A stretch of DNA of 64,000 nt from Arthrobacter rhizophilus (GTDB lineage: Bacteria > Actinomycetota > Actinomycetes > Actinomycetales > Micrococcaceae), in the NCBI RefSeq assembly GCF_026241105.1, contig NZ_JAPFFT010000010.1, forward strand, positions 62,001 to 126,000, given 5' to 3'. Of this stretch, positions 1 through 64,000 are shown piece by piece (positions within the stretch are counted from its first letter, which is position 1; each line of letters starts with the position of its first letter). The translations under genes were made by a program, and so were the position numbers. Under the pieces are notes generated by a model, which was not told the origin of the DNA, ran no database searches, and was given only the letters and a program-made list of their open reading frames with translations.

Positions 1-231
1 GTGGCCACGGCCCTGCTGGGATCCATGAACGGCTTCGACATCGTGCAGGCCACCACCGGCGGCGGCCCGGGCGGAAGCACCGAACTGCTGAACATCTTCA
101 TATTCCGCACCTTCGGCCAGGGACTCTTCGCCCAGGCGACCACCATGAGCCTGGCACTGTTCCTTATGGTCACGATCCTGGCCTTCCCCGTCATCACCTT
201 CCTCAGGAAACGAGAGGACGTTCTCTCATGA
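1..231 (+). CDS. Sugar ABC transporter permease (MalF type), C-terminal fragment
   Basis: This is the last 76 codons of an inner-membrane permease cut by the left window edge; the real start lies upstream. It carries the segment typical of the end of MalF/UgpA-type carbohydrate permeases: a Gly/Pro-rich loop (GFDIVQATTGGGPGGST), then the last membrane helix, and a short basic tail ending in FLRKREDVLS. Its stop overlaps the next permease start (ATGA), so the two subunits are translationally coupled. The solute-binding protein is presumably further upstream, outside the window. Confidence 0.85.
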   Translation: MATALLGSMNGFDIVQATTGGGPGGSTELLNIFIFRTFGQGLFAQATTMSLALFLMVTILAFPVITFLRKREDVLS

Positions 232-1118
232 CCGTCACCGGCGTACCGTTGCCCACCACCAAAAACAGCCCGGGCCGATCCGCCCAGCGTGGAAACACCT
301 CGAAGCGCCGCAGGCTCCTCCAACCTGCCCTGGCAATCGCCCTGGTAGCACTGCTCCTGGGGATCCCGTTCTGGCTCGTGATCGCCACCGCCGGGAAAAA
401 CCAGGCAGAAGCCCTCAACCCCAACCTCGCACCACCCAGCCAATGGCAGCTGCTCGAGAACTTCGCCACCGTCTTCCAGCAAGGCCGGATGATACCGGCC
501 TTCTTCGGCAGCCTCCTGATCATGGTCGCCTCCGTCGCCGCAGTCCTCGCCCTCGGTTCGATGGCCGCCTGGATCCTCGCACGCCGGCGCGGCAAGGGCA
601 TTGCCATTGTCTACGCCCTGGCCATCAGCGGCATCGTCCTGCCACCGGCCGTCGTCACCATCGTCATGCTGCTGCGCCAGCTGGGACTCGCCGGCACCGC
701 GGCCGGGATCATCGGGGTCTACGTGGGCATGTACATGTCGACGGTCATCTTCTTCGTCACCGGTTTCGTCCGGACGATCCCCGCCGAGCTCGAGGAAGCC
801 GCCCGGGTCGACGGCGCGAAGCCGATCCACATCTTCGTCCGCATCATCCTGCCGCTTCTTGGCCCGACGATCGCCACCGCAACCATCCTGATCTGCCTTT
901 ACGTCTGGAACGACGTCTTCTATGCGCTGTTCGTGATTGGCGGCCGGCTCGACACGCTTCCCCTGAACCTGTACCAAGTGGCAAGCAGCGGCCTGTACCT
1001 GCAGAACTGGCACCTGATCTTCGCGTACATCATCCTGATGAGCCTTCCGCTGCTCCTGACGTTCGTCTTCATGCAGCGCAAGATCATTTCCGGTATCACG
1101 AGCGGCGCCGTCAAATGA
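228..1118 (+). CDS. Carbohydrate ABC transporter permease (MalG type)
   Basis: This is the second membrane subunit of the sugar importer, 296 aa, a usual length for MalG/UgpE-like proteins. An N-terminal helix near residues 30-52 follows a short basic cytoplasmic tail, and about five more hydrophobic segments follow. The EAA loop that docks to the ATPase is visible near residue 188 (EEAARVDGAKPIHIF). The start overlaps the previous stop by ATGA, and its own stop overlaps the lacI-type start the same way, giving a tightly coupled operon. The substrate cannot be read from the sequence; the downstream glycosidase remnant suggests an oligosaccharide. No ATPase gene is present, as is common when a shared MsiK-type ATPase serves several importers. 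Confidence 0.92.
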   Translation: MTVTGVPLPTTKNSPGRSAQRGNTSKRRRLLQPALAIALVALLLGIPFWLVIATAGKNQAEALNPNLAPPSQWQLLENFATVFQQGRMIPAFFGSLLIMVASVAAVLALGSMAAWILARRRGKGIAIVYALAISGIVLPPAVVTIVMLLRQLGLAGTAAGIIGVYVGMYMSTVIFFVTGFVRTIPAELEEAARVDGAKPIHIFVRIILPLLGPTIATATILICLYVWNDVFYALFVIGGRLDTLPLNLYQVASSGLYLQNWHLIFAYIILMSLPLLLTFVFMQRKIISGITSGAVK

Positions 1119-2176
1119 GCCAGACCACATCTTCCCCCTATGATGAGCCCATGCCCCACTCCGCGCCCCTCGACCGGACCGCCACCATCTCCGACGTCGC
1201 GCGGCTGGCCGGAGTGTCGGTGCCGACCGTCTCCAGGGTCCTCACCGGCGCGGCACGGGTCAGCGAGGACAGAAGGCGGCGCGTTGACAAGGCAATCGCC
1301 GCCCTGGGATACCGGCCCAGCGCCGCCGCCCAGGTCCTCGCCTCCGGGCGTTCCACCACCATCGCGATCCTCGCCGCCAACACCTCCCGCTACGGCTACG
1401 CGGAAGCGATCCGCGGCGTCGAGGAATCCGCCCGCGCCGCCGGGTTCGCGGTCATCATCGTCGTCGTCGAAAGCGAACGGGACGACGAGGTGCGCGCCGC
1501 CGCCGACGCGGTCCTTCGCCAATCGGTCGCCGGCGTCGTCGTACTCAAATTCGACCCGCCAGGAGTCGCGGCCCTCAAAGCCCTGCAGTCCGCCATTCCC
1601 GCGGTGGCGCTCTCCGGCGTCCCCGAGGCGGGCGTCCCCCAGGCAGTCCTCGACGAATCCGAAGCCGCCGCCGCACTCACCGAGCACCTGCTCAGCCTCG
1701 GCCACTCCACCGTGCACCACGTCCGGATCCCGCCCTCGGGCAAGGAAGACGGCCGCACCACCGGATGGCGCCTTGCCCTCCAACGCCACGGCATCCCGAC
1801 GCCCCCGATCGAAGACGTCTCCTGGGACGTCTCCACCGCCCACGAAATCGGAGTCCGCCTCGCCAGCGACCCCGCCGTGACCGCGATCTTCTGCGGAAAC
1901 GACGAAACCGCCATGGGCGTCATCCGCGGCATCCACGACACCGGCCTGAACGTGCCCGACGACATCAGCGTGGTCGGCTTCGATGACCACCCGCTGGCCC
2001 CGATGTTCATCCCCGCACTCACCACGGCACGCCAGGACTTCGCCGAGCTCGGCCGCCACGGCACGGCCCAACTCCTCGCCCTGCTCAAAGGCGAATCTCC
2101 GCTTGCGCTTGAGACCGTGGAACCTCCTCTGGTCTTCCGGGAAAGCACCGCGCTCCCGTCCTCGCGCCGGCGTTGA
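1115..2176 (+). CDS. LacI-family transcriptional regulator
   Basis: This 353-aa protein has a LacI DNA-binding helix-turn-helix at about residues 24-45 (TISDVARLAGVSVPTVSRVL), then a hinge and a periplasmic-binding-protein-like sensor domain to about residue 345 (FCGNDETAMGVI and VVGFDDHPLAP are typical motifs). The ATG at 1115 is chosen because it overlaps the permease stop (ATGA) and gives the normal family length. The frame is open further upstream, but that is read-through of permease DNA. A LacI-type palindrome lies 70 bp downstream, before the glycosidase remnant, so the protein probably represses that gene and perhaps the transporter in response to a sugar. Confidence 0.93.
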   Translation: MSQTTSSPYDEPMPHSAPLDRTATISDVARLAGVSVPTVSRVLTGAARVSEDRRRRVDKAIAALGYRPSAAAQVLASGRSTTIAILAANTSRYGYAEAIRGVEESARAAGFAVIIVVVESERDDEVRAAADAVLRQSVAGVVVLKFDPPGVAALKALQSAIPAVALSGVPEAGVPQAVLDESEAAAALTEHLLSLGHSTVHHVRIPPSGKEDGRTTGWRLALQRHGIPTPPIEDVSWDVSTAHEIGVRLASDPAVTAIFCGNDETAMGVIRGIHDTGLNVPDDISVVGFDDHPLAPMFIPALTTARQDFAELGRHGTAQLLALLKGESPLALETVEPPLVFRESTALPSSRRR

Positions 2177-2233
2177 GGCACATCCGCCCGTCCGGCGCTC
2201 TCTAACCGAGTCAATTGCCCCCTCCGAGCTGCC

Positions 2234-2273
2234 CCCACAAGGCTCCTGAAAGCGCTTTCAGTGGCCTTGTGGG
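2234..2273. promoter_or_regulatory. LacI-type operator nested in a 40-bp dyad
   Basis: The core 2246-2261 is the perfect palindrome CTGAAAGCGCTTTCAG, a classic LacI-family operator form. It is enclosed by a second perfect inverted repeat with the same centre: CCCACAAGGC at 2234-2243 and GCCTTGTGGG at 2264-2273, separated only by two mismatched pairs. The site lies between the regulator stop and the secreted glycosidase remnant. The transcript would fold into one long hairpin, so it may also end regulator transcription, although no T-run follows. Confidence 0.75.
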
Positions 2274-2332
2274 AGCCGCCCTTCCGCGCGTTCCGCATCC
2301 AGATACTCACGCATAATACAAAGGAGTACATC

Positions 2333-3433
2333 TTGCACACCGACCCAAGAAACCGCCGGCGGATCGCCACCCGCAGTGCGGCCGCGGCAGCGGCGACGCT
2401 TGCCCTGGGCGTGGGCTGCCTCATCGGCAGCCCCGCGGAAGCGGCCACGACGGACACACTCAATGTCGACCTATCCCAGACCACCGGGACATTCCGCGGA
2501 GGCGCCAGCGGAGCACTGTACGGACTCAGCGACGACGGCGTGCCCACGTAGGCAGTACTCGACGGCGCCCGCGTCACGAACATCTCGCAGAAACCGCCGG
2601 GAGGGGCACAACACCCCAACGGCGACGCGCTCGACGTCGAGAAGGAATTCTTCGCCTCCGGCCAGAAGGACATCTACGTCTACGTCCAGGACGAGTACCC
2701 CGACTGGGCCTACAACAAGGGCGTACGCCCGGGCTCCACCAACGGCGTCTGGGACTATCTGCCCATCCTCCAGGCCGCCGTCGACAAGATCGCAACCACG
2801 TCCGCGCACCCGGAAAACTACATCTTCATCCCGTTCAACGAGCCCGACGCCGGCAACTGGACCGCCACCGCCCGCGTGTACCTGCCCCAAGGCCTCAACG
2901 AGCTAAACGTCACCGCACCCAACGGTGCCACCGTCAACGGCATCACCACACTCCGCGGCGCCTCCCAGAAGGCATCGGACACCGACGCCGCCAACGTATA
3001 CCGCTCAGAGGCCGAAGCCCTCCCCTTGGCCGGCACCGCACGAGTGCAGACCGTCGCCTCCGGGACCGTCCGCGATGTCGGATACATCGGGAACGGCGCG
3101 GGCAACACCCTGAGCATCCCGCGCCCGAGCGGGTTCGGCGCCGGCGACTACCAGCTCGTTCTCGGAGCCGCCAACGCAGACAAGTCCACGTCAATCAACT
3201 ACAACCCCCAACTGATCAGCCGCTTCCTCAACATCACCGAGACCGGGGCCGCAACCACCCGAACCGTATTCCGCCACAACTACGCCTGGAACAGCTACTG
3301 GGACAAAACCGTCCCCCTCAGCCTCACCACCGCCGGCGGAACCCTCGTGCTCGGAAACCCCACCGCCTACGGACCCGACATCGACACCGTGACCCTCGCG
3401 AAACTCGTCGCCGGAACACCCACGATCCAATAG
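2333..3433 (+). pseudogene. Secreted glycoside hydrolase with C-terminal carbohydrate-binding module, inactivated
   Basis: One reading frame runs from a TTG start (AAGGAG 6 nt upstream at 2321-2326) to the stop at 3431, interrupted by TAG at 2549-2551. The N-terminus is a Tat-like signal peptide (RNRRRIATRSAAAAAA, then an AEA cleavage region). Before and after the TAG the frame reads like a clan-A glycosidase (GALYGLSDDGVPT, stop, AVLDGARV; GGAQHPNGDALDVEK; IFIPFNEPD, whose Glu is the likely acid/base). Directly after NEPDAGNW the frame jumps to C-terminal material and a CBM6/CBM35-like module (YRSEAEALPLAGTA through the end). The second half of the barrel, including the nucleophile, is missing. 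The gene therefore has two lesions: a nonsense codon, possibly CAG to TAG, and a large in-frame deletion. The family assignment (GH39/GH5-like) is from motif memory. Confidence 0.82.
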
Positions 3434-3449
3434 GTCCATCAACCACGAA

Positions 3450-3485
3450 GAAGCCCGCCCGGGACCAAATTCCCAGGCGGGCTTC
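3450..3485 (+). terminator. Intrinsic terminator after the glycosidase remnant
   Basis: GAAGCCCGCC at 3450-3459 pairs with GGCGGGCTTC at 3476-3485, with GGGA/TCCC pairing inside, and GACGTTTTG follows. It lies 17 bp after the stop and is well placed to end the sugar operon. Confidence 0.8.
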
Positions 3486-3693
3486 GACGTTTTGCGAATC
3501 CACTTACAGTCAGAAAACGCTCAATGACGGGCGAACGTTGGAGATCGTAAAGGCGCTACAGGGCGCCGAAGCGCCCAGGTAACCGTGAAGCTTGAAGACA
3601 CCTATGTGGACAAGTGCACCGACCCGGACGCGCTAGGGTGAGCCCGCACCCGTTAGGGTAACTCCAACGGACCGAGGAGGATCAACGATAAAC

Positions 3694-4170
3694 ATGCCAG
3701 CAAACTCCATCAACACCGCCGATCTTTACGACGAGCGCGCGGAAGATCTTGAGTCGATATCACTGCAGTTCCAGGACCTCGGCGGCGTCTCCCACTTCAG
3801 CGGCCCCGCGCGCACCATCAAGTGCTTTGAGGACAACGCACTCGTAAAGACTGTTCTGGCAACCCCTGGCGATGGCGCGGTGCTGGTCGTGGACGGCTAC
3901 GGCTCGCTGCGCACAGCCCTGATGGGGGACATGATCGCCGAGAGCGCGGTCGCGAACGGCTGGGCCGGCGTCGTGATCAATGGGGCCATTCGGGATCGCA
4001 TGGCGATCGCGAAGCTGCCTTTGGGCGTCAAGGCCCTCGGAAGCAACCCCAAGAAGAGCTCCAAAGTGGGCCGTGGAGAAGTGGACATCGCCTTGGTGAT
4101 TGATGGAGTTCACATCGAACCCGGCAACCTGATCTACTGCGATCCTGACGGGATTCTCGTAGAGCGGTGA
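3694..4170 (+). CDS. rraA: RraA family protein (RNase E activity regulator / HMG-CHA aldolase fold)
   Basis: This 158-aa protein has the RraA fold signature: a GGVSHFSG segment near residue 31, GDM at 78-80, and GVVINGAIRD ending at Arg100-Asp101. Those are the positions of the metal and keto-acid binding residues in class II 4-hydroxy-4-methyl-2-oxoglutarate aldolases. Family members either bind RNase E or act as aldolases and oxaloacetate decarboxylases; sequence alone cannot decide here. AGGAGG at 3675-3680 is 13 nt before the ATG, a rather long spacing. The gene appears monocistronic. A second copy of this fold occurs in the window, fused to HpaG. Confidence 0.88.
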   Translation: MPANSINTADLYDERAEDLESISLQFQDLGGVSHFSGPARTIKCFEDNALVKTVLATPGDGAVLVVDGYGSLRTALMGDMIAESAVANGWAGVVINGAIRDRMAIAKLPLGVKALGSNPKKSSKVGRGEVDIALVIDGVHIEPGNLIYCDPDGILVER

Positions 4171-4215
4171 CAATTTTCTCCCCATTCGGGTAAGACAGGG
4201 AATACGGGATCGATT

Positions 4216-4242
4216 AGGATAGTTACTGAAAGCAACTATCCT
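4216..4242. promoter_or_regulatory. Inverted repeat upstream of the DHA2 transporter
   Basis: AGGATAGTT (4216-4224) and AACTATCCT (4234-4242) form a perfect 9-bp inverted repeat with a 9-nt spacer, 37 bp before the transporter start. The size and place suit a TetR/MarR operator. No regulator gene is adjacent, so the binding protein would be encoded elsewhere. Confidence 0.5.
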
Positions 4243-4279
4243 GCTTAATCCCCCTTTTCTTCGACCCCTTGGAGAAGCA

Positions 4280-5932
4280 ATGTCCAAAGCCACGCCCGTT
4301 AGGGCCGCCGGCGAGGTCCTGACGCACCGTCAGACGCTCACCGTCATGGTGGGCCTCATGCTCGGCATGTTCCTGTCCTCCCTGGATCAGACCATCGTGT
4401 CCACTTCCATTTACACGATCGCCAACGACCTCGATGGCCTGTCCTTGCAGGCATGGGCTACCACGGCGTACCTCATCACGTCCACGGTGAGCACTCCGCT
4501 ATACGGCAAGCTCAGCGACATCTTCGGCCGCCGCCCGCTCTACCTGGCCGCGATCCTGATCTTCCTGGCCGGCTCGCTGTACGCCGGTTCGGTGCACTCC
4601 ATGACCGAGCTCGCCATTGCTCGCGGCATCCAAGGCATGGGCGCCGGCGGTCTGCTGGCACTCGCCCTGACCATCATCGGCGACATCGTTGCCCTCAAGG
4701 ACCGCGCAAAGTACCAGGGCTATTTCATGTCCGTCTTTGGCGTTTCCTCGGTCCTCGGTCCCGTGGTCGGCGGCGCTTTCGCTGGCTCGTCCAACATCCT
4801 CGGCTTCGACGGCTGGCGCTGGGTCTTCTTCATCAACCTGCCCATAGGCCTGGCCGCCTTGGCCGTGGTGTTCCTTTACCTGCACCTGCCCGCGAAGCAC
4901 GTCAAGCAGAAGATCGACTACTGGGGCGCGGCGGCCATCACCTTGGCGATCGTTCCGCTGCTGCTGGTGGCCGAACAGGGACGCAGCTGGGGCTGGACCT
5001 CCGTCAACTCTTGGATCTGCTACGGGCTGGGCTTCGTTGGCATCGTCGCGTTCTTGCTGGTTGAGAAGCGCGCAGGCGACTACGCACTGATTCCCCTGCG
5101 GCTCTTCAAGAACATCACCTTCGGCCTGTCCTCCCTGCTGAACTTCATCATCGGCATCGGCATGTTCGGGGCCATCGCAATGCTCCCCATGTACCTGCAA
5201 CTGGTCAAGGGCCTCACCCCCACCGAGGCCGGCCTCATGATGATCACCTTCACGGTGGGTATCCTCTTCGGTTCCATTACAGCGGGGCGGACCATCTCGG
5301 CGTCGGGCGTTTTCCGGATCTTCCCGATTCTCGGCACGGCCATCCTGACGGCGGCTGCCGTTGTCATGGGCCTGTCCCTTGGCGTGGACACCGGTTTGTG
5401 GGTTCCCGGCCTGATCGCCGTGTTCTTCGGCATGGGCCTGGGCTTCTGCATGCAGCCGCTCACCCTCGCCATGCAGGTGTCCGTACCGCCGAAGGATATG
5501 GGCGTGGGCACCTCCACCGCGGCGTTCTTCCGTTCCATGGGCGGCGCCGTGGGTACCGCAGTGTTCATCTCGATGCTCTTCAGCCTGGCGGCGGACAAGA
5601 TCGCCTCGGGCATGAAGGACGCAATCGGGAACGCGGACTACCTCAAGGTGCTCAAGGATCCTGCGGTTGCCGCCGATCCCGCCAACGCCAAGCTGTACGA
5701 CTTCTTCAAGAACGGCGCCAGCAACGATTCGCTGAACGACACCAGCTGGCTGCACCACGCCAACCCGGTGCTCACCAGGCCTATAACCGAGGGTTTCGCA
5801 CAGTCGATCGACGCCGTCATGCTGACCGCAGCGGCGCTGACTGGCCTCGCGTTCCTGATCAGCTTCGCCCTGCCGAACAAGAAGCTGACGGACCCGAAGG
5901 CAGCCGCGAAGGAATCCGTTTCCGCGCACTAG
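4280..5932 (+). CDS. MFS drug efflux transporter, DHA2 (EmrB/QacA) family
   Basis: This 550-aa integral membrane protein has about 14 hydrophobic segments, as expected for proton-driven DHA2 exporters. Visible motifs are LDQTIVSTS in helix 1, motif A near residue 74 (GKLSDIFGRRP), and the antiporter motif C (SSVLGPVVGGAFAG) in helix 5. A long hydrophilic loop near residues 450-500 precedes the last helix, as in EmrB-like proteins. GGAGAAG lies just before the ATG. It is a single gene behind its own inverted repeat and is closed by a strong terminator. The substrate is unknown. Confidence 0.92.
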   Translation: MSKATPVRAAGEVLTHRQTLTVMVGLMLGMFLSSLDQTIVSTSIYTIANDLDGLSLQAWATTAYLITSTVSTPLYGKLSDIFGRRPLYLAAILIFLAGSLYAGSVHSMTELAIARGIQGMGAGGLLALALTIIGDIVALKDRAKYQGYFMSVFGVSSVLGPVVGGAFAGSSNILGFDGWRWVFFINLPIGLAALAVVFLYLHLPAKHVKQKIDYWGAAAITLAIVPLLLVAEQGRSWGWTSVNSWICYGLGFVGIVAFLLVEKRAGDYALIPLRLFKNITFGLSSLLNFIIGIGMFGAIAMLPMYLQLVKGLTPTEAGLMMITFTVGILFGSITAGRTISASGVFRIFPILGTAILTAAAVVMGLSLGVDTGLWVPGLIAVFFGMGLGFCMQPLTLAMQVSVPPKDMGVGTSTAAFFRSMGGAVGTAVFISMLFSLAADKIASGMKDAIGNADYLKVLKDPAVAADPANAKLYDFFKNGASNDSLNDTSWLHHANPVLTRPITEGFAQSIDAVMLTAAALTGLAFLISFALPNKKLTDPKAAAKESVSAH

Positions 5933-5957
5933 GTTCCGCTAGGCACCAAATCGCGTC

Positions 5958-5988
5958 ACGGCAGGCAGTCTTTTGGACTGCCTGCCGT
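5958..5988 (+). terminator. Intrinsic terminator after the DHA2 transporter
   Basis: A perfect 13-bp stem, ACGGCAGGCAGTC at 5958-5970 and GACTGCCTGCCGT at 5976-5988, encloses a 5-nt loop (TTTTG). A mildly T-rich tail (TGTCGTTTCC) follows. It begins 25 bp after the stop codon. Confidence 0.85.
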
Positions 5989-6232
5989 TGTCGTTTCCAG
6001 CGTTTGCGCGGTGGAGTGCCCGACGGCGGCGCGAAAGTCTGCGTGGCGTGACACGGCCGACGTCGCTGGCCGCGTTGAGGTGCCTGCCCGACGGCGGCGC
6101 GCGTCACTGACTGGAAGTTCACGCTGACGGCGTGCCACACTGTGTAGCGCGAGTGCACCGGCGTCCCCGTCGGATTCAGCAGCCGACGACGACCGCGCCG
6201 CACAATCCCCCACACTTCCCCAAGGGAGAGCC
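5989..6232 (+). other. Noncoding leader region with a 17-bp direct repeat
   Basis: No convincing gene is seen. TGCCCGACGGCGGCGCG occurs twice (6017-6033 and 6085-6101), 68 bp apart. The rest is GC-rich leader sequence ending in the AGGGAGAG ribosome site of the sugar porter. The function of the repeat is unknown. Confidence 0.4.
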
Positions 6233-7675
6233 ATGCCCATTTCCAGCCCTGACAGCCATTCCGGCGTCCCACGCAGGGTAATTGGCCTTGCCGTTGCCGG
6301 AGCTGTGGGCGGGTTCCTCTTCGGCTTCGACTCCTCGGTGGTCAACGGCGCAGTGGATGCGATGAAGGACGAATTCGCGCTGAGCGAGGCCGTCACGGGC
6401 TTCGCGGTGGCGGTCGCCCTGCTCGGCTGTGCCGCGGGAGCTTATCTTGCGGGCAAGGTGGCCGACCGCTACGGCCGCATTCCCGCCATGAAACTTGGTG
6501 CCGCACTCTTCCTGGTCAGTTCCATCGGGACGGGCATGGCTTTCAGCATCTGGGACTTGGTTTTCTGGCGGCTGGTGGGCGGTCTGGGCATCGGCCTTGC
6601 GTCCGTGATTGCACCGGCCTATATTTCGGAAATCTCGCCGCGCCAGGTCCGCGGGCGGCTCGCGTCGCTGCAGCAACTGGCGATCACCACCGGCATTTTC
6701 GCGGCCCTGCTGTCCGATGCCGTCCTGGCGACGTCCGCGGGAAGCGCCCACCACGCTTTGTGGCTCGGTATTGACATCGCCTGCGCCGTACCAGCAGCGG
6801 TCTACGGCCTGATCGCCTTCCGACTGCCGGAATCCCCGCACTTCCTGGTCCTTAACGGCAAGGAGGACACCGCACGCAAGATCTTTGACACCCTGATGCC
6901 CGGCGACGACACCGAACGCCACATCCGCGAGATCCGCGACTCCATCCAGCAGGACAAGCTCTCCACCACAAAGGGCTCGCTGCGTGGCAAGGCGTTTGGC
7001 CTTCAACCCGTGGTGTGGATCGGCATCATCTTGTCGGTGCTGCAGCAATTCGTCGGCATCAACGTGATCTTCTACTACTCCACCACCCTGTGGAAGGCAG
7101 TTGGCTTCCACGAGCAAGATTCCCTGGCCATCTCCGTGGCAACGTCCATCACCAACATCTTGGTCACCCTCGTGGCAATCGCGCTCGTGGACCGCATCGG
7201 CCGACGTCCCATCCTGCTGACGGGATCCATCGGCATGGCCGTGTCCCTGGGTGCTATGGCGATCGCCTTTTCTTCCGCCACCGGGACGGGTTCGTCGGTG
7301 TCCTTGACAGGCGCCTGGGGTCCCGTAGCCTCGGTGGCCGCCAACGTGTTCGTGGTCAGCTTCGGCGCATCGTGGGGACCGTTGATATGGGTGCTTCTAG
7401 GAGAGATCTTCCCCTCACGCATCCGCGCCCGCGCGCTCGGCCTGGCCGCTGCAGCCCAGTGGATCGCCAACTTCGCCATCACCTTGAGCTTCCCCATCAT
7501 GGCGGCCGGTTCGCTGCCGCTGACTTACGGCATGTACGCACTGTTCGCCGCGGCGTCGTTCTTCTTCGTCATGTTCAAGGTGCCCGAGACAAACGGCATG
7601 TCCCTCGAGCAAGCTGACACCCTGTTCATCCCGAAGGGCTCCAAGCCGGCGGAGCTTGCGATTACGCCCAAGTAG
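6233..7675 (+). CDS. MFS sugar porter (sugar:proton symporter)
   Basis: This 480-aa, 12-helix transporter of the SP family (XylE/GalP/AraE-like) imports a sugar or polyol with protons. Signature parts are GGFLFGFDSSVVNGA in helix 1, the repeated DRYGR and DRIGRRP loop motifs, PESPHFLV after helix 6, the sugar-binding QQFVGINVIFYY segment near residue 270, and PETNG near residue 452 (usually PETKG). AGGGAGAG precedes the ATG. It faces a leftward MFS gene with a 16-bp gap between the two stops. The substrate cannot be deduced. Confidence 0.93.
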   Translation: MPISSPDSHSGVPRRVIGLAVAGAVGGFLFGFDSSVVNGAVDAMKDEFALSEAVTGFAVAVALLGCAAGAYLAGKVADRYGRIPAMKLGAALFLVSSIGTGMAFSIWDLVFWRLVGGLGIGLASVIAPAYISEISPRQVRGRLASLQQLAITTGIFAALLSDAVLATSAGSAHHALWLGIDIACAVPAAVYGLIAFRLPESPHFLVLNGKEDTARKIFDTLMPGDDTERHIREIRDSIQQDKLSTTKGSLRGKAFGLQPVVWIGIILSVLQQFVGINVIFYYSTTLWKAVGFHEQDSLAISVATSITNILVTLVAIALVDRIGRRPILLTGSIGMAVSLGAMAIAFSSATGTGSSVSLTGAWGPVASVAANVFVVSFGASWGPLIWVLLGEIFPSRIRARALGLAAAAQWIANFAITLSFPIMAAGSLPLTYGMYALFAAASFFFVMFKVPETNGMSLEQADTLFIPKGSKPAELAITPK

Positions 7676-7691
7676 CCCGCCCTCACCCCCC

Positions 7692-8918
7692 CTACACGAG
7701 GTGCGGTTCGTGCGACCTTAGGAACCGGCGACCGCCCACGGCCACCATGATCGCGAACGCCAGGGCACCCGCCGCGGCAAAGAACGGAACCTGCGGGCCG
7801 AAGTGCTCGCCCAGCTGGGCTGCGGCAAACGGAGCCAGCGCCCCGCCCATCCAGCGCACAAAGTTGTAACCGGCGGAGGCCACGGGGCGCGGCGAATCGG
7901 AGACTTCCATGGCCAGTTCGGTGTAGAGCGTGTTGTTGATGCCCAGCAGGGCCCCGGCCACAATGACCAGTACGACGACGGCGGTCACCGAGTGCCCCGC
8001 GGCCAGTCCCAGACCGGCGAGGTCCAGAAGGAGGGCTCCGAGGGTGCCGACCAGGACGTTGGTTGTACCGAAGCGACGCTGCAGCGCGGGTGCCACGAAG
8101 ACTGAGAACACGGCCACGGCCACGCCCCAGCCGAAGAACACTGCGCCGATACCGTAGGCATCCATCCCCAGGATGAACGGGGTGAAGGCCAGGATGGTGA
8201 AAAAGCCGTAGTTGTAGAACAGGGCACTAGCTGCCGTGGTGCGGAGGCCTTTGTGGCCCAAGGCGAGGAGCGGGTCACGGAGGCGTGCCTTCGCTGCCGG
8301 GGCCGGAGTATTGGGCAGAAGGACCATCAAGGCAATGAAGGAAACAGCCATAAGGACAGCCGTGCCGAAGAACGGTGCGCGCCATTGCCAGCCACCAAGG
8401 AGTGCTCCGAGCAACGGGCCGAGCGAAATGCCCAGACCGAGGGCGGCCTCGTACAGAATGATGGCAGTTCCCGTTCCGCCACTCGCGACGCCGACAATCA
8501 CGGCAAGCGCGGTGGCCACGAAGAGTGCGTTGCCAAGTCCCCATCCGGCGCGGAATCCGACCAGCTCACCCACGCTGCCGGAAAGACCGGACAGTGAGGC
8601 GAACACTACAATCAGGGCAAGGCCGATCATGAGGGTCTTCTTGCCACCGATCCGCGACGAGACGAACCCCGTCACGAGCATCGCGACGGCAGTGACAAGG
8701 AAGTAACTCGTGAAGAGCAAGGACACCTGGCTGGGGCTGGCCTGGAGGTTCTTGGCGATGGCCGGCAGGATCGGATCAACCAGGCCGATGCCCATGAAGG
8801 CGAAGACGGCGGCAATCGCTGTGGCCCACACAGCCTTGGGCTGCTTGAGGAACGAGGCCTTCTCGGCCTCGAGGGTTTCTTCCGCTGGCTGCAGTTGGTC
8901 TGCGAGCTGGCCTTTCAT
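7692..8918 (-). CDS. MFS efflux transporter, DHA1 family
   Basis: This 408-aa protein has about 12 membrane segments after a charged N-terminal tail of roughly 28 residues. VDPILPAIAKNL in helix 1, FTSYFLVTAVAMLV, and the Gly-rich ALGLGISLGPLLGALLGG (motif C-like) fit a 12-TM drug:proton antiporter. It lies 27 bp downstream of a marR gene on the same strand, the standard self-regulated resistance pair, so its expression is probably induced by the ligand of that MarR. The exported compound is unknown. Confidence 0.9.
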   Translation of the reverse strand: MKGQLADQLQPAEETLEAEKASFLKQPKAVWATAIAAVFAFMGIGLVDPILPAIAKNLQASPSQVSLLFTSYFLVTAVAMLVTGFVSSRIGGKKTLMIGLALIVVFASLSGLSGSVGELVGFRAGWGLGNALFVATALAVIVGVASGGTGTAIILYEAALGLGISLGPLLGALLGGWQWRAPFFGTAVLMAVSFIALMVLLPNTPAPAAKARLRDPLLALGHKGLRTTAASALFYNYGFFTILAFTPFILGMDAYGIGAVFFGWGVAVAVFSVFVAPALQRRFGTTNVLVGTLGALLLDLAGLGLAAGHSVTAVVVLVIVAGALLGINNTLYTELAMEVSDSPRPVASAGYNFVRWMGGALAPFAAAQLGEHFGPQVPFFAAAGALAFAIMVAVGGRRFLRSHEPHLV

Positions 8919-8945
8919 GGACTGCTCTCCTAGTTTTGGCTGGTC

Positions 8946-9392
8946 TTAGTTCTGGACTGAATTGTTGATTTTGTCGAACACCGGAAGGGCGGCCTGGACG
9001 GCGTCGCGCTCCGCTTGGCTCAGGGTCCCGAGAATCCCGGCGATGAATTCGTTGCGCCGGCGGTCTGCATTCTCGACGGCGGCACGCCCGGCCGGTGTCG
9101 CAGCGACGCGGACGGCGCGGGAGTCGTCCGGATCTGCTTCGCGCTTGACCAGACCGGCGCGCTCAAGCTTGATGATCTGCTCCGTGGCGCTAGGGACCTT
9201 GACCCCAAGGTTCCGGGCGATCCCTCCGACGCGTGCACCGCCGTCGAGCGCCATCTTGAGAACGCCAAGCTGAGCTGAACTGAGTTGCTCCTCGGAATCG
9301 AGGCGGCGCATCACGTAGACGCTCTGCCGCAAGGCTTCCCGGAATGATTGGGCGAGGGCGAGGAGCGCATCGTCGGCTTGATTGGTTGTCAT
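8946..9392 (-). CDS. MarR-family regulator of the adjacent DHA1 exporter
   Basis: This 148-aa winged-helix protein has a recognition region (VGGIARNLGVKVPSATEQIIKLE) followed by the wing motif ADPDDSRAVRVAAT, where the D-x-R of MarR proteins is present. A perfect 17+17-bp palindrome covers the first base of its start codon and the only candidate ribosome site (an AGGA 9 nt upstream), so bound protein would block both transcription and initiation. It forms an operon with the exporter 27 bp downstream. Confidence 0.93.
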   Translation of the reverse strand: MTTNQADDALLALAQSFREALRQSVYVMRRLDSEEQLSSAQLGVLKMALDGGARVGGIARNLGVKVPSATEQIIKLERAGLVKREADPDDSRAVRVAATPAGRAAVENADRRRNEFIAGILGTLSQAERDAVQAALPVFDKINNSVQN

Positions 9393-9427
9393 ATTTAGGT
9401 ATCCTAACAGTTAGGATACCTAAATAT
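9391..9427. promoter_or_regulatory. MarR operator: 37-bp perfect palindrome
   Basis: The arms at 9391-9407 (ATATTTAGGTATCCTAA) and 9411-9427 are perfect reverse complements around a CAG spacer. The site overlaps the marR start region, implying tight autorepression of marR and the exporter. It is AT-rich, unlike its surroundings. Confidence 0.85.
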
Positions 9428-9473
9428 CAAGGATTGCGCATCTCTTTTAGTAAGGGCCTCTTCGGATTCCTGG

Positions 9474-9977
9474 CTACAGCGCCAGCTTCAATCCCTCGTG
9501 GCTGGCCACGAAGCCCAGCCGTTCATAGAAGCGATGGGCATCCTTGCGGGATTTGTCGCTAGTCAGCTGGACCATGGTGCAACCACGGCTCCTGGCCTCC
9601 TCGATGGCCCACTGCATCATTGCAGCACCAACGCCATGGTCCCGCAGCTCGGCAGCGACACGCACGGCCTCGATCTGGCAGCGGAGCGAGCCCTTCCGCG
9701 CCAAGCCTGGAATGAAGCTCAGCTGGAAGGTTGCTACGCAGGCGCCGTTCAAGTGGCCCACCACCAACAATTGGGCGGGATCCTCGTTGATCTGTTGGAA
9801 TGCTTGCAAATAGGGACCAACATCCTCGGCGTTTTCGCGGGAGCTGCCCAATTGATCAGCTGCGAGCAGTCTCAGAATGGCGGGGAGGTCCTCCCAGTGG
9901 GCCCGGCGGAGCGTGAAGACTCCTTCGTCCAGAACCATGCTCAACAGCGGCTTCACTCCTGGATTTGCGTGACTCAT
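9474..9977 (-). CDS. GNAT family N-acetyltransferase
   Basis: The protein is 167 aa from the ATG at 9977, the likeliest start; the frame stays open 19 codons further and a later ATG (MVLDEG) is also possible. The acetyl-CoA pyrophosphate loop is clear (VAAELRDHGVGAAMMQWAI), and the C-terminal RFYERLGFVASHEGLKL is the usual GNAT beta6-alpha4 end. The acceptor is unknown. It stands alone between two marR genes. No strong ribosome site is visible. Confidence 0.85.
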   Translation of the reverse strand: MSHANPGVKPLLSMVLDEGVFTLRRAHWEDLPAILRLLAADQLGSSRENAEDVGPYLQAFQQINEDPAQLLVVGHLNGACVATFQLSFIPGLARKGSLRCQIEAVRVAAELRDHGVGAAMMQWAIEEARSRGCTMVQLTSDKSRKDAHRFYERLGFVASHEGLKLAL

Positions 9978-10070
9978 ACCACTAGCCTGACACAGCCCGA
10001 GACTTGTTGCACGAATTTTGAGTGAAACGTTCAATCACAGTTTCTTGGATGGTTCACTGCTATTTTCACA

Positions 10071-10138
10071 ACCCTCCTGCACTTTTGGGGGACCAAACCG
10101 AAACCCTCCTGCAGATCATCATGAGAACGAGGGTTTGG
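10071..10138. repeat. Interspersed repeat modules, left of the second marR gene
   Basis: Two copies of ACCCTCCTGCA (10071-10081 and 10103-10113, the second extended by GAT) are followed by GAGGGTTT, which pairs with AAACCCTC to make a hairpin. The same module appears inverted (ATCTGCAGGAGG) on the right side of the marR gene and around the methyltransferase at 17 kb. Confidence 0.6.
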
Positions 10139-10153
10139 TGCTTCCCGCCAAAG

Positions 10154-10588
10154 GTGACTGACCTCAAGGCCGAGCTTCGCGGCGTACGCGTGCAACTATC
10201 TGTGCTCAATCACCAGGTCGGCACTCAAGCCGAGCTGAAGGACGTTGACCTTGATTGTCTTGACCTGATCTCGCACCGGGGGCCGCTCAGCCCGAGCATG
10301 CTGGCCAAACACACAGGCCTGCACCCAGCCACGATGACCGGCATCCTCGACCGACTTGAACGCGGAGGCTGGATAGTCCGGGACCGCGATCCGTCCGACC
10401 GGCGCGCCGTGGTAATCCGGGTTCTTCCCGACAGAAACGCCGAGATGTTCCGGCCCTACTCAGGAATGAACGGCCTCATGGACACCATCTGTGCGGACTA
10501 CGACGACGCTGAAATCGCCGTCATTACCGACTTCCTGCGACGCGTCCAGGCGGCCGGACTAACGGCGTCGGAAGAACTCGGCAGCTAA
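10154..10588 (+). CDS. MarR-family transcriptional regulator
   Basis: The protein is 144 aa from GTG 10154. An ATG at 10121 is an alternative, but it lies inside the repeat hairpin. The helix-turn-helix (SPSMLAKHTGLHPATMTGILDRLERGG) and the wing (RDPSDRRAVVIRV) are intact MarR features, including the D-x-R motif. No target gene is adjacent on the same strand: downstream is repeat DNA and then the converging mannitol operon. The gene is bounded on both sides by inverted copies of a short repeat module, so it may have been acquired as a unit. Confidence 0.82.
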   Translation: MTDLKAELRGVRVQLSVLNHQVGTQAELKDVDLDCLDLISHRGPLSPSMLAKHTGLHPATMTGILDRLERGGWIVRDRDPSDRRAVVIRVLPDRNAEMFRPYSGMNGLMDTICADYDDAEIAVITDFLRRVQAAGLTASEELGS

Positions 10589-10591
10589 TCC

Positions 10592-10748
10592 ACGCTCGCT
10601 CACCTTTGGGGCCCAAAACGCTCACCCTCCCGCACATCAAAAGTGAAGGACTGTGAGCGTTTTGGCCGTCAGATCTGCAGGAGGATCGCTCGAAAACGGC
10701 CCAAAGGTGAGCGAGCGTTCGGGAAAAAGTCCGTATATCTGCAGGAGG
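10592..10748. repeat. Nested inverted repeats with interspersed modules
   Basis: An outer perfect 19-bp inverted repeat joins 10592-10610 (ACGCTCGCTCACCTTTGGG) to 10700-10718. Inside it, CCAAAACGCTCAC (10613-10625) pairs with GTGAGCGTTTTGG (10653-10665). Two copies of ATCTGCAGGAGG lie at 10673-10684 and 10737-10748. The modules recur at 10.07, 16.83 and 17.86 kb. No coding potential is seen. Confidence 0.75.
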
Positions 10749-10774
10749 CTCGCCGGGGAGCCGGGCCCGGCGAG
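10749..10774 (-). terminator. Hairpin downstream of mtlD
   Basis: CTCGCCGGG (10749-10757) pairs with CCCGGCGAG (10766-10774) around an 8-nt loop, 13 bp after the mtlD stop on the minus strand. There is no T-run, so termination is inferred from its position. Confidence 0.55.
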
Positions 10775-10786
10775 TGGGGCCGGAGT

Positions 10787-11935
10787 TTAGCCCTCGGCCT
10801 TGCGGTCTTCGATCAGTTTCTGCACCTGCGGGAACAGCGGGTGCGTCGGCGGCAGATCCGTGATGCGTTCAACCGCCTCGGCAGCGTCCATCTCGGAAAG
10901 CATCCGGGTGAGCTCCACGGCTTCGTCGTCTGCTCCGTCGTCGAAACGCAAGGCAGCGGACATCGCGTCGAGCAGGGCAACGGGAGTGACTCCCCGCTCG
11001 GCGAGCTCCGCGGCCGGGCCGATGAACCGCTCGTGCCGGCCCAGTTTGCGCAGCGGAGCGCGGCCCACACGATTCACTGTGTCCGGAAGGTACGGGTTGG
11101 TGAAGCGGGACAGGATCTTCTGCACGTACGCCTCCTGCTCGGCCTCGACGAAGCCGTGCTTGGCCACGAGAAGGTGCTTGGTTTCCTCCAACACGGCCCG
11201 TACTCGCGCAGCCACCGAGGCATCGGCCATGGCTTCGGAGATCTTCTCCAAGCCGGCACCATAGCCGAAGTAAGCTGCCGAGGCGTGGCCAGTGTTGACG
11301 GTGAACAGCTTGCGCTCGATGTACGGACCAAGCTCGTCCACGAAGGTCGCTCCCGGAATCACCGGAGGCGTGCCCGCGAACGGGGTGCGGTCGATGACCC
11401 ACTCGTAGAAAGTCTCCACGGTGACGTCCAGGCCTTGGCCGGGCGCCTGGTTGGGGACGATCCTGTCCACGGCAGTATTGGCAAACACCGCCACAGAGGA
11501 AAGATCACCCGCGGCACCGTCCCAAGCGGCCTCAACTTCGGAACGCAGGAGGTCCGTGGCGTTGATCGCGTTCTCGCAGGCCATGACCTGAAGCGGAGCC
11601 AACGACGGCGACCGGCCGGCCAGGCCGCGTGCGATCACTGGCGCCACGAACTTGAGGATGTGCGGCCCCACAGCCGTGGTGACAAGGTCCGCCGTCGCGA
11701 TTTCCGCGACGACGGCAGCCTCCTCAGAGCCCGAATTCAGGGCCCGGAAACCGGACACGGTCTTGACCGCCGCATTTTCGCCAACCTCGTGGACCTCGTA
11801 GGAGGAGGCGGAGGCGAGCTGGCTGATCAAGGCGTCCGCGACATCGGCGAAGACCACCTCATATCCAGCCTCGTGCAACAGCAACCCGACGAATCCCCGT
11901 CCGATGTTCCCGGCCCCAAAATGGACTGCCTTCAC
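10787..11935 (-). CDS. mtlD: Mannitol-1-phosphate 5-dehydrogenase
   Basis: MtlD oxidises mannitol 1-phosphate, made by the PTS, to fructose 6-phosphate with NAD in the cytoplasm. The N-terminal dinucleotide fold reads [12 protein letters not shown], diagnostic of MtlD, followed by [15 protein letters not shown]. The long-chain polyol dehydrogenase C-terminal domain contains [21 protein letters not shown]. The 382-aa length is normal. The GTG start shares one base with the mtlA stop (TAGTG), so translation is coupled. It is the last gene of the TetR-mtlA-mtlD operon and is followed by a hairpin. Confidence 0.96.
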
Positions 11936-13893
11936 TATGCGTTGACCTTTCCGAACAGATCCAGCACTTCCTGTACCGACTCGGCTTGCTCAAGCTGGGC
12001 CACTTGCGCCTTGTCCGTGAAGATCTTGGCGATGGAGGACAGGATGTGGAGGTGCTCGTTGTTGATGCCGGCGACGCCGACGACGAACTTGACCTGCTTG
12101 CCACCCCAGTCGATGCCTTCGGGGTAGCGGACAATCGAGACACCGGAGTGCAGGATGTGGTTCTTTGCCGCGTTGGTGCCGTGCGGGATAGCAAGGAAGC
12201 TGCCCATGTACGTGGACACGGATTCCTCGCGCTCATGCATGGCGTGAATGTAGCCCATGTCCACGGAGCCGCGGTCCAGCAGGAGCCTGCCTGCTTCGTC
12301 GATGGCCGAGTCACGGTCTGTCGCGGTGCCGTTGAGGATCACGCTTTCAGCCAGCAGGACATCCTTGCCCCCGACGGCGGTGGCCGGTTGGGCGGCAGGG
12401 ACACCGGCGGCCGGTTCGGCGACCGCCGTCGAGCCCTCAGCGCCGAATCCGGCGTTGCTGCTCTTGACCAGTTCCACAATCTCCTCGTACCGGGGACTGT
12501 TCATGAAGTTGTCCACGGAGACGTGTACGGCACTGGAGGTGACCGGCCGGGCGCGTTCCGTCAGATCCTGGTGCGTGACCACGACGTCGTAGGTGTCGCT
12601 GAGGTTGGCAATGGCCGAATTGGTGACCTTGACGTCCGGGAAACCGGCTGCCTTGATCTTGTTGCGCAGCACCGAGGCACCCATCGCGCTGGAGCCCATG
12701 CCGGCGTCGCACGCGAACACGATGTTCTGGATAGGACGGGTCAGGACAGCGGTACCGCCACCGGCGCCCAGGAGAGCGGAGGAAACGGAACTCTTCTTGC
12801 CCTTGAGCTCTTCCATCCTGGACGTTGCCTGGCCCAGCGCGTCCACGTCGGTGGTCTTGCTGGTCCGCAGGATCACGGAGGCAATCAGGAAGGACACCGT
12901 GGCTGCAAGGAGCACAGACAGTGCCACACCGAAATAGCTGTCTTTCGCTGTCGCGGCAAAGACGGCGATGATGCTGCCAGGGGCTGCCGGCGAACGCAAG
13001 CCCGCGCCGGTGACTACCAAGGTGAAGATGCCAGTCATGCCGCCCGCAATCGTGGCGAGGATGAGGATCGGCTTCATGAGAATGTACGGGAAGTAGATCT
13101 CGTGGATGCCGCCGACAAACTGGATGAGCGCGGCGCCGGGAGCGGATGCCCGTGCCAGGCCTTTACCGAAGAACATGTAGGCGAGCAGGACGCCGACGCC
13201 CGGACCGGGGTTGGCCTCCAGCAGGAACAGGATGGACTTGCCGTTTTGCAGCGCTTGTTCCGTACCGAGCGGAGTGAGGATGCCGTGGTTGACAGCGTTG
13301 TTGAGGAACAGTACCTTGGCGGGTTCGATAAAGATGCTGGTCAGCGGCAGAAGTCCGTTGTGGACCAGGAATTCGACGACGTTGCTCGCCCCGTCACTGA
13401 AGGCCTTCACTACCGGGCCGATCACCAGCATGCCGAAGATGGCCAGGGCGGCACCGACGATGCCTGCGGAGAAGTTGTCGATCAGCATCTCGAAGCCCGG
13501 CTTGACCCGGCCTTCCCAAACCTTGTCGAGCTTCTTCATGATCCAGGCCGTGAGCGGACCCATGAGCATGGCACCGATGAACATCGGGATATCCGTACCA
13601 ACAATCACACCCATGGTGGCGGCGGCTCCAACCACGCCGCCGCGGATGCCGTGGACCGCCCGGCCACCGGTGTAGCCGATCAGGAGTGGCAACAGGTACG
13701 TGATCATGGGGCCCACCAGTTTGGCTAGGTCCGCATTGGGAAAGAACCCGGCCGGGATGAACAGGGCGGTAATGATGCCCCATGCAATAAAGGCCCCGAT
13801 GTTCGGCATGATCATGCCGGAGAGGAACGTTCCGAACTTTTGGACACCAACGCGCACGCTGGTGCGCTGTTTCGCAACTGACACTGTTGCCAT
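11935..13893 (-). CDS. mtlA: PTS mannitol transporter EIICBA
   Basis: MtlA takes up and phosphorylates mannitol. This 652-aa form has all three PTS domains. Membrane IIC spans about residues 1-340 ([16 protein letters not shown]; the GIHEIYFPY substrate motif). IIB has the phospho-Cys near residue 396 ([14 protein letters not shown]). After an Ala/Pro linker, IIA has the active His near residue 571 ([11 protein letters not shown]). An AGGA sits about 10 nt before the ATG. Phosphate must come from EI and HPr: ptsI is close by, but the adjacent ptsH is only a remnant, so HPr must be supplied from elsewhere if this system works. Confidence 0.97.
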
Positions 13894-13962
13894 TGTGTGA
13901 ATTCCTAACGTGAGCCCCGCATCAGTGCGGGATCAGTCGATATCTATCGAAGGAGGACAGCT

Positions 13963-14685
13963 CTAGGAGCTGCTGGAGATTCGGTGAAGCCATTCAAGGA
14001 AAAGCTTCAGTTCCGAACTGGATAGCTGGTCTGAATGCGAGGCTTGGAGTGCCGCATTCAGCGCGATTGCCGCAACAACAACGGACGACTTGCCGGAGTC
14101 GTCGGCTGCGGCGCCACGGGCTGTTTCCGTGGACACGGCGAAAATCATGGAATCCCGGGTCATGGTGGAGAGCTCGAGGTTCCGGTCTTCCAATGGCTCT
14201 GCAATGAGCATGAGCGTGACACCAACGTTGGCTGCCAGAATGCTCCTTGCTGCCTCGCGCGGGGGTACGTTGACCTGTCCGGCAATGGCCGCCTTGCTCA
14301 GCATTTCCTCCAGAAGCGACTCGGCATCAGCCACGATGGCCGGCCTGCTTTCGGGACGGATATTGCCGAACATCACCAGGTAAAGGTGCGGTTGGGTAAG
14401 TCCGAACTGGACGTGGTTGTCCCACATCCGCCGGACGTCTTCCAGGGGTTCCCCAGAAGGTGCGAAGTCCCGCTCTCCCGCCACGTACTCCTCGAAGCCG
14501 GCTGCAACGACGGCGTCGAACAGCCCCTCCTTGTCGCCGAAATGGTGGTAAAGCGTGGGCGCCGTGACGCCGGCAAGTTTGGTGATTTGGCGCGTAGAGA
14601 CCGGCGACCCGTCCGAATTCGCCAGCAACTCGGCAGCTGCACGGAGCAGCCGAGTTTTAGGCGGAAGCTGGTCATCGAAACTCAT
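13963..14685 (-). CDS. TetR-family regulator of the mannitol operon
   Basis: This 240-aa regulator has an N-terminal helix-turn-helix (VSTRQITKLAGVTAPTLYHHFGDKEGLFDAVV) and a long helical ligand domain. It lies 69 bp upstream of mtlA on the same strand and is divergent from ptsI. The TATAGC-AAC-GCTATA palindrome in the shared intergenic region is the likely operator for both sides. A TetR protein here is unusual, because mannitol PTS operons are better known with MtlR or DeoR-type control. The inducer is not evident. Confidence 0.9.
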   Translation of the reverse strand: MSFDDQLPPKTRLLRAAAELLANSDGSPVSTRQITKLAGVTAPTLYHHFGDKEGLFDAVVAAGFEEYVAGERDFAPSGEPLEDVRRMWDNHVQFGLTQPHLYLVMFGNIRPESRPAIVADAESLLEEMLSKAAIAGQVNVPPREAARSILAANVGVTLMLIAEPLEDRNLELSTMTRDSMIFAVSTETARGAAADDSGKSSVVVAAIALNAALQASHSDQLSSSELKLFLEWLHRISSSS

Positions 14686-14703
14686 AGCCGCTACCCTAGC
14701 ACC

Positions 14704-14718
14704 TATAGCAACGCTATA
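14704..14718. promoter_or_regulatory. Candidate TetR operator between tetR-mtlAD and ptsI
   Basis: TATAGC (14704-14709) and GCTATA (14713-14718) form a palindrome around AAC, 18 bp upstream of the tetR start and about 85 bp upstream of ptsI. Placed between divergent genes, it could coordinate mannitol uptake with EI. Confidence 0.55.
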
Positions 14719-14802
14719 TGAAGTGAGTCACAGGAGATTTTTTCGGACCCCGAGGCGCCGCAGCCGGTGGGTCCGATCCGAGAGCAGGAACAGAGGATTT
14801 CA

Positions 14803-16491
14803 GTGCAGAATTTCCAAGGAGTAGGCGTCAGCCCGGGCCGCGTCATTGGCACTATCCGTCAGATGCCCAAGCCAGTCAGCGAACCGCCGTCGGGCGAGCA
14901 GCTAGCCGTTTCCACCACGGCGGAAGAAGCCGTCGCCGGACTGAAAGCGGCCGCCCAATCGGTCCACGACGAGCTCAAGGCACGCGCGGACAAGGCCAGT
15001 GGGGACGGTAAGGCCGTGCTGGAAGCCACCGCGCTGATGGCCAAGGACACCATGCTCCTGAAATCGGCCACCAAGCTCATCAACAACAACGGCAGCTCCG
15101 CGGAACGCGCTATCTGGGAAGCCGGCGCCTCGGTATCGGAAATGCTCCACAACCTGGGCGGGTACATGGCCGAGCGTGCCACTGACGTCTTGGACGTCCG
15201 CGCCCGGATCGTCGCCGAACTTCGCGGTGTCCCCGCCCCGGGGATCCCGGCGTCGGACACTCCGTTCATCCTGGTGGCCGAAGACCTGGCCCCGGCAGAC
15301 ACCGCAACGCTGGACCCCGCCATCGTGACAGCACTGGTCACTTCGGGCGGCGGACCGCAGTCCCACACGGCGATCATCGCGCGCTCGCTCGGCCTGCCCG
15401 CCGTCGTCGCTGCCCGCGGGGTGGACGAAATCCCGGACGGCACCGAGGTCTTTGTGGATGGCGCGGCCGGCTCCCTTTCCCTCGAACCCTCCGAGGAGCA
15501 GCGCGCCGCCGCCCTCGCATGGGTTGAAAATGCCGCCACGCTGGCGGTTTTTGATGGAAACGGCACGACGGCGGACGGCCACTTGGTGCCGCTTCTCGCC
15601 AACGTGGGCGGGGCCAAGGACGCCGCCGCGGCCGCAGCGTTGGGCGCCCAGGGCGTGGGCCTTTTCCGCACCGAGTTCTGTTTCCTGGAACGCGATACCG
15701 AGCCGACCGTACTGGAACAAGCCGCGGCGTACAGGGGCGTGTTCGACGCCTTCCCGGGAAAGAAGGTGGTGCTCCGGACCCTCGACGCCGGCGCCGACAA
15801 GCCCCTTCCCTTCCTCACCGACGCCACCGAACCCAATCCGGCCCTCGGTGTGCGCGGCTACCGCACCGACTTCACCACGCCGGGCGTTTTGGAACGCCAA
15901 CTCGAGGCCATCGCCATAGCCGCCGAGGAATCAGAAGCCGACGTGTGGGTCATGGCGCCCATGATCTCGACGCCGGCCGAAGCCGCCCGTTTCGCCTCGC
16001 TGTGTGACGCCGCCGGGATCAAGACTCCGGGCGTCATGGTGGAAGTTCCGTCTGCGGCACTGACCTCGGCCTCGGTCCTGCGCCACGTAGGCTTCGCGTC
16101 ACTGGGTACCAACGACCTCACGCAGTACGCCATGGCCGCCGACCGGCAACTCGGCCCGCTTGCCGAACTCAACACCCCATGGCAGCCTGCCGTCCTGCGC
16201 TTGGTCCAGTTGACCGTCGCGGGCTCTGCGGAAGAGGGCAACAGCAAACCAGTTGGCGTCTGTGGTGAGGCAGCCGCAGACCCGGCCCTCGCCGTCGTAC
16301 TTGTTGGCCTGGGCGTGTCCACGCTATCCATGACCGCCCGGTCCCTGGCCGCCGTCGGAACCGTGCTCAAAACAGTGACCCTGGAACAGGCACAGGAGCT
16401 GGCCCGCTTGGCGCTCAGCGCTTCCGACGCCCTCGACGCCAAAGCCTGGGTCCGTGCCAAGCTGCCGATCCTCGAGGAACTCGGGCTCTGA
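14803..16491 (+). CDS. ptsI: PTS enzyme I (phosphoenolpyruvate-protein phosphotransferase)
   Basis: Enzyme I starts the PTS phosphate relay by taking phosphate from PEP onto a histidine and passing it to HPr. The active His falls at residue 188 (GGGPQSHTAIIARSLGLPAVV region), matching His189 of E. coli EI. The PEP-binding barrel contains FRTEFCFLERD, LGVRGYR and SLGTNDLTQYAMAADR, and a catalytic Cys near residue 487 (VGVCGEAAADP). The GTG at 14803 is preferred because AGAGGA lies 7 nt upstream and the product starts VQNFQGVGVSPG like other EIs; an in-frame GTG 12 codons earlier lacks this. The following ptsH is broken. Confidence 0.95.
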   Translation: MQNFQGVGVSPGRVIGTIRQMPKPVSEPPSGEQLAVSTTAEEAVAGLKAAAQSVHDELKARADKASGDGKAVLEATALMAKDTMLLKSATKLINNNGSSAERAIWEAGASVSEMLHNLGGYMAERATDVLDVRARIVAELRGVPAPGIPASDTPFILVAEDLAPADTATLDPAIVTALVTSGGGPQSHTAIIARSLGLPAVVAARGVDEIPDGTEVFVDGAAGSLSLEPSEEQRAAALAWVENAATLAVFDGNGTTADGHLVPLLANVGGAKDAAAAAALGAQGVGLFRTEFCFLERDTEPTVLEQAAAYRGVFDAFPGKKVVLRTLDAGADKPLPFLTDATEPNPALGVRGYRTDFTTPGVLERQLEAIAIAAEESEADVWVMAPMISTPAEAARFASLCDAAGIKTPGVMVEVPSAALTSASVLRHVGFASLGTNDLTQYAMAADRQLGPLAELNTPWQPAVLRLVQLTVAGSAEEGNSKPVGVCGEAAADPALAVVLVGLGVSTLSMTARSLAAVGTVLKTVTLEQAQELARLALSASDALDAKAWVRAKLPILEELGL

Positions 16492-16530
16492 GCCCCGCCG
16501 TACCGCTCTATCTGAACACAAGGAGAAACC

Positions 16531-16586
16531 ATGCTGCTTTGGATTCCCTGGTAACCCTGTTGGAAACAGACCTCGACGCCGTTTAG
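16531..16586 (+). pseudogene. ptsH: ptsH (HPr) remnant: start and C-terminal tail only
   Basis: A strong AAGGAG (16520-16525) and an ATG at 16531 sit 39 bp after ptsI, exactly where HPr is expected. The ATG frame gives only MLLWIPW and stops. In another frame, from 16536, the DNA reads ALDSLVTLLETDLDAV followed by TAG at 16584, which matches the C-terminal helix of actinobacterial HPr (known example ends KIAALIAQDLDAE). The roughly 70 codons between, including the phosphorylated His15 region and the regulatory Ser, are missing and the join is out of frame. I read this as an internal deletion of ptsH; an unrelated leader peptide is the weaker alternative. Confidence 0.72.
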
Positions 16587-16833
16587 TGCCGGGGCCCGGT
16601 GGGGGGGCCCACGCCGGCGAGGGCCCCGGCCTGAGCTTGCGAAGGCTGGGAGCCGGTGGGGACTGTGGCCGGCCGCAAGGACCGGCCACAGCTTCCGGGG
16701 GTCTCTACCGGAATACGCGCCATCAAGTACGGGGGGACCGCGATGGCGCGCTGTCTGTTTGTGGGACCAGGTGCCGAATCGTGACGCGGAAATTGGATTC
16801 TTCTTTAACCGCCCTCATCAATTGCTCCAACCG
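16587..16833 (+). other. Noncoding region after ptsI with GC-rich hairpins
   Basis: No gene is supported here. CTGTGGCCGG (16663-16672) pairs with CCGGCCACAG (16682-16691) and is the best candidate terminator for ptsI, although it lacks a T-run. The stretch 16590-16640 is very GC-rich with several short self-complementary tracts. Confidence 0.45.
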
Positions 16834-16912
16834 AACGCTCGCTCACATCTGAAGGCCCCTTTCCCGACCCTCCTGCAGATATGACGGCCCCCAACGCTCC
16901 TGCAGATATGAG
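16834..16912. repeat. Interspersed repeat modules, left of the methyltransferase gene
   Basis: AACGCTCGCTCACATCTG (16834-16851) is followed by CCCTCCTGCAGATATG (16868-16883) and AACGCTCCTGCAGATATG (16893-16910). These match, in the opposite orientation, the modules at 17.86-17.96 kb beyond the methyltransferase and those near 10.6 kb. Confidence 0.75.
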
Positions 16913-17021
16913 CTGTGACTCGCGGCGTTAATTAGCGTCTCTTCTGCGGCGCAGCGGGTGACAAGCGTTACTCGGGGCCCCAAACTGCTCATAGGCGATT
17001 GCCCGGACCGCACAGTCGCCC

Positions 17022-17816
17022 ATGAGCACCACCAGCCGAAAGGGACCGGGAATGCGCAAGCCTAGTGCCGCCGTCGCCTTCTATGCGCTCAGTACTGTGC
17101 TGCTCTTCGCGCACCGCGTCACAGGCTTCGTCCCGAAGACCTTCCGGTACCCATTCGAGGGCGAGATACCTCCACAAGCCGAGGCGTCGGCCAGGGTCAC
17201 GTTCTTCGACGGGGCCGTGGACCGCTTCCTTCCCGGGATCGATCAGTTGGTCATCCTCGGAGCAGGCTTCGACACGCGCCCATACCGGCTCCCGCAGGAC
17301 ACGCCGGTCACTTCCTTCGAGGTCGATGCCCCGAAGACACAGGCGGTCAAGCGCGACATACTGATCAAGGCACGAATCGACGCACCCAGGGTCACGTTCG
17401 TGCCAGCGGACTTCGAGAAGGACGACTGGCTCGCCAAACTCGTGGATGCCGGGTTCGACCCCCGGCGCCCAGCTCTGTTCCTCTGGGAGGGCGTGACGAT
17501 GTACCTCGACCGGGGAGCGATCGAGGACACACTGAGCAAAGTTGCGAGTTGCGCCAAGGGCAGCCTGCTCGCGTTCGACTACTTCACGACCGAGCCGCTC
17601 GAGTCGAGCATGCCTTATTGGCGATTCGGGAGGGCGGCGGCCAAAGCAGTAGGAGAACCGTTGAAGTTCGGCGTGGACAGTGCACCGCCGTCGCGGGAGC
17701 GTCTATCCGAACTTCTCCGATCCCGTGGGTTGGCGCTACTCGAACAGCATGTGCTCGGTCGTGAGACCAAGAAGAAGCGCGCGTGGGGTGGCTTCGCGAT
17801 TGCCGTGGTGGAGTGA
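17022..17816 (+). CDS. Class I SAM-dependent methyltransferase (LCMT/TIGR00027-like)
   Basis: This 264-aa protein has the S-adenosylmethionine motif LGAGFDTRPYRLP near residue 79 and the family hallmark FLWEGVTMYLD near residue 157, typical of the leucine-carboxyl-methyltransferase-like family common in actinobacteria. The substrate is unknown. The N-terminus, with a hydrophobic stretch (VAFYALSTVLLFA), differs from what I expect for the family. ATG 17052 is a plausible alternative start with AAAGGG upstream. The gene is bounded by inverted copies of the intergenic repeat modules and has no operon partner. Confidence 0.85.
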   Translation: MSTTSRKGPGMRKPSAAVAFYALSTVLLFAHRVTGFVPKTFRYPFEGEIPPQAEASARVTFFDGAVDRFLPGIDQLVILGAGFDTRPYRLPQDTPVTSFEVDAPKTQAVKRDILIKARIDAPRVTFVPADFEKDDWLAKLVDAGFDPRRPALFLWEGVTMYLDRGAIEDTLSKVASCAKGSLLAFDYFTTEPLESSMPYWRFGRAAAKAVGEPLKFGVDSAPPSRERLSELLRSRGLALLEQHVLGRETKKKRAWGGFAIAVVE

Positions 17817-17859
17817 CGCCATGGCTCCAGCGACCACACCAAGCTGAGGGAATTAGGGC

Positions 17860-17963
17860 CTGCAGATCTGCAGGAGCGATCCGTCGAATGGGTTCACATC
17901 TGAGCGAGCGTCGCGGCAAAAGGCCGTAAAGGTGAGCGAGCGTCACACGGTGAGCGAGCGTCA
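17860..17963. repeat. Interspersed repeat modules, right of the methyltransferase gene
   Basis: CTGCAGATCTGCAG (17860-17873), a perfect palindrome continuing into GAGCGATC, is followed by ACATCTGAGCGAGCGTC (17896-17912) and two more copies of GGTGAGCGAGCGTCAC starting at 17931 and 17949. All are inverted relative to the set at 16.83 kb. No coding potential is seen. Confidence 0.75.
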
Positions 17964-17991
17964 CGAGGGGCAGGGGGCAAGAGCAAGCCGC

Positions 17992-19275
17992 TCAGGCGAA
18001 GGCGGAGATACCCGTAATGGAGCGTCCTATGATCAGGGCCTGGACGGTCTCCGTGCCCTCATATGTATGGATGCCTTCGATATCGGCGAAGTGCCGTGCC
18101 ACGCGGTTGGCCAACAATATTCCGTTGCCACCCAGCAGGTCCCGCGCGTTCGAGGCGATGCCGCGGGCGGTGCGGGTACACGTGAACTTCGCGAGCGCCG
18201 CCTGCGCGGGGGTCAGCACGCCCTCCTCGTCCAGCTTGGTCATCTGCATGACCAAGAGCTGCATCGTGGCGAGCTCGGAGTGCATGCGGGCAAGACGCTC
18301 CTGCACAATCTGCGAAGCCGCCAGCGGGCGGCCGAACTGCCGGCGCTGGGCGGCGTACTGCACTGCAGTCTCGTAGCAGGCAGTGGCATGCCCGACGGCG
18401 GACCAGGCCACTCCGAGCCGGGTCGCCAAAAGGACGCGGGCGGTGTCCTTGAAACTCCGTGCGCCCGGGAGGACGTTTTCCGCCGGTACGAAGACGTTTT
18501 CCAAGCGGATGTGTGCCTGAAAGATGGCCCGCAGGGAGAGCTTGCCCTCGATGGTCGTGGCGGAGTAGCCAGGGGAATCCTGCGGGACAAGGTAGCCATG
18601 GACCTGTCCGTCGTCGCCACGAGCCCAGACCACCGTCAGGCCGCCGATCGAGCCGTTGCCGATCCACTTCTTTTCGCCATTGAGGACATACCCGCCCTCG
18701 ACGGCTGTTGCAGTGGTTTCGAGCCCTACCGAGTCGGAGCCGTGCGCCGGTTCGGTCAAGGCGAACGCGCCGTATTCATCGGCCCGGGAAAGTGCTGGAA
18801 GCCAGCGGGTCCGCTGTTCGGGAGAACCGCATTCGGCCACGGAACGCAATGCCAAACCACCTTGGACTGCCACCACCGTGCCGATGGAGCCATCACCGCG
18901 GCTCAGCTCCATGGTGACCAGCCCGGCAGCGGTCTTGCTCATGGCCGGGAACCCGTCGACGTCGATCCCGTCGCGCAGCAGGTCGAGTTCGCCCAGACGC
19001 TTCACGAGGTGCAGCGGGTACTCCGCCCGCTCCCAGTAGCCCGCGATGACTGGAAGGACTTCATCTTGGACAAAGGCCCGGGCACGCTCCCGGTAGGCAC
19101 GGTCCTGGTTGCTGATGTCCTTGAAAACGGAGGCCGGGTCCGGGTCCAAGGCTTCGTTCAGCACATATTCGGGTTCCATGGTGCCGTCCGGAAATACAGT
19201 GCCGTGCGGAAATACAGTGCCGTCCGGAAAAATGGCATTCAGTTCTGCGGAAGTGTCGTCGGACGTCGTCATCAT
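17992..19275 (-). CDS. Acyl-CoA dehydrogenase (glutaryl-CoA dehydrogenase-like)
   Basis: This FAD flavoenzyme is 427 aa from the ATG at 19275, which has GAGGA 8 nt upstream; an earlier in-frame start lacks a ribosome site. It has the three domains of the family: helical N-terminus, a beta domain with FALTEPAHGSD and KKWIGNGS, and a C-terminal helical domain with AAQRRQFGRPLA and HTYEGTETVQALIIGRSITG, where the Glu of YEGT is the usual catalytic base of the glutaryl-CoA dehydrogenase type. Residues 14-31 are three 6-residue repeats (FPDGTV type) encoded by an 18-bp tandem repeat. A tetR gene lies 200 bp upstream on the same strand. Confidence 0.9.
   Translation of the reverse strand: MMTTSDDTSAELNAIFPDGTVFPHGTVFPDGTMEPEYVLNEALDPDPASVFKDISNQDRAYRERARAFVQDEVLPVIAGYWERAEYPLHLVKRLGELDLLRDGIDVDGFPAMSKTAAGLVTMELSRGDGSIGTVVAVQGGLALRSVAECGSPEQRTRWLPALSRADEYGAFALTEPAHGSDSVGLETTATAVEGGYVLNGEKKWIGNGSIGGLTVVWARGDDGQVHGYLVPQDSPGYSATTIEGKLSLRAIFQAHIRLENVFVPAENVLPGARSFKDTARVLLATRLGVAWSAVGHATACYETAVQYAAQRRQFGRPLAASQIVQERLARMHSELATMQLLVMQMTKLDEEGVLTPAQAALAKFTCTRTARGIASNARDLLGGNGILLANRVARHFADIEGIHTYEGTETVQALIIGRSITGISAFA
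19181..19234. repeat. 18-bp tandem repeat (3 copies) in the acyl-CoA dehydrogenase N-terminus
   Basis: The unit GTGCCGTCCGGAAATACA is present three times in a row with one or two changes. It is in frame and encodes FPDGTV, FPHGTV and FPDGTM. The repeat number could vary between strains without breaking the reading frame. Confidence 0.9.
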
Positions 19276-19477
19276 GGAGGAATCCTCGCTCTGGGGTTGC
19301 GATCTGCGACTCCCAGCATGCGCTGACACTCAGTTTCATGTCAAGGAACTCAGTTCCAGTGAGAGTTTCTGCTGGATCACTCCGCCCCGCCCAAAGACGG
19401 AGCCGCGAAACCACGGGGTTTTTTTGATTGGACACCCGAATGATCCAGCAGAATCCGACGCCCGCGACGAAAACGAA

Positions 19478-20227
19478 CTATGTCAGGGCGTCACGGACCG
19501 CCTGGAGAATCCGCTCCGTCCCGGCTGCCGGGTCCAGGACTGCAACCACGACGGCGGGACGGCCACTGTCCGCGGACTGCCTACCAGCCGCCTGGCTCGC
19601 TGGAACCCGGGCGGGAACCCCGGCGAAAGTGTCGGCCAGAGCTCCCAAATCCCGCGCGAGCCGGGCGGCCAGCTCTTGGGCCTCAGCTTCCCGCGCCTCG
19701 CCCTCGATGTGCTCGCGGTCAACGGCCGACCGCAGCCATTGGCGCAGGACGCTGTTGTGCACCGCGACTACCGCCGCAGCAAAGGCCACGGCAGTAAGTT
19801 CCCGGTTCTCGTCCTCGGGAAGTGCAGCCTGGAGATGATCTCGAAAAGCCCGCTGATAGCGGTGCGTCATGACCAGTTCACGATCACGAAGGGCTGGGAC
19901 GCGGCGAAGGAGCTCGTAGCGCGCCAGGGAGGTTTCCCGGTTGCCTATGTGGTGGTCGAACACCAAGAGCGCCGCATCCACAACGGAACGCAACGGGTCC
20001 GCCGTCGTAAGCGAAAGCAGCTCCTGAACCCGAGCCAGAATCCGGTCGTGATCAGCGAAAACGATGTCCTCTTTGGAACCGAACTTGCGGAAGAACGTGC
20101 TGCGGCTGATTCCGGCGGCATCGGCGAGGTCATCCACGGAGGTGGCGTCGTAGCCTTGCCGCACCAGCAGCTCGATTGCCACGGCCACGGCGGGGCCCGG
20201 ATCCGGGTTGGCGGGGTAGTTGACCAT
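19478..20227 (-). CDS. TetR-family transcriptional regulator
   Basis: This 249-aa protein has a helix-turn-helix at about residues 25-50 (TSVDDLADAAGISRSTFFRKFGSKEDIVFADHD) and an all-helical ligand domain. The last 45 residues are Ala/Arg/Ser-rich and probably flexible. It is co-directional with the acyl-CoA dehydrogenase 200 bp downstream, a plausible target, and divergent with a 55-bp gap from the small HTH gene. No clear palindrome is seen in that gap. Confidence 0.9.
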   Translation of the reverse strand: MVNYPANPDPGPAVAVAIELLVRQGYDATSVDDLADAAGISRSTFFRKFGSKEDIVFADHDRILARVQELLSLTTADPLRSVVDAALLVFDHHIGNRETSLARYELLRRVPALRDRELVMTHRYQRAFRDHLQAALPEDENRELTAVAFAAAVVAVHNSVLRQWLRSAVDREHIEGEAREAEAQELAARLARDLGALADTFAGVPARVPASQAAGRQSADSGRPAVVVAVLDPAAGTERILQAVRDALT

Positions 20228-20282
20228 AAGCGTGAATCTAGCGCAGTTCCGCCCAACAAATCGATGCGGCTAGGCTTCTGCC

Positions 20283-20675
20283 ATGGCATTGATAGCTCCC
20301 CGCGTGACTCCCGGTCTTCCGGCAGAGGACGCCCGGAACCTGGCGCGCGCACTCCAGGACAGCAACGACATCACCGTTTTCGTGGACGGCACCGTCCACC
20401 GGCTGCCCGATGAGGCGAGGGACGCCGTCGTCGATCTCCTCGGCCGGCTGGGCCGTGGCGAAGCGGTGACGGTCAGCAGCGTGGAGGAAATGCTCACGAC
20501 GTCGCGGGCGGCTGAACTCGCCGGAATCTCGCATACCTACCTGCGCAACATGACCGACCGTGGCGAAATCCCGGTCGAATACCGTGGCACGCACCGCCGC
20601 ATCCGCCTCGCGGACATCATGGCGTGGCTGGAGACCCAGAAGAAGACGGCCACGGCAGAAGAGGAAAGCACGTAG
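20283..20675 (+). CDS. Excisionase-family / MerR-like HTH DNA-binding protein
   Basis: In this 130-aa protein the C-terminal half is a winged helix (MLTTSRAAELAGISHTYLRNM, then YRGTHRRIRLADIMAWLE), the HTH_17 form seen in excisionases and in antitoxins of PIN-domain toxins. The N-terminal half (residues 1-65) resembles the dimerisation part of such antitoxins. The expected PIN toxin gene is absent: the next gene is a convergent tetR 7 bp away. It is therefore an orphan regulator or orphan antitoxin. No ribosome site is visible, so it may be leaderless. Confidence 0.8.
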   Translation: MALIAPRVTPGLPAEDARNLARALQDSNDITVFVDGTVHRLPDEARDAVVDLLGRLGRGEAVTVSSVEEMLTTSRAAELAGISHTYLRNMTDRGEIPVEYRGTHRRIRLADIMAWLETQKKTATAEEEST

Positions 20676-20682
20676 CGAAAAG

Positions 20683-21303
20683 CTAGGCGAGGGCCGCCTT
20701 CAGCGCTGCGTGGACCCAATCCCGGTACCGCTCCGGTTCCCAGCCGAAATCCAGTACCAGTGATCGATAGGTGTCAGGGTGGCCCACCGACCAGATCACG
20801 GCCGCTGCTTGCTCATCGCTCATGCCGGAGGTCAGCGCCCCACGTTGCCGGAGCGCGTCAGCCGCTTCGGCGTAGTTCCGTAGCCGGAGCTCTGCCCGGT
20901 CCCTCAGCACTTTGGCCGCTTCAGCGTCGACGGCGGATGCCTGCCTCATGACGCTGAACAATTCGCTGCTCCGTGGGTGCACCTCGGAGAACCAGTCAGC
21001 CAACAATTCAACGACCGCGCCGGCGTCGACGGCTGCGGCTGTCCGCTCGCGCATGGTTTCCGGAACGGAACGGGGCGCCTCCGGACCGGCAGCGGTAGCG
21101 TCGACCACGGCCGAGAGCAGCGCCGCCTTGTTGCCCACGGAATTGTAAATGGTCTGGATAGCCACGCCAGCTTGCTCGGCAACTGCCCCGATAGTGGTGG
21201 CCACGTATCCCCTGCTCAGAAACAGTTCCCTGGCGGCCTCAACCACCGCAGCTTTCGTGGCGACAGCTTGAGCCACCCGCCTGTTGTTATGCCGAATCTC
21301 CAC
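20683..21303 (-). CDS. TetR-family regulator of the adjacent flavin monooxygenase
   Basis: This 206-aa regulator has its helix-turn-helix at about residues 33-55 (TTIGAVAEQAGVAIQTIYNSVGNKAALL). The GTG start at 21303 has no Shine-Dalgarno sequence, and a perfect 33-bp palindrome begins 7 nt upstream, so the mRNA may be leaderless and autorepressed. It is divergent from the flavin monooxygenase at 21375, which is the obvious target gene. Confidence 0.9.
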   Translation of the reverse strand: MEIRHNNRRVAQAVATKAAVVEAARELFLSRGYVATTIGAVAEQAGVAIQTIYNSVGNKAALLSAVVDATAAGPEAPRSVPETMRERTAAAVDAGAVVELLADWFSEVHPRSSELFSVMRQASAVDAEAAKVLRDRAELRLRNYAEAADALRQRGALTSGMSDEQAAAVIWSVGHPDTYRSLVLDFGWEPERYRDWVHAALKAALA

Positions 21304-21309
21304 GAAAAA

Positions 21310-21342
21310 AGAATATCATTCCAGTGACTGGAATGATATTCT
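21310..21342. promoter_or_regulatory. TetR operator: 33-bp perfect palindrome
   Basis: AGAATATCATTCCAGT (21310-21325) and its exact reverse complement (21327-21342) flank a single G. It lies between the divergent tetR and monooxygenase genes, 7 nt and 32 nt from their starts, so one bound dimer could repress both. Confidence 0.88.
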
Positions 21343-21374
21343 AATGAAGCCGGCACACCTCAGGAGGCTTCGCG

Positions 21375-22451
21375 ATGGACATGAACGTTGAGCAAGTAGA
21401 CACCGCGGTTATCGGCGCCGGACAGGCTGGGCTTGCCACCGGATTCCATTTGAAGAAAGAAGGGCAAGGCTTCCTCATCCTGGACTCGCATGCCCGCACA
21501 GGCGATGTGTGGCGGAACCGCTGGGATTCCTTGCGGCTATTCACCCCTGCGCAGCACGACTCCCTGCCCGGCCTGCCCTTCCCCGCCAATCGGGGCACCT
21601 TTCCCAGCAAAGACGCCATGGCCGAATACCTCGAGGCGTATGCAAGCAACTGGAACTTCCCGGTGCGTCATGGCGTCCAGGTCACCGGAATCGAGCGCGA
21701 CGACGGGCGATACCGAGTCCAGTCAAGCTCCGGACCGATCCTGGCCAAGAACGTGGTTGTGGCAACGGGCCCGAATGCGCGCCCAAGGATTCCAGCCTTC
21801 GCAGAGGCCTTGGACCCGGGCATTCACCAACTGCACGGAGCGGAGTACGCCAACCCGGACTCAGTTCCGCCCGGAGATGTCCTGGTGGTCGGCTCCGGGA
21901 CATCCGGCGTCGAAATTGCCTTGGAGCTCGTATCCAGCCACCGCACCTACATTGCCGGAACTCCCCCGTTCCATGTTCCGGGTCCAGTGACGCGATACGC
22001 CGGGGGGCTTTGGTGGCTCTTCATCCACAACGTGATGAACCGATCCACGCCTATCGGCCGCAAAGTTGCGGTCGGCTTCACCAAGCACGGCGCGCCTCTG
22101 ATCCGAGCCTCCACGAAAGAGCTCGACGTCGCGGGAGTCACCCGCCTGCCACGCCTGACGGGCACCCATGGGGGCCAACCGCTCCTGGACGATGGCCAAA
22201 CACTCCCAGTCTCCACCGTGATCTGGGCCACCGGGTACCAACCGGACTTTGCTTGGATCCAAGGACTTCCGGCGGACGAGGACGGCTGGCCGCTTACCTG
22301 CCGGGGGGCCGTGGAACAACTGCCGGGTCTGTTCTTCGTGGGTATGCCTTTCCAATACGGACTGACCTCGGGCCTCGTGGGCGGTGTCGGCCGGGACGCC
22401 GAACACGTCGCCGGACTCATCGCCGGGCAAGCTGGAGCGTCGCAGGACTAG
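21375..22451 (+). CDS. FAD/NAD(P)-dependent flavin monooxygenase (CzcO-like)
   Basis: This 358-aa protein has two Rossmann motifs: VIGAGQAGLATGFHL for FAD near residue 13 and VVGSGTSGVEIALEL for NAD(P)H near residue 177. ATGYQPDFAW near residue 285 is the conserved ATG motif. FSLRLFTPAQHDSLPG-like sequence after the FAD site is typical of the flavin-containing monooxygenase/YrkK-CzcO class that oxidises small lipophilic compounds or sulfides. AGGAGG lies 8 nt before the ATG. Control is by the divergent TetR through the 33-bp palindrome. The substrate is unknown. Confidence 0.88.
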   Translation: MDMNVEQVDTAVIGAGQAGLATGFHLKKEGQGFLILDSHARTGDVWRNRWDSLRLFTPAQHDSLPGLPFPANRGTFPSKDAMAEYLEAYASNWNFPVRHGVQVTGIERDDGRYRVQSSSGPILAKNVVVATGPNARPRIPAFAEALDPGIHQLHGAEYANPDSVPPGDVLVVGSGTSGVEIALELVSSHRTYIAGTPPFHVPGPVTRYAGGLWWLFIHNVMNRSTPIGRKVAVGFTKHGAPLIRASTKELDVAGVTRLPRLTGTHGGQPLLDDGQTLPVSTVIWATGYQPDFAWIQGLPADEDGWPLTCRGAVEQLPGLFFVGMPFQYGLTSGLVGGVGRDAEHVAGLIAGQAGASQD

Positions 22452-22746
22452 ATCGCTTGGCGTAAATCCCCCGCGGAATACCGACCGCCCGGCCCGTTAT
22501 CTAAATGTGACTTTTCTAGTCGGCTGTTGTACCGTCGAGGGGCGACCCAATCCCCAGCTGGGCCGCTTCCGGGCTGACGCCGAGCTCTGCCGCAACCCGG
22601 ATTCCGCTAGAACTGCGGCAGAGACGGGGGACCCAGAGTCTCCGGGCCTACTTCTCCACAGGCCCTTGGGGTGAAGCCGCATGCGCGGCCGGACGGCCTC
22701 GTCCGAACCCGACAGCTAACCTCGAAGGCGTTGAGAGGCAATCACC
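22452..22746 (+). other. Noncoding intergenic region
   Basis: This stretch of 295 bases separates the monooxygenase from the Pro/Ala-rich protein. No supported gene, strong terminator or palindrome is seen. It ends in GAGAGG, the likely ribosome site of the next gene. Confidence 0.4.
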
Positions 22747-23844
22747 ATGTCCCCAACCATGGATCAGCCTCGCCGTGCCCAAGTGGCGCGCGAGCGCACC
22801 AAACCGACCGGACGCCGTCGGGCCCAAGACAGCGGACCGTTCATCCCTGAACCGGCTTCCGAAGGTTCGACGGCGGCACCCACCACCCCGACGAACCCGA
22901 CGACGGCGGCGCCCACCACGCGAGCGGCCGCCCGCGCGGCCGAGCGGAAGCGGGCAGCCCAAGCCAGCGAGACCGCGAACCTTCCGGCCGCGGTACCCGC
23001 AACAGCGGAACCCGCCACCGCCCCGGAACCCCCCACCGCGACTATTCCGATAGTGGCAACAACGGCCGCGGCACCCGCAGAACCTGAACCCGCCACCGCG
23101 GCCATCCCGACAGTTGCGCCCCCCGCCGAAACCCAGAAGGCACCCACGACCGCCCTTCCAACGGTTACTCCTGCCAGCTTCGCTCCGGCGTCCTTTGCGG
23201 GTTCGTCGTTCAGCCGTGAGCCCCACGCCGTCCTCAAGAAGGCTGCCACCATCCGGACGATGAGCAACCGAATGGCAGTAGCGGCCGGAGCCCTAGGCAT
23301 CCTGTTGACCGCCGGTTCCCTGGGCCATGCCCTTGAGTTGCCCTTCTTCGGCCAGGAAACTCGCGCCCAGGATGCTGCCAGCGCGGATAACCAGAGCTCC
23401 ACACAATCCGGCGCTCCTTCCACGACCGCAAGCGCTTCCCCCAACGCAGTAGCATCACCTTCCGCCGCTACCCCGAGCGCCAACGCCGGCCAGACCGCCG
23501 CGGACCCGGGGCAACATTCCGCCGCCGTCGAACCGTTGAGCGCCTCGGCACCATCAATCTCCGTTCAGGTTCCTGCCGCAATCCCGTCAGCACTGCCCCC
23601 AAGCCTCGTCCCGGCGCCCGGTCCTTCCGTTCCGGTTCCGGCTCAGCCCGCGCCAGCTCCCAGCCCGGCTCCGAGCGGGCCAGCGACTCCCACGCCGGCT
23701 CCACCCCAGACCAACACGCCCTCCCCCGCGCCCACAGGTTCTTGGAGGCCACGGACCCCGGCCAGTCCCACTCCCACGCCGCAGCCCACCCAACCGGGCG
23801 TGGATCTCGGGTCGATTTTGGACGCTGCAAGCGGGGTCCTGTAG
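22747..23844 (+). CDS. Pro/Ala/Thr-rich single-pass membrane protein, function unknown
   Basis: This 365-aa low-complexity protein is not a recognised family. A basic N-terminus (RRAQVARERTKPTGRRR) is followed by about 130 residues of Ala/Pro/Thr-rich sequence. A single membrane helix lies near residues 179-199 (MAVAAGALGILLTAGSLGHAL), and about 165 extracytoplasmic residues rich in Pro, Ala and Ser end in DLGSILDAASGVL. The topology (long disordered cytoplasmic and outer segments) resembles cell-wall-spanning proteins. GAGAGG precedes the ATG. The opposite strand is also open over the first part, but this frame has the better start and the helix. Confidence 0.7.
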   Translation: MSPTMDQPRRAQVARERTKPTGRRRAQDSGPFIPEPASEGSTAAPTTPTNPTTAAPTTRAAARAAERKRAAQASETANLPAAVPATAEPATAPEPPTATIPIVATTAAAPAEPEPATAAIPTVAPPAETQKAPTTALPTVTPASFAPASFAGSSFSREPHAVLKKAATIRTMSNRMAVAAGALGILLTAGSLGHALELPFFGQETRAQDAASADNQSSTQSGAPSTTASASPNAVASPSAATPSANAGQTAADPGQHSAAVEPLSASAPSISVQVPAAIPSALPPSLVPAPGPSVPVPAQPAPAPSPAPSGPATPTPAPPQTNTPSPAPTGSWRPRTPASPTPTPQPTQPGVDLGSILDAASGVL

Positions 23845-24005
23845 TGGGGATGGGACAGCATCGAACCTCTTCCGTCGAGTGGCACGGGCGGTGCTGCCGG
23901 AGGGCCCGGACCGTATCAATCCAGCGTCGCCCGGACCGCTGGCGCTGCAGCCTTCAGCTGAGGCCGTTCAAGGGGTAACCGGCGCGGCCTCAAATGCAGG
24001 CAACC

Positions 24006-25220
24006 TCAAATCCGCGGCCGCCCCGCCCAGCGGCGCGCTTTGAGCGTCGCGTGCAGTTCGAGCCGGATAGCGCCATTCAACGGATCCGCGCCGATGAGTT
24101 GGCGGACCCTGGCCAGCCGGTTGTAGATGCTGCTGCGGTGCAAGTGGAGCTTCGTGGCCACGTCCTGGACCGAACCGTCGCTGTCGTAAAGCAGTTCGAG
24201 CACGGGCAGGAGCTCGCCGTTGCGGTCTGCGTCCTCGATCGCCTGGAAATGTGAAGAGCCCGAATCGTCCCAGCCGCCAGGCGCCTGTAGCCGTTCGAAC
24301 AACTGGTAGATGCCCGCCGAGCGGCTGTCCACGAGCTCGCCGAGTGGTGGATCGACGGCGGCAGCCTGGGCCGCGAGCTTCGATTGCCGGTAGGCCCGCC
24401 CCAATTGACGGACCACCGAAAACGGCTCGCTGATGCCGAGGATGACCCGGTCCACCTTCCGGCCGGCACGCTTGGCGAGCTCGAGCTGATAGTGGACCAG
24501 GACTTGCGCGTGTTCAGCCCGGCCGCCGGTTTCGCGGAACAGCAGGACCGAATGCGTCTCGGTGCCGGCGCTGAAAAGTACGGAATCGACGCCGATGGTA
24601 GCCTGCAGCGCCGAGGAACGGTGCGTCAGGGTGGCAGCGATGGGATCGGCGACGCCGCGGCTGTCCTCTGCGTCGAGCACGGTAACCAACTGCCACGGGC
24701 CCCGGCCTTGGATTTCCTTCCATCCGGCTACGGCCGCCACAGCGTTGGATTCTCCTTGGCACGCAGTCAGGAATTCCTGCTCGCGGCGGCGCCGGAACTC
24801 CGACTCCGCCGTATTGGAATCGAGCAGCAGTCCCGCCAGGAGGTCCAGCTCGTCCCGAACGCCCGGCAACTCGGCGAGGATCGCCGTCGCGGTCTGCTCG
24901 TCAAGGTCCTGCTGGACCCAGAGGTATCCCACGCGGAAACCGCGCACCAGCAGCGGGACGCAGACGCGCCCCACCATGCCGAGCTCTTCATTGGCGGGTA
25001 CGACGACGGGACGCACCGCAGTAGCGATGCCGTGCGAAAGCTGCCACGCACTGACGTCCACCGGAACCCGTTTACTCAGGAGGAAGTTCACGCGCACACG
25101 GTCCGCATGGGACTGGTTGGAACTGTAGGAGAGCAGGACGCCGTCGAGGTCTTCCAAGGAGAGGCCACGGCCTAGCTTGAGTGCGACGTCCTCGACGATT
25201 TTCTCCACGTCTTGCTGCAT
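24006..25220 (-). CDS. PucR-family regulator, likely activator of ald
   Basis: The protein is about 404 aa from the ATG at 25220; ATGs at 25250 and 25352 are alternatives and none has a clear ribosome site. The C-terminal PucR helix-turn-helix is plain (SVQDVATKLHLHRSSIYNRLARVRQLIG), preceded by the GGDEF-like middle domain of this family (ISEPFSVVRQLGRAYRQSKLAA). It is divergent from ald with a perfect palindrome in between. PucR proteins sense nitrogen metabolites, so control of alanine catabolism is a reasonable inference. Confidence 0.87.
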   Translation of the reverse strand: MQQDVEKIVEDVALKLGRGLSLEDLDGVLLSYSSNQSHADRVRVNFLLSKRVPVDVSAWQLSHGIATAVRPVVVPANEELGMVGRVCVPLLVRGFRVGYLWVQQDLDEQTATAILAELPGVRDELDLLAGLLLDSNTAESEFRRRREQEFLTACQGESNAVAAVAGWKEIQGRGPWQLVTVLDAEDSRGVADPIAATLTHRSSALQATIGVDSVLFSAGTETHSVLLFRETGGRAEHAQVLVHYQLELAKRAGRKVDRVILGISEPFSVVRQLGRAYRQSKLAAQAAAVDPPLGELVDSRSAGIYQLFERLQAPGGWDDSGSSHFQAIEDADRNGELLPVLELLYDSDGSVQDVATKLHLHRSSIYNRLARVRQLIGADPLNGAIRLELHATLKARRWAGRPRI

Positions 25221-25266
25221 GGAGAAAACACTACTTTGCCCAACGAACATCAGGCGACACCTGACG

Positions 25267-25298
25267 TTCCCAGGCTCGACAAATGTCGAGCCTGGGAA
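25267..25298. promoter_or_regulatory. 32-bp perfect palindrome between pucR and ald
   Basis: TTCCCAGGCTCGACA (25267-25281) and its exact reverse complement (25284-25298) flank AA. The inner core is CGACAAATGTCG. It lies 143 bp upstream of the ald start and 47 bp upstream of the pucR start chosen here, and is the likely PucR site. Confidence 0.8.
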
Positions 25299-25440
25299 GA
25301 CAAAAACCCCGGAAATCCAGGGTAGTTCACCACGGCGGCCGTCGCCGTTCATGTCGCTTGGCTCACAGCGGATTTATTCTGGAATCACAGTCCCCCGCAG
25401 AGAATAAGGCCGTTGAAGCCTTTCGAACATGGAGCCCAAA

Positions 25441-26559
25441 ATGATTATCGGTGTCCCCAAAGAGATCAAGAACAACGAATTCCGCGTTGCCATCACCGCC
25501 GCGGGGGTTCACGAGTTCCGCACCCATGGACACACCGTCCTGGTGGAGCGCGGCGCGGGCCTGGGCTCCGGCATCACGGACGAGGAATACGCGGTTGCCG
25601 GTGCTGAGATCGTGGCCGAAGCCGACGACGTCTGGGCACGCGCCGACATGGTCATGAAGGTCAAGGAACCCATCAAGGCCGAGTACCACCGCTTCCGCAA
25701 GGACCTCATCCTCTTCACCTACCTACACCTGGCCGCCGAGCCTGAGCTGACCCAGGAGCTCATCAATTCCGGTGTCACGGCAATCGCCTACGAAACCGTG
25801 CAGGATGGCCGCACCCTGCCCCTGCTTGCGCCGATGTCCGAGGTCGCTGGGCGACTGTCGGTCGTCGTGGGAGCCTCCTCCCTCATGGCACCGGCCGGCG
25901 GCAAGGGTGTGCTGCTGGGCGGCGTTCCGGGTGTCCGCCCGGCGAAGGTTGTTGTCCTCGGCGCCGGTGTTGCCGGAACCAACGCTGCTGCAATGGCTCT
26001 GGGCCTCGGTGCCGACGTCACCATCATGGACATCAACATCAACCGCCTGCGCGAACTGGACGCCCTTTACCAGGGCCGCCTGAAGACCGTCGCCTCCAAC
26101 GCGTACGAGATCGAGAAGTCAGTCATCGACGCAGATCTCGTCATTGGCTCCGTGCTCATCCCGGGCGCCAAGGCTCCCAAGCTGGTCACCAACGAGCTGG
26201 TCTCCCGCATGAAGCCCGGCTCTGTCCTAGTGGACATCGCCGTGGACCAGGGAGGCTGCTTCGAGGACACCCACCCCACCACCCACCAGGAACCTACGTA
26301 CAAGGTCCACAACTCGATCTTCTACTGCGTCGCCAACATGCCCGGCGCCGTTCCGAACACCTCCACCTACGCACTGACCAACGTCACCCTGCGTTATGGA
26401 GTGGCACTTGCCAACCTGGGCGTCAAGGCCGCCTTCGACCGCGACCCCGCCTTGGCTGCCGGCCTCAACATCGCCGGAGGCCACGTGGCTCACCACTCGG
26501 TTTCCGAGGCGCACAACCTGCCCCTCGTCGCCGACTGGCACAACCTGGTCTCGGCCTAG
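25441..26559 (+). CDS. ald: Alanine dehydrogenase
   Basis: Ald reversibly deaminates L-alanine to pyruvate and ammonium with NAD; the enzyme is usually a cytoplasmic hexamer. The 372-aa length is normal. MIIGVPKEIKNNEFRVAIT at the start, TYLHLAAE with the catalytic His, and the NAD fold VVVLGAGVAGTNAAAMALG are diagnostic, as is NMPGAVPNTSTYALTN. The ATG at 25441 is chosen because GGAG sits 6 nt before it; an ATG four codons earlier overlaps that site. Divergent pucR and the palindrome suggest ligand-dependent control. Confidence 0.97.
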   Translation: MIIGVPKEIKNNEFRVAITAAGVHEFRTHGHTVLVERGAGLGSGITDEEYAVAGAEIVAEADDVWARADMVMKVKEPIKAEYHRFRKDLILFTYLHLAAEPELTQELINSGVTAIAYETVQDGRTLPLLAPMSEVAGRLSVVVGASSLMAPAGGKGVLLGGVPGVRPAKVVVLGAGVAGTNAAAMALGLGADVTIMDININRLRELDALYQGRLKTVASNAYEIEKSVIDADLVIGSVLIPGAKAPKLVTNELVSRMKPGSVLVDIAVDQGGCFEDTHPTTHQEPTYKVHNSIFYCVANMPGAVPNTSTYALTNVTLRYGVALANLGVKAAFDRDPALAAGLNIAGGHVAHHSVSEAHNLPLVADWHNLVSA

Positions 26560-26573
26560 CTTTCCCCATCGGC

Positions 26574-26621
26574 TGCTCCGTAACTGTCGTTTTGAGCCTT
26601 CAGAACGACAGTTATGGAGCA
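26574..26621. terminator. Long hairpin between ald and the anti-sigma gene
   Basis: TGCTCCGTAACTGTCGTT (26574-26591) pairs with 26604-26621 over 18 positions with one G-T wobble, around a 12-nt loop. It lies between the convergent ald and anti-sigma genes and could terminate both, though no T-run follows. The stem is moderate in GC, unlike most terminators here. Confidence 0.55.
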
Positions 26622-26660
26622 ATCGATCACCCTTAACGAGCCCGCAGGGGTTTAAGACCG

Positions 26661-27356
26661 TTACGGCTTGACCGGGTTGCCCGGGAGAATCTCCGAGGGG
26701 ACAGGCTCAGGCAACGGCAGCGTCGGACCGGTGATAGCCGGCGTCGGGATCGTGACAGGATCCGGACCGCCCTTGGCAATGTCTCGAAGTCCCTCACGCG
26801 GATCCGACGGGGACCCGGCGGAGGGAGTGGCGCGTGGGGTTGGATGCGCGGTGCTGCTTGGAGCGTCGGGGCTGGTAGGCGTCGGCGTGGATGTCGCCGG
26901 AACACTTGTCTCGCGAGTGGGCATCGGCTCTGAACGCGTCCCCTGCTGTTGCGGAGCGTTGCCGCCCGATCCGGTCGCGAGTTGGGAGACGACCGATCCC
27001 ACCACGGCACCCAAGTGTTCAATCGTGCCCGGAATGCCGCCGTCGGAGGCAGCCGCGGCGGTAGCGCCGGCGGCGAGGGAAGCCGCCACAGCAACAGCGG
27101 CGAAGGCCATGCGGCTCTTCTTGCGGCGACGAGCGGCCAATTCGTCAATGGGTGCGGCCGCGCCACCGGCAGATGCAGCGATGCCGCGCGCAGGCGCCAT
27201 CAAGGCCTGGACTTCGGCTGACGGCTGCGGCCGGTTGTTTGCAAGGGCACGCAGTTCCAGCAGCTCGGCCCGGATCTCGTACGCTTCGTCGAGCCCGGCT
27301 TCAGCAAGCAGACGGTCGATGCCCTGCTCGCCGCAGGATGCGGATTTTTCGCTCAT
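26661..27356 (-). CDS. Membrane-anchored anti-sigma factor-like protein
   Basis: This 231-aa protein starts within the stop of the ECF sigma gene (ATGA overlap), the normal arrangement for a cognate anti-sigma factor. Residues 1-75 form a soluble cytoplasmic part with helices (IDRLLAEAGLDEAYEIRAELLELRAL). A basic RRRKKSR precedes a membrane helix near residues 82-104. The outer 125 residues are Pro/Thr/Ser-rich with no folded domain evident. No zinc-binding HxxxCxxC motif is seen, so it is not a classical ZAS anti-sigma; the role is inferred from gene order. Confidence 0.7.
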   Translation of the reverse strand: MSEKSASCGEQGIDRLLAEAGLDEAYEIRAELLELRALANNRPQPSAEVQALMAPARGIAASAGGAAAPIDELAARRRKKSRMAFAAVAVAASLAAGATAAAASDGGIPGTIEHLGAVVGSVVSQLATGSGGNAPQQQGTRSEPMPTRETSVPATSTPTPTSPDAPSSTAHPTPRATPSAGSPSDPREGLRDIAKGGPDPVTIPTPAITGPTLPLPEPVPSEILPGNPVKP

Positions 27357-27904
27357 GATGTGCCATTCCTTAGTAGTGCACGTTCTCTCAGTGCACTCAA
27401 TGCCCTGCGCTGCAACTGCTTCACGGCTCCTTGGGACTTGCCCATGATGTCCGCTGTTTCTTCCAACGACAGGTCCGCCACGACCCGTAAAGCCAAGACC
27501 TCGCGGTAGTCAGAGTTGAGGTCTGCCAGTAGCTCCGTCACGCCCAGCCCTTCCCCGTGCCCGAAGGCCTGATCCTCGGCCGACGGTGTACGCCGCGCGT
27601 CTAGATCGGGTTCATAGGGCGCAGCATCAGGAGTGCGCTCCCGCTTGCGGTAGTGATCCACCATTCGGGCGTGCGCGATGGAGAAAAGCAGGGTCTTGGC
27701 TCCCTGGAGGCCGCCGCGGAGGGAAGCCAGCTTTGGGTAGAGGGCCAGGAATACGTCCTGTGTGACTGCTTCCGGATCGTCTACGCCGCGGGCGCGCAGG
27801 TACCCAAAGACCGGTCCTGAAAAGTTGTTGTAGGCAGCCGTGAAGAGCAGTGCGGGATCGTCCTCGTCCGCCTGCAAATATTCATCAGCCAAAGGGTCAA
27901 GCAC
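27353..27904 (-). CDS. ECF-family RNA polymerase sigma factor
   Basis: Region 2 (NNFSGPVFGYLRARGVDDPEAVTQDVFLALY, then FSIAHARMVDHYRKR) and region 4 (YREVLALRVVADLSLEETADIMGKSQGAVKQLQRRAL) are complete, with an acidic linker between. The GTG at 27904 is preferred because GGAGGGG lies 6 nt before it, giving 183 aa; starts at 27919 or 27937 are possible. It overlaps the anti-sigma gene by four bases. A gene for an exported repeat protein lies just upstream and may belong to its regulon. Confidence 0.9.
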   Translation of the reverse strand: MLDPLADEYLQADEDDPALLFTAAYNNFSGPVFGYLRARGVDDPEAVTQDVFLALYPKLASLRGGLQGAKTLLFSIAHARMVDHYRKRERTPDAAPYEPDLDARRTPSAEDQAFGHGEGLGVTELLADLNSDYREVLALRVVADLSLEETADIMGKSQGAVKQLQRRALSALRERALLRNGTS

Positions 27905-27981
27905 CCGCGACCCCTCCATCCCACGCAGCACGGTCACCGTCCCAGGCCTGGGAAATGACCGCTGCCGCCGTCTGTTGCTTC

Positions 27982-28016
27982 GCGGGGCTCCTTGTCATTC
28001 TGCCAAGGAGCCCCGC
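27982..28016 (-). terminator. Hairpin between the repeat-protein gene and the sigma gene
   Basis: GCGGGGCTCCTT (27982-27993) pairs perfectly with AAGGAGCCCCGC (28005-28016) around an 11-nt loop, 21 bp past the stop of the upstream minus-strand gene. No T-run follows, so it may only reduce read-through into the sigma gene. Confidence 0.65.
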
Positions 28017-28037
28017 CGTTCAAGCGTAGCTGTCGCG

Positions 28038-28694
28038 TTACGGGCGGACAGAATCGGCCGGTACGTCCACGTGGGACGGCACCGCGGGAACAGCCGGTAC
28101 AGCAGGAACGGCCGGTGCGGACGGCACTGCGGGAGCAGCGGGCGTCGCAGGCAGCGTAGCGGTACCTTCGGCGTCAGCCTTCGCGGACGCAGAACCGTCG
28201 GCGTTCAGTCCGGCAGCCTTGCCTTCGGTCACTACTGTTGCGCAGTGTGCCTTGACGTTGGCTTCGCCGCCGGCGGCGACTACCAAGGAGGAGTAACCGG
28301 GTACCTTGGCGTCACCCTTCAGGCCACCGTTGAGCAGCGCCGTGCAAAGGCCGAATGCCTCAGGCGCGGTGGCTTTGGCGGAATCGGCTGCTGCTGCGGC
28401 CTTGGACTTTGCGTTGTCCACGGAGTCAGTAGCCTTGGACTTCGCGGAGTCGACGGCGTCGGCTGCCTTGGACTTCGCGGTCTCGGACGCGTCAGCCGCC
28501 TTGGACTTAGCGGACTCGGCTGCATTGGAGGCGATGGGAGCCGGTGCTCCGACCAGCTCGTGGGCGCTCTGCTGGATTTCGGTGGGAAGCGCTCCGCTGA
28601 AGGCTGCGACGCCGGTTCCGCCAACCGCGACAGCTCCGGCTGCCAGAGCGCTAGCGGCGATTTTGCTGGTGGCAAGGACAGTGAACAAGGACAT
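28038..28694 (-). CDS. Exported or membrane-associated protein with 11-residue LEA-like repeats
   Basis: The protein is 218 aa from the ATG at 28694, which has GGAGGG 4-8 nt upstream. An N-terminal hydrophobic stretch (ASALAAGAVAVGGTGVAAFSGA) is a signal or anchor. Residues 60-114 are five 11-residue repeats of the type SAKSKAADAxE/D, which should form amphipathic helix as in LEA group 3 proteins. A compact part follows with FGLCTALLNGG and ANVKAHC, whose two Cys could form a disulfide. The end is Pro/Ala/Val repeats (APAVPAVPAVP). It sits upstream of the ECF sigma gene. A stress role is inference only. Confidence 0.78.
   Translation of the reverse strand: MSLFTVLATSKIAASALAAGAVAVGGTGVAAFSGALPTEIQQSAHELVGAPAPIASNAAESAKSKAADASETAKSKAADAVDSAKSKATDSVDNAKSKAAAAADSAKATAPEAFGLCTALLNGGLKGDAKVPGYSSLVVAAGGEANVKAHCATVVTEGKAAGLNADGSASAKADAEGTATLPATPAAPAVPSAPAVPAVPAVPAVPSHVDVPADSVRP
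28353..28517. repeat. 33-bp tandem repeats encoding the LEA-like segment
   Basis: Five imperfect 33-bp units in frame share GCCTTGGACTTCGCGG on the plus strand. Each encodes one 11-residue KSKAAD unit. Confidence 0.85.
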
Positions 28695-28829
28695 GGAACC
28701 CTCCGACAAACGTTTTTGGACTGCTCCGGCAGCGGCTTTGTCGCTGCCGGATGATCAGTGCGGACGTTGCCCACACTCCCCTTACATCGCTGGGGGCCCC
28801 GGAGAAGTTACGCCCGATCCAAAAAACTT

Positions 28830-29876
28830 TCAGGCGAGCGCCCTGGCCTGCTCAATCAGCTTGAGTACCTCGACTGGGCCGGCCGGATCCACCGGGAGCG
28901 GCAAAGCGGAGGCGGCGCCGCCGTCGTCGATCTTCTCGGCCAGGATCCCATAGAACTCCTGGTAGGCGCCGCGTTCCGTGGGAACCGTGATCCGCACGCC
29001 ATCGATTTCCAGCGTGCCGTAGTACTGCGGATCGTCGACGCCGTAGCCGCCATCCGTGGGTAGCCCGCCCGCCAGGATGAACGGCTCCTGGGGATCGACT
29101 CCGTACTTCACGAAGCCGCCCTTGCTGCCCAAAATGCGGAAGCGTGGAGCGTGGAGTTGGCTGTTGACGTTCATGGCAACGTGGCTGATCACACCGGAAG
29201 CATGCTTCAGGACCAGGAAGACGTCGTCATCCGCCTTTTCTTGCGGCCGGCGCGCCAGGATTTCGGCGTGGGTGACCTCCGCAGGACCGAACATCTGCAG
29301 AGCGAGGTCCAGCAAATGGGTGCCAAGATCGAAAAGCAGCCCGCCGCCGTCGTCGGCTGTTGCACTTGCCTTCCACGCCTTGCTGATTTCGGGCGCCCAA
29401 CGCTCCATTGACGCCTCGCAGCGCATGACCTCACCCAGCGTCCCGGCGTCGAGCAGCTTCTTCACGGTCAGCGCGTCGCCGTCCCAGCGGCGGTTTTGGT
29501 AGACCGTGAGCACGCGGCCCAGCCTCGCCGCCAGTTCGATCAGTTCCTGCCCTTGTGCGCTGGTCACTGCGAATGGTTTGTCCACGACGACGTCGAGCCC
29601 GGCTTCCAGGGCAGCCTTCGCGAGCGGGTGGTGCGTAGCCGGGGGCGTGCCGAGGATTACCAGGTCCAACTCTCCGGCAAACGAGAGGACGTCATCCGGA
29701 CCGTCCACGATCCTCGTGCCGGGATACCGTTCTTCAGCTTTGGCCTTGCGGCCCGCATCCGAAGTAGCGATCACGTCAAGGGAATACGCGGGATTGGCTG
29801 CGATAAACGGCGCATGAAAAACGCTGCCGGAAAGGCCGTAGCCGACGACGGCGGTGCGGATCGGTGTGTGGGTCAT
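28830..29876 (-). CDS. Gfo/Idh/MocA family oxidoreductase
   Basis: This 348-aa NAD(P)-dependent sugar or polyol dehydrogenase-like protein has an N-terminal Rossmann fold (VVGYGLSGSVFHAPFI near residue 10) and the family E/DKP motif as VVDKPFAVT near residue 97. DDGGGLLFDLGTHLLDLA with the conserved Asp and His of the active site lies near residue 178. It resembles the YulF/YdgJ subgroup. It stands alone, followed 42 bp upstream on the same strand by a tetR gene that has its own divergent target. The substrate is unknown. Confidence 0.92.
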   Translation of the reverse strand: MTHTPIRTAVVGYGLSGSVFHAPFIAANPAYSLDVIATSDAGRKAKAEERYPGTRIVDGPDDVLSFAGELDLVILGTPPATHHPLAKAALEAGLDVVVDKPFAVTSAQGQELIELAARLGRVLTVYQNRRWDGDALTVKKLLDAGTLGEVMRCEASMERWAPEISKAWKASATADDGGGLLFDLGTHLLDLALQMFGPAEVTHAEILARRPQEKADDDVFLVLKHASGVISHVAMNVNSQLHAPRFRILGSKGGFVKYGVDPQEPFILAGGLPTDGGYGVDDPQYYGTLEIDGVRITVPTERGAYQEFYGILAEKIDDGGAASALPLPVDPAGPVEVLKLIEQARALA

Positions 29877-29918
29877 GCCGCTACGCTACCGGGCCAAGAC
29901 AGCCCGGCGAAGGTTTTG

Positions 29919-30539
29919 TCAGCAGTCTTTCAGCAGGCGCGTGACGAGCTCACGCCACGACTCGGCGAGGCGCTCCGGCGCGACGCCGTGGATCCGCAGG
30001 GAATGCAACATGCGCTCGGGATCCAGGGTGGCGCCGAGGGAAAGAGCCAGAAGCCAAGGATCGCGGTCCAGGCCCGCTTCCCGCAGCAGCATCTCAAGGT
30101 GCCGGTGCCACAATACGACTGGCGGGGCGTCGTGCCGGTTTTGCGGGGAATGCTCGGCCGCGGCGCGGGCCAGTTCGCCGTACTCTTCGACATACTTGAT
30201 GCGCGCTTCGCCGAAGGCAATGAGGCGTTCAAGTGGAGGCGCACCAGGACCAAGAGGTGGCGGACCGAAGATGAACTGGCGTTGGAAGTCCGCCTCGGCG
30301 TCACTCAGGAGGGTCATCATGAGTCCTGCCCTGCTGCCAAAGCGGCGGAAAACCGTCCCTTTCCCGACGTCGGCCCGGCAGGCGAGCATGTCCATCGTAA
30401 TGGCGTCCACTCCGTGTTCCGCCACGAGCTCCCTGGCAGCCTGTAGGAGCCGTTCGCGGTTGCGCGCGGCGTCGCTACGCTCCGAGGGTGCCCCTAGAGG
30501 CAACTCGGGCCGGATGGGGATGAGGCTCACAAAAAACAT
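29919..30539 (-). CDS. TetR-family regulator divergent from the FMN reductase
   Basis: This 206-aa protein has its helix-turn-helix near residues 43-68 (ITMDMLACRADVGKGTVFRRFGSRAGLM). The first 20 residues before the HTH are nonpolar and may not be translated, since no ribosome site marks the start at 30539. An imperfect palindrome lies 17 bp upstream, between it and the NADPH-dependent FMN reductase gene, its probable target. Confidence 0.88.
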   Translation of the reverse strand: MFFVSLIPIRPELPLGAPSERSDAARNRERLLQAARELVAEHGVDAITMDMLACRADVGKGTVFRRFGSRAGLMMTLLSDAEADFQRQFIFGPPPLGPGAPPLERLIAFGEARIKYVEEYGELARAAAEHSPQNRHDAPPVVLWHRHLEMLLREAGLDRDPWLLALSLGATLDPERMLHSLRIHGVAPERLAESWRELVTRLLKDC

Positions 30540-30555
30540 TCTAGCCTTGGGAATA

Positions 30556-30578
30556 TAAACCGGACCGTAGTCCGTTTA
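30556..30578. promoter_or_regulatory. Candidate TetR operator upstream of the FMN reductase
   Basis: TAAACCGGAC (30556-30565) and GTCCGTTTA (30570-30578) are inverted copies with a one-base bulge around CGTA. The size and position between divergent genes fit a TetR operator overlapping the promoters. Confidence 0.65.
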
Positions 30579-30654
30579 GAACCTACGAAGGCAGAAAATG
30601 CCTCAGAAACCGAGCGCCTGCGGCACCGTCCGCGGCCAGACCCAAGGAGTTCCC

Positions 30655-31218
30655 ATGTCCAAGAACACCGTTCTCGCCCTTGTTGGCAGCCTCCGCGCCG
30701 ATTCCCACAACCGCAAGCTCGCCGAAGCCATCCAGCTCAACGCCCCGGAAAACGTTGACGTGCAGATCCACGGCTCCCTCGGCAACATCCCGTTCTACAA
30801 CGAAGACATTGACGTCGAAGGCCAGGTCCCGGCCGAAGCCGCAGCCCTCCGCGCTGCCGCCGCCGAAGCCGACGCCATCCTGCTGGTCACCCCGGAGCAC
30901 AACGGCACCATGCCGGCGTCCCTCAAGAACGCCATTGACTGGCTGTCCCGTCCGTTCGGCGCCGGTGCGCTGGCAGGCAAGCCGACCGCCGTCGTCGGTA
31001 CCGCTTTTGGCCAGTTCGGTGGAGTCTGGGCACAGGACGAGGCCCGCAAGGCCGCTGGCATCGCCGGCGCCAAGGTTCTCGAAGACGTCAAGCTCGCCGT
31101 TCCGGGCTCCATGATCCGCTTCGCCGAACTGCACCCGAAGGACGACGCTGAGGTTGTTGAGCAGATCAAGGGCATCTTCGAGCCCCTGACGGCCGTCCGG
31201 GAAGAAGCCGCAGCCTAA
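30655..31218 (+). CDS. NADPH-dependent FMN reductase family protein
   Basis: This 187-aa flavodoxin-like protein has the flavin phosphate loop VGSLRADSHNRKLAEAI near residue 10 and LLVTPEHNGTMPASLKNAIDW near residue 80, which is diagnostic of the SsuE/azoreductase-like FMN reductases. AAGGAG precedes the ATG at 30655. It probably reduces FMN, quinones or chromate-type acceptors; no partner monooxygenase is adjacent. The divergent TetR and palindrome suggest induction by a toxic electrophile, as for related quinone reductases (inference). Confidence 0.92.
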   Translation: MSKNTVLALVGSLRADSHNRKLAEAIQLNAPENVDVQIHGSLGNIPFYNEDIDVEGQVPAEAAALRAAAAEADAILLVTPEHNGTMPASLKNAIDWLSRPFGAGALAGKPTAVVGTAFGQFGGVWAQDEARKAAGIAGAKVLEDVKLAVPGSMIRFAELHPKDDAEVVEQIKGIFEPLTAVREEAAA

Positions 31219-31231
31219 GTCTCCCTGGTTC

Positions 31232-31265
31232 GCCCCCGTCCCGCCGTCGAGGCGTGGGCGGGGGC
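31232..31265 (+). terminator. Intrinsic terminator after the FMN reductase
   Basis: GCCCCCGTCC (31232-31241) pairs with GGGCGGGGGC (31256-31265) with one wobble, and ATTCTTTG follows. It starts 13 bp after the stop codon. Confidence 0.8.
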
Positions 31266-31289
31266 ATTCTTTGTCGATACGATGGCGGC

Positions 31290-31688
31290 ATGGCCGACTA
31301 CAACCGCCACCGCGAAGTCGACGCCTACCTCGAGGTCCTCCCCGACTGGCAACACGCCATCGGCGAGCAACTGCGCGACCTCATCCACGAGGCCGAACCC
31401 GAAATCGTCGAAACGATCAAGCGCCGCACGCAGCCTTACTTCGTTCTCGATGGGAACGTCTGCGCACTGCTAGCGGCCAAGGACCACATCAATTTGTTCC
31501 TCTACGACGGCGCCATTGTTCCCGACCCGGACAACATCATCACCTCCGGGCACGAGAACAAGACCGCCCGTACGATCACCTTCCACCAGCACGATCTGAT
31601 TCCGCGTGCACCTCTCACCGCCATGCTGCGGCAGATCGCGGCCAACAACCGCGCAGGCGGCTGGCGAAAGATCAAAGGCGCGGGTTAG
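31290..31688 (+). CDS. DUF1801 family protein (YdhG-like)
   Basis: This 132-aa protein resembles the DUF1801/YdhG-like fold, a small cytoplasmic alpha/beta protein related to frataxin-like folds. Typical parts are YLEVLPDWQHAIGEQLRDLI at the start, ETIKRRTQPYFVLDGNVCALLAAKDHINLFLY in the middle, and NNRAGGWRKI at the end. The ATG at 31290 is preferred to the upstream in-frame start because it matches the family N-terminus; the ribosome site is weak. Function unknown. Confidence 0.8.
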   Translation: MADYNRHREVDAYLEVLPDWQHAIGEQLRDLIHEAEPEIVETIKRRTQPYFVLDGNVCALLAAKDHINLFLYDGAIVPDPDNIITSGHENKTARTITFHQHDLIPRAPLTAMLRQIAANNRAGGWRKIKGAG

Positions 31689-31818
31689 CCGCACCGCTAC
31701 CATTCCGTGACTGAGCTGAGGCCGAACCGTCATGGGCGGGGCGGCCTACACGCGGGCGGCCAGCCGTAACGTTGAGGTACAGGCACCAGAGGTGATCAGG
31801 GCAGGAGCGGGGGCTGTC

Positions 31819-32619
31819 ATGCGGGTCAGGCGCGGCGTGGAATGCACGACGACGGCGATCGCCGCATTGTGCCTGTCGCTCGCGCTCTGCCTGGCTGGCT
31901 GCGCTTCCCCCGACGGCGGCCCTGCGGCCAGTTCGCCCTCCGTTTCGCAGGGCTACACTCCGGCGAGTCAGGCGCCCGTGGCCGGGCCGGTCCCCACGCC
32001 CCGCCCTGCGCCTCCTCCGTCCGTCAACGGGCCTCCCCTGGGTCCCCTAGCCACGTCCGGCCCAGCGAGCGGCACGTCCAAACCATCGGCGACGCAAAGC
32101 CAGACCCCAGGAACCGCAAAGACACCCAGCCCGGCCGCTTCGCCCCCGGGCGGGTCTTCTACGGCTTCAAGCAGCCCGAGTCCGCAGGCCCCGGCGCCCG
32201 TCCCGGCCGCCGTCGACTCGACCGGGAGCACCGTGTATTTCGTGGCAATCGGCGACGGCGGCAGCCGCGGCGTGCGGTTCGGCTGCGATGACAGCCTGGT
32301 GGCTTTGCAATTCAAAGGCCCCATAGGCGGCGACCCGCTCGCCGCGGCAATGGGGCAACTGCTCGCGCCTGATGACGCAGCAACCCGGGCAGGCTTGTAC
32401 AACTCACTCTCGGGCTCCGCGCTGCGCTACGTTTCGGGCTACCTCGACGGATCCACCGCCGTCGTGAACCTGAGCGGCTCGCTTCGTCCCGGTGGCGTGT
32501 GCGACTACCCGCGGATCGAAACCCAGCTGACGCAGACCGCAGTGGCGGCTACGGGAGCATCCCAGGCCGCGATCTATATCGACGGGCGCCCCCTGGGGGA
32601 CGTCCTGAGCTTGCGCTGA
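31819..32619 (+). CDS. GerMN-domain lipoprotein
   Basis: The protein is 266 aa from the ATG at 31819 (AGGAG 11 nt upstream). The N-terminus is a lipoprotein signal with lipobox LAGC (LCLSLALCLAGCAS), so it should be anchored outside the membrane. A Pro/Ser/Thr-rich linker of about 110 residues follows, then a C-terminal GerMN-like domain (VYFVAIGDGG, LAAAMGQLLAPDD, TAVVNLSGSL, QAAIYIDGRP). Such domains occur in spore and cell-envelope proteins; in a non-sporulating actinobacterium the role is probably envelope-related, as in LpqB-type proteins. Confidence 0.85.
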   Translation: MRVRRGVECTTTAIAALCLSLALCLAGCASPDGGPAASSPSVSQGYTPASQAPVAGPVPTPRPAPPPSVNGPPLGPLATSGPASGTSKPSATQSQTPGTAKTPSPAASPPGGSSTASSSPSPQAPAPVPAAVDSTGSTVYFVAIGDGGSRGVRFGCDDSLVALQFKGPIGGDPLAAAMGQLLAPDDAATRAGLYNSLSGSALRYVSGYLDGSTAVVNLSGSLRPGGVCDYPRIETQLTQTAVAATGASQAAIYIDGRPLGDVLSLR

Positions 32620-32627
32620 GGCCGGCT

Positions 32628-33461
32628 CTATCTCCCGCCGAAGAGCGCGTCCATGTCTGCGTAGCTCAGGGTTCCGGCGAGCCCTGACCAGTTCCCGTCG
32701 CCAAGAACTTCCATTGCGAGCCGGGAGACCGTCGCGTAAGCGGCCCTGGCAGTGCTGCCGCCGATGCTGATTCGCCGCACGCCGGCGTCGTGCAATTCTC
32801 CGGGCGACGGCGAACCCAAGCCGGCCAGCGCATTGAGCGGCACGCTGATCCGTCGGGAAAGTTCGTGAAGAATATGGAGGTCCGCCAACCCTGGTACGAA
32901 TATTCCGTCCGCCCCGGCCTGCTGGTAGGCGTCCGCCCGCCGAAGCGTTTCCTCATATGCGGTGTCCGGAAACTTTCCAGACCAATAGGTGTCGGTGCGC
33001 GCATTGATGAACAGTCCAACGCCGGCGTCATCGGCTGCCTGCCTGATCACGGCGATGCGCCTGGACTGTTCCGCAATGTCGCTGAGCGGCTGTTCCGCTG
33101 AATCCTCGATGTTGATCCCGACGGCGCCCGCGTCCAGCACCGCTCGGACCGTGGTCCGGAGCTCTTCGTCAGTCCGTCCGTAGCCCGTCTCGATGTCGGC
33201 AGTCACCGGTAAGCGGGTGGCTTTTGCGATCCGTGACAGCGCTTCCATCGCGAGCTGCCGCGGCAGGTGGTCCCCGTCCTGGTACCCCAAGCTCCAAGAG
33301 ACCGCCGAACTGGAGGTGGCCACCGCCGTCGCGCCTGCTTCCTCGACCATCAGCGCAGATGCGGCATCCCACGCGTTCACCAGAACCAAGGGCGCCTGTG
33401 GCACGGCGTGGAGCTCGTGGAAGCGGAGGGCCTTGGATTCGAGTTCGGGATGCATCATCAT
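32628..33461 (-). CDS. Isocitrate lyase / PEP mutase superfamily protein
   Basis: The protein is 277 aa from the first of three tandem ATGs (33461, 33458, 33455). It is a TIM-barrel enzyme of the ICL/PEPM superfamily: APLVLVNAWDAASALMVEEAGA, then VTADIETGYGRTDEELRTTV with metal-binding acids, and GINIEDSAEQPLSDI. The usual catalytic Cys loop of isocitrate lyase (KKCGH) is absent, which points to the oxaloacetase/2-methylisocitrate-like or phosphonopyruvate-related subgroup. It is divergent from the aminotransferase. The substrate is unknown. Confidence 0.88.
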   Translation of the reverse strand: MMMHPELESKALRFHELHAVPQAPLVLVNAWDAASALMVEEAGATAVATSSSAVSWSLGYQDGDHLPRQLAMEALSRIAKATRLPVTADIETGYGRTDEELRTTVRAVLDAGAVGINIEDSAEQPLSDIAEQSRRIAVIRQAADDAGVGLFINARTDTYWSGKFPDTAYEETLRRADAYQQAGADGIFVPGLADLHILHELSRRISVPLNALAGLGSPSPGELHDAGVRRISIGGSTARAAYATVSRLAMEVLGDGNWSGLAGTLSYADMDALFGGR

Positions 33462-33575
33462 TGCTCTATTCCAGCCTGCCGGCAGCCGGACGTAAAGCGA
33501 ATCGCACCCCGAATCGTGCAAATTGGATGAAACATCTGTTGCCTTGATGACAACTCCGGGGGGTATCCTGTCAAT

Positions 33576-34883
33576 GTGACCCACGAAACACTGGATGCCG
33601 GGCCCGAGTTGCCCGCGGAAGCAATTGACGCAATCGAGCGAGCAGCAACTGCCGCCCACCGCCACGAGGGACTCTTCTCGGAGCGCGCCGCCAACATCAA
33701 GCAGTCCGCCGTGCGTGATGTCTTCGACATTTCAATGCGCCCGGGACTCGTCTCCCTCGCCGGCGGGAACCCTTACCTGCAGTCCCTCCCCCTCGAGAAG
33801 CTTGGCCAGACCGCCGCGCGCATCATCGCCGAAGAAGGCATGACGGCACTGCAGTACGGCGGCGGGCAGGGCACCGAGGAACTTCGCACCCAGATCTGCG
33901 AAATCATGGCTGCCGAAGGAATCACCGACGCCCGGCCGGAAAACGTCGTGATCACCGCAGGTTCCCAATCGGCCCAGGACGTTGCCACCAAGGTCTTCTG
34001 CAATCCGGGCGACGTCGTGCTCGTGGAAAACCCCACCTATGTGGGCGCCCTGAACACCTTCGAGGCCTATCAGGTCCAAGTTGAGACAGTGGACATGGAC
34101 GACGACGGCCTGGTCCCGGAGCTGCTCGAAGCCAAGATCGCGGAGCTTCAGGCTGAGGGCAAGAACATCAAGTTCCTCTATACGATCCCCAACTTCAACA
34201 ATCCTTCCGGCATCACCCTTGCTCCCGGACGCCGTCAGCGGATCGTAAATATATGCCGCAACGCGAATATCTTGATCCTCGAGGACAATCCGTACGGTCT
34301 TCTGCGTTTCGACGGCCACCCGTTGGCGCCGATGCGGGCAGCGAATGCGCATGACGTCATCTATATGGGGTCATTCTCCAAGATCTTCGCCCCGGGACTC
34401 CGGATCGGTTGGGCGCTTGTCCCCGAACACTTGCAGCGGCGCTTCTACCTGGCGTCGGAAGCCGTGACGTTGTGCCCTCCCACCCTGAATCAGATGATCA
34501 TCTCGGCATATCTTCGGGACTACGACTGGCGCGGGCAGATTGAGACTTACCGGGCCCTCTACGAGGAACGCTGCAATGCCCTGCTCGTAGCGCTGGAAGA
34601 GCACATGCCGTCCGGCCTCAGCTGGACCAGGCCCGAGGGCGGTTTCTTCGTCTGGGTAACCTTGCCCGACGGCGTGGACACATACCCGCTACTCAAGAAG
34701 GCGATCGAGGCAGGGGTCGTGTTCATCCCCGGCGCGGCGTTCACGCACTCGGACGAACCGTCCAACAAACTGAGATTGGCCTTCAGCGCAGTGCCACCTG
34801 AGTCGATTGCCGAAGGCGTCCGCCGTTTGGCACCAGTACTGCGCGGGGCGATCGACACCATCAACAAAGGAGTTACATCATGA
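33576..34883 (+). CDS. PLP-dependent aminotransferase, class I/II (2-aminoadipate transaminase-like)
   Basis: This 435-aa fold-type I aminotransferase has SLAGGNPYLQSLPLEKL near the start, YTIPNFNNPSGITLAPGRR with the conserved Asn-Pro, and the pyridoxal Lys near residue 269 (GSFSKIFAPGLRIGWALVP). RLAFSAVPPESIAEGVRRL at the end binds the substrate carboxylate through Arg. This pattern fits the LysN / valine-pyruvate type subgroup; the amino acid is not certain. The start is GTG. The stop overlaps the universal stress protein start (ATGA), so the two genes form a coupled operon. Confidence 0.92.
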   Translation: MTHETLDAGPELPAEAIDAIERAATAAHRHEGLFSERAANIKQSAVRDVFDISMRPGLVSLAGGNPYLQSLPLEKLGQTAARIIAEEGMTALQYGGGQGTEELRTQICEIMAAEGITDARPENVVITAGSQSAQDVATKVFCNPGDVVLVENPTYVGALNTFEAYQVQVETVDMDDDGLVPELLEAKIAELQAEGKNIKFLYTIPNFNNPSGITLAPGRRQRIVNICRNANILILEDNPYGLLRFDGHPLAPMRAANAHDVIYMGSFSKIFAPGLRIGWALVPEHLQRRFYLASEAVTLCPPTLNQMIISAYLRDYDWRGQIETYRALYEERCNALLVALEEHMPSGLSWTRPEGGFFVWVTLPDGVDTYPLLKKAIEAGVVFIPGAAFTHSDEPSNKLRLAFSAVPPESIAEGVRRLAPVLRGAIDTINKGVTS

Positions 34884-35308
34884 GCGGAATCGTAGTGGTC
34901 GGCGTAGACGGCAGTGAGACCGCGATGAGGGCAGCCGAGGCAGCCAGGGACCTCGCGGTCGCTTTGGGAGCCAGCCTTCGCGTCTTGACAGCATTCGACA
35001 GCGACCGCACCGAGGTCTTTGAAAGCGGCAGCGACCGGTGGATCGTCTCGGACGCCGACGACGCCGAGAAGGTTGCCCGCGGAGTTGCCGGCAAGCTCAA
35101 CAGTGACCAGCTTGAAATCACCTACACAGCAGCACGCGGCAAGCCCGGAGAAGCCTTGATCCGCGAGGCCGAACGCGTCGGGGCGCGCTTGATCGTCGTC
35201 GGCAACCGTCGCATGCAAGGACTGGCACGCGTACTTGGCAGCGTTGCCAACACGGTGGCCCACAATGCTCCGTGCGACGTCTACATCGCCAAGACGGACG
35301 AGCCCTAA
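34880..35308 (+). CDS. Universal stress protein (UspA family)
   Basis: This 142-aa single Usp domain has VVVGVDGSETAMRAAEAA at the N-terminus and the ATP-binding motif G-2x-G-9x-G-S near the end (VGNRRMQGLARVLGSVANTV), so it belongs to the ATP-binding Usp group, typical of actinobacteria. It is translationally coupled to the upstream aminotransferase. Its role is in starvation or redox stress in this family; the specific function is unknown. Confidence 0.92.
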   Translation: MSGIVVVGVDGSETAMRAAEAARDLAVALGASLRVLTAFDSDRTEVFESGSDRWIVSDADDAEKVARGVAGKLNSDQLEITYTAARGKPGEALIREAERVGARLIVVGNRRMQGLARVLGSVANTVAHNAPCDVYIAKTDEP

Positions 35309-35455
35309 GCCGTAGCCAGGCATTAGACGGGGATCACGCGATGTGGTGGGCGGTCTCACCCCGATTTGGGCCGGACGGCTAGGATGCCGCCGGTAAAATT
35401 GGATTGGCCCCAAAGGCGCGAGCCGCCCATCACATCAACCCGTAGGGGATCCCTT

Positions 35456-35794
35456 TTGCTTACTCTGCAGCCGCGCCAGCGCGTCGGACACGACATTCTG
35501 CTCGCCCGCCACGGCAACCACATCAGCTCCATGCGCTTCGACCGCGCGAATGATCGCATCGTGGCACTTCTTGACGACGGCTCCGTAGACAGCGCTCCGA
35601 ACATGATTTCCCCGGTGCTGCAGATGCCGGAGACGTTCCGCAGCATCATGCGTTCCGACTGGCAGTTGTTGCTTGTGGTTAGTTCCGCCATGTTGGCTGT
35701 TGGCGCCCTGGCCATGGTGCTGTCGTTTGGAATGATCGGCGGCATGAGCGACCAGCAATTGCGCGATCTCGCGGTCAGCTACACGTCTTACTAG
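35456..35794 (+). CDS. Small protein with C-terminal membrane helix, function unknown
   Basis: The protein is 112 aa from TTG 35456, chosen because AGGGGA lies 6 nt before it. About 70 soluble residues (HDILLARHGNHISSMRFDRANDR) precede a membrane helix near residues 74-97 (LLLVVSSAMLAVGALAMVLSFG) and a short tail. I do not recognise a family. The stop codon overlaps the convergent PAP2 stop within the tetramer CTAG, so both transcripts must run into each other. Confidence 0.65.
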   Translation: MLTLQPRQRVGHDILLARHGNHISSMRFDRANDRIVALLDDGSVDSAPNMISPVLQMPETFRSIMRSDWQLLLVVSSAMLAVGALAMVLSFGMIGGMSDQQLRDLAVSYTSY

Positions 35795-36489
35795 ATCAGC
35801 CAACCCCGCAGGACCCACCAAAGGCCCGCGATGACCACTCCGCCGAACAACGAACCGGCGATGACCTGGCCGCGAGTATGGTCCCCCAGCACCACCCGGG
35901 ACCAGCCGACGGCGGGCACCAGAAACAGTAGCGGTAGCCACGCCGGTCCGAACATCAGCCCCGCAATGACTGCGGCAGCGGAGATTGCCGAGGCATGACC
36001 GCTCATCTTCCACACGAGGCTGACCGCGGCCAACGCCACGATCCCGCCAATCAGGGCAAGGATCATCACTGAGACGCTGGTCGGGGCGTGGATGAGGTTA
36101 AGTACGAGCAGTCCTAAGACCACTGACCCGAGCGCGAGCATCAGCACGCGAGCACGCTCCTCGCGATCGCTGACGTGGTGGTCACTCAGTTTGCCGAGCC
36201 TCACCAGGACCAACACATAGGCCAGCGGCAGTACGCACACAAAGAGTGCCCCAAGGACCCCGAACCATATTGTCCCCGGGAAACCCGGTTCCACCACTGG
36301 GCTGATGAGCAGCAAGATGGACACCACGACAGGCGGCTGGAAGACCTCGGTCAGGATCCGCGCAACGCGCTGCCACCCTCCCCCAGCGCCGCGCTGCCCT
36401 CCGTCAACGCCGCGCTGCCCTCCGTCAACGCCGCGCTGCCCTCCGTCAACGCCGCGTTGCCGTCCCCCAACGCCGCGTTGCTCAGTCAA
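35791..36489 (-). CDS. PAP2-like phosphatase membrane protein with heptad-repeat N-terminus
   Basis: The protein is 232 aa from TTG 36489, whose codon overlaps the last codons of the E2 gene. Residues 4-38 are five 7-residue repeats (QRGVDGG). About five membrane helices follow. [15 protein letters not shown] and [17 protein letters not shown] are variants of the PAP2 motifs PSGH and SRxxxxxHxxxD, with Pro replaced by Met and the Asp by Gln, so phosphatase activity is doubtful. This form resembles the PA-phosphatase-related proteins of actinobacteria. No strong ribosome site is visible, so translation may depend on coupling to E2. Confidence 0.78.
36376..36480. repeat. 21-bp tandem repeat (5 copies) in the PAP2 N-terminus
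   Basis: Units of CGCCGCGCTGCCCTCCGTCAA (plus strand), 21 bp each, run head to tail with the end copies diverged. They keep the frame and encode QRGVDGG. The array lies immediately after the E2 stop codon. Confidence 0.9.
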
Positions 36490-38044
36490 GCAGCAGCGCC
36501 GGCTCTTCGAGGATGGATGCGACGTCGGCCATGAAGCGGGCGGAGAGGTCCCCGTCCACCACCCGGTGGTCGAACGAGCCGCCCAGCGTCGTGATCCAGC
36601 GAGGGATGACTTCGCCATCCAGCACCCAAGGCTTTTGCTTGATGGTGCCGAATGCGACGATCGCCACCTCGCCCGGGTTGATGATGGGCGTTCCGGTGTC
36701 GATGCCCAAGGCGCCGACGTTGGTGATAGTCAGAGAGCCACCCTGCATCTGCGCAGGCTGGGTCTTGCCCGCTCGCGCCGTACCGGCTAGCTCGTTGAGC
36801 GCGAGGGCCAGTTCCTTGAGGGAAAGGTCCTGGGCATCCTTGATGTTCGGCACCATAAGCCCGCGCGGAGTGGCGGCCGCAATACCGAGGTTCATGTAGT
36901 GCTTGACGTGGATCTCGGCGTTGCCCTTGCCGTCGGCGTTCTCCACCCAGGTCGCGTTGACGCTCGGGTTGCGGGCCGCGGCCCAGATGACAGCCTTGGA
37001 GAGGATCAACAGCGGCGACACCTTGATGCCCTCAAAGTCCCTGGAGGCCTTGAGGCGCTTAACGAATTCCATGGTGCGGCTGGCATCGACGTCCACGAAG
37101 ATACTCACGTGCGGCGCCGTGAAGGCCGACTCCACCATGGCCTTGGCTGTTGCCTTACGGACGCCCTTCACGGGAATCCGTTCCACACGCTGATCCTGCG
37201 GTTTCTTGGACGCACCCCAGAACGTGTCGGCCTGGTCCACCTCGGCATCGCGCTGCGCCTGGTAGCTGACCAAATCCTCGCGAGTCACTTCACCGCGGGC
37301 CCCCGTGGGAACGACATCGGCCAAGTCAATGCCCAGTTCGCGGGCGATCTTGCGCACCGGAGGCTTGGCCAAGACGCGGTTGACGATGCCGCTGACGGTT
37401 GCACCAAGGCCCGTGAGGCCCGGCGCCTGGTTCGTTTCTCCCTGGGTCGCGGCCGGGGACTGCTCGACGGCGGGCGCCGGCGCTGCGGGCTCGACGGTGC
37501 GGGCCGGCGCCGACTGCTCGTCTGCGAGTATCGCAGAGGCGGTGGGCGCAGCCGAGGCGGCCGGAGCAACGGAGGCGACGACTTCCGGGCGCTTACGCGG
37601 GCGGCGTTTGACGGCGTCGGCCTTCGGACCGGAGCCCACCAGCGGACCGCCCGCCGGACCGCCGTCGGACGTTCCGGGGTCCTCGGGCAGCTTGCCGTAC
37701 ATCGAGGCCTCGAAGACTTGTTCGGCGGCAGGAGTGGCGGGAGCCGCAGGCGGTGCGGCGAGCGGCGCAGCGGGTGCCGATGCGGGCGCTGCCTCATCCG
37801 GGGCATTGTCCGAGATGCCGATAATCGCGGTTCCTACTTCAACCGTGATCCCCTCAGGGACGAGCAATTCCGCCACCGTGCCTGCGTATGGGGACGGCAA
37901 TTCCACGAGGGACTTGGCGGTCTCGATCTCGCAAATAACGTCGTTGATAGCCACGGTGTCCCCGGGTTTGACCTTCCAGGAGACAATTTCTGCCTCGGTC
38001 AGGCCTTCGCCGACATCCGGCAGGTTGAATTTCTTAACAGTCAC
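36482..38044 (-). CDS. bkdC: 2-oxoacid dehydrogenase E2 (dihydrolipoamide acyltransferase)
   Basis: E2 forms the core of the complex and transfers the acyl group from lipoamide to CoA. This 520-aa protein has one lipoyl domain with the lipoylated Lys at residue 44 ([15 protein letters not shown]), a Pro/Ala-rich linker, an E1/E3-binding domain near residues 229-265 ([19 protein letters not shown]), a second linker, and the catalytic domain ending with DHRVVDGD near residue 491. One lipoyl domain and the gene order E1 alpha, E1 beta, E2 match the branched-chain type; the true substrate could also be pyruvate. No E3 gene is adjacent. A PAP2 gene follows with overlap. Confidence 0.93.
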
Positions 38045-38102
38045 TTAGGGTCCTCGATTTCGGCTGGCCCGTCCGCGTGGCGGAGGGTGCAATCAGGGGC
38101 GG

Positions 38103-39083
38103 CTAGTAGGCCAGGGAACGGTCCAAGGCTTCAAGGATCTTGTCGATGTCCGGCAAGTAGTCCTCTTCAACCTTGGCCACGGGATACGGCATGTGGAAAC
38201 CGCCCACCCGGATGACCGGGGCCTCAAGGTGCAGGAATGCACGCTCACTGATCCGCGCAGCGATCTCGCCGCCGATACCACCGAACGTCGGGGCCTCGTG
38301 CGCAACGATTAGGCGGCCGGTCTTCTTGACAGAAGCCGTGACGGTGTCGAAGTCGATGGGGGAAATCGAGCGGAGATCGATCACTTCAATGCTGTGTCCG
38401 TCCTCTTCCGCCGCTGCTGCGGCGGCCAGGGCAACGGGAACCAGCGGACCGTACGCCACGATGGTGGCGTCGGAACCTTCGCGTAGGACGTGCGCCTGGA
38501 ACGGGTCCGACGCCGGTCCTGGGTTTTCGGTGTCCACCTCGCCTTTGAGCCAGTAGCGGCGCTTGGGTTCGAAGAAGATCACCGGGTCCGTGCAGTCGAC
38601 GGCTTGCTGGATCATCCAGTAGGCGTCGTGTGCGTTGGATGGGGTGATGATGCGCAGACCCGCAGTGTGGGCGAACAAGGCCTCCGGCGATTCTGAGTGA
38701 TGTTCGATCGAGCCAATGCCGCCGCCGTAGGGGATGCGGATGACCACGGGAACGGTCAGTTTGCCGCCGCTGCGGGAGTGCATCTTGGCCAGCTGGGTGG
38801 TGATCTGGTTGAAGCCGGGGAAGACGAAACCATCGAACTGGATTTCGCAGATGGGACGGTAGCCGCGCAAGGCAAGGCCAATCGCGGTGCCGACGATGCC
38901 GGACTCTGCCAGGGGGGTGTCAACTACCCGGTCTGCGCCGAAGTCCCTGATAAGTCCGTCAGTCACGCGATAGACGCCGCCCAGCGGCCCGATGTCTTCG
39001 CCCATGAGCAGGGACTTCGGGTTGTTGGTGAGCGAGGCACGCAGGCCTTCGTTGATGGCCTTGGCAATGGTCATGGTGGTCAT
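38103..39083 (-). CDS. bkdB: 2-oxoacid dehydrogenase E1 beta subunit
   Basis: This 326-aa transketolase-like subunit completes the thiamine diphosphate site with E1 alpha. Recognised features are LLMGEDIGPLGGVYRVTDGL near the start, DTPLAESGIVGTAIGLALRG, FVFPGFNQITTQLAK, and RIPYGGGIGSIEHHSESPEA with the conserved His pair. EVIDLRSISPIDFDTV and GGIGGEIAARISE form the C-terminal domain. It lies 3 bp after E1 alpha and 58 bp before E2, so it is one operon. The substrate is inferred as branched-chain 2-oxoacids. Confidence 0.94.
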   Translation of the reverse strand: MTTMTIAKAINEGLRASLTNNPKSLLMGEDIGPLGGVYRVTDGLIRDFGADRVVDTPLAESGIVGTAIGLALRGYRPICEIQFDGFVFPGFNQITTQLAKMHSRSGGKLTVPVVIRIPYGGGIGSIEHHSESPEALFAHTAGLRIITPSNAHDAYWMIQQAVDCTDPVIFFEPKRRYWLKGEVDTENPGPASDPFQAHVLREGSDATIVAYGPLVPVALAAAAAAEEDGHSIEVIDLRSISPIDFDTVTASVKKTGRLIVAHEAPTFGGIGGEIAARISERAFLHLEAPVIRVGGFHMPYPVAKVEEDYLPDIDKILEALDRSLAY

Positions 39084-39086
39084 CAG

Positions 39087-40292
39087 TTACTTGCCTCCGT
39101 CTTCGTGGTCGCCTTCGAATCCGGCGGAGTATTCCTCGAACCAGGCAAGTTCCTCGGCCACCAGCGGGTGCGGCTCGGCATAGACTCCGGTGAATGACTC
39201 GCGGAAGTTAGGGCCTTTTAAGTTTTGGGTGGTGCTGCGGACGTGGGCTGCGAGCTTGTCTCCGTCGACCCTGACTTGCTCAAAGAAAGCTTCGTCGGCC
39301 AGGCCCTCGTTGCGAAGGTACTTCTCCAGGCGATCCAGCGGATCCTTGCCGCGCCACGCCTGTTCTTCGGCGGATTCGCGGTACTTGGTGGGGTCGTCCG
39401 CCGTTGTGTGTGCGCCGACGCGATATGTATATGCCTCAATGAGCACAGGACCGCGGCCTTCGCGTGCATGCTCAAGGGCCCATTCGGTGACTGCATGGAC
39501 TGCGATGACGTCGTTACCGTCCACTCGGATGCCCGGGAAGCCGTATCCCTTGGCCCGGTTGAAAAGGGGAACCTTGGTCTGAACCTCAGTGGGGACCGAG
39601 ATGGCCCAGTGGTTGTTCTGGCAGAAGAACACCACCGGAGCGTTGTAGGACGCCGCGAAGACCATGGATTCATGGACGTCGCCTTCGGAGCTTGCGCCGT
39701 CGCCGAAGTAAGCCACGACAGCAGCTTTCGGGTCATTGGAACCGTTGGCTTCTGCGGATTTCTGGTCTCGCTGGATTCCCATGGCATAGCCAACTGAATG
39801 CAGCGTCTGGGCCGCCAGCACCAGGGTATAGAGATGGAAGTTGTTCTCAGTGGGATCCCAGCCGCCATTGGAAATTCCGCGGAACAGCTTCAGGAGTTCG
39901 GCCAGATCCACGTCGCGGGTCAACGCAACGCCATGCTCACGGTACGTGGGGAAGATGTAGTCCTGCCGCTGGGTGGCCCGTCCGGAGCCGATCTGGGCGG
40001 CTTCCTGACCGGTCAGGGGGACCCAAAGGGCCAGCTCGCCTTGCCGCTGGAGAGCGGTGGCCTCCTGGTCGAAGCGGCGGACCTTGGCCATGTCGGCGTA
40101 GAAACCCCGTAGCTGCTCCGGCTCAAGACGCTTGGCGTAGTCCGAGAAGACAGGATCGGTTCCTAGCTTGCCGTCCGGCCCCAGCAGCTGGATCATGTCG
40201 GCTGCTGGATCGCTGGAAGCGCCTCCCGCAGGAGACTGCAGGTCCAGTCCCGTTCCGTTGATCCCGGGGGTGGGCAATTGAGTTGCGCCCAT
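39087..40292 (-). CDS. bkdA: 2-oxoacid dehydrogenase E1 alpha subunit
   Basis: E1 alpha decarboxylates the 2-oxoacid with thiamine diphosphate. This 401-aa protein has the ThDP motif GDGASSEGDVHESMVFAAS near residue 197, ending in FFCQNNHWAIS, and the phosphorylation-loop-like AYTYRVGAHTTADDPTKYR. An N-terminal extension of about 45 residues precedes the domain. AAGGAG lies 6 nt before the ATG. It is the first gene of the operon; upstream are a perfect 38-bp palindrome and a hairpin. With hisC/Pat upstream, the neighbourhood suggests amino-acid catabolism. Confidence 0.94.
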   Translation of the reverse strand: MGATQLPTPGINGTGLDLQSPAGGASSDPAADMIQLLGPDGKLGTDPVFSDYAKRLEPEQLRGFYADMAKVRRFDQEATALQRQGELALWVPLTGQEAAQIGSGRATQRQDYIFPTYREHGVALTRDVDLAELLKLFRGISNGGWDPTENNFHLYTLVLAAQTLHSVGYAMGIQRDQKSAEANGSNDPKAAVVAYFGDGASSEGDVHESMVFAASYNAPVVFFCQNNHWAISVPTEVQTKVPLFNRAKGYGFPGIRVDGNDVIAVHAVTEWALEHAREGRGPVLIEAYTYRVGAHTTADDPTKYRESAEEQAWRGKDPLDRLEKYLRNEGLADEAFFEQVRVDGDKLAAHVRSTTQNLKGPNFRESFTGVYAEPHPLVAEELAWFEEYSAGFEGDHEDGGK

Positions 40293-40343
40293 TCCGTCTC
40301 CTTGCCTGCTTCAGCCCGACGCTGAGCAAATATTTTCGCTGAT

Positions 40344-40381
40344 ATATGCCGATTCCGGAATGCATTCCGGAATCGGCATAT
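40344..40381. promoter_or_regulatory. 38-bp perfect palindrome upstream of the 2-oxoacid dehydrogenase operon
   Basis: ATATGCCGATTCCGGAATG (40344-40362) is followed directly by its exact reverse complement (40363-40381), with no spacer. TTCCGGAA occurs twice inside. It lies 52 bp upstream of the E1 alpha start. An Lrp/AsnC-type or other dimeric regulator site is likely; no regulator gene is adjacent. Confidence 0.75.
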
Positions 40382-40390
40382 CTTGGCTTT

Positions 40391-40420
40391 CGTCCCTTAC
40401 TTTATCCGCAGTAAGGGACG
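40391..40420 (-). terminator. Hairpin downstream of hisC
   Basis: CGTCCCTTACT (40391-40401) pairs perfectly with AGTAAGGGACG (40410-40420) around an 8-nt loop, 20 bp past the hisC stop. It probably separates hisC from the dehydrogenase operon, though no T-run follows. Confidence 0.6.
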
Positions 40421-40439
40421 CAGGGGCATTTGTTAACCG

Positions 40440-41558
40440 CTAGGAAGCCAGCGGCGCTTTTGTATAGGACGCACAGAGCTCCAGGAACCGGGTGTTGGCC
40501 TCAACCTCTCCGATGCTGACCCGGACACCTTCGTTGCCGAAGGCACGCACGGACAACGCCCGTTCGCCAGCCAGTGCGGCGAATTCGGCGCTGTTCTCTC
40601 CCAGATTCAACCAGACGAAGTTGCCCTGGGCCTCAGGGACGAACCATCCCAACTCCCGGAGCCCGGCGGTCACCCGGTCCCGCTCATCAACCAGGCTTTG
40701 TACCCTTTCAACAACCTGGTCGAAATTCTGCAAGGAGGTAATAGCGGCGCGTTCAGCAATCTGTGACACCGCAAATGGCGTGGCCGCGACTCGCAGATGC
40801 TGGGTGAGATCCGGACCGGCAACGCTGTATCCAACGCGCAGCCCTGCAAGGCCGTGAGCCTTGGAGAACGTTCGGAGGACAACCACATTGGGGTACTTGC
40901 GGTACAGCTTGATGCCGTCCACGGCGTTCTGGTCACGAACGAACTCCTGGTAGGCCTCATCGATGACGACAACCACGCCAGCGGGCACCGACTGGATGAA
41001 CCGCTCCGTTTCCTCCGCAGTGAGGATGGGGCCTGTGGGGTTGTTGGGCGTGCAAAGCAAAATCACCTTGGTGCGGACGGTGACAGCAGCTGCCATGGCC
41101 TCGAGGTCGTGGCGTCCATCGGAAAGCAAAGGGATCTGGACACTCTCAGCACCGGCCAATCCCACGCAGATGGGATAGGCCTCGAAGGAGCGCCAAGCGT
41201 AGATGACCTCATCGGCTTTGCCGTCGTGGTTCTGTCCTGCAAACGTGGAAAGAATCTGGTTCAGGGCTCCGAGGCTTCCGGCTCCCGTGACGACGTCGTC
41301 CGCGGGGATGCTTAGAAATTCAGCGAGCGCCGTGCGCAGCTTGGTGGAGAGGGGGTCCGGGTACCGGTTGATGTCAGACTGATCGGCAATGGCCCGGAGC
41401 ACCGCGGGGATCGGGGGCAACGGGTTTTCGTTGGAAGACAGTTTGTAACTGGTCAGGCCTTCTATGGCTGAGGGAGGCTTGCCTGCCGCATATTTGGGGA
41501 GCCTGTCCACAACCGGGCGGGGATGCACGCCCTCCGGTGCGTTGTCAGAAGAATTCAT
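40440..41558 (-). CDS. hisC: Histidinol-phosphate / aromatic amino acid aminotransferase
   Basis: This 372-aa fold-type I PLP enzyme has YKLSSNENPLPPIP at the N-terminus, LLCTPNNPTGPILTAEE, VVIDEAYQEF, and the pyridoxal Lys near residue 232 (RTFSKAHGLAGLRVGY). These are HisC family motifs. It is outside any his operon and next to an E1-E2 operon, so it may be the Pat-type (aromatic amino acid) paralogue, not the biosynthetic HisC. A hairpin follows the stop. Confidence 0.9.
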   Translation of the reverse strand: MNSSDNAPEGVHPRPVVDRLPKYAAGKPPSAIEGLTSYKLSSNENPLPPIPAVLRAIADQSDINRYPDPLSTKLRTALAEFLSIPADDVVTGAGSLGALNQILSTFAGQNHDGKADEVIYAWRSFEAYPICVGLAGAESVQIPLLSDGRHDLEAMAAAVTVRTKVILLCTPNNPTGPILTAEETERFIQSVPAGVVVVIDEAYQEFVRDQNAVDGIKLYRKYPNVVVLRTFSKAHGLAGLRVGYSVAGPDLTQHLRVAATPFAVSQIAERAAITSLQNFDQVVERVQSLVDERDRVTAGLRELGWFVPEAQGNFVWLNLGENSAEFAALAGERALSVRAFGNEGVRVSIGEVEANTRFLELCASYTKAPLAS

Positions 41559-41632
41559 GGCACCAGCCTACTTGTAGGCATTCGGGACGTGAGGGTGGGC
41601 TTTCCGGCCGGCGCATGTGAAAGCATGGGCGC

Positions 41633-42061
41633 ATGGGTTCATTCATTGTGCGTGTCCTGATCAACGGGCTGGCCCTCTGGGTTGCCAGCTGGATTCTGCC
41701 TGGGATGGATATTTCCACCTCGGCAACCACCAACGCAGTCAACAACGCGGGGGTCACACAAGGCAGCGATACCTTGGGCGTGGTTCTTGCCTATCTCTTC
41801 ATAGGGCTCATTTTTGGCATCGTTAATGCCTTTGTGCGGCCGTTGGTCAAGCTACTCTCCCTTCCAATCACAATCCTGACTCTCGGCTTATTCACCATTG
41901 TCATCAACGCCGCCATGCTGTCGCTGACAGCTTGGCTGAGTAGCTACACGCCGGTACACCTCACCATCGATAGCTTCTTCTGGACCGCGGTTCTCGCCGC
42001 TATCATCATCAGCCTGATCTCGGTCGTGGCTAGCTGGATTCCGGGCGCTAACAGACGCTAG
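41633..42061 (+). CDS. Phage holin family 4 / YvlD-like membrane protein
   Basis: This 142-aa protein of the YvlD/DUF360 family (PF04020) has about four membrane helices. FIVRVLINGLALWVASWILPG at the start and FGIVNAFVRPLVKLLSLPITILTLGLFTIVINAAML in the middle are the family signature. Despite the family name, nothing phage-like surrounds it. The envelope-stress role is known only for Bacillus relatives; the function here is unknown. It is a single gene divergent from hisC. Confidence 0.9.
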   Translation: MGSFIVRVLINGLALWVASWILPGMDISTSATTNAVNNAGVTQGSDTLGVVLAYLFIGLIFGIVNAFVRPLVKLLSLPITILTLGLFTIVINAAMLSLTAWLSSYTPVHLTIDSFFWTAVLAAIIISLISVVASWIPGANRR

Positions 42062-42094
42062 GAAGACTTGAGGCAGCCTGTTCGCACAGCTTCC

Positions 42095-43558
42095 TCACCG
42101 TGCTCCCGATCCGGAGCGGAAATCTGACGGGACGGGCGGCTGGACCCTCGGAGCGGGCATCGATGGGGAGGGCACAGGGACCTGGGGAACCGGAACCCGT
42201 GCAGGCTGGGGAGCTTCACGAACCAATTTGAACTTGCTGACCTTGGCCATGCCGCCAGCGCCCAGTATCCCGCCAAGAGTGGCTGTGGACGCCGCTAGGG
42301 AAGGATCGGAACTAAGCTGCACCAGCTTCGCCCCTTCCCCGTAGTGCGAGAGCTTGTGTGCCGGACCCAGGCGGCCTGGGTCTTCCCCTGGGGCCAGGCT
42401 CGGCGGATTGGTCATGGTGACCGTGACCCTGTCCTTGGTATCAGCATTGGCTTTGCCGTCAGCACCTGGCACCCAATCGTCTTTGTGCTCCAAGTGCAAG
42501 CTGCCTGTACCCGCTTGCGGCGTGATTCCCCCGACAGGCGATCCTGCCGTCACGACAAACTTGAGGTCGTACTCGGCGAGGAACGCCTTGTCCTTACTCA
42601 GGTTCATTGCATGGACCCCGCCCTGGCTGTGGCCCACCGCCACCACCGACTCGCCCGCAACCGCACCTGCCTCGCGCAACGCCTGACCCATGGCCTTGCT
42701 GGTTTCCGCCGACTCGTAGCCCAGCGCTTCGGCAATACCGGCCTCATCCAATGGATTGCTACCCCCGGGCGGATTGCCCGGTTGAGTACCCGGAATCAAC
42801 ACCACCCATGCCCGTTCTCCGCCCTTATCTACTTGCGCTACTTCAATTTCGCCCTCCGAACCAGCTGAGACGTGGTCTAGCTCCCGGAGCAATCCTGAAG
42901 CCGACAGGTCCATGCTTTTCGTGGTGGTCTCCCCTCGGCTGACGCTAATGGGACGTGGCCTCAGGAACGCCAACCCAGGGGTCGCTACGATGGCTCTCAA
43001 AACGGCGCCGACGTCGGTGGGGCCAACCATGGCCCCCGCAAGGTTGGCCACCACCGGGGGCAACCCCATCATCAATTCCAATATCCGGGTCAAATCCCGG
43101 ACGACTCCTTCCGTTGCGCCCCGCCAGCCAAGGTCAAGGGGGTCGGGACCGGTCCCGAGGACTGGCATTCCCAAGCCCATTCGAAGACGGATCGCCGCAT
43201 GTGATTCCGCAAACTCATATTCGCGATGGCTTGCCCTGACATCGTTGCCAATCCGCTGAAGCTGCTCACGGACCCGCCCGATGTCCCGGCCACTTTCCCC
43301 GACGGCAATGATGGCGTTGCTTCCGCTTGTGTAGGAGGAGGCTTGATGTGGAAAGAGAGCCGCCCGCACTGCCTCGGCCTCGGTTTCGATAGCCTGCAGT
43401 TGGTGCACGAGCCCGTCCAGCGCGGTTGCGCCAGCAAGAAGCTCCTCGAATTGGAAATTGATTCCGCCGACACCGCCGCGAATACGCAGTGGGCCGTCCG
43501 GTTCGGGTGCTTTGGGGCGGGGCGACCCACCCCCGCCGACGGGAGCGATCTCGACCAT
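42095..43558 (-). CDS. Alpha/beta hydrolase with N-terminal helical (WXG100-like) region
   Basis: This 487-aa protein starts within the stop of the small WXG100-like gene (ATGA overlap). Residues 35-130 form a helical hairpin (LLAGATALDGLVHQLQAIETEAEAVRAAL) like those of ESX-associated proteins. The hydrolase fold contains WVVLIPGTQPGN near residue 255 and the nucleophile elbow GHSQGGVHA near residue 309, and a late HKLSHYGEG could give the catalytic His. The C-terminus is Pro-rich. No signal peptide is seen. A two-gene unit encoding a putative type VII-like pair is inferred; the substrate is unknown. Confidence 0.75.
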   Translation of the reverse strand: MVEIAPVGGGGSPRPKAPEPDGPLRIRGGVGGINFQFEELLAGATALDGLVHQLQAIETEAEAVRAALFPHQASSYTSGSNAIIAVGESGRDIGRVREQLQRIGNDVRASHREYEFAESHAAIRLRMGLGMPVLGTGPDPLDLGWRGATEGVVRDLTRILELMMGLPPVVANLAGAMVGPTDVGAVLRAIVATPGLAFLRPRPISVSRGETTTKSMDLSASGLLRELDHVSAGSEGEIEVAQVDKGGERAWVVLIPGTQPGNPPGGSNPLDEAGIAEALGYESAETSKAMGQALREAGAVAGESVVAVGHSQGGVHAMNLSKDKAFLAEYDLKFVVTAGSPVGGITPQAGTGSLHLEHKDDWVPGADGKANADTKDRVTVTMTNPPSLAPGEDPGRLGPAHKLSHYGEGAKLVQLSSDPSLAASTATLGGILGAGGMAKVSKFKLVREAPQPARVPVPQVPVPSPSMPAPRVQPPVPSDFRSGSGAR

Positions 43559-43866
43559 CAGAAGCCTGGCCGGCCACTCAATGCCACACTCTGGGAATGC
43601 CGAAGAGTCACCGCGGCTGCCTCGCGCAAGGCATCACGCCCCCTTCGGAGGGACGCAGCCTGGAAGGCGACAGTTGTCCTATAGGCACGGCCTGCGGGCG
43701 ACTCCCAGCGGTCCAGTTGCAGCTGCGCCAGCTTGGCAAGCACGGCGTCGGCCCGGTCTGCACAGACGGTCATCCGCCATCCGAGCTGCTGGACCTCCGC
43801 TCCACGCGAAACACATTGCCGGGAATCCAGATCCGGTCCCCCAGCCGCCACCTGAATGACGCTCAT
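43558..43866 (-). CDS. WXG100-like small helical protein
   Basis: This 102-aa protein starts at the ATG at 43866 with AGGAGG about 9 nt upstream. It has two predicted helices separated by DRWESPAGRAYR, where the Trp and the following Ser-Pro-Ala-Gly resemble the WxG turn of EsxA-type proteins. It is translationally coupled to the hydrolase downstream. No ESX secretion genes occur in the window. The protein may be the secretion or assembly partner of the hydrolase; the family assignment is tentative. Confidence 0.68.
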   Translation of the reverse strand: MSVIQVAAGGPDLDSRQCVSRGAEVQQLGWRMTVCADRADAVLAKLAQLQLDRWESPAGRAYRTTVAFQAASLRRGRDALREAAAVTLRHSQSVALSGRPGF

Positions 43867-44061
43867 GACGTAGTCCTCCTGTAGGTACAAGTTGATGTCG
43901 TGGCATCGACGCTACGTTGAGCTCCGCTGAGTGCGGAACCGCCTTGGTGGGCTATGTGGACAAACTGCCGGAAACATGGCTATGGAGGGGAAGCAGAGTG
44001 GTTTTGCACATAGAGAAGTACCGCTTAATGACGCAGAGCGAGTTCGTGAAAGAATTGCCTC

Positions 44062-45504
44062 ATGCCTGAAACCGTCGCCGCCGCTGTTACCCGTACGCCC
44101 TCTGGACGCCTGGCCCTTGCCGCGTCGCCGGAGCCGATCGCCCTTGGCCCGCTGGACGGCCGGTACCAGTCCGCCGTCGCTCCCCTGGTCGACTACCTTT
44201 CCGAGGCCGCCCTCAACCGCGACCGTGTGGCCGTCGAGGTCGAGTGGCTCATCCACCTGACTAATAACAATGTGCTCCCTGGCGCCGGCCCCCTGGCCCC
44301 CGAACAGCAGGAGAAGCTGCGCGGCATCGTCACCGATTTCGACGCCGCTTCGGTCACGGAACTCGCCGAAATCGAAGCAGTCACGGTCCACGACGTCAAG
44401 GCTGTTGAGTACTACATCGGCCGTCGCCTTCCGGCGATCGGTATCGAGAACCTGACCGCAATGGTGCACTTTGGCTGTACCTCGGAGGACATCAACAACC
44501 TCTCCTACGCCTTGGGCGTCAAGGGCGCCGTGGAGGATGTCTGGCTCCCGGCGGCCAGCGCCTTGGTGAAGCAGATCGAAGCGATGGCCGAGGAAAACCG
44601 CGCCGTCCCCATGCTTTCCCGCACGCACGGCCAGCCCGCCACACCCACCACCCTGGGCAAGGAACTGGCAGTCGTCGCGCATCGCCTGAACCGCCAGCTG
44701 GACCGCGTTTCCAAGACCCAATACCTGGGGAAGATCAACGGGGCTACCGGTACGTACGCGGCACACGTCGCTTCCGTTCCGGGCGCCGACTGGCAGGCCG
44801 TAGCCCAGTCCTTCGTTGAAGGCTTGGGCCTGACCTGGAACCCGTTGACCACCCAGATCGAGAGCCACGATTGGCAGGCTGAACTCTACGCCGACGTTGC
44901 GCGCTTCAACCGCATCCTGCACAACGTCTGCACGGACATCTGGAGCTACATCTCCATCGGATACTTCCGCCAGATCCCGGTCGCAGGCGCCACCGGGTCC
45001 TCCACCATGCCGCACAAGGTCAACCCGATCCGCTTCGAAAACGCCGAGGCCAACCTTGAGATCTCCAACGGGCTGCTGGACACTCTGGGCGCCACCCTGG
45101 TTACTTCCCGGTGGCAGCGAGACCTCACGGACTCTTCCTCGCAGCGCAACATCGGCGTCGCATTCGGGCACTCGCTGCTTGCAATCTCAAACGTCGCCAA
45201 GGGACTGAAAGCCCTGGACGTTGCCGAGGAGGTACTGGCGGCCGATCTCGACACAAACTGGGAAGTCCTGGGCGAAGCCATCCAGATGGTCATGCGGGCG
45301 GAGGCCATCGCCGGCGTTGAGGGAATGGAGAACCCGTACGAGCGTCTCAAGGATCTCACCCGCGGCCAGCGTGTCGACGCTGCCCGTATGCAGGAGTTCG
45401 TCTCCGGTCTGGGGCTCTCCCCCGAGGCCGAGGCGCGGCTGCTGGCCCTGACTCCGGGAAGGTACACGGGTATCGCCAATCAACTTGTGGACCACCTGAA
45501 GTAG
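44062..45504 (+). CDS. purB: Adenylosuccinate lyase
   Basis: PurB makes AMP from adenylosuccinate and AICAR from SAICAR in purine synthesis. This 480-aa protein has the fumarase/aspartase superfamily signature GSSTMPHKVNPIRFEN near residue 312, with the catalytic Ser loop, plus FGCTSEDINNLSYAL and MLSRTHGQPATPTTLGKELA with the catalytic His. It is the longer E. coli-like form (IALGPLDGRYQSAVAPL). The gene is monocistronic. A weak GAAAGA precedes the ATG. Confidence 0.97.
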   Translation: MPETVAAAVTRTPSGRLALAASPEPIALGPLDGRYQSAVAPLVDYLSEAALNRDRVAVEVEWLIHLTNNNVLPGAGPLAPEQQEKLRGIVTDFDAASVTELAEIEAVTVHDVKAVEYYIGRRLPAIGIENLTAMVHFGCTSEDINNLSYALGVKGAVEDVWLPAASALVKQIEAMAEENRAVPMLSRTHGQPATPTTLGKELAVVAHRLNRQLDRVSKTQYLGKINGATGTYAAHVASVPGADWQAVAQSFVEGLGLTWNPLTTQIESHDWQAELYADVARFNRILHNVCTDIWSYISIGYFRQIPVAGATGSSTMPHKVNPIRFENAEANLEISNGLLDTLGATLVTSRWQRDLTDSSSQRNIGVAFGHSLLAISNVAKGLKALDVAEEVLAADLDTNWEVLGEAIQMVMRAEAIAGVEGMENPYERLKDLTRGQRVDAARMQEFVSGLGLSPEAEARLLALTPGRYTGIANQLVDHLK

Positions 45505-45583
45505 GACGCAGCACTGCGGAAGAGGTGGCAACCGTTCGACGGCGGGCCAGGGCACGGAGCTCTTGCCCACCGTCAGCGCCGAC

Positions 45584-45624
45584 TCCGGACGCTCGCGGGT
45601 CCGGACGCTCGCGGGTCCGGACGC
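45584..45624. repeat. 16-bp tandem repeat (2.6 copies) after purB
   Basis: TCCGGACGCTCGCGGG at 45584-45599 is repeated exactly at 45600-45615 and followed by TCCGGACGC. It is in the noncoding 270-bp gap between purB and the phosphatase gene. Confidence 0.85.
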
Positions 45625-45674
45625 CTGCGCCGGTCGCTCGCCCGCTGCGCTGCCGACCGAACGAGCGGCGTGTC

Positions 45675-45698
45675 GGCCCGGCGCCTAGGTGCCGGGCC
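45675..45698. terminator. GC-rich palindrome upstream of the histidine phosphatase gene
   Basis: GGCCCGGC (45675-45682) pairs with GCCGGGCC (45691-45698), with the self-complementary CCTAGG in the middle, so the whole 24 bases are a near-perfect palindrome. It could end purB transcription; TGATTGG follows, without a T-run. Confidence 0.5.
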
Positions 45699-45775
45699 TG
45701 ATTGGCTGAAAGTCACCGGGTCGCAACGCCGCGTGGACCCGGCATTTCCGAATCGACTGTTAGGACTGTGTCAGC

Positions 45776-46435
45776 ATGAGGCTCTTGCTTATCCGCCACG
45801 GGCAAACCCCCGGAAACGTCTTGGGCCAATTGGACACGGCGTTTCCCGGTCCGGGGCTGACTGAACTCGGCGAACGTCAAGCTGCCGCACTCCCGGCATC
45901 CCTTGCCAACGAAGACATTACGGCCATCTATGCGTCCACCTTGATCCGCACCCAACTGACCGCCGCCCCACTCGCCAAAGCCCTGGGACTCGAGACCACC
46001 GTGTTGGAGGGTCTGCAGGAGATCGAGGCGGGTGCTTTGGAGAAGCTCACCGACCACGAATCGCACCACCGGTACATGAGCACGGTTTTTGCCTGGACCG
46101 ACGGCGAATTGGACGTCCGCATGCCAGGAGCGGGTGACGGTCACGAGTTCTTCGCCCGCTACGACGCAGCCATCGCCAAGGTGGCGGCGGCGGGCGACGA
46201 GACCGCCGTCGTGGTCAGCCACGGTGCGGCGATCCGTTGCTGGGCCGGGCGCCGCGCAGTCGATGTCGGCCGCGATTTCGCCGCCACCCACCAGTTGCAG
46301 AACACCGGAATCGTGGTGCTCGAAGGCGACCCGGAGAGTGGCTGGCGCCTGCAGCATTGGGACCAAAGCCCTGTGGGCGGACTTGCCTTGGCCGACCGGA
46401 CAGCGGAGGATCCCACGGGCGACGCCCTCGAATAA
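45776..46435 (+). CDS. Histidine phosphatase family protein
   Basis: This 219-aa protein has the phosphohistidine motif LLLIRHGQTPGN at residues 3-14 and the second catalytic His in VVVSHGAAIRCWAG near residue 147. ALPASLANEDITAIYASTLIRTQLTA is the usual second segment with the conserved Arg. Related enzymes act on phosphoglycerate, sugar phosphates or nucleotides; the substrate here is unknown. It stands 124 bp before an acetyltransferase on the same strand. Confidence 0.9.
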   Translation: MRLLLIRHGQTPGNVLGQLDTAFPGPGLTELGERQAAALPASLANEDITAIYASTLIRTQLTAAPLAKALGLETTVLEGLQEIEAGALEKLTDHESHHRYMSTVFAWTDGELDVRMPGAGDGHEFFARYDAAIAKVAAAGDETAVVVSHGAAIRCWAGRRAVDVGRDFAATHQLQNTGIVVLEGDPESGWRLQHWDQSPVGGLALADRTAEDPTGDALE

Positions 46436-46558
46436 CGCCTGTCTTAAGATCGGCCCAGCGCGCGGCATTTCTCCGGACGCTTACGCGGAGGAAACACTGC
46501 GGTAACCCCCGCTTCTTAGGCTTGATTTGCATAACCCCCTTCGGCGAAAGAGGTTCCG

Positions 46559-47062
46559 ATGCAGACCAATCCGCGGCTCAACATCAAACAGGTCACCTGG
46601 GCCAACCCCGTGGGTGCAGACCTCCGCGCCGCCCAGCAAGCGGAACTGGACTCGCGATTCGGCAACTCAGACCACGAGCCCGGACCCGCACCATCGGAAG
46701 CGGATACTGCCGTTTTCGTGGTGGCTTACGAAAAGTGCTCTGGACAGCCCCTGGGTTGCGGCGGTCTGCGGATCTTGGACGCCGAGACTGCGGAAATCAA
46801 ACGCCTCTACGTTGTCCCGTACGCCAGGGGGTCGGGAGTGGCGAGCTCCATCCTGGCCGCGCTGGAAGCGCAAGCGCACTCCCACGGCTTCAGCGTGATC
46901 ACAGCGGAAGCGGGATCGGCCCAATCGGATGGTCGCAGCTTCTACGAAAGCGCCGGCTTCGCCGCAGTGCCCAACTTCGGTCCGTACATCGGCGTCAGCC
47001 ACTCGCAGTGCTACGCGAAGCCGATCGATTCGCATAGCGCATCGCACACCGCGATGGCCTAA
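46559..47062 (+). CDS. GNAT family N-acetyltransferase
   Basis: This 167-aa protein has GCGGLRILDAETAEIKRLYVVPYARGSGVASSIL near residues 66-100, including the acetyl-CoA pyrophosphate loop (RGSGVA) and the preceding beta4 strand. FYESAGFAAVPNFGPY is the standard C-terminal part of the family. AAAGAGG precedes the ATG. The acceptor is unknown. It converges with the CtaG-like gene 13 bp away. Confidence 0.88.
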   Translation: MQTNPRLNIKQVTWANPVGADLRAAQQAELDSRFGNSDHEPGPAPSEADTAVFVVAYEKCSGQPLGCGGLRILDAETAEIKRLYVVPYARGSGVASSILAALEAQAHSHGFSVITAEAGSAQSDGRSFYESAGFAAVPNFGPYIGVSHSQCYAKPIDSHSASHTAMA

Positions 47063-47075
47063 GGGCCGCCCCGGA

Positions 47076-47969
47076 TCAATCCAAGCTGCGTCCGCCCTGG
47101 CCCAGATGTGCCCGATTCAGGGCTTCAATTTCTTCATCGCTCAGGTCGTCGAAGCTCTTGGCCTCGTGTTTGTCGCTACGGGAGAACCGGACAAACATCA
47201 GGATGATGAGGGGAAGGTCCACGATCTCCGCGAGGAACCACATCAGGTCCCCGGCGAGTTGCTGGTCGCGCAGCGGTGAGGGGAACCAACCTGGTTGATT
47301 GCCCAAAACTGACGTGGCGCCGTCGAGAATTCCCGGGCTGAGCCGCATCAGGACGCCCGGCACGGCGTCGGCGAGCAGCTCGATGAATACGAAGATGAAC
47401 TCGACCACAATGAGCGATCCGGTGCGTCCTGCACCGTCTTCCATGATCGGGACCGTCATGAGGAGGCCCATGACAGGCACCAGCAAAGTCAGGATGATGT
47501 CGGCGGCCGGGTTGGTCCGGAGCACATAGAACAGCGGGGTCAGGAACACCGTGAACATGGCGAGCCCCAGAAGCGCCGCCACGAGTGTGTTACTGAGCAT
47601 CCGGACCAGCCTGTGCCGGAGAATCGCCTCCACCCGTTCTGCACCCCCCGGACCCAGGGTCTGCCTTGCCAGCGTCAGCGGCTTTCCCAGGCCAATCAAC
47701 AATGGGACCACGAACAGATAAGACGTCACTTTGAGGGTGAAAGCCCACCGCAGGTCGTGGCTGTAGGTGCCCGGGAATCCAAAGCTGAGGGCAGCGAAAC
47801 TACCGAGGCCAAGGGCAAAGAAGGCAAAGGAGTTCCACAAAGGCCACCGGATCTCCCGGCGCTTGGCGGCAACCAGGCCCTTTGAATACAGGATGACGGC
47901 GGCAACAAGAATGACCAAGGCGGGCCAGTTCATTGACCAGGCGCCCAGCACAACGTCCAACGGTGGCAT
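47076..47969 (-). CDS. CtaG-like cytochrome c oxidase assembly membrane protein
   Basis: This 297-aa integral membrane protein with about seven helices resembles the caa3-type CtaG family (PF09678). HDLRWAFTLKVTSYLFVVPLLIGLGKPLTLARQTL and FTVFLTPLFYVLR near the middle, and LAGDLMWFLAEIVDLPLIILMFVRF near the end, match that family. Its role is in copper delivery to oxidase or in copper homeostasis. No oxidase genes are nearby. The acidic C-terminal tail (FDDLSDEEIEALNRAHL) is cytoplasmic. Confidence 0.82.
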   Translation of the reverse strand: MPPLDVVLGAWSMNWPALVILVAAVILYSKGLVAAKRREIRWPLWNSFAFFALGLGSFAALSFGFPGTYSHDLRWAFTLKVTSYLFVVPLLIGLGKPLTLARQTLGPGGAERVEAILRHRLVRMLSNTLVAALLGLAMFTVFLTPLFYVLRTNPAADIILTLLVPVMGLLMTVPIMEDGAGRTGSLIVVEFIFVFIELLADAVPGVLMRLSPGILDGATSVLGNQPGWFPSPLRDQQLAGDLMWFLAEIVDLPLIILMFVRFSRSDKHEAKSFDDLSDEEIEALNRAHLGQGGRSLD

Positions 47970-48195
47970 AGTCAGCGGTTCCAGCCGGAAGGCCGGGCGG
48001 TGAGCCCAGCACTACGGTGGGTCTTGTCAATCTTCATGGTGTTCCTCCAGCGCGTTCCCGGTCTGCCGCATGGTGCGCGAATCGGCGTGTTGTGTTGTGC
48101 CCTGACCCGGGTGCACCCTATCCATGTTACGGAGTCCCGCGAAGCATGGCACGCCGTACAAGACGCGGGGGCCCGGCCTCGGCTAATCTCGCATT

Positions 48196-48630
48196 ATGGA
48201 AAAGGCTGACATCACGTTCCGGACCCGCAAATGGATACGTCCGGAGGACCTCAACGCCAACGGCACTCTGTTCGGTGGAAGCCTGCTGAAATGGATCGAC
48301 GAGGAAGCGGCAATCTACGCGATCCTCCAGCTTGGAAACGGCCGCGCCGTCACCAAGTACATCTCCGAAATCAACTTCGTGAGCTCAGCCGTCCAAGGCG
48401 ATCTCGTGGAAATGGGCCTGACGGCAGTCCGCTTCGGCCGGACCTCACTGACCATGCGGGCGGAGGTGCGCAACATGATCACTCGCGAGAGCATCCTGAC
48501 CATCGAGGAAATCGTCTTCGTCAACCTCGGGCACGACGGCCGGCCGGAACCGCACGGCTACACGGAAATCACCTACGACCGCGACCGCATCCCCACGCAC
48601 CACCTGACGCAAGCGCTCCACCAGGACTGA
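48196..48630 (+). CDS. Acyl-CoA thioesterase (YciA/BFIT-like hotdog fold)
   Basis: This 144-aa single-hotdog protein has IRPEDLNANGTLFGGSLLKWIDEEAAIYA near residues 14-43, the thioesterase signature with the catalytic Asn/Asp region and the Gly-Gly helix start. INFVSSAVQGDLVEMG and GRTSLTMRAEVRN follow. It should hydrolyse acyl-CoA esters as a hexamer like YciA. It is a single gene; a GC-rich palindrome overlaps its stop codon. Confidence 0.92.
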   Translation: MEKADITFRTRKWIRPEDLNANGTLFGGSLLKWIDEEAAIYAILQLGNGRAVTKYISEINFVSSAVQGDLVEMGLTAVRFGRTSLTMRAEVRNMITRESILTIEEIVFVNLGHDGRPEPHGYTEITYDRDRIPTHHLTQALHQD

Positions 48631-48650
48631 GGGCCCGACGTCGGGCCCTC
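48629..48650 (+). terminator. Terminator-like palindrome overlapping the thioesterase stop
   Basis: The bases 48629-48650 are a perfect 22-bp palindrome (arms GAGGGCCCGAC and GTCGGGCCCTC) that uses the last two bases of the TGA stop codon. CAAAAAGC follows, A-rich on this strand. Confidence 0.7.
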
Positions 48651-48982
48651 CAAAAAGCTTGCCAGGAACCAGGTCGCGCGTCGCCCTTCTCGTTGACACT
48701 CCCGGAAAACGGGTGCTGGCGGCCGCGAAATTCGTGGCCGCCAGCTTGTATTTCCGGTGACGGGAGTGGTGTCACCGGAACTTTTGGAGCGCCCGGGACC
48801 GGGCGCGGCGCCTCGGGCGAAGCCGCGGTTAGCGCCGGTCGAATCAATAAGGGGCACTTATGACGCTTGTGCTATCTGACGTTGTTTCGCCTCCTTGGCA
48901 GCCCATATAGGTTCTTCCCATGCACTTTTCTTATGGGATCACCCGGTATTGATATTTCCGCGGGCCAGCCCAGACCGCGCCG
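48651..48982. other. Structured noncoding region with consecutive hairpins
   Basis: No supported gene is present. Successive stems are CCCG/CGGG (48701-48704, 48710-48713), CTGGCGGCC/GGCCGCCAG (48716-48724, 48736-48744), TTCCGGTGAC/GTCACCGGAA (48752-48761, 48771-48780, followed by CTTTT) and GCGCCC/GGGCGC (48789-48794, 48801-48806). The right part, 48840-48982, is less GC-rich and shows nothing recognisable. The stem group could be a small RNA, a repeat cluster or a multiple terminator. Confidence 0.55.
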
Positions 48983-49432
48983 CTAGCTCGTCATCGCCTC
49001 TTTCTTTGCCGGAGGCGTCCTGCAGCTAAACAGTTCCTGCGTTCCTGTTTTCCTGGCGATGAGCACCGTCAATGCGCGGGCTGACGTTGAAATCGGTTCA
49101 AAGTGTTGGATCGATCGCGCACCAACGTTCCAGATGCGCTTCAAGCCCAGCACACGGTCGTGCTCATCCGTGGCAACCAAGGACGGACTTCCCTGCCCTG
49201 CCACGGGCCTGCGTTTCCAGCACAGACTGACTACCGTCGCGTGCTCCCAGAATTCCACGGCAGTCACGAAGAATTCGCGCCCCTCATCATCTCGGAACAG
49301 CCCGGACTGCGGGACGTAAACCGCCCGAAGATCGTACTCCGGGAGGCCTGAACGCCTTGCAGCCGGCGGTTGGGCAGGTGCTGCAGTTTGTTGAGGATTG
49401 ACATCTGGTTGCGCGACCACGGCATGCTCCAT
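48983..49432 (-). CDS. Hypothetical protein, 149 aa
   Basis: I do not recognise this protein. It has a Pro/Ala-rich N-terminus (residues 1-30), then a compact part with beta-like segments (YDLRAVYVPQSGLFRDDEGREFFVTAVEFWEHATVVSLCWKR) and two Cys. No membrane segment or catalytic motif is visible. AGGAGGGG lies rather far (about 16 nt) before the ATG, so the start is uncertain. It is followed by the hpa operon on the same strand, 105 bp upstream, but appears unrelated to it. Confidence 0.6.
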   Translation of the reverse strand: MEHAVVAQPDVNPQQTAAPAQPPAARRSGLPEYDLRAVYVPQSGLFRDDEGREFFVTAVEFWEHATVVSLCWKRRPVAGQGSPSLVATDEHDRVLGLKRIWNVGARSIQHFEPISTSARALTVLIARKTGTQELFSCRTPPAKKEAMTS

Positions 49433-49537
49433 TGAAATTGCGGACGGCCCCTCCTCGGCCGCCCTCCGAGCGGCCTCGGGATATCCAATGTAGCTCCGTC
49501 CAAGGACCTCCGGAAGAGTGCCGACTACCTACTTAGT

Positions 49538-50374
49538 TCAGTAGCTCGACGGCGTGTCACCTGTCCCGCCAAAGGGCGCTCCGCCGTCGGGCGTTGCCGG
49601 AATGAACTTGTGCGCGAGTGCTTCGGTACCGCGCGCCAGCAGCGAGACATCGGCGCCGACCAGCACAAAGGACGCGCCCGCGGCCATGTACCCCCGCGCC
49701 GTGCCTTCGTTGAAGGCGTTAACGCCTGCCGGCTTGCCCGCCGTCCTCGCCGCGGAAAGGCAGTGCTCGACGGCGGCGCGCACCTTCGGGTGTTCCTGCT
49801 GTCCCAGCAGGCCCATGGAAGCGGCGAGGTCGGAGGGACCGACGAAGATGGCGTCGACGCCGTCGACCGCCAGAATGTGCTCCACCGCCGCGACGGCGGC
49901 CTCGGTTTCGATCTGGACCGTCACGCTGACCGTCTCCGAGGCGCGGGTGAGGTAGTCCGGGATGCGGTTCCAGCGCGAGGCGCGGGCCAAGGCCGAGCCG
50001 ACGCCCCGCACGCCATGCGGCGGGTAGCGGACAGCAGCCACCGCAGCTTGCGCCTCCAAAGCCGTGTTGACCATGGGGATGAGAAGGTCCTGCACGCCCA
50101 GGTCCAAGTATTGCTTGAGCAGCACGGTGTCGTTGGCCGGAGGGCGGACCACGGCCTGGACGGGGTAGCCGCGGACTGCCTGCAGTTGGGCGAGGATGGA
50201 TTCAAGGCCGTTGGGGCTGTGCTCGGCGTCGATCAGGAGCCAATCCAAGCCGGCCCCGGCGCACAGTTCGGCGATCAGCGGGCTGCCGGAACACACCCAC
50301 ATCCCGGCGAGGGGCCGGTCCGCGGAGGCCAAGGCTTGACGGAACGTGCGGTCTGGTTCTACTCGAACCGGCAT
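49538..50374 (-). CDS. hpaI: 4-hydroxy-2-oxoheptanedioate aldolase
   Basis: HpaI cleaves 4-hydroxy-2-oxoheptane-1,7-dioate to pyruvate and succinate semialdehyde, the last step of the homoprotocatechuate pathway. This 278-aa class II aldolase has the HpcH/HpaI barrel motifs LDWLLIDAEHSPN with the catalytic His, VQIETEAAVAAVEHILAVDGVDAIFVGPSDLAASMG with the metal-binding Glu and Asp, and VRPP with the phosphate/carboxylate Arg. It overlaps hpaH by 16 bases and is the last gene of the operon. Confidence 0.94.
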   Translation of the reverse strand: MPVRVEPDRTFRQALASADRPLAGMWVCSGSPLIAELCAGAGLDWLLIDAEHSPNGLESILAQLQAVRGYPVQAVVRPPANDTVLLKQYLDLGVQDLLIPMVNTALEAQAAVAAVRYPPHGVRGVGSALARASRWNRIPDYLTRASETVSVTVQIETEAAVAAVEHILAVDGVDAIFVGPSDLAASMGLLGQQEHPKVRAAVEHCLSAARTAGKPAGVNAFNEGTARGYMAAGASFVLVGADVSLLARGTEALAHKFIPATPDGGAPFGGTGDTPSSY

Positions 50375-51144
50375 GTGACAACTCCCAAGGGTCCGTAGTC
50401 GGCGTGGACGGTATCGCCTTTGTACACCCAGAGCGGGCGGGTGAAGGAGCCGGCGAGGATGATCTCCCCGGCCTTCAGCCCGTCACCGTGCGGGGCGATC
50501 TTGTTGGCGAGCCAGTGCACGCCGTTCGCGGGATGGTCCAGGACGCCCGCGGCGACGCCGGTTTCCTCCACGGTCTGGTTCTTGTAGAGGATCGCTGAGA
50601 CCCAGCGGAGGTCGACGGCGTCCGGCTTCACGGGGTTGCCGCCGATCACCATGGCACCCATGGCTGCGTTGTCCGAAATGGTGTCCACGATGGTCCGGCC
50701 CTCCATCTCGATCCTTGAATCCAGGATCTCGAGGGCCGGAACCACGTAGTCGGTGGCGTTCAGGACGTCGAAGATGGTGCAGCCGGGTCCGGCGAGGTCC
50801 TTCTTCAGCACGAAGGCCAGCTCCACCTCCACCCTTGGGTGGGTGTACTGGTCCCATGCCACGGAGCATCCCGTTTCCAGGACCATGTCGTCAAAGATGG
50901 CGCCATAGTCGGGTTCGGTGATGCCCGTGGCGGCCTGCATGGCCTTGGACGTCAGCCCGATCTTGCGGCCTACCAGCTTCCGGCCGGCCTCCTCGTTCCG
51001 GCGGCGCCATAACTGCTGCACGGCGTAGGAATCCTCCATCGTCATGTCCGGGTAGCGGGCAGTCAGGCGCGGAATCGGGGTCCGGGACCTGCCGGCCTCC
51101 AGTAGTTCGTCCGCAATCGCTTCTATCGTCTTCGGGTCAAGCAT
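50359..51144 (-). CDS. hpaH: 2-oxo-hept-4-ene-1,7-dioate hydratase
   Basis: HpaH hydrates 2-oxohept-4-ene-1,7-dioate to the 4-hydroxy compound used by HpaI. The 261-aa protein belongs to the MhpD/HpcG hydratase family: [47 protein letters not shown] with the metal-binding Glu pair, and [30 protein letters not shown]. The ATG at 51144 follows GTGTGGAG closely and is preferred over the one 7 codons upstream. It overlaps hpaI. Confidence 0.94.
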
Positions 51145-51197
51145 CTCCACACTCCGTTCGGGCATCCTGCGGTCAGCATACGTTTAGCGTTGCGAGC

Positions 51198-52286
51198 CTA
51201 GAGCTGGGAGCCGACCTTGAAGCCCTTCTTTTCCCCGGCGGGGCCGTCCTCGGGTTGGCGGGTGTAGGAGAAGCCGTCGGCGCCGACGGTGACGGCCATT
51301 TCGCTCTTTTCCTCACGGACGATGACCGGCTGCGGGTTGCCGTCGAGGTCCAGGACGAGGGAGGCCTCGGTGTACCAGGAGGGGACCACGGGGTTGCCCC
51401 ACCAGTCGCGGCGCTGGTTGTCGTGCACGTCCCAGGTGACGGTGGGGTTGTCCGGGTCCCCGGTGTAGTAGTCCTGGGTGTAGATCTCGATGCGGTGCCC
51501 GTCCGGGTCCAGGATGTACAGGTAGAAAGCGTTGGAGACGCCGTGCCGGCCGGGGCCGCGTTCGATCCGGTCGCTGATGCGCAGGGCGCCCATCTTGTCG
51601 CAGATCTGGATGATGTTGTGTTTCTCGTGCGTGGAGAACGCGATGTGGTGCAGACGGGGCCCGTTGCCGCCGGTCAGGGCGGTGTCGTGGACGGTCTGCT
51701 TGCGGTGCATCCAGGCGGCGTACGTGACGCCGTCGGAATCCTTGATGTCCTCCGAGACACGGAAGCCCAGGTCCTCAAGGTACTTCCGGCCGCGGGGAAC
51801 GTCGGGGGTGACCTGGTTGAAGTGGTCCAGGCGGACCAGCTCGCCGGCGGAGTAGAGGTCGTAGCGCTGGGTGAGGCGTTCGACGTGTTCCACCTCGTAG
51901 AAGAATTCGTAGGGGAAGCCCAGCGGGTCCTCGACGCGGACCGAGTCGCCGACGCCCTTGGTGAAGCCGTCCTTGCGGCGCTCAACCCGGCAGCCCAACT
52001 CGCGGTAGTAGGCCTCGGCCGCGTCCACCTCGGCCGGGGACTTCACCCGGTAGGCGAACGCGGCGGCCGCGGCGACGGGTCCCTTGCGGAGCACCAGGTT
52101 GTGGTGGATGAACTCCTCGAAGGAGCGCAGGTAGATGGTGTTCTCGTCTTCCTCGGTGACGTGCAGGCCGAGCAGGTCAACGTAGAACTCGCGGGACTTG
52201 GCGAGGTCCGTGACCACGAGTTCGAGGTAGGCGCAGCGGACGATGTCCGGTGCCGGGACGGTGGGCGTGGGGACGAAGTTGGTCAT
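51198..52286 (-). CDS. hpaD: Homoprotocatechuate 2,3-dioxygenase (3,4-dihydroxyphenylacetate dioxygenase)
   Basis: HpaD opens the ring of 3,4-dihydroxyphenylacetate by extradiol cleavage to 5-carboxymethyl-2-hydroxymuconate semialdehyde. This 362-aa type I enzyme matches the Brevibacterium fuscum enzyme residue for residue in the active site: metal ligands His155 (RLDHFNQ), His214 (LHHIAF) and Glu267 (HRIEIYTQDYYTGDP), and second-sphere His200, His248 and Tyr257 fall at the same numbers. It therefore should be the Fe/Mn single-chain type rather than the unrelated E. coli HpaD. It lies 37 bp downstream of hpaE. Confidence 0.97.
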   Translation of the reverse strand: MTNFVPTPTVPAPDIVRCAYLELVVTDLAKSREFYVDLLGLHVTEEDENTIYLRSFEEFIHHNLVLRKGPVAAAAAFAYRVKSPAEVDAAEAYYRELGCRVERRKDGFTKGVGDSVRVEDPLGFPYEFFYEVEHVERLTQRYDLYSAGELVRLDHFNQVTPDVPRGRKYLEDLGFRVSEDIKDSDGVTYAAWMHRKQTVHDTALTGGNGPRLHHIAFSTHEKHNIIQICDKMGALRISDRIERGPGRHGVSNAFYLYILDPDGHRIEIYTQDYYTGDPDNPTVTWDVHDNQRRDWWGNPVVPSWYTEASLVLDLDGNPQPVIVREEKSEMAVTVGADGFSYTRQPEDGPAGEKKGFKVGSQL

Positions 52287-52322
52287 TGTTGTCTCTCTTC
52301 TTTGAGGAGGGTGGAAGCGCGT

Positions 52323-53837
52323 TTAGGCGCCGAATTTGGGCGTATGAACAGCGCCGAGGGTGATGTGCACGGCCTGCTGGTCGGTGTAGAAATCGATGGA
52401 GCGGTAGCCGCCCTCGTGGCCCAGGCCGGAGGCCTTCACGCCGCCGAAGGGGGTGCGAAGGTCCCGGACGTTGTGGCTGTTGAGCCACACCATGCCGGCC
52501 TCGACGTTCTGCGCGAAGTTGTGGGCGCGGGTCAAGTTCTGGGTCCAGATGTAGGCCGCCAGGCCGTATTTGGTGTTGTTCGCCAGGGCGAGGGCTTCGT
52601 CGTCGTTCTCGAACGGGGTGATCGCGACGACGGGACCGAAGATTTCCTCCTGGAAGATCCGCGCGTCGGGCGCGACGTCGGCGAACACCGTCGGTGCGAT
52701 GTAGTTGCCTTCCGGGAGGTGTTCCGGGCGTCCGCCGCCGGCGAGCAGCCGGCCTTCGGTCTTGCCGATCTCAACGTACGAGGCCACTTTGGCGTAGTGC
52801 TCGGGGTGGACGAGTGCGCCCACTTGGGTCTTGGGGTCGTGCGGGTCCCCGACGACGATGTTCTTCGCGCGGGCGGCGTACTTTTCGCAGAACTCGTCAT
52901 AGATGGCGCGCTCGACCAGGATGCGCGAACCGGCGGTACAGCGTTCCCCGTTGAGGGAGAAGACCCCGAACAGGGCCGAATCGATCGCGGCGTCCAGGTC
53001 GGCGTCGGCGAACACGACGCACGGGGACTTGCCGCCCAGCTCCATGGAGAGGCCCTTGAGGTTCGCGGCGGCGTTGCGGAAGATCGTCTGGCCCGTAGTG
53101 GTCTCCCCGGTGAAGGAGATCAGCGGCACGTCCGGGTGCTTCACGAGGGCGTCGCCGGCTTCTTCGCCGAGGCCGTTGACCAGGTTGAACACGCCGTCGG
53201 GGAGGCCTGCGTCCTTGAAGATCTGCGCCCACAGCGAGGCCGAGAGCGGCGTGAACTCGGCAGGCTTGAGAACCACGGTGTTGCCCGTGGCCAGGGCCGG
53301 GGCGAGCTTCCAGGATTCGAGCATGAACGGGGTGTTCCACGGGGTGATCAGGCCCGCGACGCCGATCGGCTTGCGGTTCACGTAGTTGATCTGGGCGCCC
53401 GGGACCTTCATGGCGTCGTCGAACTGGGCCACGATCAGGTCCGCGAAGAAGCGGAAGTTTTCCGCCGCACGCAGGGCCTGGCCCTTGGCCTGAGTGATCG
53501 GCAGGCCGGTATCGAAGGTCTCCAGCTCGGCGAGCCGCTCCTCCTGGGCCTCGACGGCGTCGGCGATCCTGTTCAGGACGCGGGCGCGTTCGCGTGGCTT
53601 CATCTTCGGCCACGGACCGCTCACGAAGGCTTCGCGGGCCGCGGCGACGGCGAGATCGATGTCTTCCTTCTGCCCTGCCGCGGCGGTGGCGTAGTTGGTG
53701 TTGGATACCGGGTCCAGGACATCGAAGGTCTTACCGCTCATCGAGTCAACGAACCGGCCGTTGATGAAGTGCTGGATGTGGGCGGGAAGGTCCTTCGGCA
53801 CGTAGTGGGTGGTGGTTTCTGGTGCAGTGAACGTCAT
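52323..53837 (-). CDS. hpaE: 5-carboxymethyl-2-hydroxymuconate semialdehyde dehydrogenase
   Basis: HpaE oxidises the ring-cleavage aldehyde to the dicarboxylic acid with NAD. This 504-aa aldehyde dehydrogenase has the catalytic Cys300 (NGERCTAGSR), the general-base Glu266 (SMELGGKSP), the NAD segment LITPWNTPFML, and SFTGETTTGQTI. Its context between gntR and hpaD sets the substrate. AAGGAAG precedes the ATG. A long palindrome lies in the 55-bp gap to gntR. Confidence 0.95.
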   Translation of the reverse strand: MTFTAPETTTHYVPKDLPAHIQHFINGRFVDSMSGKTFDVLDPVSNTNYATAAAGQKEDIDLAVAAAREAFVSGPWPKMKPRERARVLNRIADAVEAQEERLAELETFDTGLPITQAKGQALRAAENFRFFADLIVAQFDDAMKVPGAQINYVNRKPIGVAGLITPWNTPFMLESWKLAPALATGNTVVLKPAEFTPLSASLWAQIFKDAGLPDGVFNLVNGLGEEAGDALVKHPDVPLISFTGETTTGQTIFRNAAANLKGLSMELGGKSPCVVFADADLDAAIDSALFGVFSLNGERCTAGSRILVERAIYDEFCEKYAARAKNIVVGDPHDPKTQVGALVHPEHYAKVASYVEIGKTEGRLLAGGGRPEHLPEGNYIAPTVFADVAPDARIFQEEIFGPVVAITPFENDDEALALANNTKYGLAAYIWTQNLTRAHNFAQNVEAGMVWLNSHNVRDLRTPFGGVKASGLGHEGGYRSIDFYTDQQAVHITLGAVHTPKFGA

Positions 53838-53856
53838 TGTTTCTTCCTTTACTAGT

Positions 53857-53921
53857 GCAACGCGGGGTCACTTACGGCCCATGTTGGCCCGTTTAATGGG
53901 CGCTAAGTGACCCCGCGTTGC
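53857..53921. repeat. Long hairpin spanning the gntR 3' end and gntR-hpaE gap
   Basis: GCAACGCGGGGTCACTTA (53857-53874) is the exact reverse complement of 53904-53921; after two unpaired bases GCCCAT (53877-53882) pairs with ATGGGC (53896-53901). The right arm codes the last residues of GntR (NAGSLSAH and the stop). It lies inside the operon, so it may act as an RNA-processing or attenuation element, or be an inserted palindromic repeat. Confidence 0.82.
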
Positions 53922-54567
53922 TTTGTGCGAGGTACGCGTCCAGGGTGGCGGCGCGGTGCCGGCGGGCGGCTTGTTCGATGGTGTCGGCGTCGGCGTTGCT
54001 TTCAATGAGTTGGAGCAGCGCTTCGTGTTCGTCCACGGATTCATGCGCGCGCCCGGGGACGAAGCGGAACGTCGAGGCCCTAATCGAGGCGAGCCGGTTC
54101 CAGCCCCGGTGCACGAGGTCCAGGATGTGCGGATTCGGGCAGTGTTCAAAGAGCACGCTGTGGAAATCCTGGTTCAACGCCGTGAAGCGGACGGGATCGA
54201 AATGCTCCAGGCAGTCCCGCATCTCCGCGTTGACCTCACGGGCCCTGGCAATGTCCGCCGGGCCGATCAGCGGTGCGGATAACGCCGTCGCGGCCCCCTC
54301 GATGATGCTCAGCGTCTGCATCGTGTACAGGTACTCGGTCGGGTCGATCCCGGAGACGGTGGCGCCGACGTTGCGCTCGAACTTCACGAGCCCTTCGGCC
54401 TCCAGGCGGCGGATGGCTTCACGGACCGGGACCACGCTGACGCCGAGGTCCTCGGCGATCTTGGCCAGCACCAGCCGGTATCCGGGCGAGTAAGTGCCAT
54501 CCACGATGCGCGCCTTGACGGCGGCATAAGCTTGCTCGGATTTGCTCCCGACGGCGGTTTCAGTCAC
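53893..54567 (-). CDS. GntR-family (FCD) regulator of the hpa cluster
   Basis: The protein is 224 aa from GTG 54567, which overlaps the hpaG stop by 8 bases. The N-terminal winged helix (SEQAYAAVKARIVDGTYSPGYRLVLAKIAEDLGVSVVPVREAIRRLEAEGLV) is a GntR HTH. The C-terminal FCD domain has metal-binding residues in LNQDFHSVLFEHCPN and DEHEALLQLIESND-like segments. It probably represses the cluster and is relieved by a pathway intermediate; the palindrome ATCGTATACGAT upstream of hpaG fits the FCD-type consensus. The last eight codons lie in a long palindrome. Confidence 0.92.
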   Translation of the reverse strand: MTETAVGSKSEQAYAAVKARIVDGTYSPGYRLVLAKIAEDLGVSVVPVREAIRRLEAEGLVKFERNVGATVSGIDPTEYLYTMQTLSIIEGAATALSAPLIGPADIARAREVNAEMRDCLEHFDPVRFTALNQDFHSVLFEHCPNPHILDLVHRGWNRLASIRASTFRFVPGRAHESVDEHEALLQLIESNADADTIEQAARRHRAATLDAYLAQSNAGSLSAH

Positions 54568-56029
54568 CTTGGGCCCCTTCCCATTGCTCGTAGCGGGCAC
54601 GCCACTGCGCGTTCATCGGGTAGAGCCCGTCCACGCTGTTGCCCTGCTTGACCATCTCGAAAATGAAGGCTTCTTCCTTCTCCTGTTCGATGCACTCATC
54701 CACAAGTTCCTCGGCGATGGCCGGCGGAATCACCAGGATGCCGTCCGAGTCGGCCACGACGATGTCGCCTGGCTGGACGGTGGCTCCACCGCAGGCGATG
54801 GTGATATCCGTGTCCCACGGGATGTGGCGACGCCCCAGCACGGCGGGGTGCGGGTTGGCGAAGTAGGTGGGCATGTCCAGTCCTGCCACCGCCGAGTAGT
54901 CGCGGACGCCGCCGTCGGTGATGATCGCCGCGGCACCGCGCATCTGGGCACGCAGCGCCAGGATGTCCCCCACCGTCCCAGTGCCCTTTTCGCCCCGGGC
55001 CTCCATGACCAGGATCTCGCCCTCGTTGACGGAATCGATGGCCCGCTTCTGCGCATTGAACCCACCGCCATGGGTCTTGAACAGGTCCTCGCGGTTCGGA
55101 ACATAACGCAAAGTCCGGGCGAGTCCGACCACTCTGCGGTCCGGACGGGTGGCCTGCAGACCGTCGATGCTCACGTTGTTCAGCCCGCGCTTTCGCAACT
55201 GGCTGGACAACGTAGCGGTGGCGACGCTTTCGAGCTTCTTCTTCAGCTCCGGGGTCAGGACAGGCACGACGACGGTGAGGCCCGCCGCTTCCCGCGAACC
55301 GTACGCTTCCTCCCGCTGCGTGTCATCAGACTTGGGCCGGGCACCGAAGTCCGCGAACGCCGTCGTACCTTCCACGACTGTGGAGGCCAGACGACCGCTG
55401 CTGATCCCGCCACTGGTGACCTCAACCTCGACGACGTCGCCGGGTTGGGCGACGGAGGCGCCGGCCGGGGTGCCGGTCAGGATAATGTCGCCGGGTTCGA
55501 GGGTGAGCAGCTGGGAAAGGTCAGCGACGAGGCGCGCGAAGGGGAACAGCAGGTCTTCGGTGGTGTCGTCCTGGACGAGTTCGCCGTTATGCCAGGTGCG
55601 GATGCGCAATTGGGAGGGGTCGACGTCGGCGGCCGGGATCAGCGCGGGGCCCACCGGCGTGAAACCGTCGCCGCCCTTGGACCGGAGGTTTGAGCCCTTG
55701 TCCGCGTAGCGGAGATCGTAGACGCCGAGGTCGTTGCTGGCCGTGACCCACCCGACGTGGCCCCACGCGTCCTCAAGGCTCACGCGGCGGGCAGGCCTGC
55801 CAATGATCAGCGCGATCTCGCCCTCGTACCCGAGGAGTTCACAGCCGGCCGGACGCTCCACTGTCGACGGGACTTCTGCCGAACCGACCGTCAGGGACGA
55901 CGAAGGCTTCAGGAAATACGACGGCTGTTCCGGGGTGCGGCCGCGCTGCGCGGCCCGGCTCGGGTAGTTGATATGCACCGCGATGACCTTGCGGGCCGCG
56001 GCCAGAATGTGGTCGGTGACCTGTTCCAA
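54560..56029 (-). CDS. hpaG: FAH-family isomerase/decarboxylase fused to an RraA-like domain (HpaG type)
   Basis: The protein is 489 aa from TTG 56029, which has GAGGAG 6 nt upstream. Residues about 40-255 form a fumarylacetoacetate-hydrolase fold (CELLGYEGEIALIIGR, GWVTASNDLGVYDLRYADKG, GDIILTGTPAGASVAQPGDVVEVEV), as in HpaG, which decarboxylates and isomerises 5-carboxymethyl-2-oxo-hex-3-ene-1,7-dioate. Residues about 270-470 form an RraA/HMG-aldolase-like domain (GDILALRAQMRGAAAIITDGGVRD, PGDIVVADSDGILVIPP). E. coli HpaG instead has two FAH domains. The second domain may supply decarboxylase or aldolase activity (inference). It is the first gene of the operon and overlaps gntR. Confidence 0.88.
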   Translation of the reverse strand: MEQVTDHILAAARKVIAVHINYPSRAAQRGRTPEQPSYFLKPSSSLTVGSAEVPSTVERPAGCELLGYEGEIALIIGRPARRVSLEDAWGHVGWVTASNDLGVYDLRYADKGSNLRSKGGDGFTPVGPALIPAADVDPSQLRIRTWHNGELVQDDTTEDLLFPFARLVADLSQLLTLEPGDIILTGTPAGASVAQPGDVVEVEVTSGGISSGRLASTVVEGTTAFADFGARPKSDDTQREEAYGSREAAGLTVVVPVLTPELKKKLESVATATLSSQLRKRGLNNVSIDGLQATRPDRRVVGLARTLRYVPNREDLFKTHGGGFNAQKRAIDSVNEGEILVMEARGEKGTGTVGDILALRAQMRGAAAIITDGGVRDYSAVAGLDMPTYFANPHPAVLGRRHIPWDTDITIACGGATVQPGDIVVADSDGILVIPPAIAEELVDECIEQEKEEAFIFEMVKQGNSVDGLYPMNAQWRARYEQWEGAQGD

Positions 56030-56053
56030 GATTGTCTCCTCATCGAGTACGAA

Positions 56054-56065
56054 ATCGTATACGAT
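56054..56065. promoter_or_regulatory. GntR/FCD-type operator
   Basis: ATCGTATACGAT is a perfect 12-bp palindrome, 24 bp upstream of the hpaG start, with the GT-n-AC form typical of FCD-type GntR sites. It lies in the divergent region between hpaG and the hydroxylase gene. Confidence 0.7.
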
Positions 56066-56192
56066 AACTATGGCCGGGGATCTTCGCGACGTCAACCCCT
56101 TGTTTTCGGGAGTTTTCAGGAGCCCTTGTCACCTTCGTCACACCTGCCGTACAGTTTTGAATCAGATAATTGTTTCGATTATTGAACATCGA

Positions 56193-56207
56193 GTTCTAAT
56201 ATCGAAC
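56193..56207. promoter_or_regulatory. Possible second regulator site before the FAD hydroxylase
   Basis: GTTC at 56193-56196 and GAAC at 56204-56207 are inverted around 7 bases (TAATATC), in an AT-rich tract with several TCGA/TTGAAC-like words (56174-56207). It resembles an IclR-type site upstream of a hydroxylase gene. This is weak by itself. Confidence 0.4.
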
Positions 56208-56251
56208 ACCGATAACGTTAAGACCACCGCACAACGAAGTGAGGAAAGCCC

Positions 56252-58156
56252 GTGCAGTTCCACCACCACGGTTATGTATCCGGTGACCCGCGAGTCCAGC
56301 CAGCCGCCGGCGTCGGCATCAACAGACCCACGGACCTTCCCGACGAGGTCGATGTGCTCATCGTTGGCAGCGGGCCCGCCGGCATGCTCGCCGCCGCTCA
56401 GCTGTCCCAGTTCCCGGGCGTCACAACCCGGATCGTGGAGCGCCGCAGCGGAAGGCTTGCGATCGGCCAAGCAGACGGCATCCAGGCCCGCAGTGTCGAG
56501 ACTTTCCAGGCCTTCGGGTTTGCCGAGCGGATCATCGCCGAGGCGTACCGGATCACCGAGATGGCGTTCTGGAAGCCGGATCCCGCGGACCCCTCGCGCA
56601 TCATCCGGACCGCCCGCGCCCTCGACGATCCAACGGGAGACATCAGCGAATTCCCGCACCTCATCGTCAACCAGGCGCGCGTGTTGGACTACTTCGCCGA
56701 GTTCATGGCGAACTCCCCCACCCGCACCTCTCCCGATTACGGATACGAGTTCCGTGGCCTCGAGGTCACGGGTGAGGGCGACTACCCCGTCACCGTCACC
56801 CTTCTCCACACCGCCGGACCCAACGAAGGCCAGGAGCGCACTGTCCGGGCCAAGTACGTCGTCGGCGCGGACGGCGCGCGCAGCAAGGTACGCGAGTCGA
56901 TCGGCTGCACCCTCGCCGGCGACCAGGCCAATCATGCCTGGGGCGTCATGGATGTCCTCGCCGTCACGGATTTCCCCGACATCCGGACGAAGTGCGCCAT
57001 CCAGTCCGGCACGGGCGGCAGCATTCTGCTGATCCCGCGCGAAGGCGGACACCTCTTTCGCATGTACGTCGACCTCGGCGAAGTGGATCGGAATGACAAC
57101 CGCTCCGTACGCAACACCACGATCGAGCAGATCATCGCCAAGGCGAACGACATCCTCCACCCCTACACCCTCGATGTGCGCAACGTCGCCTGGCACAGCG
57201 TCTACGAAGTCGGCCACCGCCTGACAGACCGGTTCGACGACGTCCTGCCGGAGGAACGCGGCACCCGCACGCCACGCGTTTTCATTACGGGCGATGCCTG
57301 CCACACCCACAGCGCGAAGGCCGGCCAAGGCATGAACGTCTCCATGCAAGACGGCTTCAACCTGGCCTGGAAGCTCGGTCATGTGCTCGAGGGCCGCAGT
57401 CCGGAGAGCCTGCTGTCCACGTACTCGGCCGAGCGCCAAGTGGTTGCCAAGAACCTCATCGACTTCGACAAAGAGTGGTCCACGCTCATGGCGAAGAAGC
57501 CCGAGGAGTTTGAGGATCCCACCGAGCTGGAGAACTTCTATGTGAGCACGGCAGAGTTCCCTGCTGGTTTCATGACCCATTACGCCCCCTCGCCGCTCAT
57601 CGCCGAGCCCACCCACCAAGGTTTGGCGACGGGATACACCATCGGCAAGCGTTTCAAATCCGCGCCCGTGGTGCGCGTCTGCGACACCAACCCGGTCCAA
57701 CTCGGCCACCAGGCCAAGGCGGACGGACGATGGCGCATCTATGTCTTCGCGGACGCGGCCGAAGCTGGCGCGCCGTCGCCCGTCGTCGACTTTGCCGAGT
57801 GGATCGCGAACTCGCCGGATTCGCCGCTGGCCGCAACGCCGTCGGGCGCTGACCGTGACGCGTGGTTCGACGTGAAGGTGATTTACCAGCAGGAGCACAC
57901 GAGCGTCGACATCGGCGCCGTGCCGGAGGTATTCAAGCCGCAGGTGGGCCCGTTCAGGCTCACCTACCTTGAGAACGTCTACGGCACGGATCCTTCGGCG
58001 GATATCTTCGCGCTGCGCGGCCTGGACCGTGCCGGCCTCATGGTGGTGGTGCGCCCGGACCAGTACGTCGCGAACGTCTTGCCCCTCACGGCGACGGCGG
58101 AACTCGCCGCGTTCTTCGCGCCCCTCCTGCGATCGGGACGGACCGCGGCAGTGTGA
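56252..58156 (+). CDS. FAD-dependent aromatic hydroxylase (phenol 2-monooxygenase / MobA type)
   Basis: This 634-aa single-component flavoprotein monooxygenase has GxGxxG in VDVLIVGSGPAGMLAAAQL near residue 36, the DG motif YVVGADGARSKVRESIG near residue 208, and the GD motif FITGDACHTHSAKAGQGMN near residue 348. The C-terminal thioredoxin-like domain (residues 460-634) is typical of phenol 2-monooxygenase and 3-hydroxybenzoate 4-hydroxylase, which are about this long. GTG at 56252 follows GAGGAAAG. Divergent from the hpa operon, it may form the catechol substrate of HpaD from a hydroxyphenylacetate, replacing HpaBC; this is inference. Confidence 0.9.
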   Translation: MQFHHHGYVSGDPRVQPAAGVGINRPTDLPDEVDVLIVGSGPAGMLAAAQLSQFPGVTTRIVERRSGRLAIGQADGIQARSVETFQAFGFAERIIAEAYRITEMAFWKPDPADPSRIIRTARALDDPTGDISEFPHLIVNQARVLDYFAEFMANSPTRTSPDYGYEFRGLEVTGEGDYPVTVTLLHTAGPNEGQERTVRAKYVVGADGARSKVRESIGCTLAGDQANHAWGVMDVLAVTDFPDIRTKCAIQSGTGGSILLIPREGGHLFRMYVDLGEVDRNDNRSVRNTTIEQIIAKANDILHPYTLDVRNVAWHSVYEVGHRLTDRFDDVLPEERGTRTPRVFITGDACHTHSAKAGQGMNVSMQDGFNLAWKLGHVLEGRSPESLLSTYSAERQVVAKNLIDFDKEWSTLMAKKPEEFEDPTELENFYVSTAEFPAGFMTHYAPSPLIAEPTHQGLATGYTIGKRFKSAPVVRVCDTNPVQLGHQAKADGRWRIYVFADAAEAGAPSPVVDFAEWIANSPDSPLAATPSGADRDAWFDVKVIYQQEHTSVDIGAVPEVFKPQVGPFRLTYLENVYGTDPSADIFALRGLDRAGLMVVVRPDQYVANVLPLTATAELAAFFAPLLRSGRTAAV

Positions 58157-58229
58157 GCTGTTGGCGCGTCCTGGCGCGCGGGACACCGGAAGGGTTCATT
58201 CTGTCGGTGGCCCGTCGTAGGGTACCGGC

Positions 58230-58958
58230 ATGGACATCATCTTGGTTCCCGGATTCTGGTTGGACGCCTCATCATGGTCGGAGGTCACGCCGCCGCTCGT
58301 TGCTGCGGGACATACCGTCCACCCACTTACGCTGCCTGGGCTGGAGGCCGTTGATGCCCCACGGTCCGGCATCGGCCTCAGGGATCACATCGACGCCGTA
58401 GTGGCAGCTGTAGACGCCGTCGGCAATCCTGTTGTTCTAGTCGGCCACTCCGGCGGAGGTGCCATCATCCACGGCGCCGTCGACGCCCGCCCGGACCGCG
58501 TGGTCCGGGCGGTTTACGTGGACAGCGGCCCTCTTGGCGAGGGCGGCGTCATCAACGACGAACTGCCGGTTGAGGGCGACGCCGTGCCCTTGCCGCCATG
58601 GGAGCTTTTCGAAAATGAGGACCTCGTGGACCTCAATGACGAGCTGCGCGCCGCCTTCCGCGCACGCGCCATCCCGGAGCCAAAGAACGTGGCCACCGAT
58701 AAACAGCGGCTGCACGATGTTCGCCGCTACGACGTCCCGGCCACCATCATCGCGTGCGAGTTCCCCTCCAGCCTGCTCGGCGAGTGGATCGAATCCGGCC
58801 ACCCCTTCGTGGCCGAGCTCGCGCGCATCAACGATGTCGAATTCATGGATCTGCCCACCGGACACTGGCCCCAGTTCACCAAGCCGACCGAACTCGGCGA
58901 AGCCATACTCGCGGCTGTTGAGCGGAAGGGAGCGGAAGGGATAGGGCAGTTCAGGTGA
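58230..58958 (+). CDS. Alpha/beta hydrolase
   Basis: This 242-aa protein has the oxyanion segment VPGFWLDASSW near residue 6, the nucleophile elbow VLVGHSGGGAIIH near residue 70, and a late His in LPTGHWPQFTKP near residue 210. The acid may be in AVYVDSGP or later. It is a compact single-domain hydrolase of the esterase/lactonase type. It lies 73 bp after the FAD hydroxylase and might be cotranscribed, but no pathway role can be assigned. Confidence 0.9.
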   Translation: MDIILVPGFWLDASSWSEVTPPLVAAGHTVHPLTLPGLEAVDAPRSGIGLRDHIDAVVAAVDAVGNPVVLVGHSGGGAIIHGAVDARPDRVVRAVYVDSGPLGEGGVINDELPVEGDAVPLPPWELFENEDLVDLNDELRAAFRARAIPEPKNVATDKQRLHDVRRYDVPATIIACEFPSSLLGEWIESGHPFVAELARINDVEFMDLPTGHWPQFTKPTELGEAILAAVERKGAEGIGQFR

Positions 58959-58968
58959 GCGTCGCGCG

Positions 58969-59598
58969 CTATCCGACGCCGTGATGGGAAACTGTCGGGT
59001 CCGCGACTTCAACTAGGAAGACCGGATGTTCGGGCTGAGGTTCACTGGGAACCCAGACTCGGATCTCGGCGCCGATGCCCGGGACCTGGGACTCCAGGAG
59101 GAATGCCGGGCCGCCCGCGGGCGGGCGCCAATTAGCTCTGAACGAAGCTAGGCCGGATTCGCCAGTCGCGACGGTCAGCGTGAATGAGGCCACGCCCCCT
59201 TCTTCCAAGAACCCTACGCGTCTGGACGAAACGATTCCCCGGATGGGCCGGGCGGTTACCCGCAGGCTGCTCCATTGCCGCTGTGCAGCACGTTCCCGGG
59301 CGGCATCCCTGACGGACGCGACATACCCGGCCCAGAAGCCGATCGGGAGCCCGACGAGCATCACGGTGAAGATCGCGTTGAACCACCAGCCTGGCGTGTC
59401 CGAGGTCCACAGAATCGCGACGGGCCATCCACAGACCATCGTTGCGATAACGAAAGCACAAGCCACGATGGTCCGCCCGGCTGAGCCCAGTCTTCGTTGG
59501 AAGAGCAACTCCAATGGCGGTGCGGAGTCTGAACTGATACTCGGAACGAGGTGGACGAGGCGAACCACTCTCGGGATGTTTGGAACGCTGGACTCCAT
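58969..59598 (-). CDS. Membrane protein with two helices, function unknown
   Basis: The protein is about 209 aa from the ATG at 59598 (the frame is open 81 codons further, but that part looks noncoding). A cytoplasmic start (MESSVPNIPRVVRLVHLVPS) is followed by two membrane helices near residues 42-65 and 70-95 (TIVACAFVIATMVCGWPVAILW and WWFNAIFTVMLVGLPIGFWAGY), then a beta-rich domain of about 110 residues. I do not recognise a family. It converges with the hydrolase gene 10 bp away. Confidence 0.65.
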   Translation of the reverse strand: MESSVPNIPRVVRLVHLVPSISSDSAPPLELLFQRRLGSAGRTIVACAFVIATMVCGWPVAILWTSDTPGWWFNAIFTVMLVGLPIGFWAGYVASVRDAARERAAQRQWSSLRVTARPIRGIVSSRRVGFLEEGGVASFTLTVATGESGLASFRANWRPPAGGPAFLLESQVPGIGAEIRVWVPSEPQPEHPVFLVEVADPTVSHHGVG

Positions 59599-59648
59599 GC
59601 GCCGATCGTAGCAAGACCCTGAGCTGCCTGAGGCAGCCTCAGGACGCC

Positions 59649-60581
59649 TTAGCTGCTCGTTGGGGGCTTGCGGTAACTGTCCACCGTAACTTCCAGAGCT
59701 TCGTTCCATGGTGTTGCCGTGACACCCAGCATCTTCTGTGTCTCCGTGGAGTCGATCACGAAGGGCGTCCTGAATTGGTAGCTTGAGGCTGAGATCTCGC
59801 GCAGGATGGGAATGACCGTACCGAGGGCTCTGAGTGACCACTGCGGGATCGAGGCGACCCGGCCTTTCACGCCCCAGCGCTCATTCACCTGCCGCACGAT
59901 TTCCGAGCGCGGGACGGACGCACTCGGCACATGCCAAGCACGGCCCCATTCGCCTGTGTGCTCTGCGGCTGCGATCAGTGTCGCGGCGATATCGGGCAGG
60001 AAGCTCCAACTGTGCTCTAGTGCGGGGTCTCCAACGACGCGCGCCGTTTTGGAAGCCAACACTGGTTCGAAAAAGCCACTACCGAGGTGCGTTGACATGC
60101 CAGCGGCCCCTGGGCCGAAGTAGTCGCTCGCCCGAACCTCTGCGGCCCGGAGTTCACCGCGTTCGTGCGCCGCCAGCACCTTCTCCCAGCCCGCCTTGCG
60201 CACCAGGCCCTTTTTCTCGGTCGTAGCGAGCGCTGAGTGCTCGGTCATCGGACCGTCCGGGGAGCCGTAGGCATAGAGGTTACCCATGAGCACAAGAGCT
60301 GCCCCGGAGTCACGCGCCGCCTTGATTACGGCGTCGAAGATCGGAGGCCAGTCTGCTACCCAGTCGGTGTACGGCGGGTTGGTGCAAACGAAGATTGTGT
60401 CGGCTCCGCGTGCGGCCTGCGTGACGGCGGCAGGGTTGTTGGCGTCCAGCTTCACCGGAGCCGCGCCAGGGATCGTAGTGCCGCTGCGGGTGCCGATAGT
60501 GACTTGGTCGCCACGGGCGGTGAGCTGCCTCGCAAGCGTCCCGCCTACGAGTCCCGCGCCGAGGATGAGATGGCTTGCCAA
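59649..60581 (-). CDS. NAD-dependent epimerase/dehydratase family protein
   Basis: The protein is 310 aa from TTG 60581, preferred because AGGAG lies 9 nt upstream. It is an atypical SDR: the nucleotide-binding motif is LILGAGLVGGTLARQLTARGDQ at the N-terminus, and NLYAYGSPDGPMTEHSAL near residue 117 includes the usual Tyr of the epimerase active site, with no clear YxxxK spacing. YFGPGAAGMSTHLGSGFFEPV and HVPSASVPRSEIVRQVNE match NAD(P)-binding epimerase-like proteins of actinobacteria. The substrate is unknown. Confidence 0.85.
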   Translation of the reverse strand: MASHLILGAGLVGGTLARQLTARGDQVTIGTRSGTTIPGAAPVKLDANNPAAVTQAARGADTIFVCTNPPYTDWVADWPPIFDAVIKAARDSGAALVLMGNLYAYGSPDGPMTEHSALATTEKKGLVRKAGWEKVLAAHERGELRAAEVRASDYFGPGAAGMSTHLGSGFFEPVLASKTARVVGDPALEHSWSFLPDIAATLIAAAEHTGEWGRAWHVPSASVPRSEIVRQVNERWGVKGRVASIPQWSLRALGTVIPILREISASSYQFRTPFVIDSTETQKMLGVTATPWNEALEVTVDSYRKPPTSS

Positions 60582-60762
60582 AATGGTTATCTCCTGAGCT
60601 GTCCGGCTATACGTTGCTGGGTGACATCGCACACCCTACAACACGACGGAGCCCACCACCCTTGACAAGAATCGAGGGGGCATGAATGATACGAGCCTCA
60701 CAGCTTTGTCCCTTCCCTTGGACAATGGCTGAATTGGTGTCCGGCATTGTCGAAAGAGTGTA

Positions 60763-61917
60763 TTGACAGTAATCGTGTGGGCGTGTTTTTCGGTCGGGAT
60801 GGTTGGGTTGCTCCTGAACTGGATGAGTGTGATCGGAACGCTGATAGTGCCGCGACCGCTGCACAGCAGCCTTTCACGGGTGACCCACTTGGTCACGGCG
60901 AAAATCTTCCTTGCCATCACAAGACCCGTGACCTCGTACGAAGTACGTGACCGGATCCTTGCCTGGCAGTCTCCGATGTCGCTATTTGTCCGCTTGCTTG
61001 TTTGGGTGATCCTGTTCGATTTGTCGTTCAGCCTCCTGCTTCTTCCCTTCGTCGACGGTGACATCTGGCAAGCCGCTAGTGAAGCCGGCTCCGCGATGTT
61101 CACGCTCGGCTACGCTGCGCCGTCGAACGTTGGCAACACAGTGTTGGTGTACGCGGCCGCGTATACCGGGTTGATAGTCATCGCTTTACAGATTGGCTAC
61201 CTGCCAACGCTTTATGCGGCCTTCAACAGGCGTGAATCGGAAGTCACGCTCTTGGTGTCAAGAGCAGGCTCGCCGTCGTGGGGACCTGAGCTTCTGGTGC
61301 GCACACGGTTTGGCATGGCCGCTCAGAACAGCACCAGCGAGCTTAGCGATCTCTACCGCATCTGGGAGCGGTGGGCCGCTGATGTGGCAGAATCACACAG
61401 CACTTACCTCACGTTGGTGTGGTTCCGTTCACCCGCTCCGCAATCGAACTGGCTCAACTCCCTGCTCAGCGTGATGGACGCGGCTGCGTTGCAACTTTCG
61501 TTGAGTCCGGGGTCTGCACCGAGTACCCGGGCGCGGCTGGTTCTTCGGATGGGGTTCACCTGCCTGAACCAAGTGGCGCGGGCCATTCGTATCCCGGTGG
61601 AGGATGACCCCGATCCCGATTCCCCACTCGATGTGACTTTCGAAGACTTCCAAACGGCAGTGGAACTCCTGCGAGCCGTCGACTACCCGGTCGAAGTGAC
61701 CGCGGAGCAGGCGTGGCCCCACTTCAGGGGCTGGCGCGTCAACTACGAAAAGGTGGCGTACGCCCTCGCCTACGCAATCGACGCCCCGCCTTCAATGTGG
61801 AGTGGCCCGCGGCGATTCGCGTCAGAACCCACAATGCCGTACCGGCCGAAGAACCGAACCTCAAAGGAAGTAAAGCCAGACGATCCGCAAATGCTTGGCC
61901 AGCGGAGGACACGCTAA
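60763..61917 (+). CDS. Membrane protein with channel-like pore segment, function unknown
   Basis: This 384-aa protein starts at TTG 60763, with GAAAGAG about 7 nt upstream. Three clear hydrophobic segments lie at about residues 1-30, 75-95 and 123-145, and the SAMFTLGYAAPSNVGNT segment just before the third resembles a potassium-channel P-loop (TVGYGD type) without the GYGD filter. The soluble C-terminal 230 residues are mostly helical (ISELSDLYRIWERWAADVAESHSTYLTLVWF). I do not recognise a named family; a channel-like role is a guess. Confidence 0.7.
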   Translation: MTVIVWACFSVGMVGLLLNWMSVIGTLIVPRPLHSSLSRVTHLVTAKIFLAITRPVTSYEVRDRILAWQSPMSLFVRLLVWVILFDLSFSLLLLPFVDGDIWQAASEAGSAMFTLGYAAPSNVGNTVLVYAAAYTGLIVIALQIGYLPTLYAAFNRRESEVTLLVSRAGSPSWGPELLVRTRFGMAAQNSTSELSDLYRIWERWAADVAESHSTYLTLVWFRSPAPQSNWLNSLLSVMDAAALQLSLSPGSAPSTRARLVLRMGFTCLNQVARAIRIPVEDDPDPDSPLDVTFEDFQTAVELLRAVDYPVEVTAEQAWPHFRGWRVNYEKVAYALAYAIDAPPSMWSGPRRFASEPTMPYRPKNRTSKEVKPDDPQMLGQRRTR

Positions 61918-61949
61918 AGGTTGACCCAACTTAGAAAAGGAGAAGCGTC

Positions 61950-62393
61950 ATGCCCATGATCGACGTATATGCCACCACCGGAACCTTTGCGGACAAGCAC
62001 CGGCTCGCGGTTGACCTGGCATCAACTGTGATGCGGGTGGAGCAGGTCCCGAACATTCCGATGTTCCGAAAGAACACGGCAGCATTCATCCATGAACTCC
62101 CGGAAGGGGACCTGTCGAATGTCGACGGCGACAGCGGCTACGTGCGGGTCCAGGTGCTCACTAACGCGGGCGCATTGGACCGCGACAAGCAGCTCGTCTT
62201 GGTCGAAGAGCTGACCGCCCTCATCGCGAGCGCCGCGGCGGACCCGACGCTACCCGAACGCACTTGGGTTCTGCTCACAGAAGCGCCCGACGGCGGTTGG
62301 GGCCTCAACGGCCACGCCAACACCAACAATGAGCTCATCGAGGCCGCGCGTGCACAGATCGCCTCTCTCCAAGGGCAACCCCCGCAGGCCTGA
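61950..62393 (+). CDS. Tautomerase superfamily protein
   Basis: This 147-aa protein begins MPMIDVYATTGTFADKHRLAVDLASTVMRVEQVP. Pro2, once Met is removed, would be the catalytic amino-terminal proline of the tautomerase superfamily. The length of about two fused 60-residue units resembles the MSAD/cis-CaaD-like two-domain forms (second unit GYVRVQVLTNAGALDRDKQLVLVEELTALIASAA). GAGAAGC precedes the ATG. The substrate is unknown. It is followed by a convergent carboxymuconolactone-decarboxylase-like gene. Confidence 0.87.
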   Translation: MPMIDVYATTGTFADKHRLAVDLASTVMRVEQVPNIPMFRKNTAAFIHELPEGDLSNVDGDSGYVRVQVLTNAGALDRDKQLVLVEELTALIASAAADPTLPERTWVLLTEAPDGGWGLNGHANTNNELIEAARAQIASLQGQPPQA

Positions 62394-62449
62394 ACTTCCG
62401 GCAGTAACCGGAGATGGAGGCACCAGGCGCCCCTCGGACGTGAACACTG

Positions 62450-62764
62450 CTACTCGGCAAACACCTGCTTGGCGACCGCCATGGCAGACATCGCCTTCGG
62501 CCAGCCCGCGTAGAACGCCAAGTGCGTGATTGCCTCGCTCAATTCGGCCTCGGTCAGTCCGTTGGCCTTCGCCAGGCGCAGGTGTCCAAGAAGCTGTTCG
62601 GTGCTGCCGCTCGTTACGAGACTCGCAACGGTAATGAGGCTCCGGTCGCGCTTGGCCAACTCGGTCCGTTCCCAGACGTCGGCGAACAGCACGTCGTCGG
62701 TGAGTGAGGCCAGTTTGGGTGAGATGTCCCCGACGAGTTGCTGGGCGCGGGATTGTTCGGTCAT
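62450..62764 (-). CDS. Carboxymuconolactone decarboxylase family protein
   Basis: This 104-aa single CMD domain has DVWERTELAKRDRSLITVASLVTSG near residue 30 and LRLAKANGLTEAELSEAITHLAFYAGWPKAMSAMAVAK at the end, the typical pair of CMD motifs. The Cys pair of AhpD-like peroxidases is absent, so it is a decarboxylase-like or structural member. AGGAGA lies just before the start. It converges with the tautomerase gene. A role in aromatic-acid metabolism is possible but not shown. Confidence 0.92.
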   Translation of the reverse strand: MTEQSRAQQLVGDISPKLASLTDDVLFADVWERTELAKRDRSLITVASLVTSGSTEQLLGHLRLAKANGLTEAELSEAITHLAFYAGWPKAMSAMAVAKQVFAE

Positions 62765-62933
62765 GTTGTTCTCCTTGTTTGTGATTCTCCGGCCGGGGCG
62801 AATTTATCCCTCGTTCGGTGTGCTTTCGGCTTCGCTTTCAATCCTAGGAACGCACAACAGAATGAGGGAGGGGCGGCCTTTACCTGTCTCCTGAGGAGAC
62901 GCCGGGTGTTCCACCTAAGCCGGGTGTTCGCGC

Positions 62934-63473
62934 CTAAAGCGACGGATATCTTCTGAGACCCACCATGCCCCCGGCGGCGATCAGTGCTCCGCCAAAGGCC
63001 AATAACAATCCCGCCACAGACAAGGTCGGTGCTGAGGGCTGGCTGTTCGGGGCTGGGCCGCCGGGGTCAAACCTGGGACCCACCGCCGACGCTGAATTCT
63101 GAACGGAAGGAGCAAGAGGAGCGGCGATCAGCGACGGCGATGCGGACGCTGTCGCAGCTGGCGGCGCGGTCTTGATCGGGTCCTGCTCCACAGTCGCCAC
63201 CGGCGACGGGGGTGAGGCCCCACCAGCCGGAACCGTAGCTCCGGGATCCGGTTGGGGTTGCGGTTGTACCGGTGGGCTGGGCGTACTTGGCGGTGTAGGT
63301 TTGCCCGACGGGCGGGGAGTTGGGGAGCTACTCGGAGAGCACATACCGACCAGTCCAAGAAGGCCCGGCGAATCGCAAGGCGCGGCCACTGCGGTCCCTG
63401 CCGGTGCAAGTGCGATCAGGCACAAAGCGAAAGGAATCGCGACAAGGGCAGCTGGTACCTTCCGGCGAGTCAT
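62934..63473 (-). CDS. Secreted Pro/Ser-rich protein with C-terminal membrane anchor
   Basis: The protein is about 179 aa from the ATG at 63473 (an in-frame start 28 codons earlier is less likely). It has a signal peptide (TRRKVPAALVAIPFALCLIALAPAGTAVA, cleaved near AVAAP), a mature N-terminus with two Cys (CDSPGLLGLVGMC) that could form a disulfide loop, and then about 100 Pro/Ser/Ala-rich residues. A C-terminal helix (LSVAGLLLAFGGALIAAGGMVGL) with a basic tail RRYPSL makes the sorting-signal-like end, but without LPxTG. Function unknown. Confidence 0.75.
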   Translation of the reverse strand: MTRRKVPAALVAIPFALCLIALAPAGTAVAAPCDSPGLLGLVGMCSPSSSPTPRPSGKPTPPSTPSPPVQPQPQPDPGATVPAGGASPPSPVATVEQDPIKTAPPAATASASPSLIAAPLAPSVQNSASAVGPRFDPGGPAPNSQPSAPTLSVAGLLLAFGGALIAAGGMVGLRRYPSL

Positions 63474-63593
63474 GGCTTCGACTCTACCTACTGAGCGGCA
63501 ACTTGGGAGACAAGTCCGGCCCGGGCCGAGCCACAAGGCCAGCGCACCAACGATCACGGCCGTATCGACAGCCGCTTAGGTGTCCGATGATTC

Positions 63594-64000
63594 TCAGGGC
63601 GTGATTGGCCCTTTCAGGACACGGAGCGCAAGGGAAGTATCCCCCTCGATGGCGGCGGTATCTGTGAGGTCTGAACGCCCCCAGAGACCGAGGTACATGC
63701 TGCGCAGAGGTGCGGTAATCGACGCCGCGACGGGCCCCGTACCAACGGTCCATCCGCCGGATCCTGGGACGTTGAAGGTCACTGCCGCTTCCGGTTGCGG
63801 CATCCGCCCTAGCCTCAACTGGCGAGGGGTGAACATTTCCAACACCTCGCCGATGCCATCGAATAGGAAGTCCTCGCTGAAAGCGGGGGCCTCTAGACCG
63901 GATGCCATGCGGGCATCGACAAGGTGGATCGCGTGTTCGTGTGCCTGGCGCCTGAGCCAGAATCCGGCCTTGCGCGGAGGGGGCCCGAAAGTCCAGCACT
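63594..64000 (-). CDS. Maleylpyruvate isomerase family mycothiol-dependent protein, 5' end cut off
   Basis: The frame is open to the window edge, so this is the C-terminal part of a gene on the minus strand. Upstream of the first in-frame Met (63908) the coding sequence continues: it reads FWLRRQAHEHAIHLVDARMAS, the conserved segment of mycothiol-dependent isomerases (a Zn-binding His in QAHEHAIH). The rest is the usual C-terminal domain (VTFNVPGSGGWTV and LYLGLWGR-like). Mycothiol enzymes of this family are found in actinobacteria, which agrees with the rest of the window. Confidence 0.85.
   Translation of the reverse strand, partial: CWTFGPPPRKAGFWLRRQAHEHAIHLVDARMASGLEAPAFSEDFLFDGIGEVLEMFTPRQLRLGRMPQPEAAVTFNVPGSGGWTVGTGPVAASITAPLRSMYLGLWGRSDLTDTAAIEGDTSLALRVLKGPITP

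Follow-up and report, generated by a model that had tools for sequence, protein, structure and literature searches.

Repeats flanking two single genes in a 64,000-nucleotide stretch of Arthrobacter rhizophilus DNA, referred to here as the window, belong to an intergenic family of 32-bp units that is repeated many times in this genome and also occurs in other Arthrobacter-like soil bacteria. The family is probably best understood as REP- or BIME-like, with arrays that act as two-way elements at gene 3' ends, units that multiply locally, and a methyltransferase gene and a marR gene that are ordinary neighbours of the arrays. Tandem duplication or slippage would multiply the units. Transcription arriving from either side would first encounter forward heads rich in C and next a strong hairpin, and the array may serve in both directions in transcription termination or in the protection of mRNA 3' ends. 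The methyltransferase gene would separate the two halves of an array, and marR would have been brought beside an array by a deletion. The first-pass annotation of the window had proposed that the repeats mark or mobilise single genes.

The repeat strings on which that annotation was built are all present beside the methyltransferase and marR genes. To the left of the methyltransferase gene, ACGCTCGCTCAC is found at 16835-16846 and CTCCTGCAGAT at 16870-16880 and 16897-16907, all on the forward strand. To the right, all on the reverse strand, are CTCCTGCAGAT at 17866-17876, ACGCTCGCTCAG at 17900-17911 and ACGCTCGCTCAC at 17932-17943 and 17950-17961. In the surroundings of marR, CTCCTGCAGAT occurs at 10106 (+), 10673 (-) and 10737 (-), and ACGCTCGCTCAC at 10592 (+) and 10707 (-). 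With at most one mismatch, CTCCTGCAGAT has seven matches in the window versus 0.97 expected, a number reached by none of 100 shuffles; with at most two mismatches, ACGCTCGCTCAC is not in excess in the window (7 versus 10.6 expected). Exact ACGCTCGCTCAC is present in 112 copies in the 4.81-Mb genome, compared to none for a control pattern read backwards, and CTCCTGCAGAT in 41 copies versus three for its control. The two strings had been taken for separate repeat modules, but they are head variants of a single unit.

That unit is 32 bp long and consists of a 12-bp head and a 20-bp tail, as revealed by 60 stretches of the A. rhizophilus genome around either string (centred on 100 of the 112 ACGCTCGCTCAC copies and on the CTCCTGCAGAT copies, leaving out the one at 163219 of contig C78). 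The head follows the frame ACSCTCnnnCAS, which takes in ACGCTCGCTCAC and its variants, and the tail has a short tract of T (or A) near its middle. The commonest heads in the 60 stretches are ACGCTCGCTCAC (106), ACCCTCGCTCAC (19) and ACGCTCCTGCAG (18). When the distance between neighbouring heads is under 150 bp, it is exactly 32 bp in 37 of 46 forward-forward and 38 of 49 inverted-inverted pairs. Forward heads precede inverted heads, with 41 transitions from forward to inverted and seven in the other direction among neighbours within the same distance. Neighbouring tails within an array are more alike than tails from different loci (11.3 versus 8.6 of 20 positions), and the genome with the most copies, G045, contains identical consecutive units. 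Together these two observations suggest that units arise by local tandem duplication.

Where a forward head meets an inverted one, the two form a hinge, with a loop of 5 nt in 22 of 35 cases that often reads ATCAT or ATGAT. The arms of these 35 pairs, at least one of which is a chance pair remote from all arrays, have 2.06 mismatches in 12 positions versus 3.29 when arms are shuffled, and none of 20,000 shuffles was as low. Among arrays with at least two units on each side, the inner heads covary both in A. rhizophilus (1.74 versus 3.40 mismatches, 23 arrays) and in its nearest relative, G022 (1.35 versus 3.14, 20 arrays), again with no shuffle of 20,000 as low in either genome. The outer heads of the same arrays do not covary (2.30 versus 2.14 after shuffling in A. 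rhizophilus, 1.75 versus 1.84 in G022), and covariation between facing tails was looked for and not found. Pairing is thus preserved at the hinge alone. A whole array constrained to pair as one long hairpin was rejected on these grounds, and a hairpin inside each tail was set aside, intact single units having only a weak excess of internal pairing. At one G121 array (L310), the heads have changed to ACGCCCGGTCAS and closely similar variants, yet remain self-complementary, which suggests either concerted evolution inside the array or a lineage-specific head.

Whole arrays fold strongly. Fold z scores range from -6.0 to -10.7 for seven arrays chosen at other sites, and a value of -7.95 was obtained for the mirrored array that separates marR from the mannitol dehydrogenase gene (mtlD). 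The half-arrays on either side of the methyltransferase gene fold no better than shuffled sequence (z of -0.83 on the left and +0.77 on the right). The stable hairpin near a stop codon that characterises a terminator or 3'-end element is thus found in whole arrays, but not in these two half-arrays of the window.

The position of arrays relative to genes is consistent with a role at 3' ends. With genes predicted by a home-made finder, 69 of 71 arrays (a set that excludes isolated single heads other than ACGCTCGCTCAC) are outside predicted genes, four of the 69 reaching 1 to 36 bp into the end of a gene. Leaving aside three arrays at stretch edges and the two inside predicted genes, 32 of the 66 classified arrays are between convergent genes, 26 between tandem genes and eight between divergent genes. 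The background of 135 headless intergenic spaces of at least 50 bp, drawn from these stretches plus the window (12 kb is common to both), has 17 convergent, 78 tandem and 40 divergent cases. Arrays are over-represented at convergent junctions (p = 7e-8) and under-represented at divergent ones (p = 0.008). Of the 26 arrays between tandem genes, 21 are closer to the upstream stop than to the next start, with median distances of 42.5 and 112.5 bp. The preference for gene flanks that the first-pass annotation presupposed is therefore real, and takes the form of a strong bias toward 3' ends.

The main rival, which has a modest chance of being correct, is that a DNA-binding protein, such as a nucleoid or supercoiling factor, recognises the arrays. 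The head would be the recognition site, the 32-bp period would present successive heads on the same face of the helix, and the hinge palindrome would be a paired site. An RNA hairpin does not require a strict phase of 32 bp, or roughly three turns of the helix, and in this respect a DNA-bound protein fits better. The phase is held despite divergent tails, the same head and phase occur in lineages whose tails differ, and the outer heads stay near consensus without covarying, all of which favours protein binding. However, binding of this kind requires neither the preference for 3' ends nor covariation at the hinge.

The distribution of copies along the chromosome also bears on this rival. With the replication origin placed from dnaA, the origin-proximal half of G022 holds 96 of 100 listed copies (110 in total) and that of G012 holds 71 of 100 (126 in total). 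Counted by clusters, 44 of 47 are origin-proximal in G022 (p = 2e-10, or 5e-5 if every unlisted copy is taken as a far cluster), as are 28 of 41 in G012 (p = 0.03). A distribution centred on the terminus was considered and rejected, as the dnaA position shows the copies to be centred on the origin. Concentration in the origin half is a further point in favour of protein binding, although it may only reflect the placement of core genes. Crowding near the origin in these two genomes counts against the 3'-end reading, as do the eight divergent arrays among 66 and the unfolded half-arrays of the window.

Across genomes the family is patchy. Among 121 genomes of the genus, 93 contain zero to three head copies, 20 contain 4 to 89, and eight contain at least 90: G045 (363), G043 (221), G012 (126), G107 (115), A. 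rhizophilus itself (112), G022 (110), G054 (108) and G065 (90). All eight belong to the main clade in a phylogeny of mtlD, tetR and ptsI, built from 17 genomes picked by similarity and with several weakly supported inner nodes; G097, which this tree does not include, has 53 copies. Two exact heads in phase are found in 11 of 395 family genomes sampled (A. rhizophilus included) and in two of 32 genera. Holders among the matches listed include Arthrobacter sp. Hiyo8, MA-N2, B2a2-09 and M2012083, A. bambusae, A. terricola, Paenarthrobacter nicotinovorans and P. nitroguajacolicus. In a comparison that used 50 of 109 loci, each lineage has tails of its own, examples being ATCCCGCGTGCTTGAGCCGG, TCCACGTCGTGTTTT..., ATACGGGGCACTTTTCCCCA and GTATCCTCCCTTTGGGGCGG. 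The head, the 32-bp phase and, by eye, a TT at tail positions 12-13 recur across these four tails. The four arrays seen at Paenarthrobacter loci are all direct only.

Such patchiness could be expected of a non-autonomous transposable element that continues to spread by means of a different kind of transposase. This explanation draws on the restriction of phased heads to 11 genomes and two genera, on head counts that range from 0 to 363 within one genus, and on lineage-specific tails that share one head. It is nonetheless unlikely. No empty site exists at comparable places between genomes that are 96% identical in three genes, and visual inspection of a few whole arrays revealed no target duplication around them. 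No IMG/VR contig has two exact heads in phase, and neither phage nor plasmid records yielded a match to the marR/mtlD array.

The absence of empty sites comes from comparison with G022, which is 96% identical to A. rhizophilus over the three genes. All 37 arrays with both flanks in the G022 stretches have an array between the same flanks in that genome, a comparison that is biased because the stretches were mostly chosen around exact heads. Seven further G022 sites were located by synteny and all seven contain an array, two with degenerate heads only. Arrays are thus kept at 44 of 44 comparable sites; the remaining 27 of the 71 lack one or both flanks in the G022 DNA fetched. Unit number changes at collinear junctions: a length difference of more than 10 bp between the two genomes is found at 20 of 31 that contain an array, versus 10 of 82 other junctions.

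Mobilisation of single genes by a MITE-like repeat, as the first-pass annotation proposed, would lead one to expect empty sites and is very improbable. It draws on the presence of two single genes within 8 kb that are flanked by repeats, and on array-bounded segments that come and go among relatives. The annotation had suggested looking for empty sites in relatives and for a REP-associated transposase, and neither turned up: there is no empty site among the 44 comparable G022 places, and no Y1_Tnp (PF01797, RAYT-type) gene in A. rhizophilus or any of 17 relatives. The same PF01797 search was positive in five of 14 well-known genomes, including E. coli. Nor was a mobiliser gene recognisable among 23 predicted proteins encoded between closely spaced arrays, which by eye look metabolic or regulatory.

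The methyltransferase locus itself argues against mobilisation. The gene (17052-17816, + strand) encodes an LCM-family methyltransferase, assigned by a profile match to PF04072, and is situated between a forward half-array at 16835-16905 (+), with heads at 16835, 16867 and 16894 and spacings of 32 and 27, and an inverted half-array at 17866-17961 (-), with CTCCTGCAGAT at 17866 and heads at 17900, 17932 and 17950. Relative to G022, the A. rhizophilus protein lacks about 70 amino acids near its N-terminus, and it matches PF04072 from profile position 66 onward. The order ptsI, HPr, methyltransferase (where present) and acyl-CoA dehydrogenase was compared across 14 genomes, A. rhizophilus included. 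The gene is present in A. rhizophilus, G022, G045, G043, G107 and G065; G169 retains an internally deleted remnant, and in G079 and G137 about 13 bp from upstream of the gene can be made out by eye as a footprint. It is absent from G054, G012, G051, G121 and G124. Units are retained at the gene-free sites of G054, G012, G079 and G137, while G124 has a single head, G051 no more than a trace and G121 no recognisable unit. Since presence of the gene spans the clade of the mtlD/tetR/ptsI tree, it is most simply explained as ancestral with repeated loss. Judged from these comparisons, the methyltransferase gene looks ancestral to the clade and appears to have been lost repeatedly while the units mostly stayed.

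The inverted flanks reported by the first-pass annotation exist as strings, but they do not represent a repeat built around the gene. They are the forward and inverted halves of a type of array seen elsewhere, split by what appears to be a resident gene. The 118 bp or so between the left half-array and the gene (16912-17029) have no match in G022. The HPr gene (ptsH) that follows ptsI has an internal deletion of about 220 bp and a frameshift at window positions 16531-16586 and is intact in G022; most of it has also been lost from G079 and G137. A search of plasmid records with the methyltransferase region gave two matches, neither within the arrays. An E. coli plasmid (NZ_AP024115.1) carries a methyltransferase gene 67% identical in DNA to window positions 17109-17816.

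The marR locus has a different history. A mirrored array at 10592-10747, comprising both orientations, occupies the interval between marR and the mannitol dehydrogenase gene and is also found in relatives in which marR is not the left neighbour. An array is present at this mannitol dehydrogenase 3' end in 14 of 14 genomes, and marR was not found beside it in six of them. Two forward units at 10071-10114 (+) are located left of marR, whose conserved part is at 10154-10588 (+). In G022 these units are about 1 kb from marR, and a deletion of about 0.95 kb in A. rhizophilus relative to G022 explains why the left array now adjoins the gene. The left boundary of marR is therefore the product of a private deletion, and the shared boundaries that the first-pass annotation saw in the marR and methyltransferase segments are coincidental. 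Both loci thus speak against single-gene mobilisation.

Larger segments do differ at arrays. Array-bounded segments of 8 kb (C9), 10.6 kb (C15) and 15.4 kb (C17) in A. rhizophilus are absent from the matching G022 sites. By eye, the 15.4-kb segment (L300:1560-16900) contains a NiFe-hydrogenase-like cluster with accessory genes. The C9 site, between gntR and dodecin, was sought in 16 relatives and compared in 15 genomes, A. rhizophilus included; 12 of these have both flanks, and the stretches fetched from G079, G137 and G051 yielded only one flank. G022, G043, G107, G054 and G121 lack cargo and have a single mirrored array whose loop reads ATCAT, and G091 is cargo-free with a single unit remaining. 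A. rhizophilus and G012 have a cargo, A, between the array halves. In G045 a small whole palindrome is followed by cargo A and then by seven inverted heads. G153 has a different cargo between the halves; the cargo of G169 and G065 resembles it at the ends, by eye, and is accompanied by the left half only. Cargo A contains metabolic genes with no transposase recognised by eye; the cargo labelled B was read near its ends only. The genomes that carry cargo A do not form a clade, which suggests exchange or an old polymorphism.

The hinge could be a landing pad for such cargo, with a head-recognising factor common to the two genera that both spreads units and opens the hinge. This is a speculative proposal with little probability of being right. 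It stems from the ATCAT loop of the five cargo-free arrays and the presence of cargo between array halves elsewhere. Cargo A of A. rhizophilus has an ATCAT/ATCAC loop motif at both edges; the cargo edges of G012 and G153 are less clean.

A general tendency of arrays to attract gene turnover is not claimed. Junctions with an array are more often non-collinear between A. rhizophilus and G022 than others (15 of 46 versus 9 of 91, p = 0.0017). However, the excess is not significant once intergenic length is matched, with 15 of 46 versus 8 of 46 for spaces of at least 60 bp (p = 0.15) and 15 of 44 versus 4 of 30 for spaces of at least 100 bp (p = 0.059). The same is true when gene orientation is matched (tandem, 7 of 19 versus 5 of 23, p = 0.32; convergent, 6 of 21 versus 3 of 13, p = 1). 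Arrays as hotspots of gene turnover were rejected on this basis, and the loss of the excess also removes a possible argument for single-gene mobilisation.

The first-pass annotation likened the repeats to REP and MITE elements. The likeness to REPs holds, by virtue of the 112 copies, the intergenic placement and the mirrored arrays; the likeness to MITEs does not. A MITE was rejected because none of the 44 comparable sites is empty (27 arrays were not comparable) and no target duplication was seen by eye around a few arrays. With REPs and REPINs, as portrayed in parts of PMC2817692, PMC8266576 and PMC3116915, the family shares a copy number above 100 per genome, intergenic location, inverted pairs that form hairpins, compensatory changes and clade-specific copy number. 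Sections of PMC3733652 describe a REP unit as 20-40 bp, itself a palindrome, and tagged with GTAG or CGTC at one end. In contrast, a single Arthrobacter unit is not a palindrome, pairing being kept only at the hinge of two heads, and the head frame has neither tag at its end. The arrays also differ from REPs in their 32-bp phase and in the use of the same 12-bp head in two genera, and from RAYT-mobilised REPs in the lack of a Y1_Tnp gene in the 18 genomes searched.

The habit of sitting at gene 3' ends is also known from BIMEs. Composite arrays, regular spacing and units in both orientations are further shared features, according to portions of PMC2817692. Unlike BIMEs, the Arthrobacter arrays mostly do not alternate, but run forward and then inverted around one hinge. 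REPs can be targets of insertion sequences, as a passage in PMC1525189 indicates. The two gene cargos found between array halves at one Arthrobacter site are reminiscent of this, except that cargo A is metabolic and no transposase was recognised in it by eye. MIRUs and other tandem intergenic repeats of actinobacteria are likewise short tandem intergenic units whose number varies among strains. However, MIRUs are longer direct repeats, whereas many of the Arthrobacter arrays are mirrored and have a hinge that covaries.

Other known systems fit less well. A CRISPR array was rejected in view of the dozens of loci, the mirrored units and the tails that share a consensus. A known structured RNA was rejected because the arrays have no Rfam match, and window positions 9000-19000 gave none up to E = 1. 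The only Rfam match in the window is a c-di-AMP riboswitch (RF00379, 67.9 bits) at 22595-22744. Rho utilisation sites and AAV Rep binding sites were also considered for comparison. No relevant description of the 32-bp family was found by title in the open-access literature, and one could exist elsewhere. Together with the lack of an Rfam match, this bears out the suggestion of the first-pass annotation that the family may be undescribed. The RepRanger report (PMC12306157) includes a table row for Arthrobacter livingstonensis, so REP-like sequences of the genus may be contained in the output of that tool. The text of PMC3733652 contains none of the actinobacterial names that were tried.

Finally, the analysis cautions that a gene flanked by repeats should not be taken for a gene mobilised by repeats. 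REP-like repeats are best known from Proteobacteria, and the RAYT transposase is thought to spread them. The REP-like family described here belongs to an actinobacterial lineage that yielded no RAYT, and it has a 32-bp phase, one head shared by two genera, and tails that diverge. Both the agent of their dispersal and their function at gene 3' ends are made testable by the Arthrobacter arrays.
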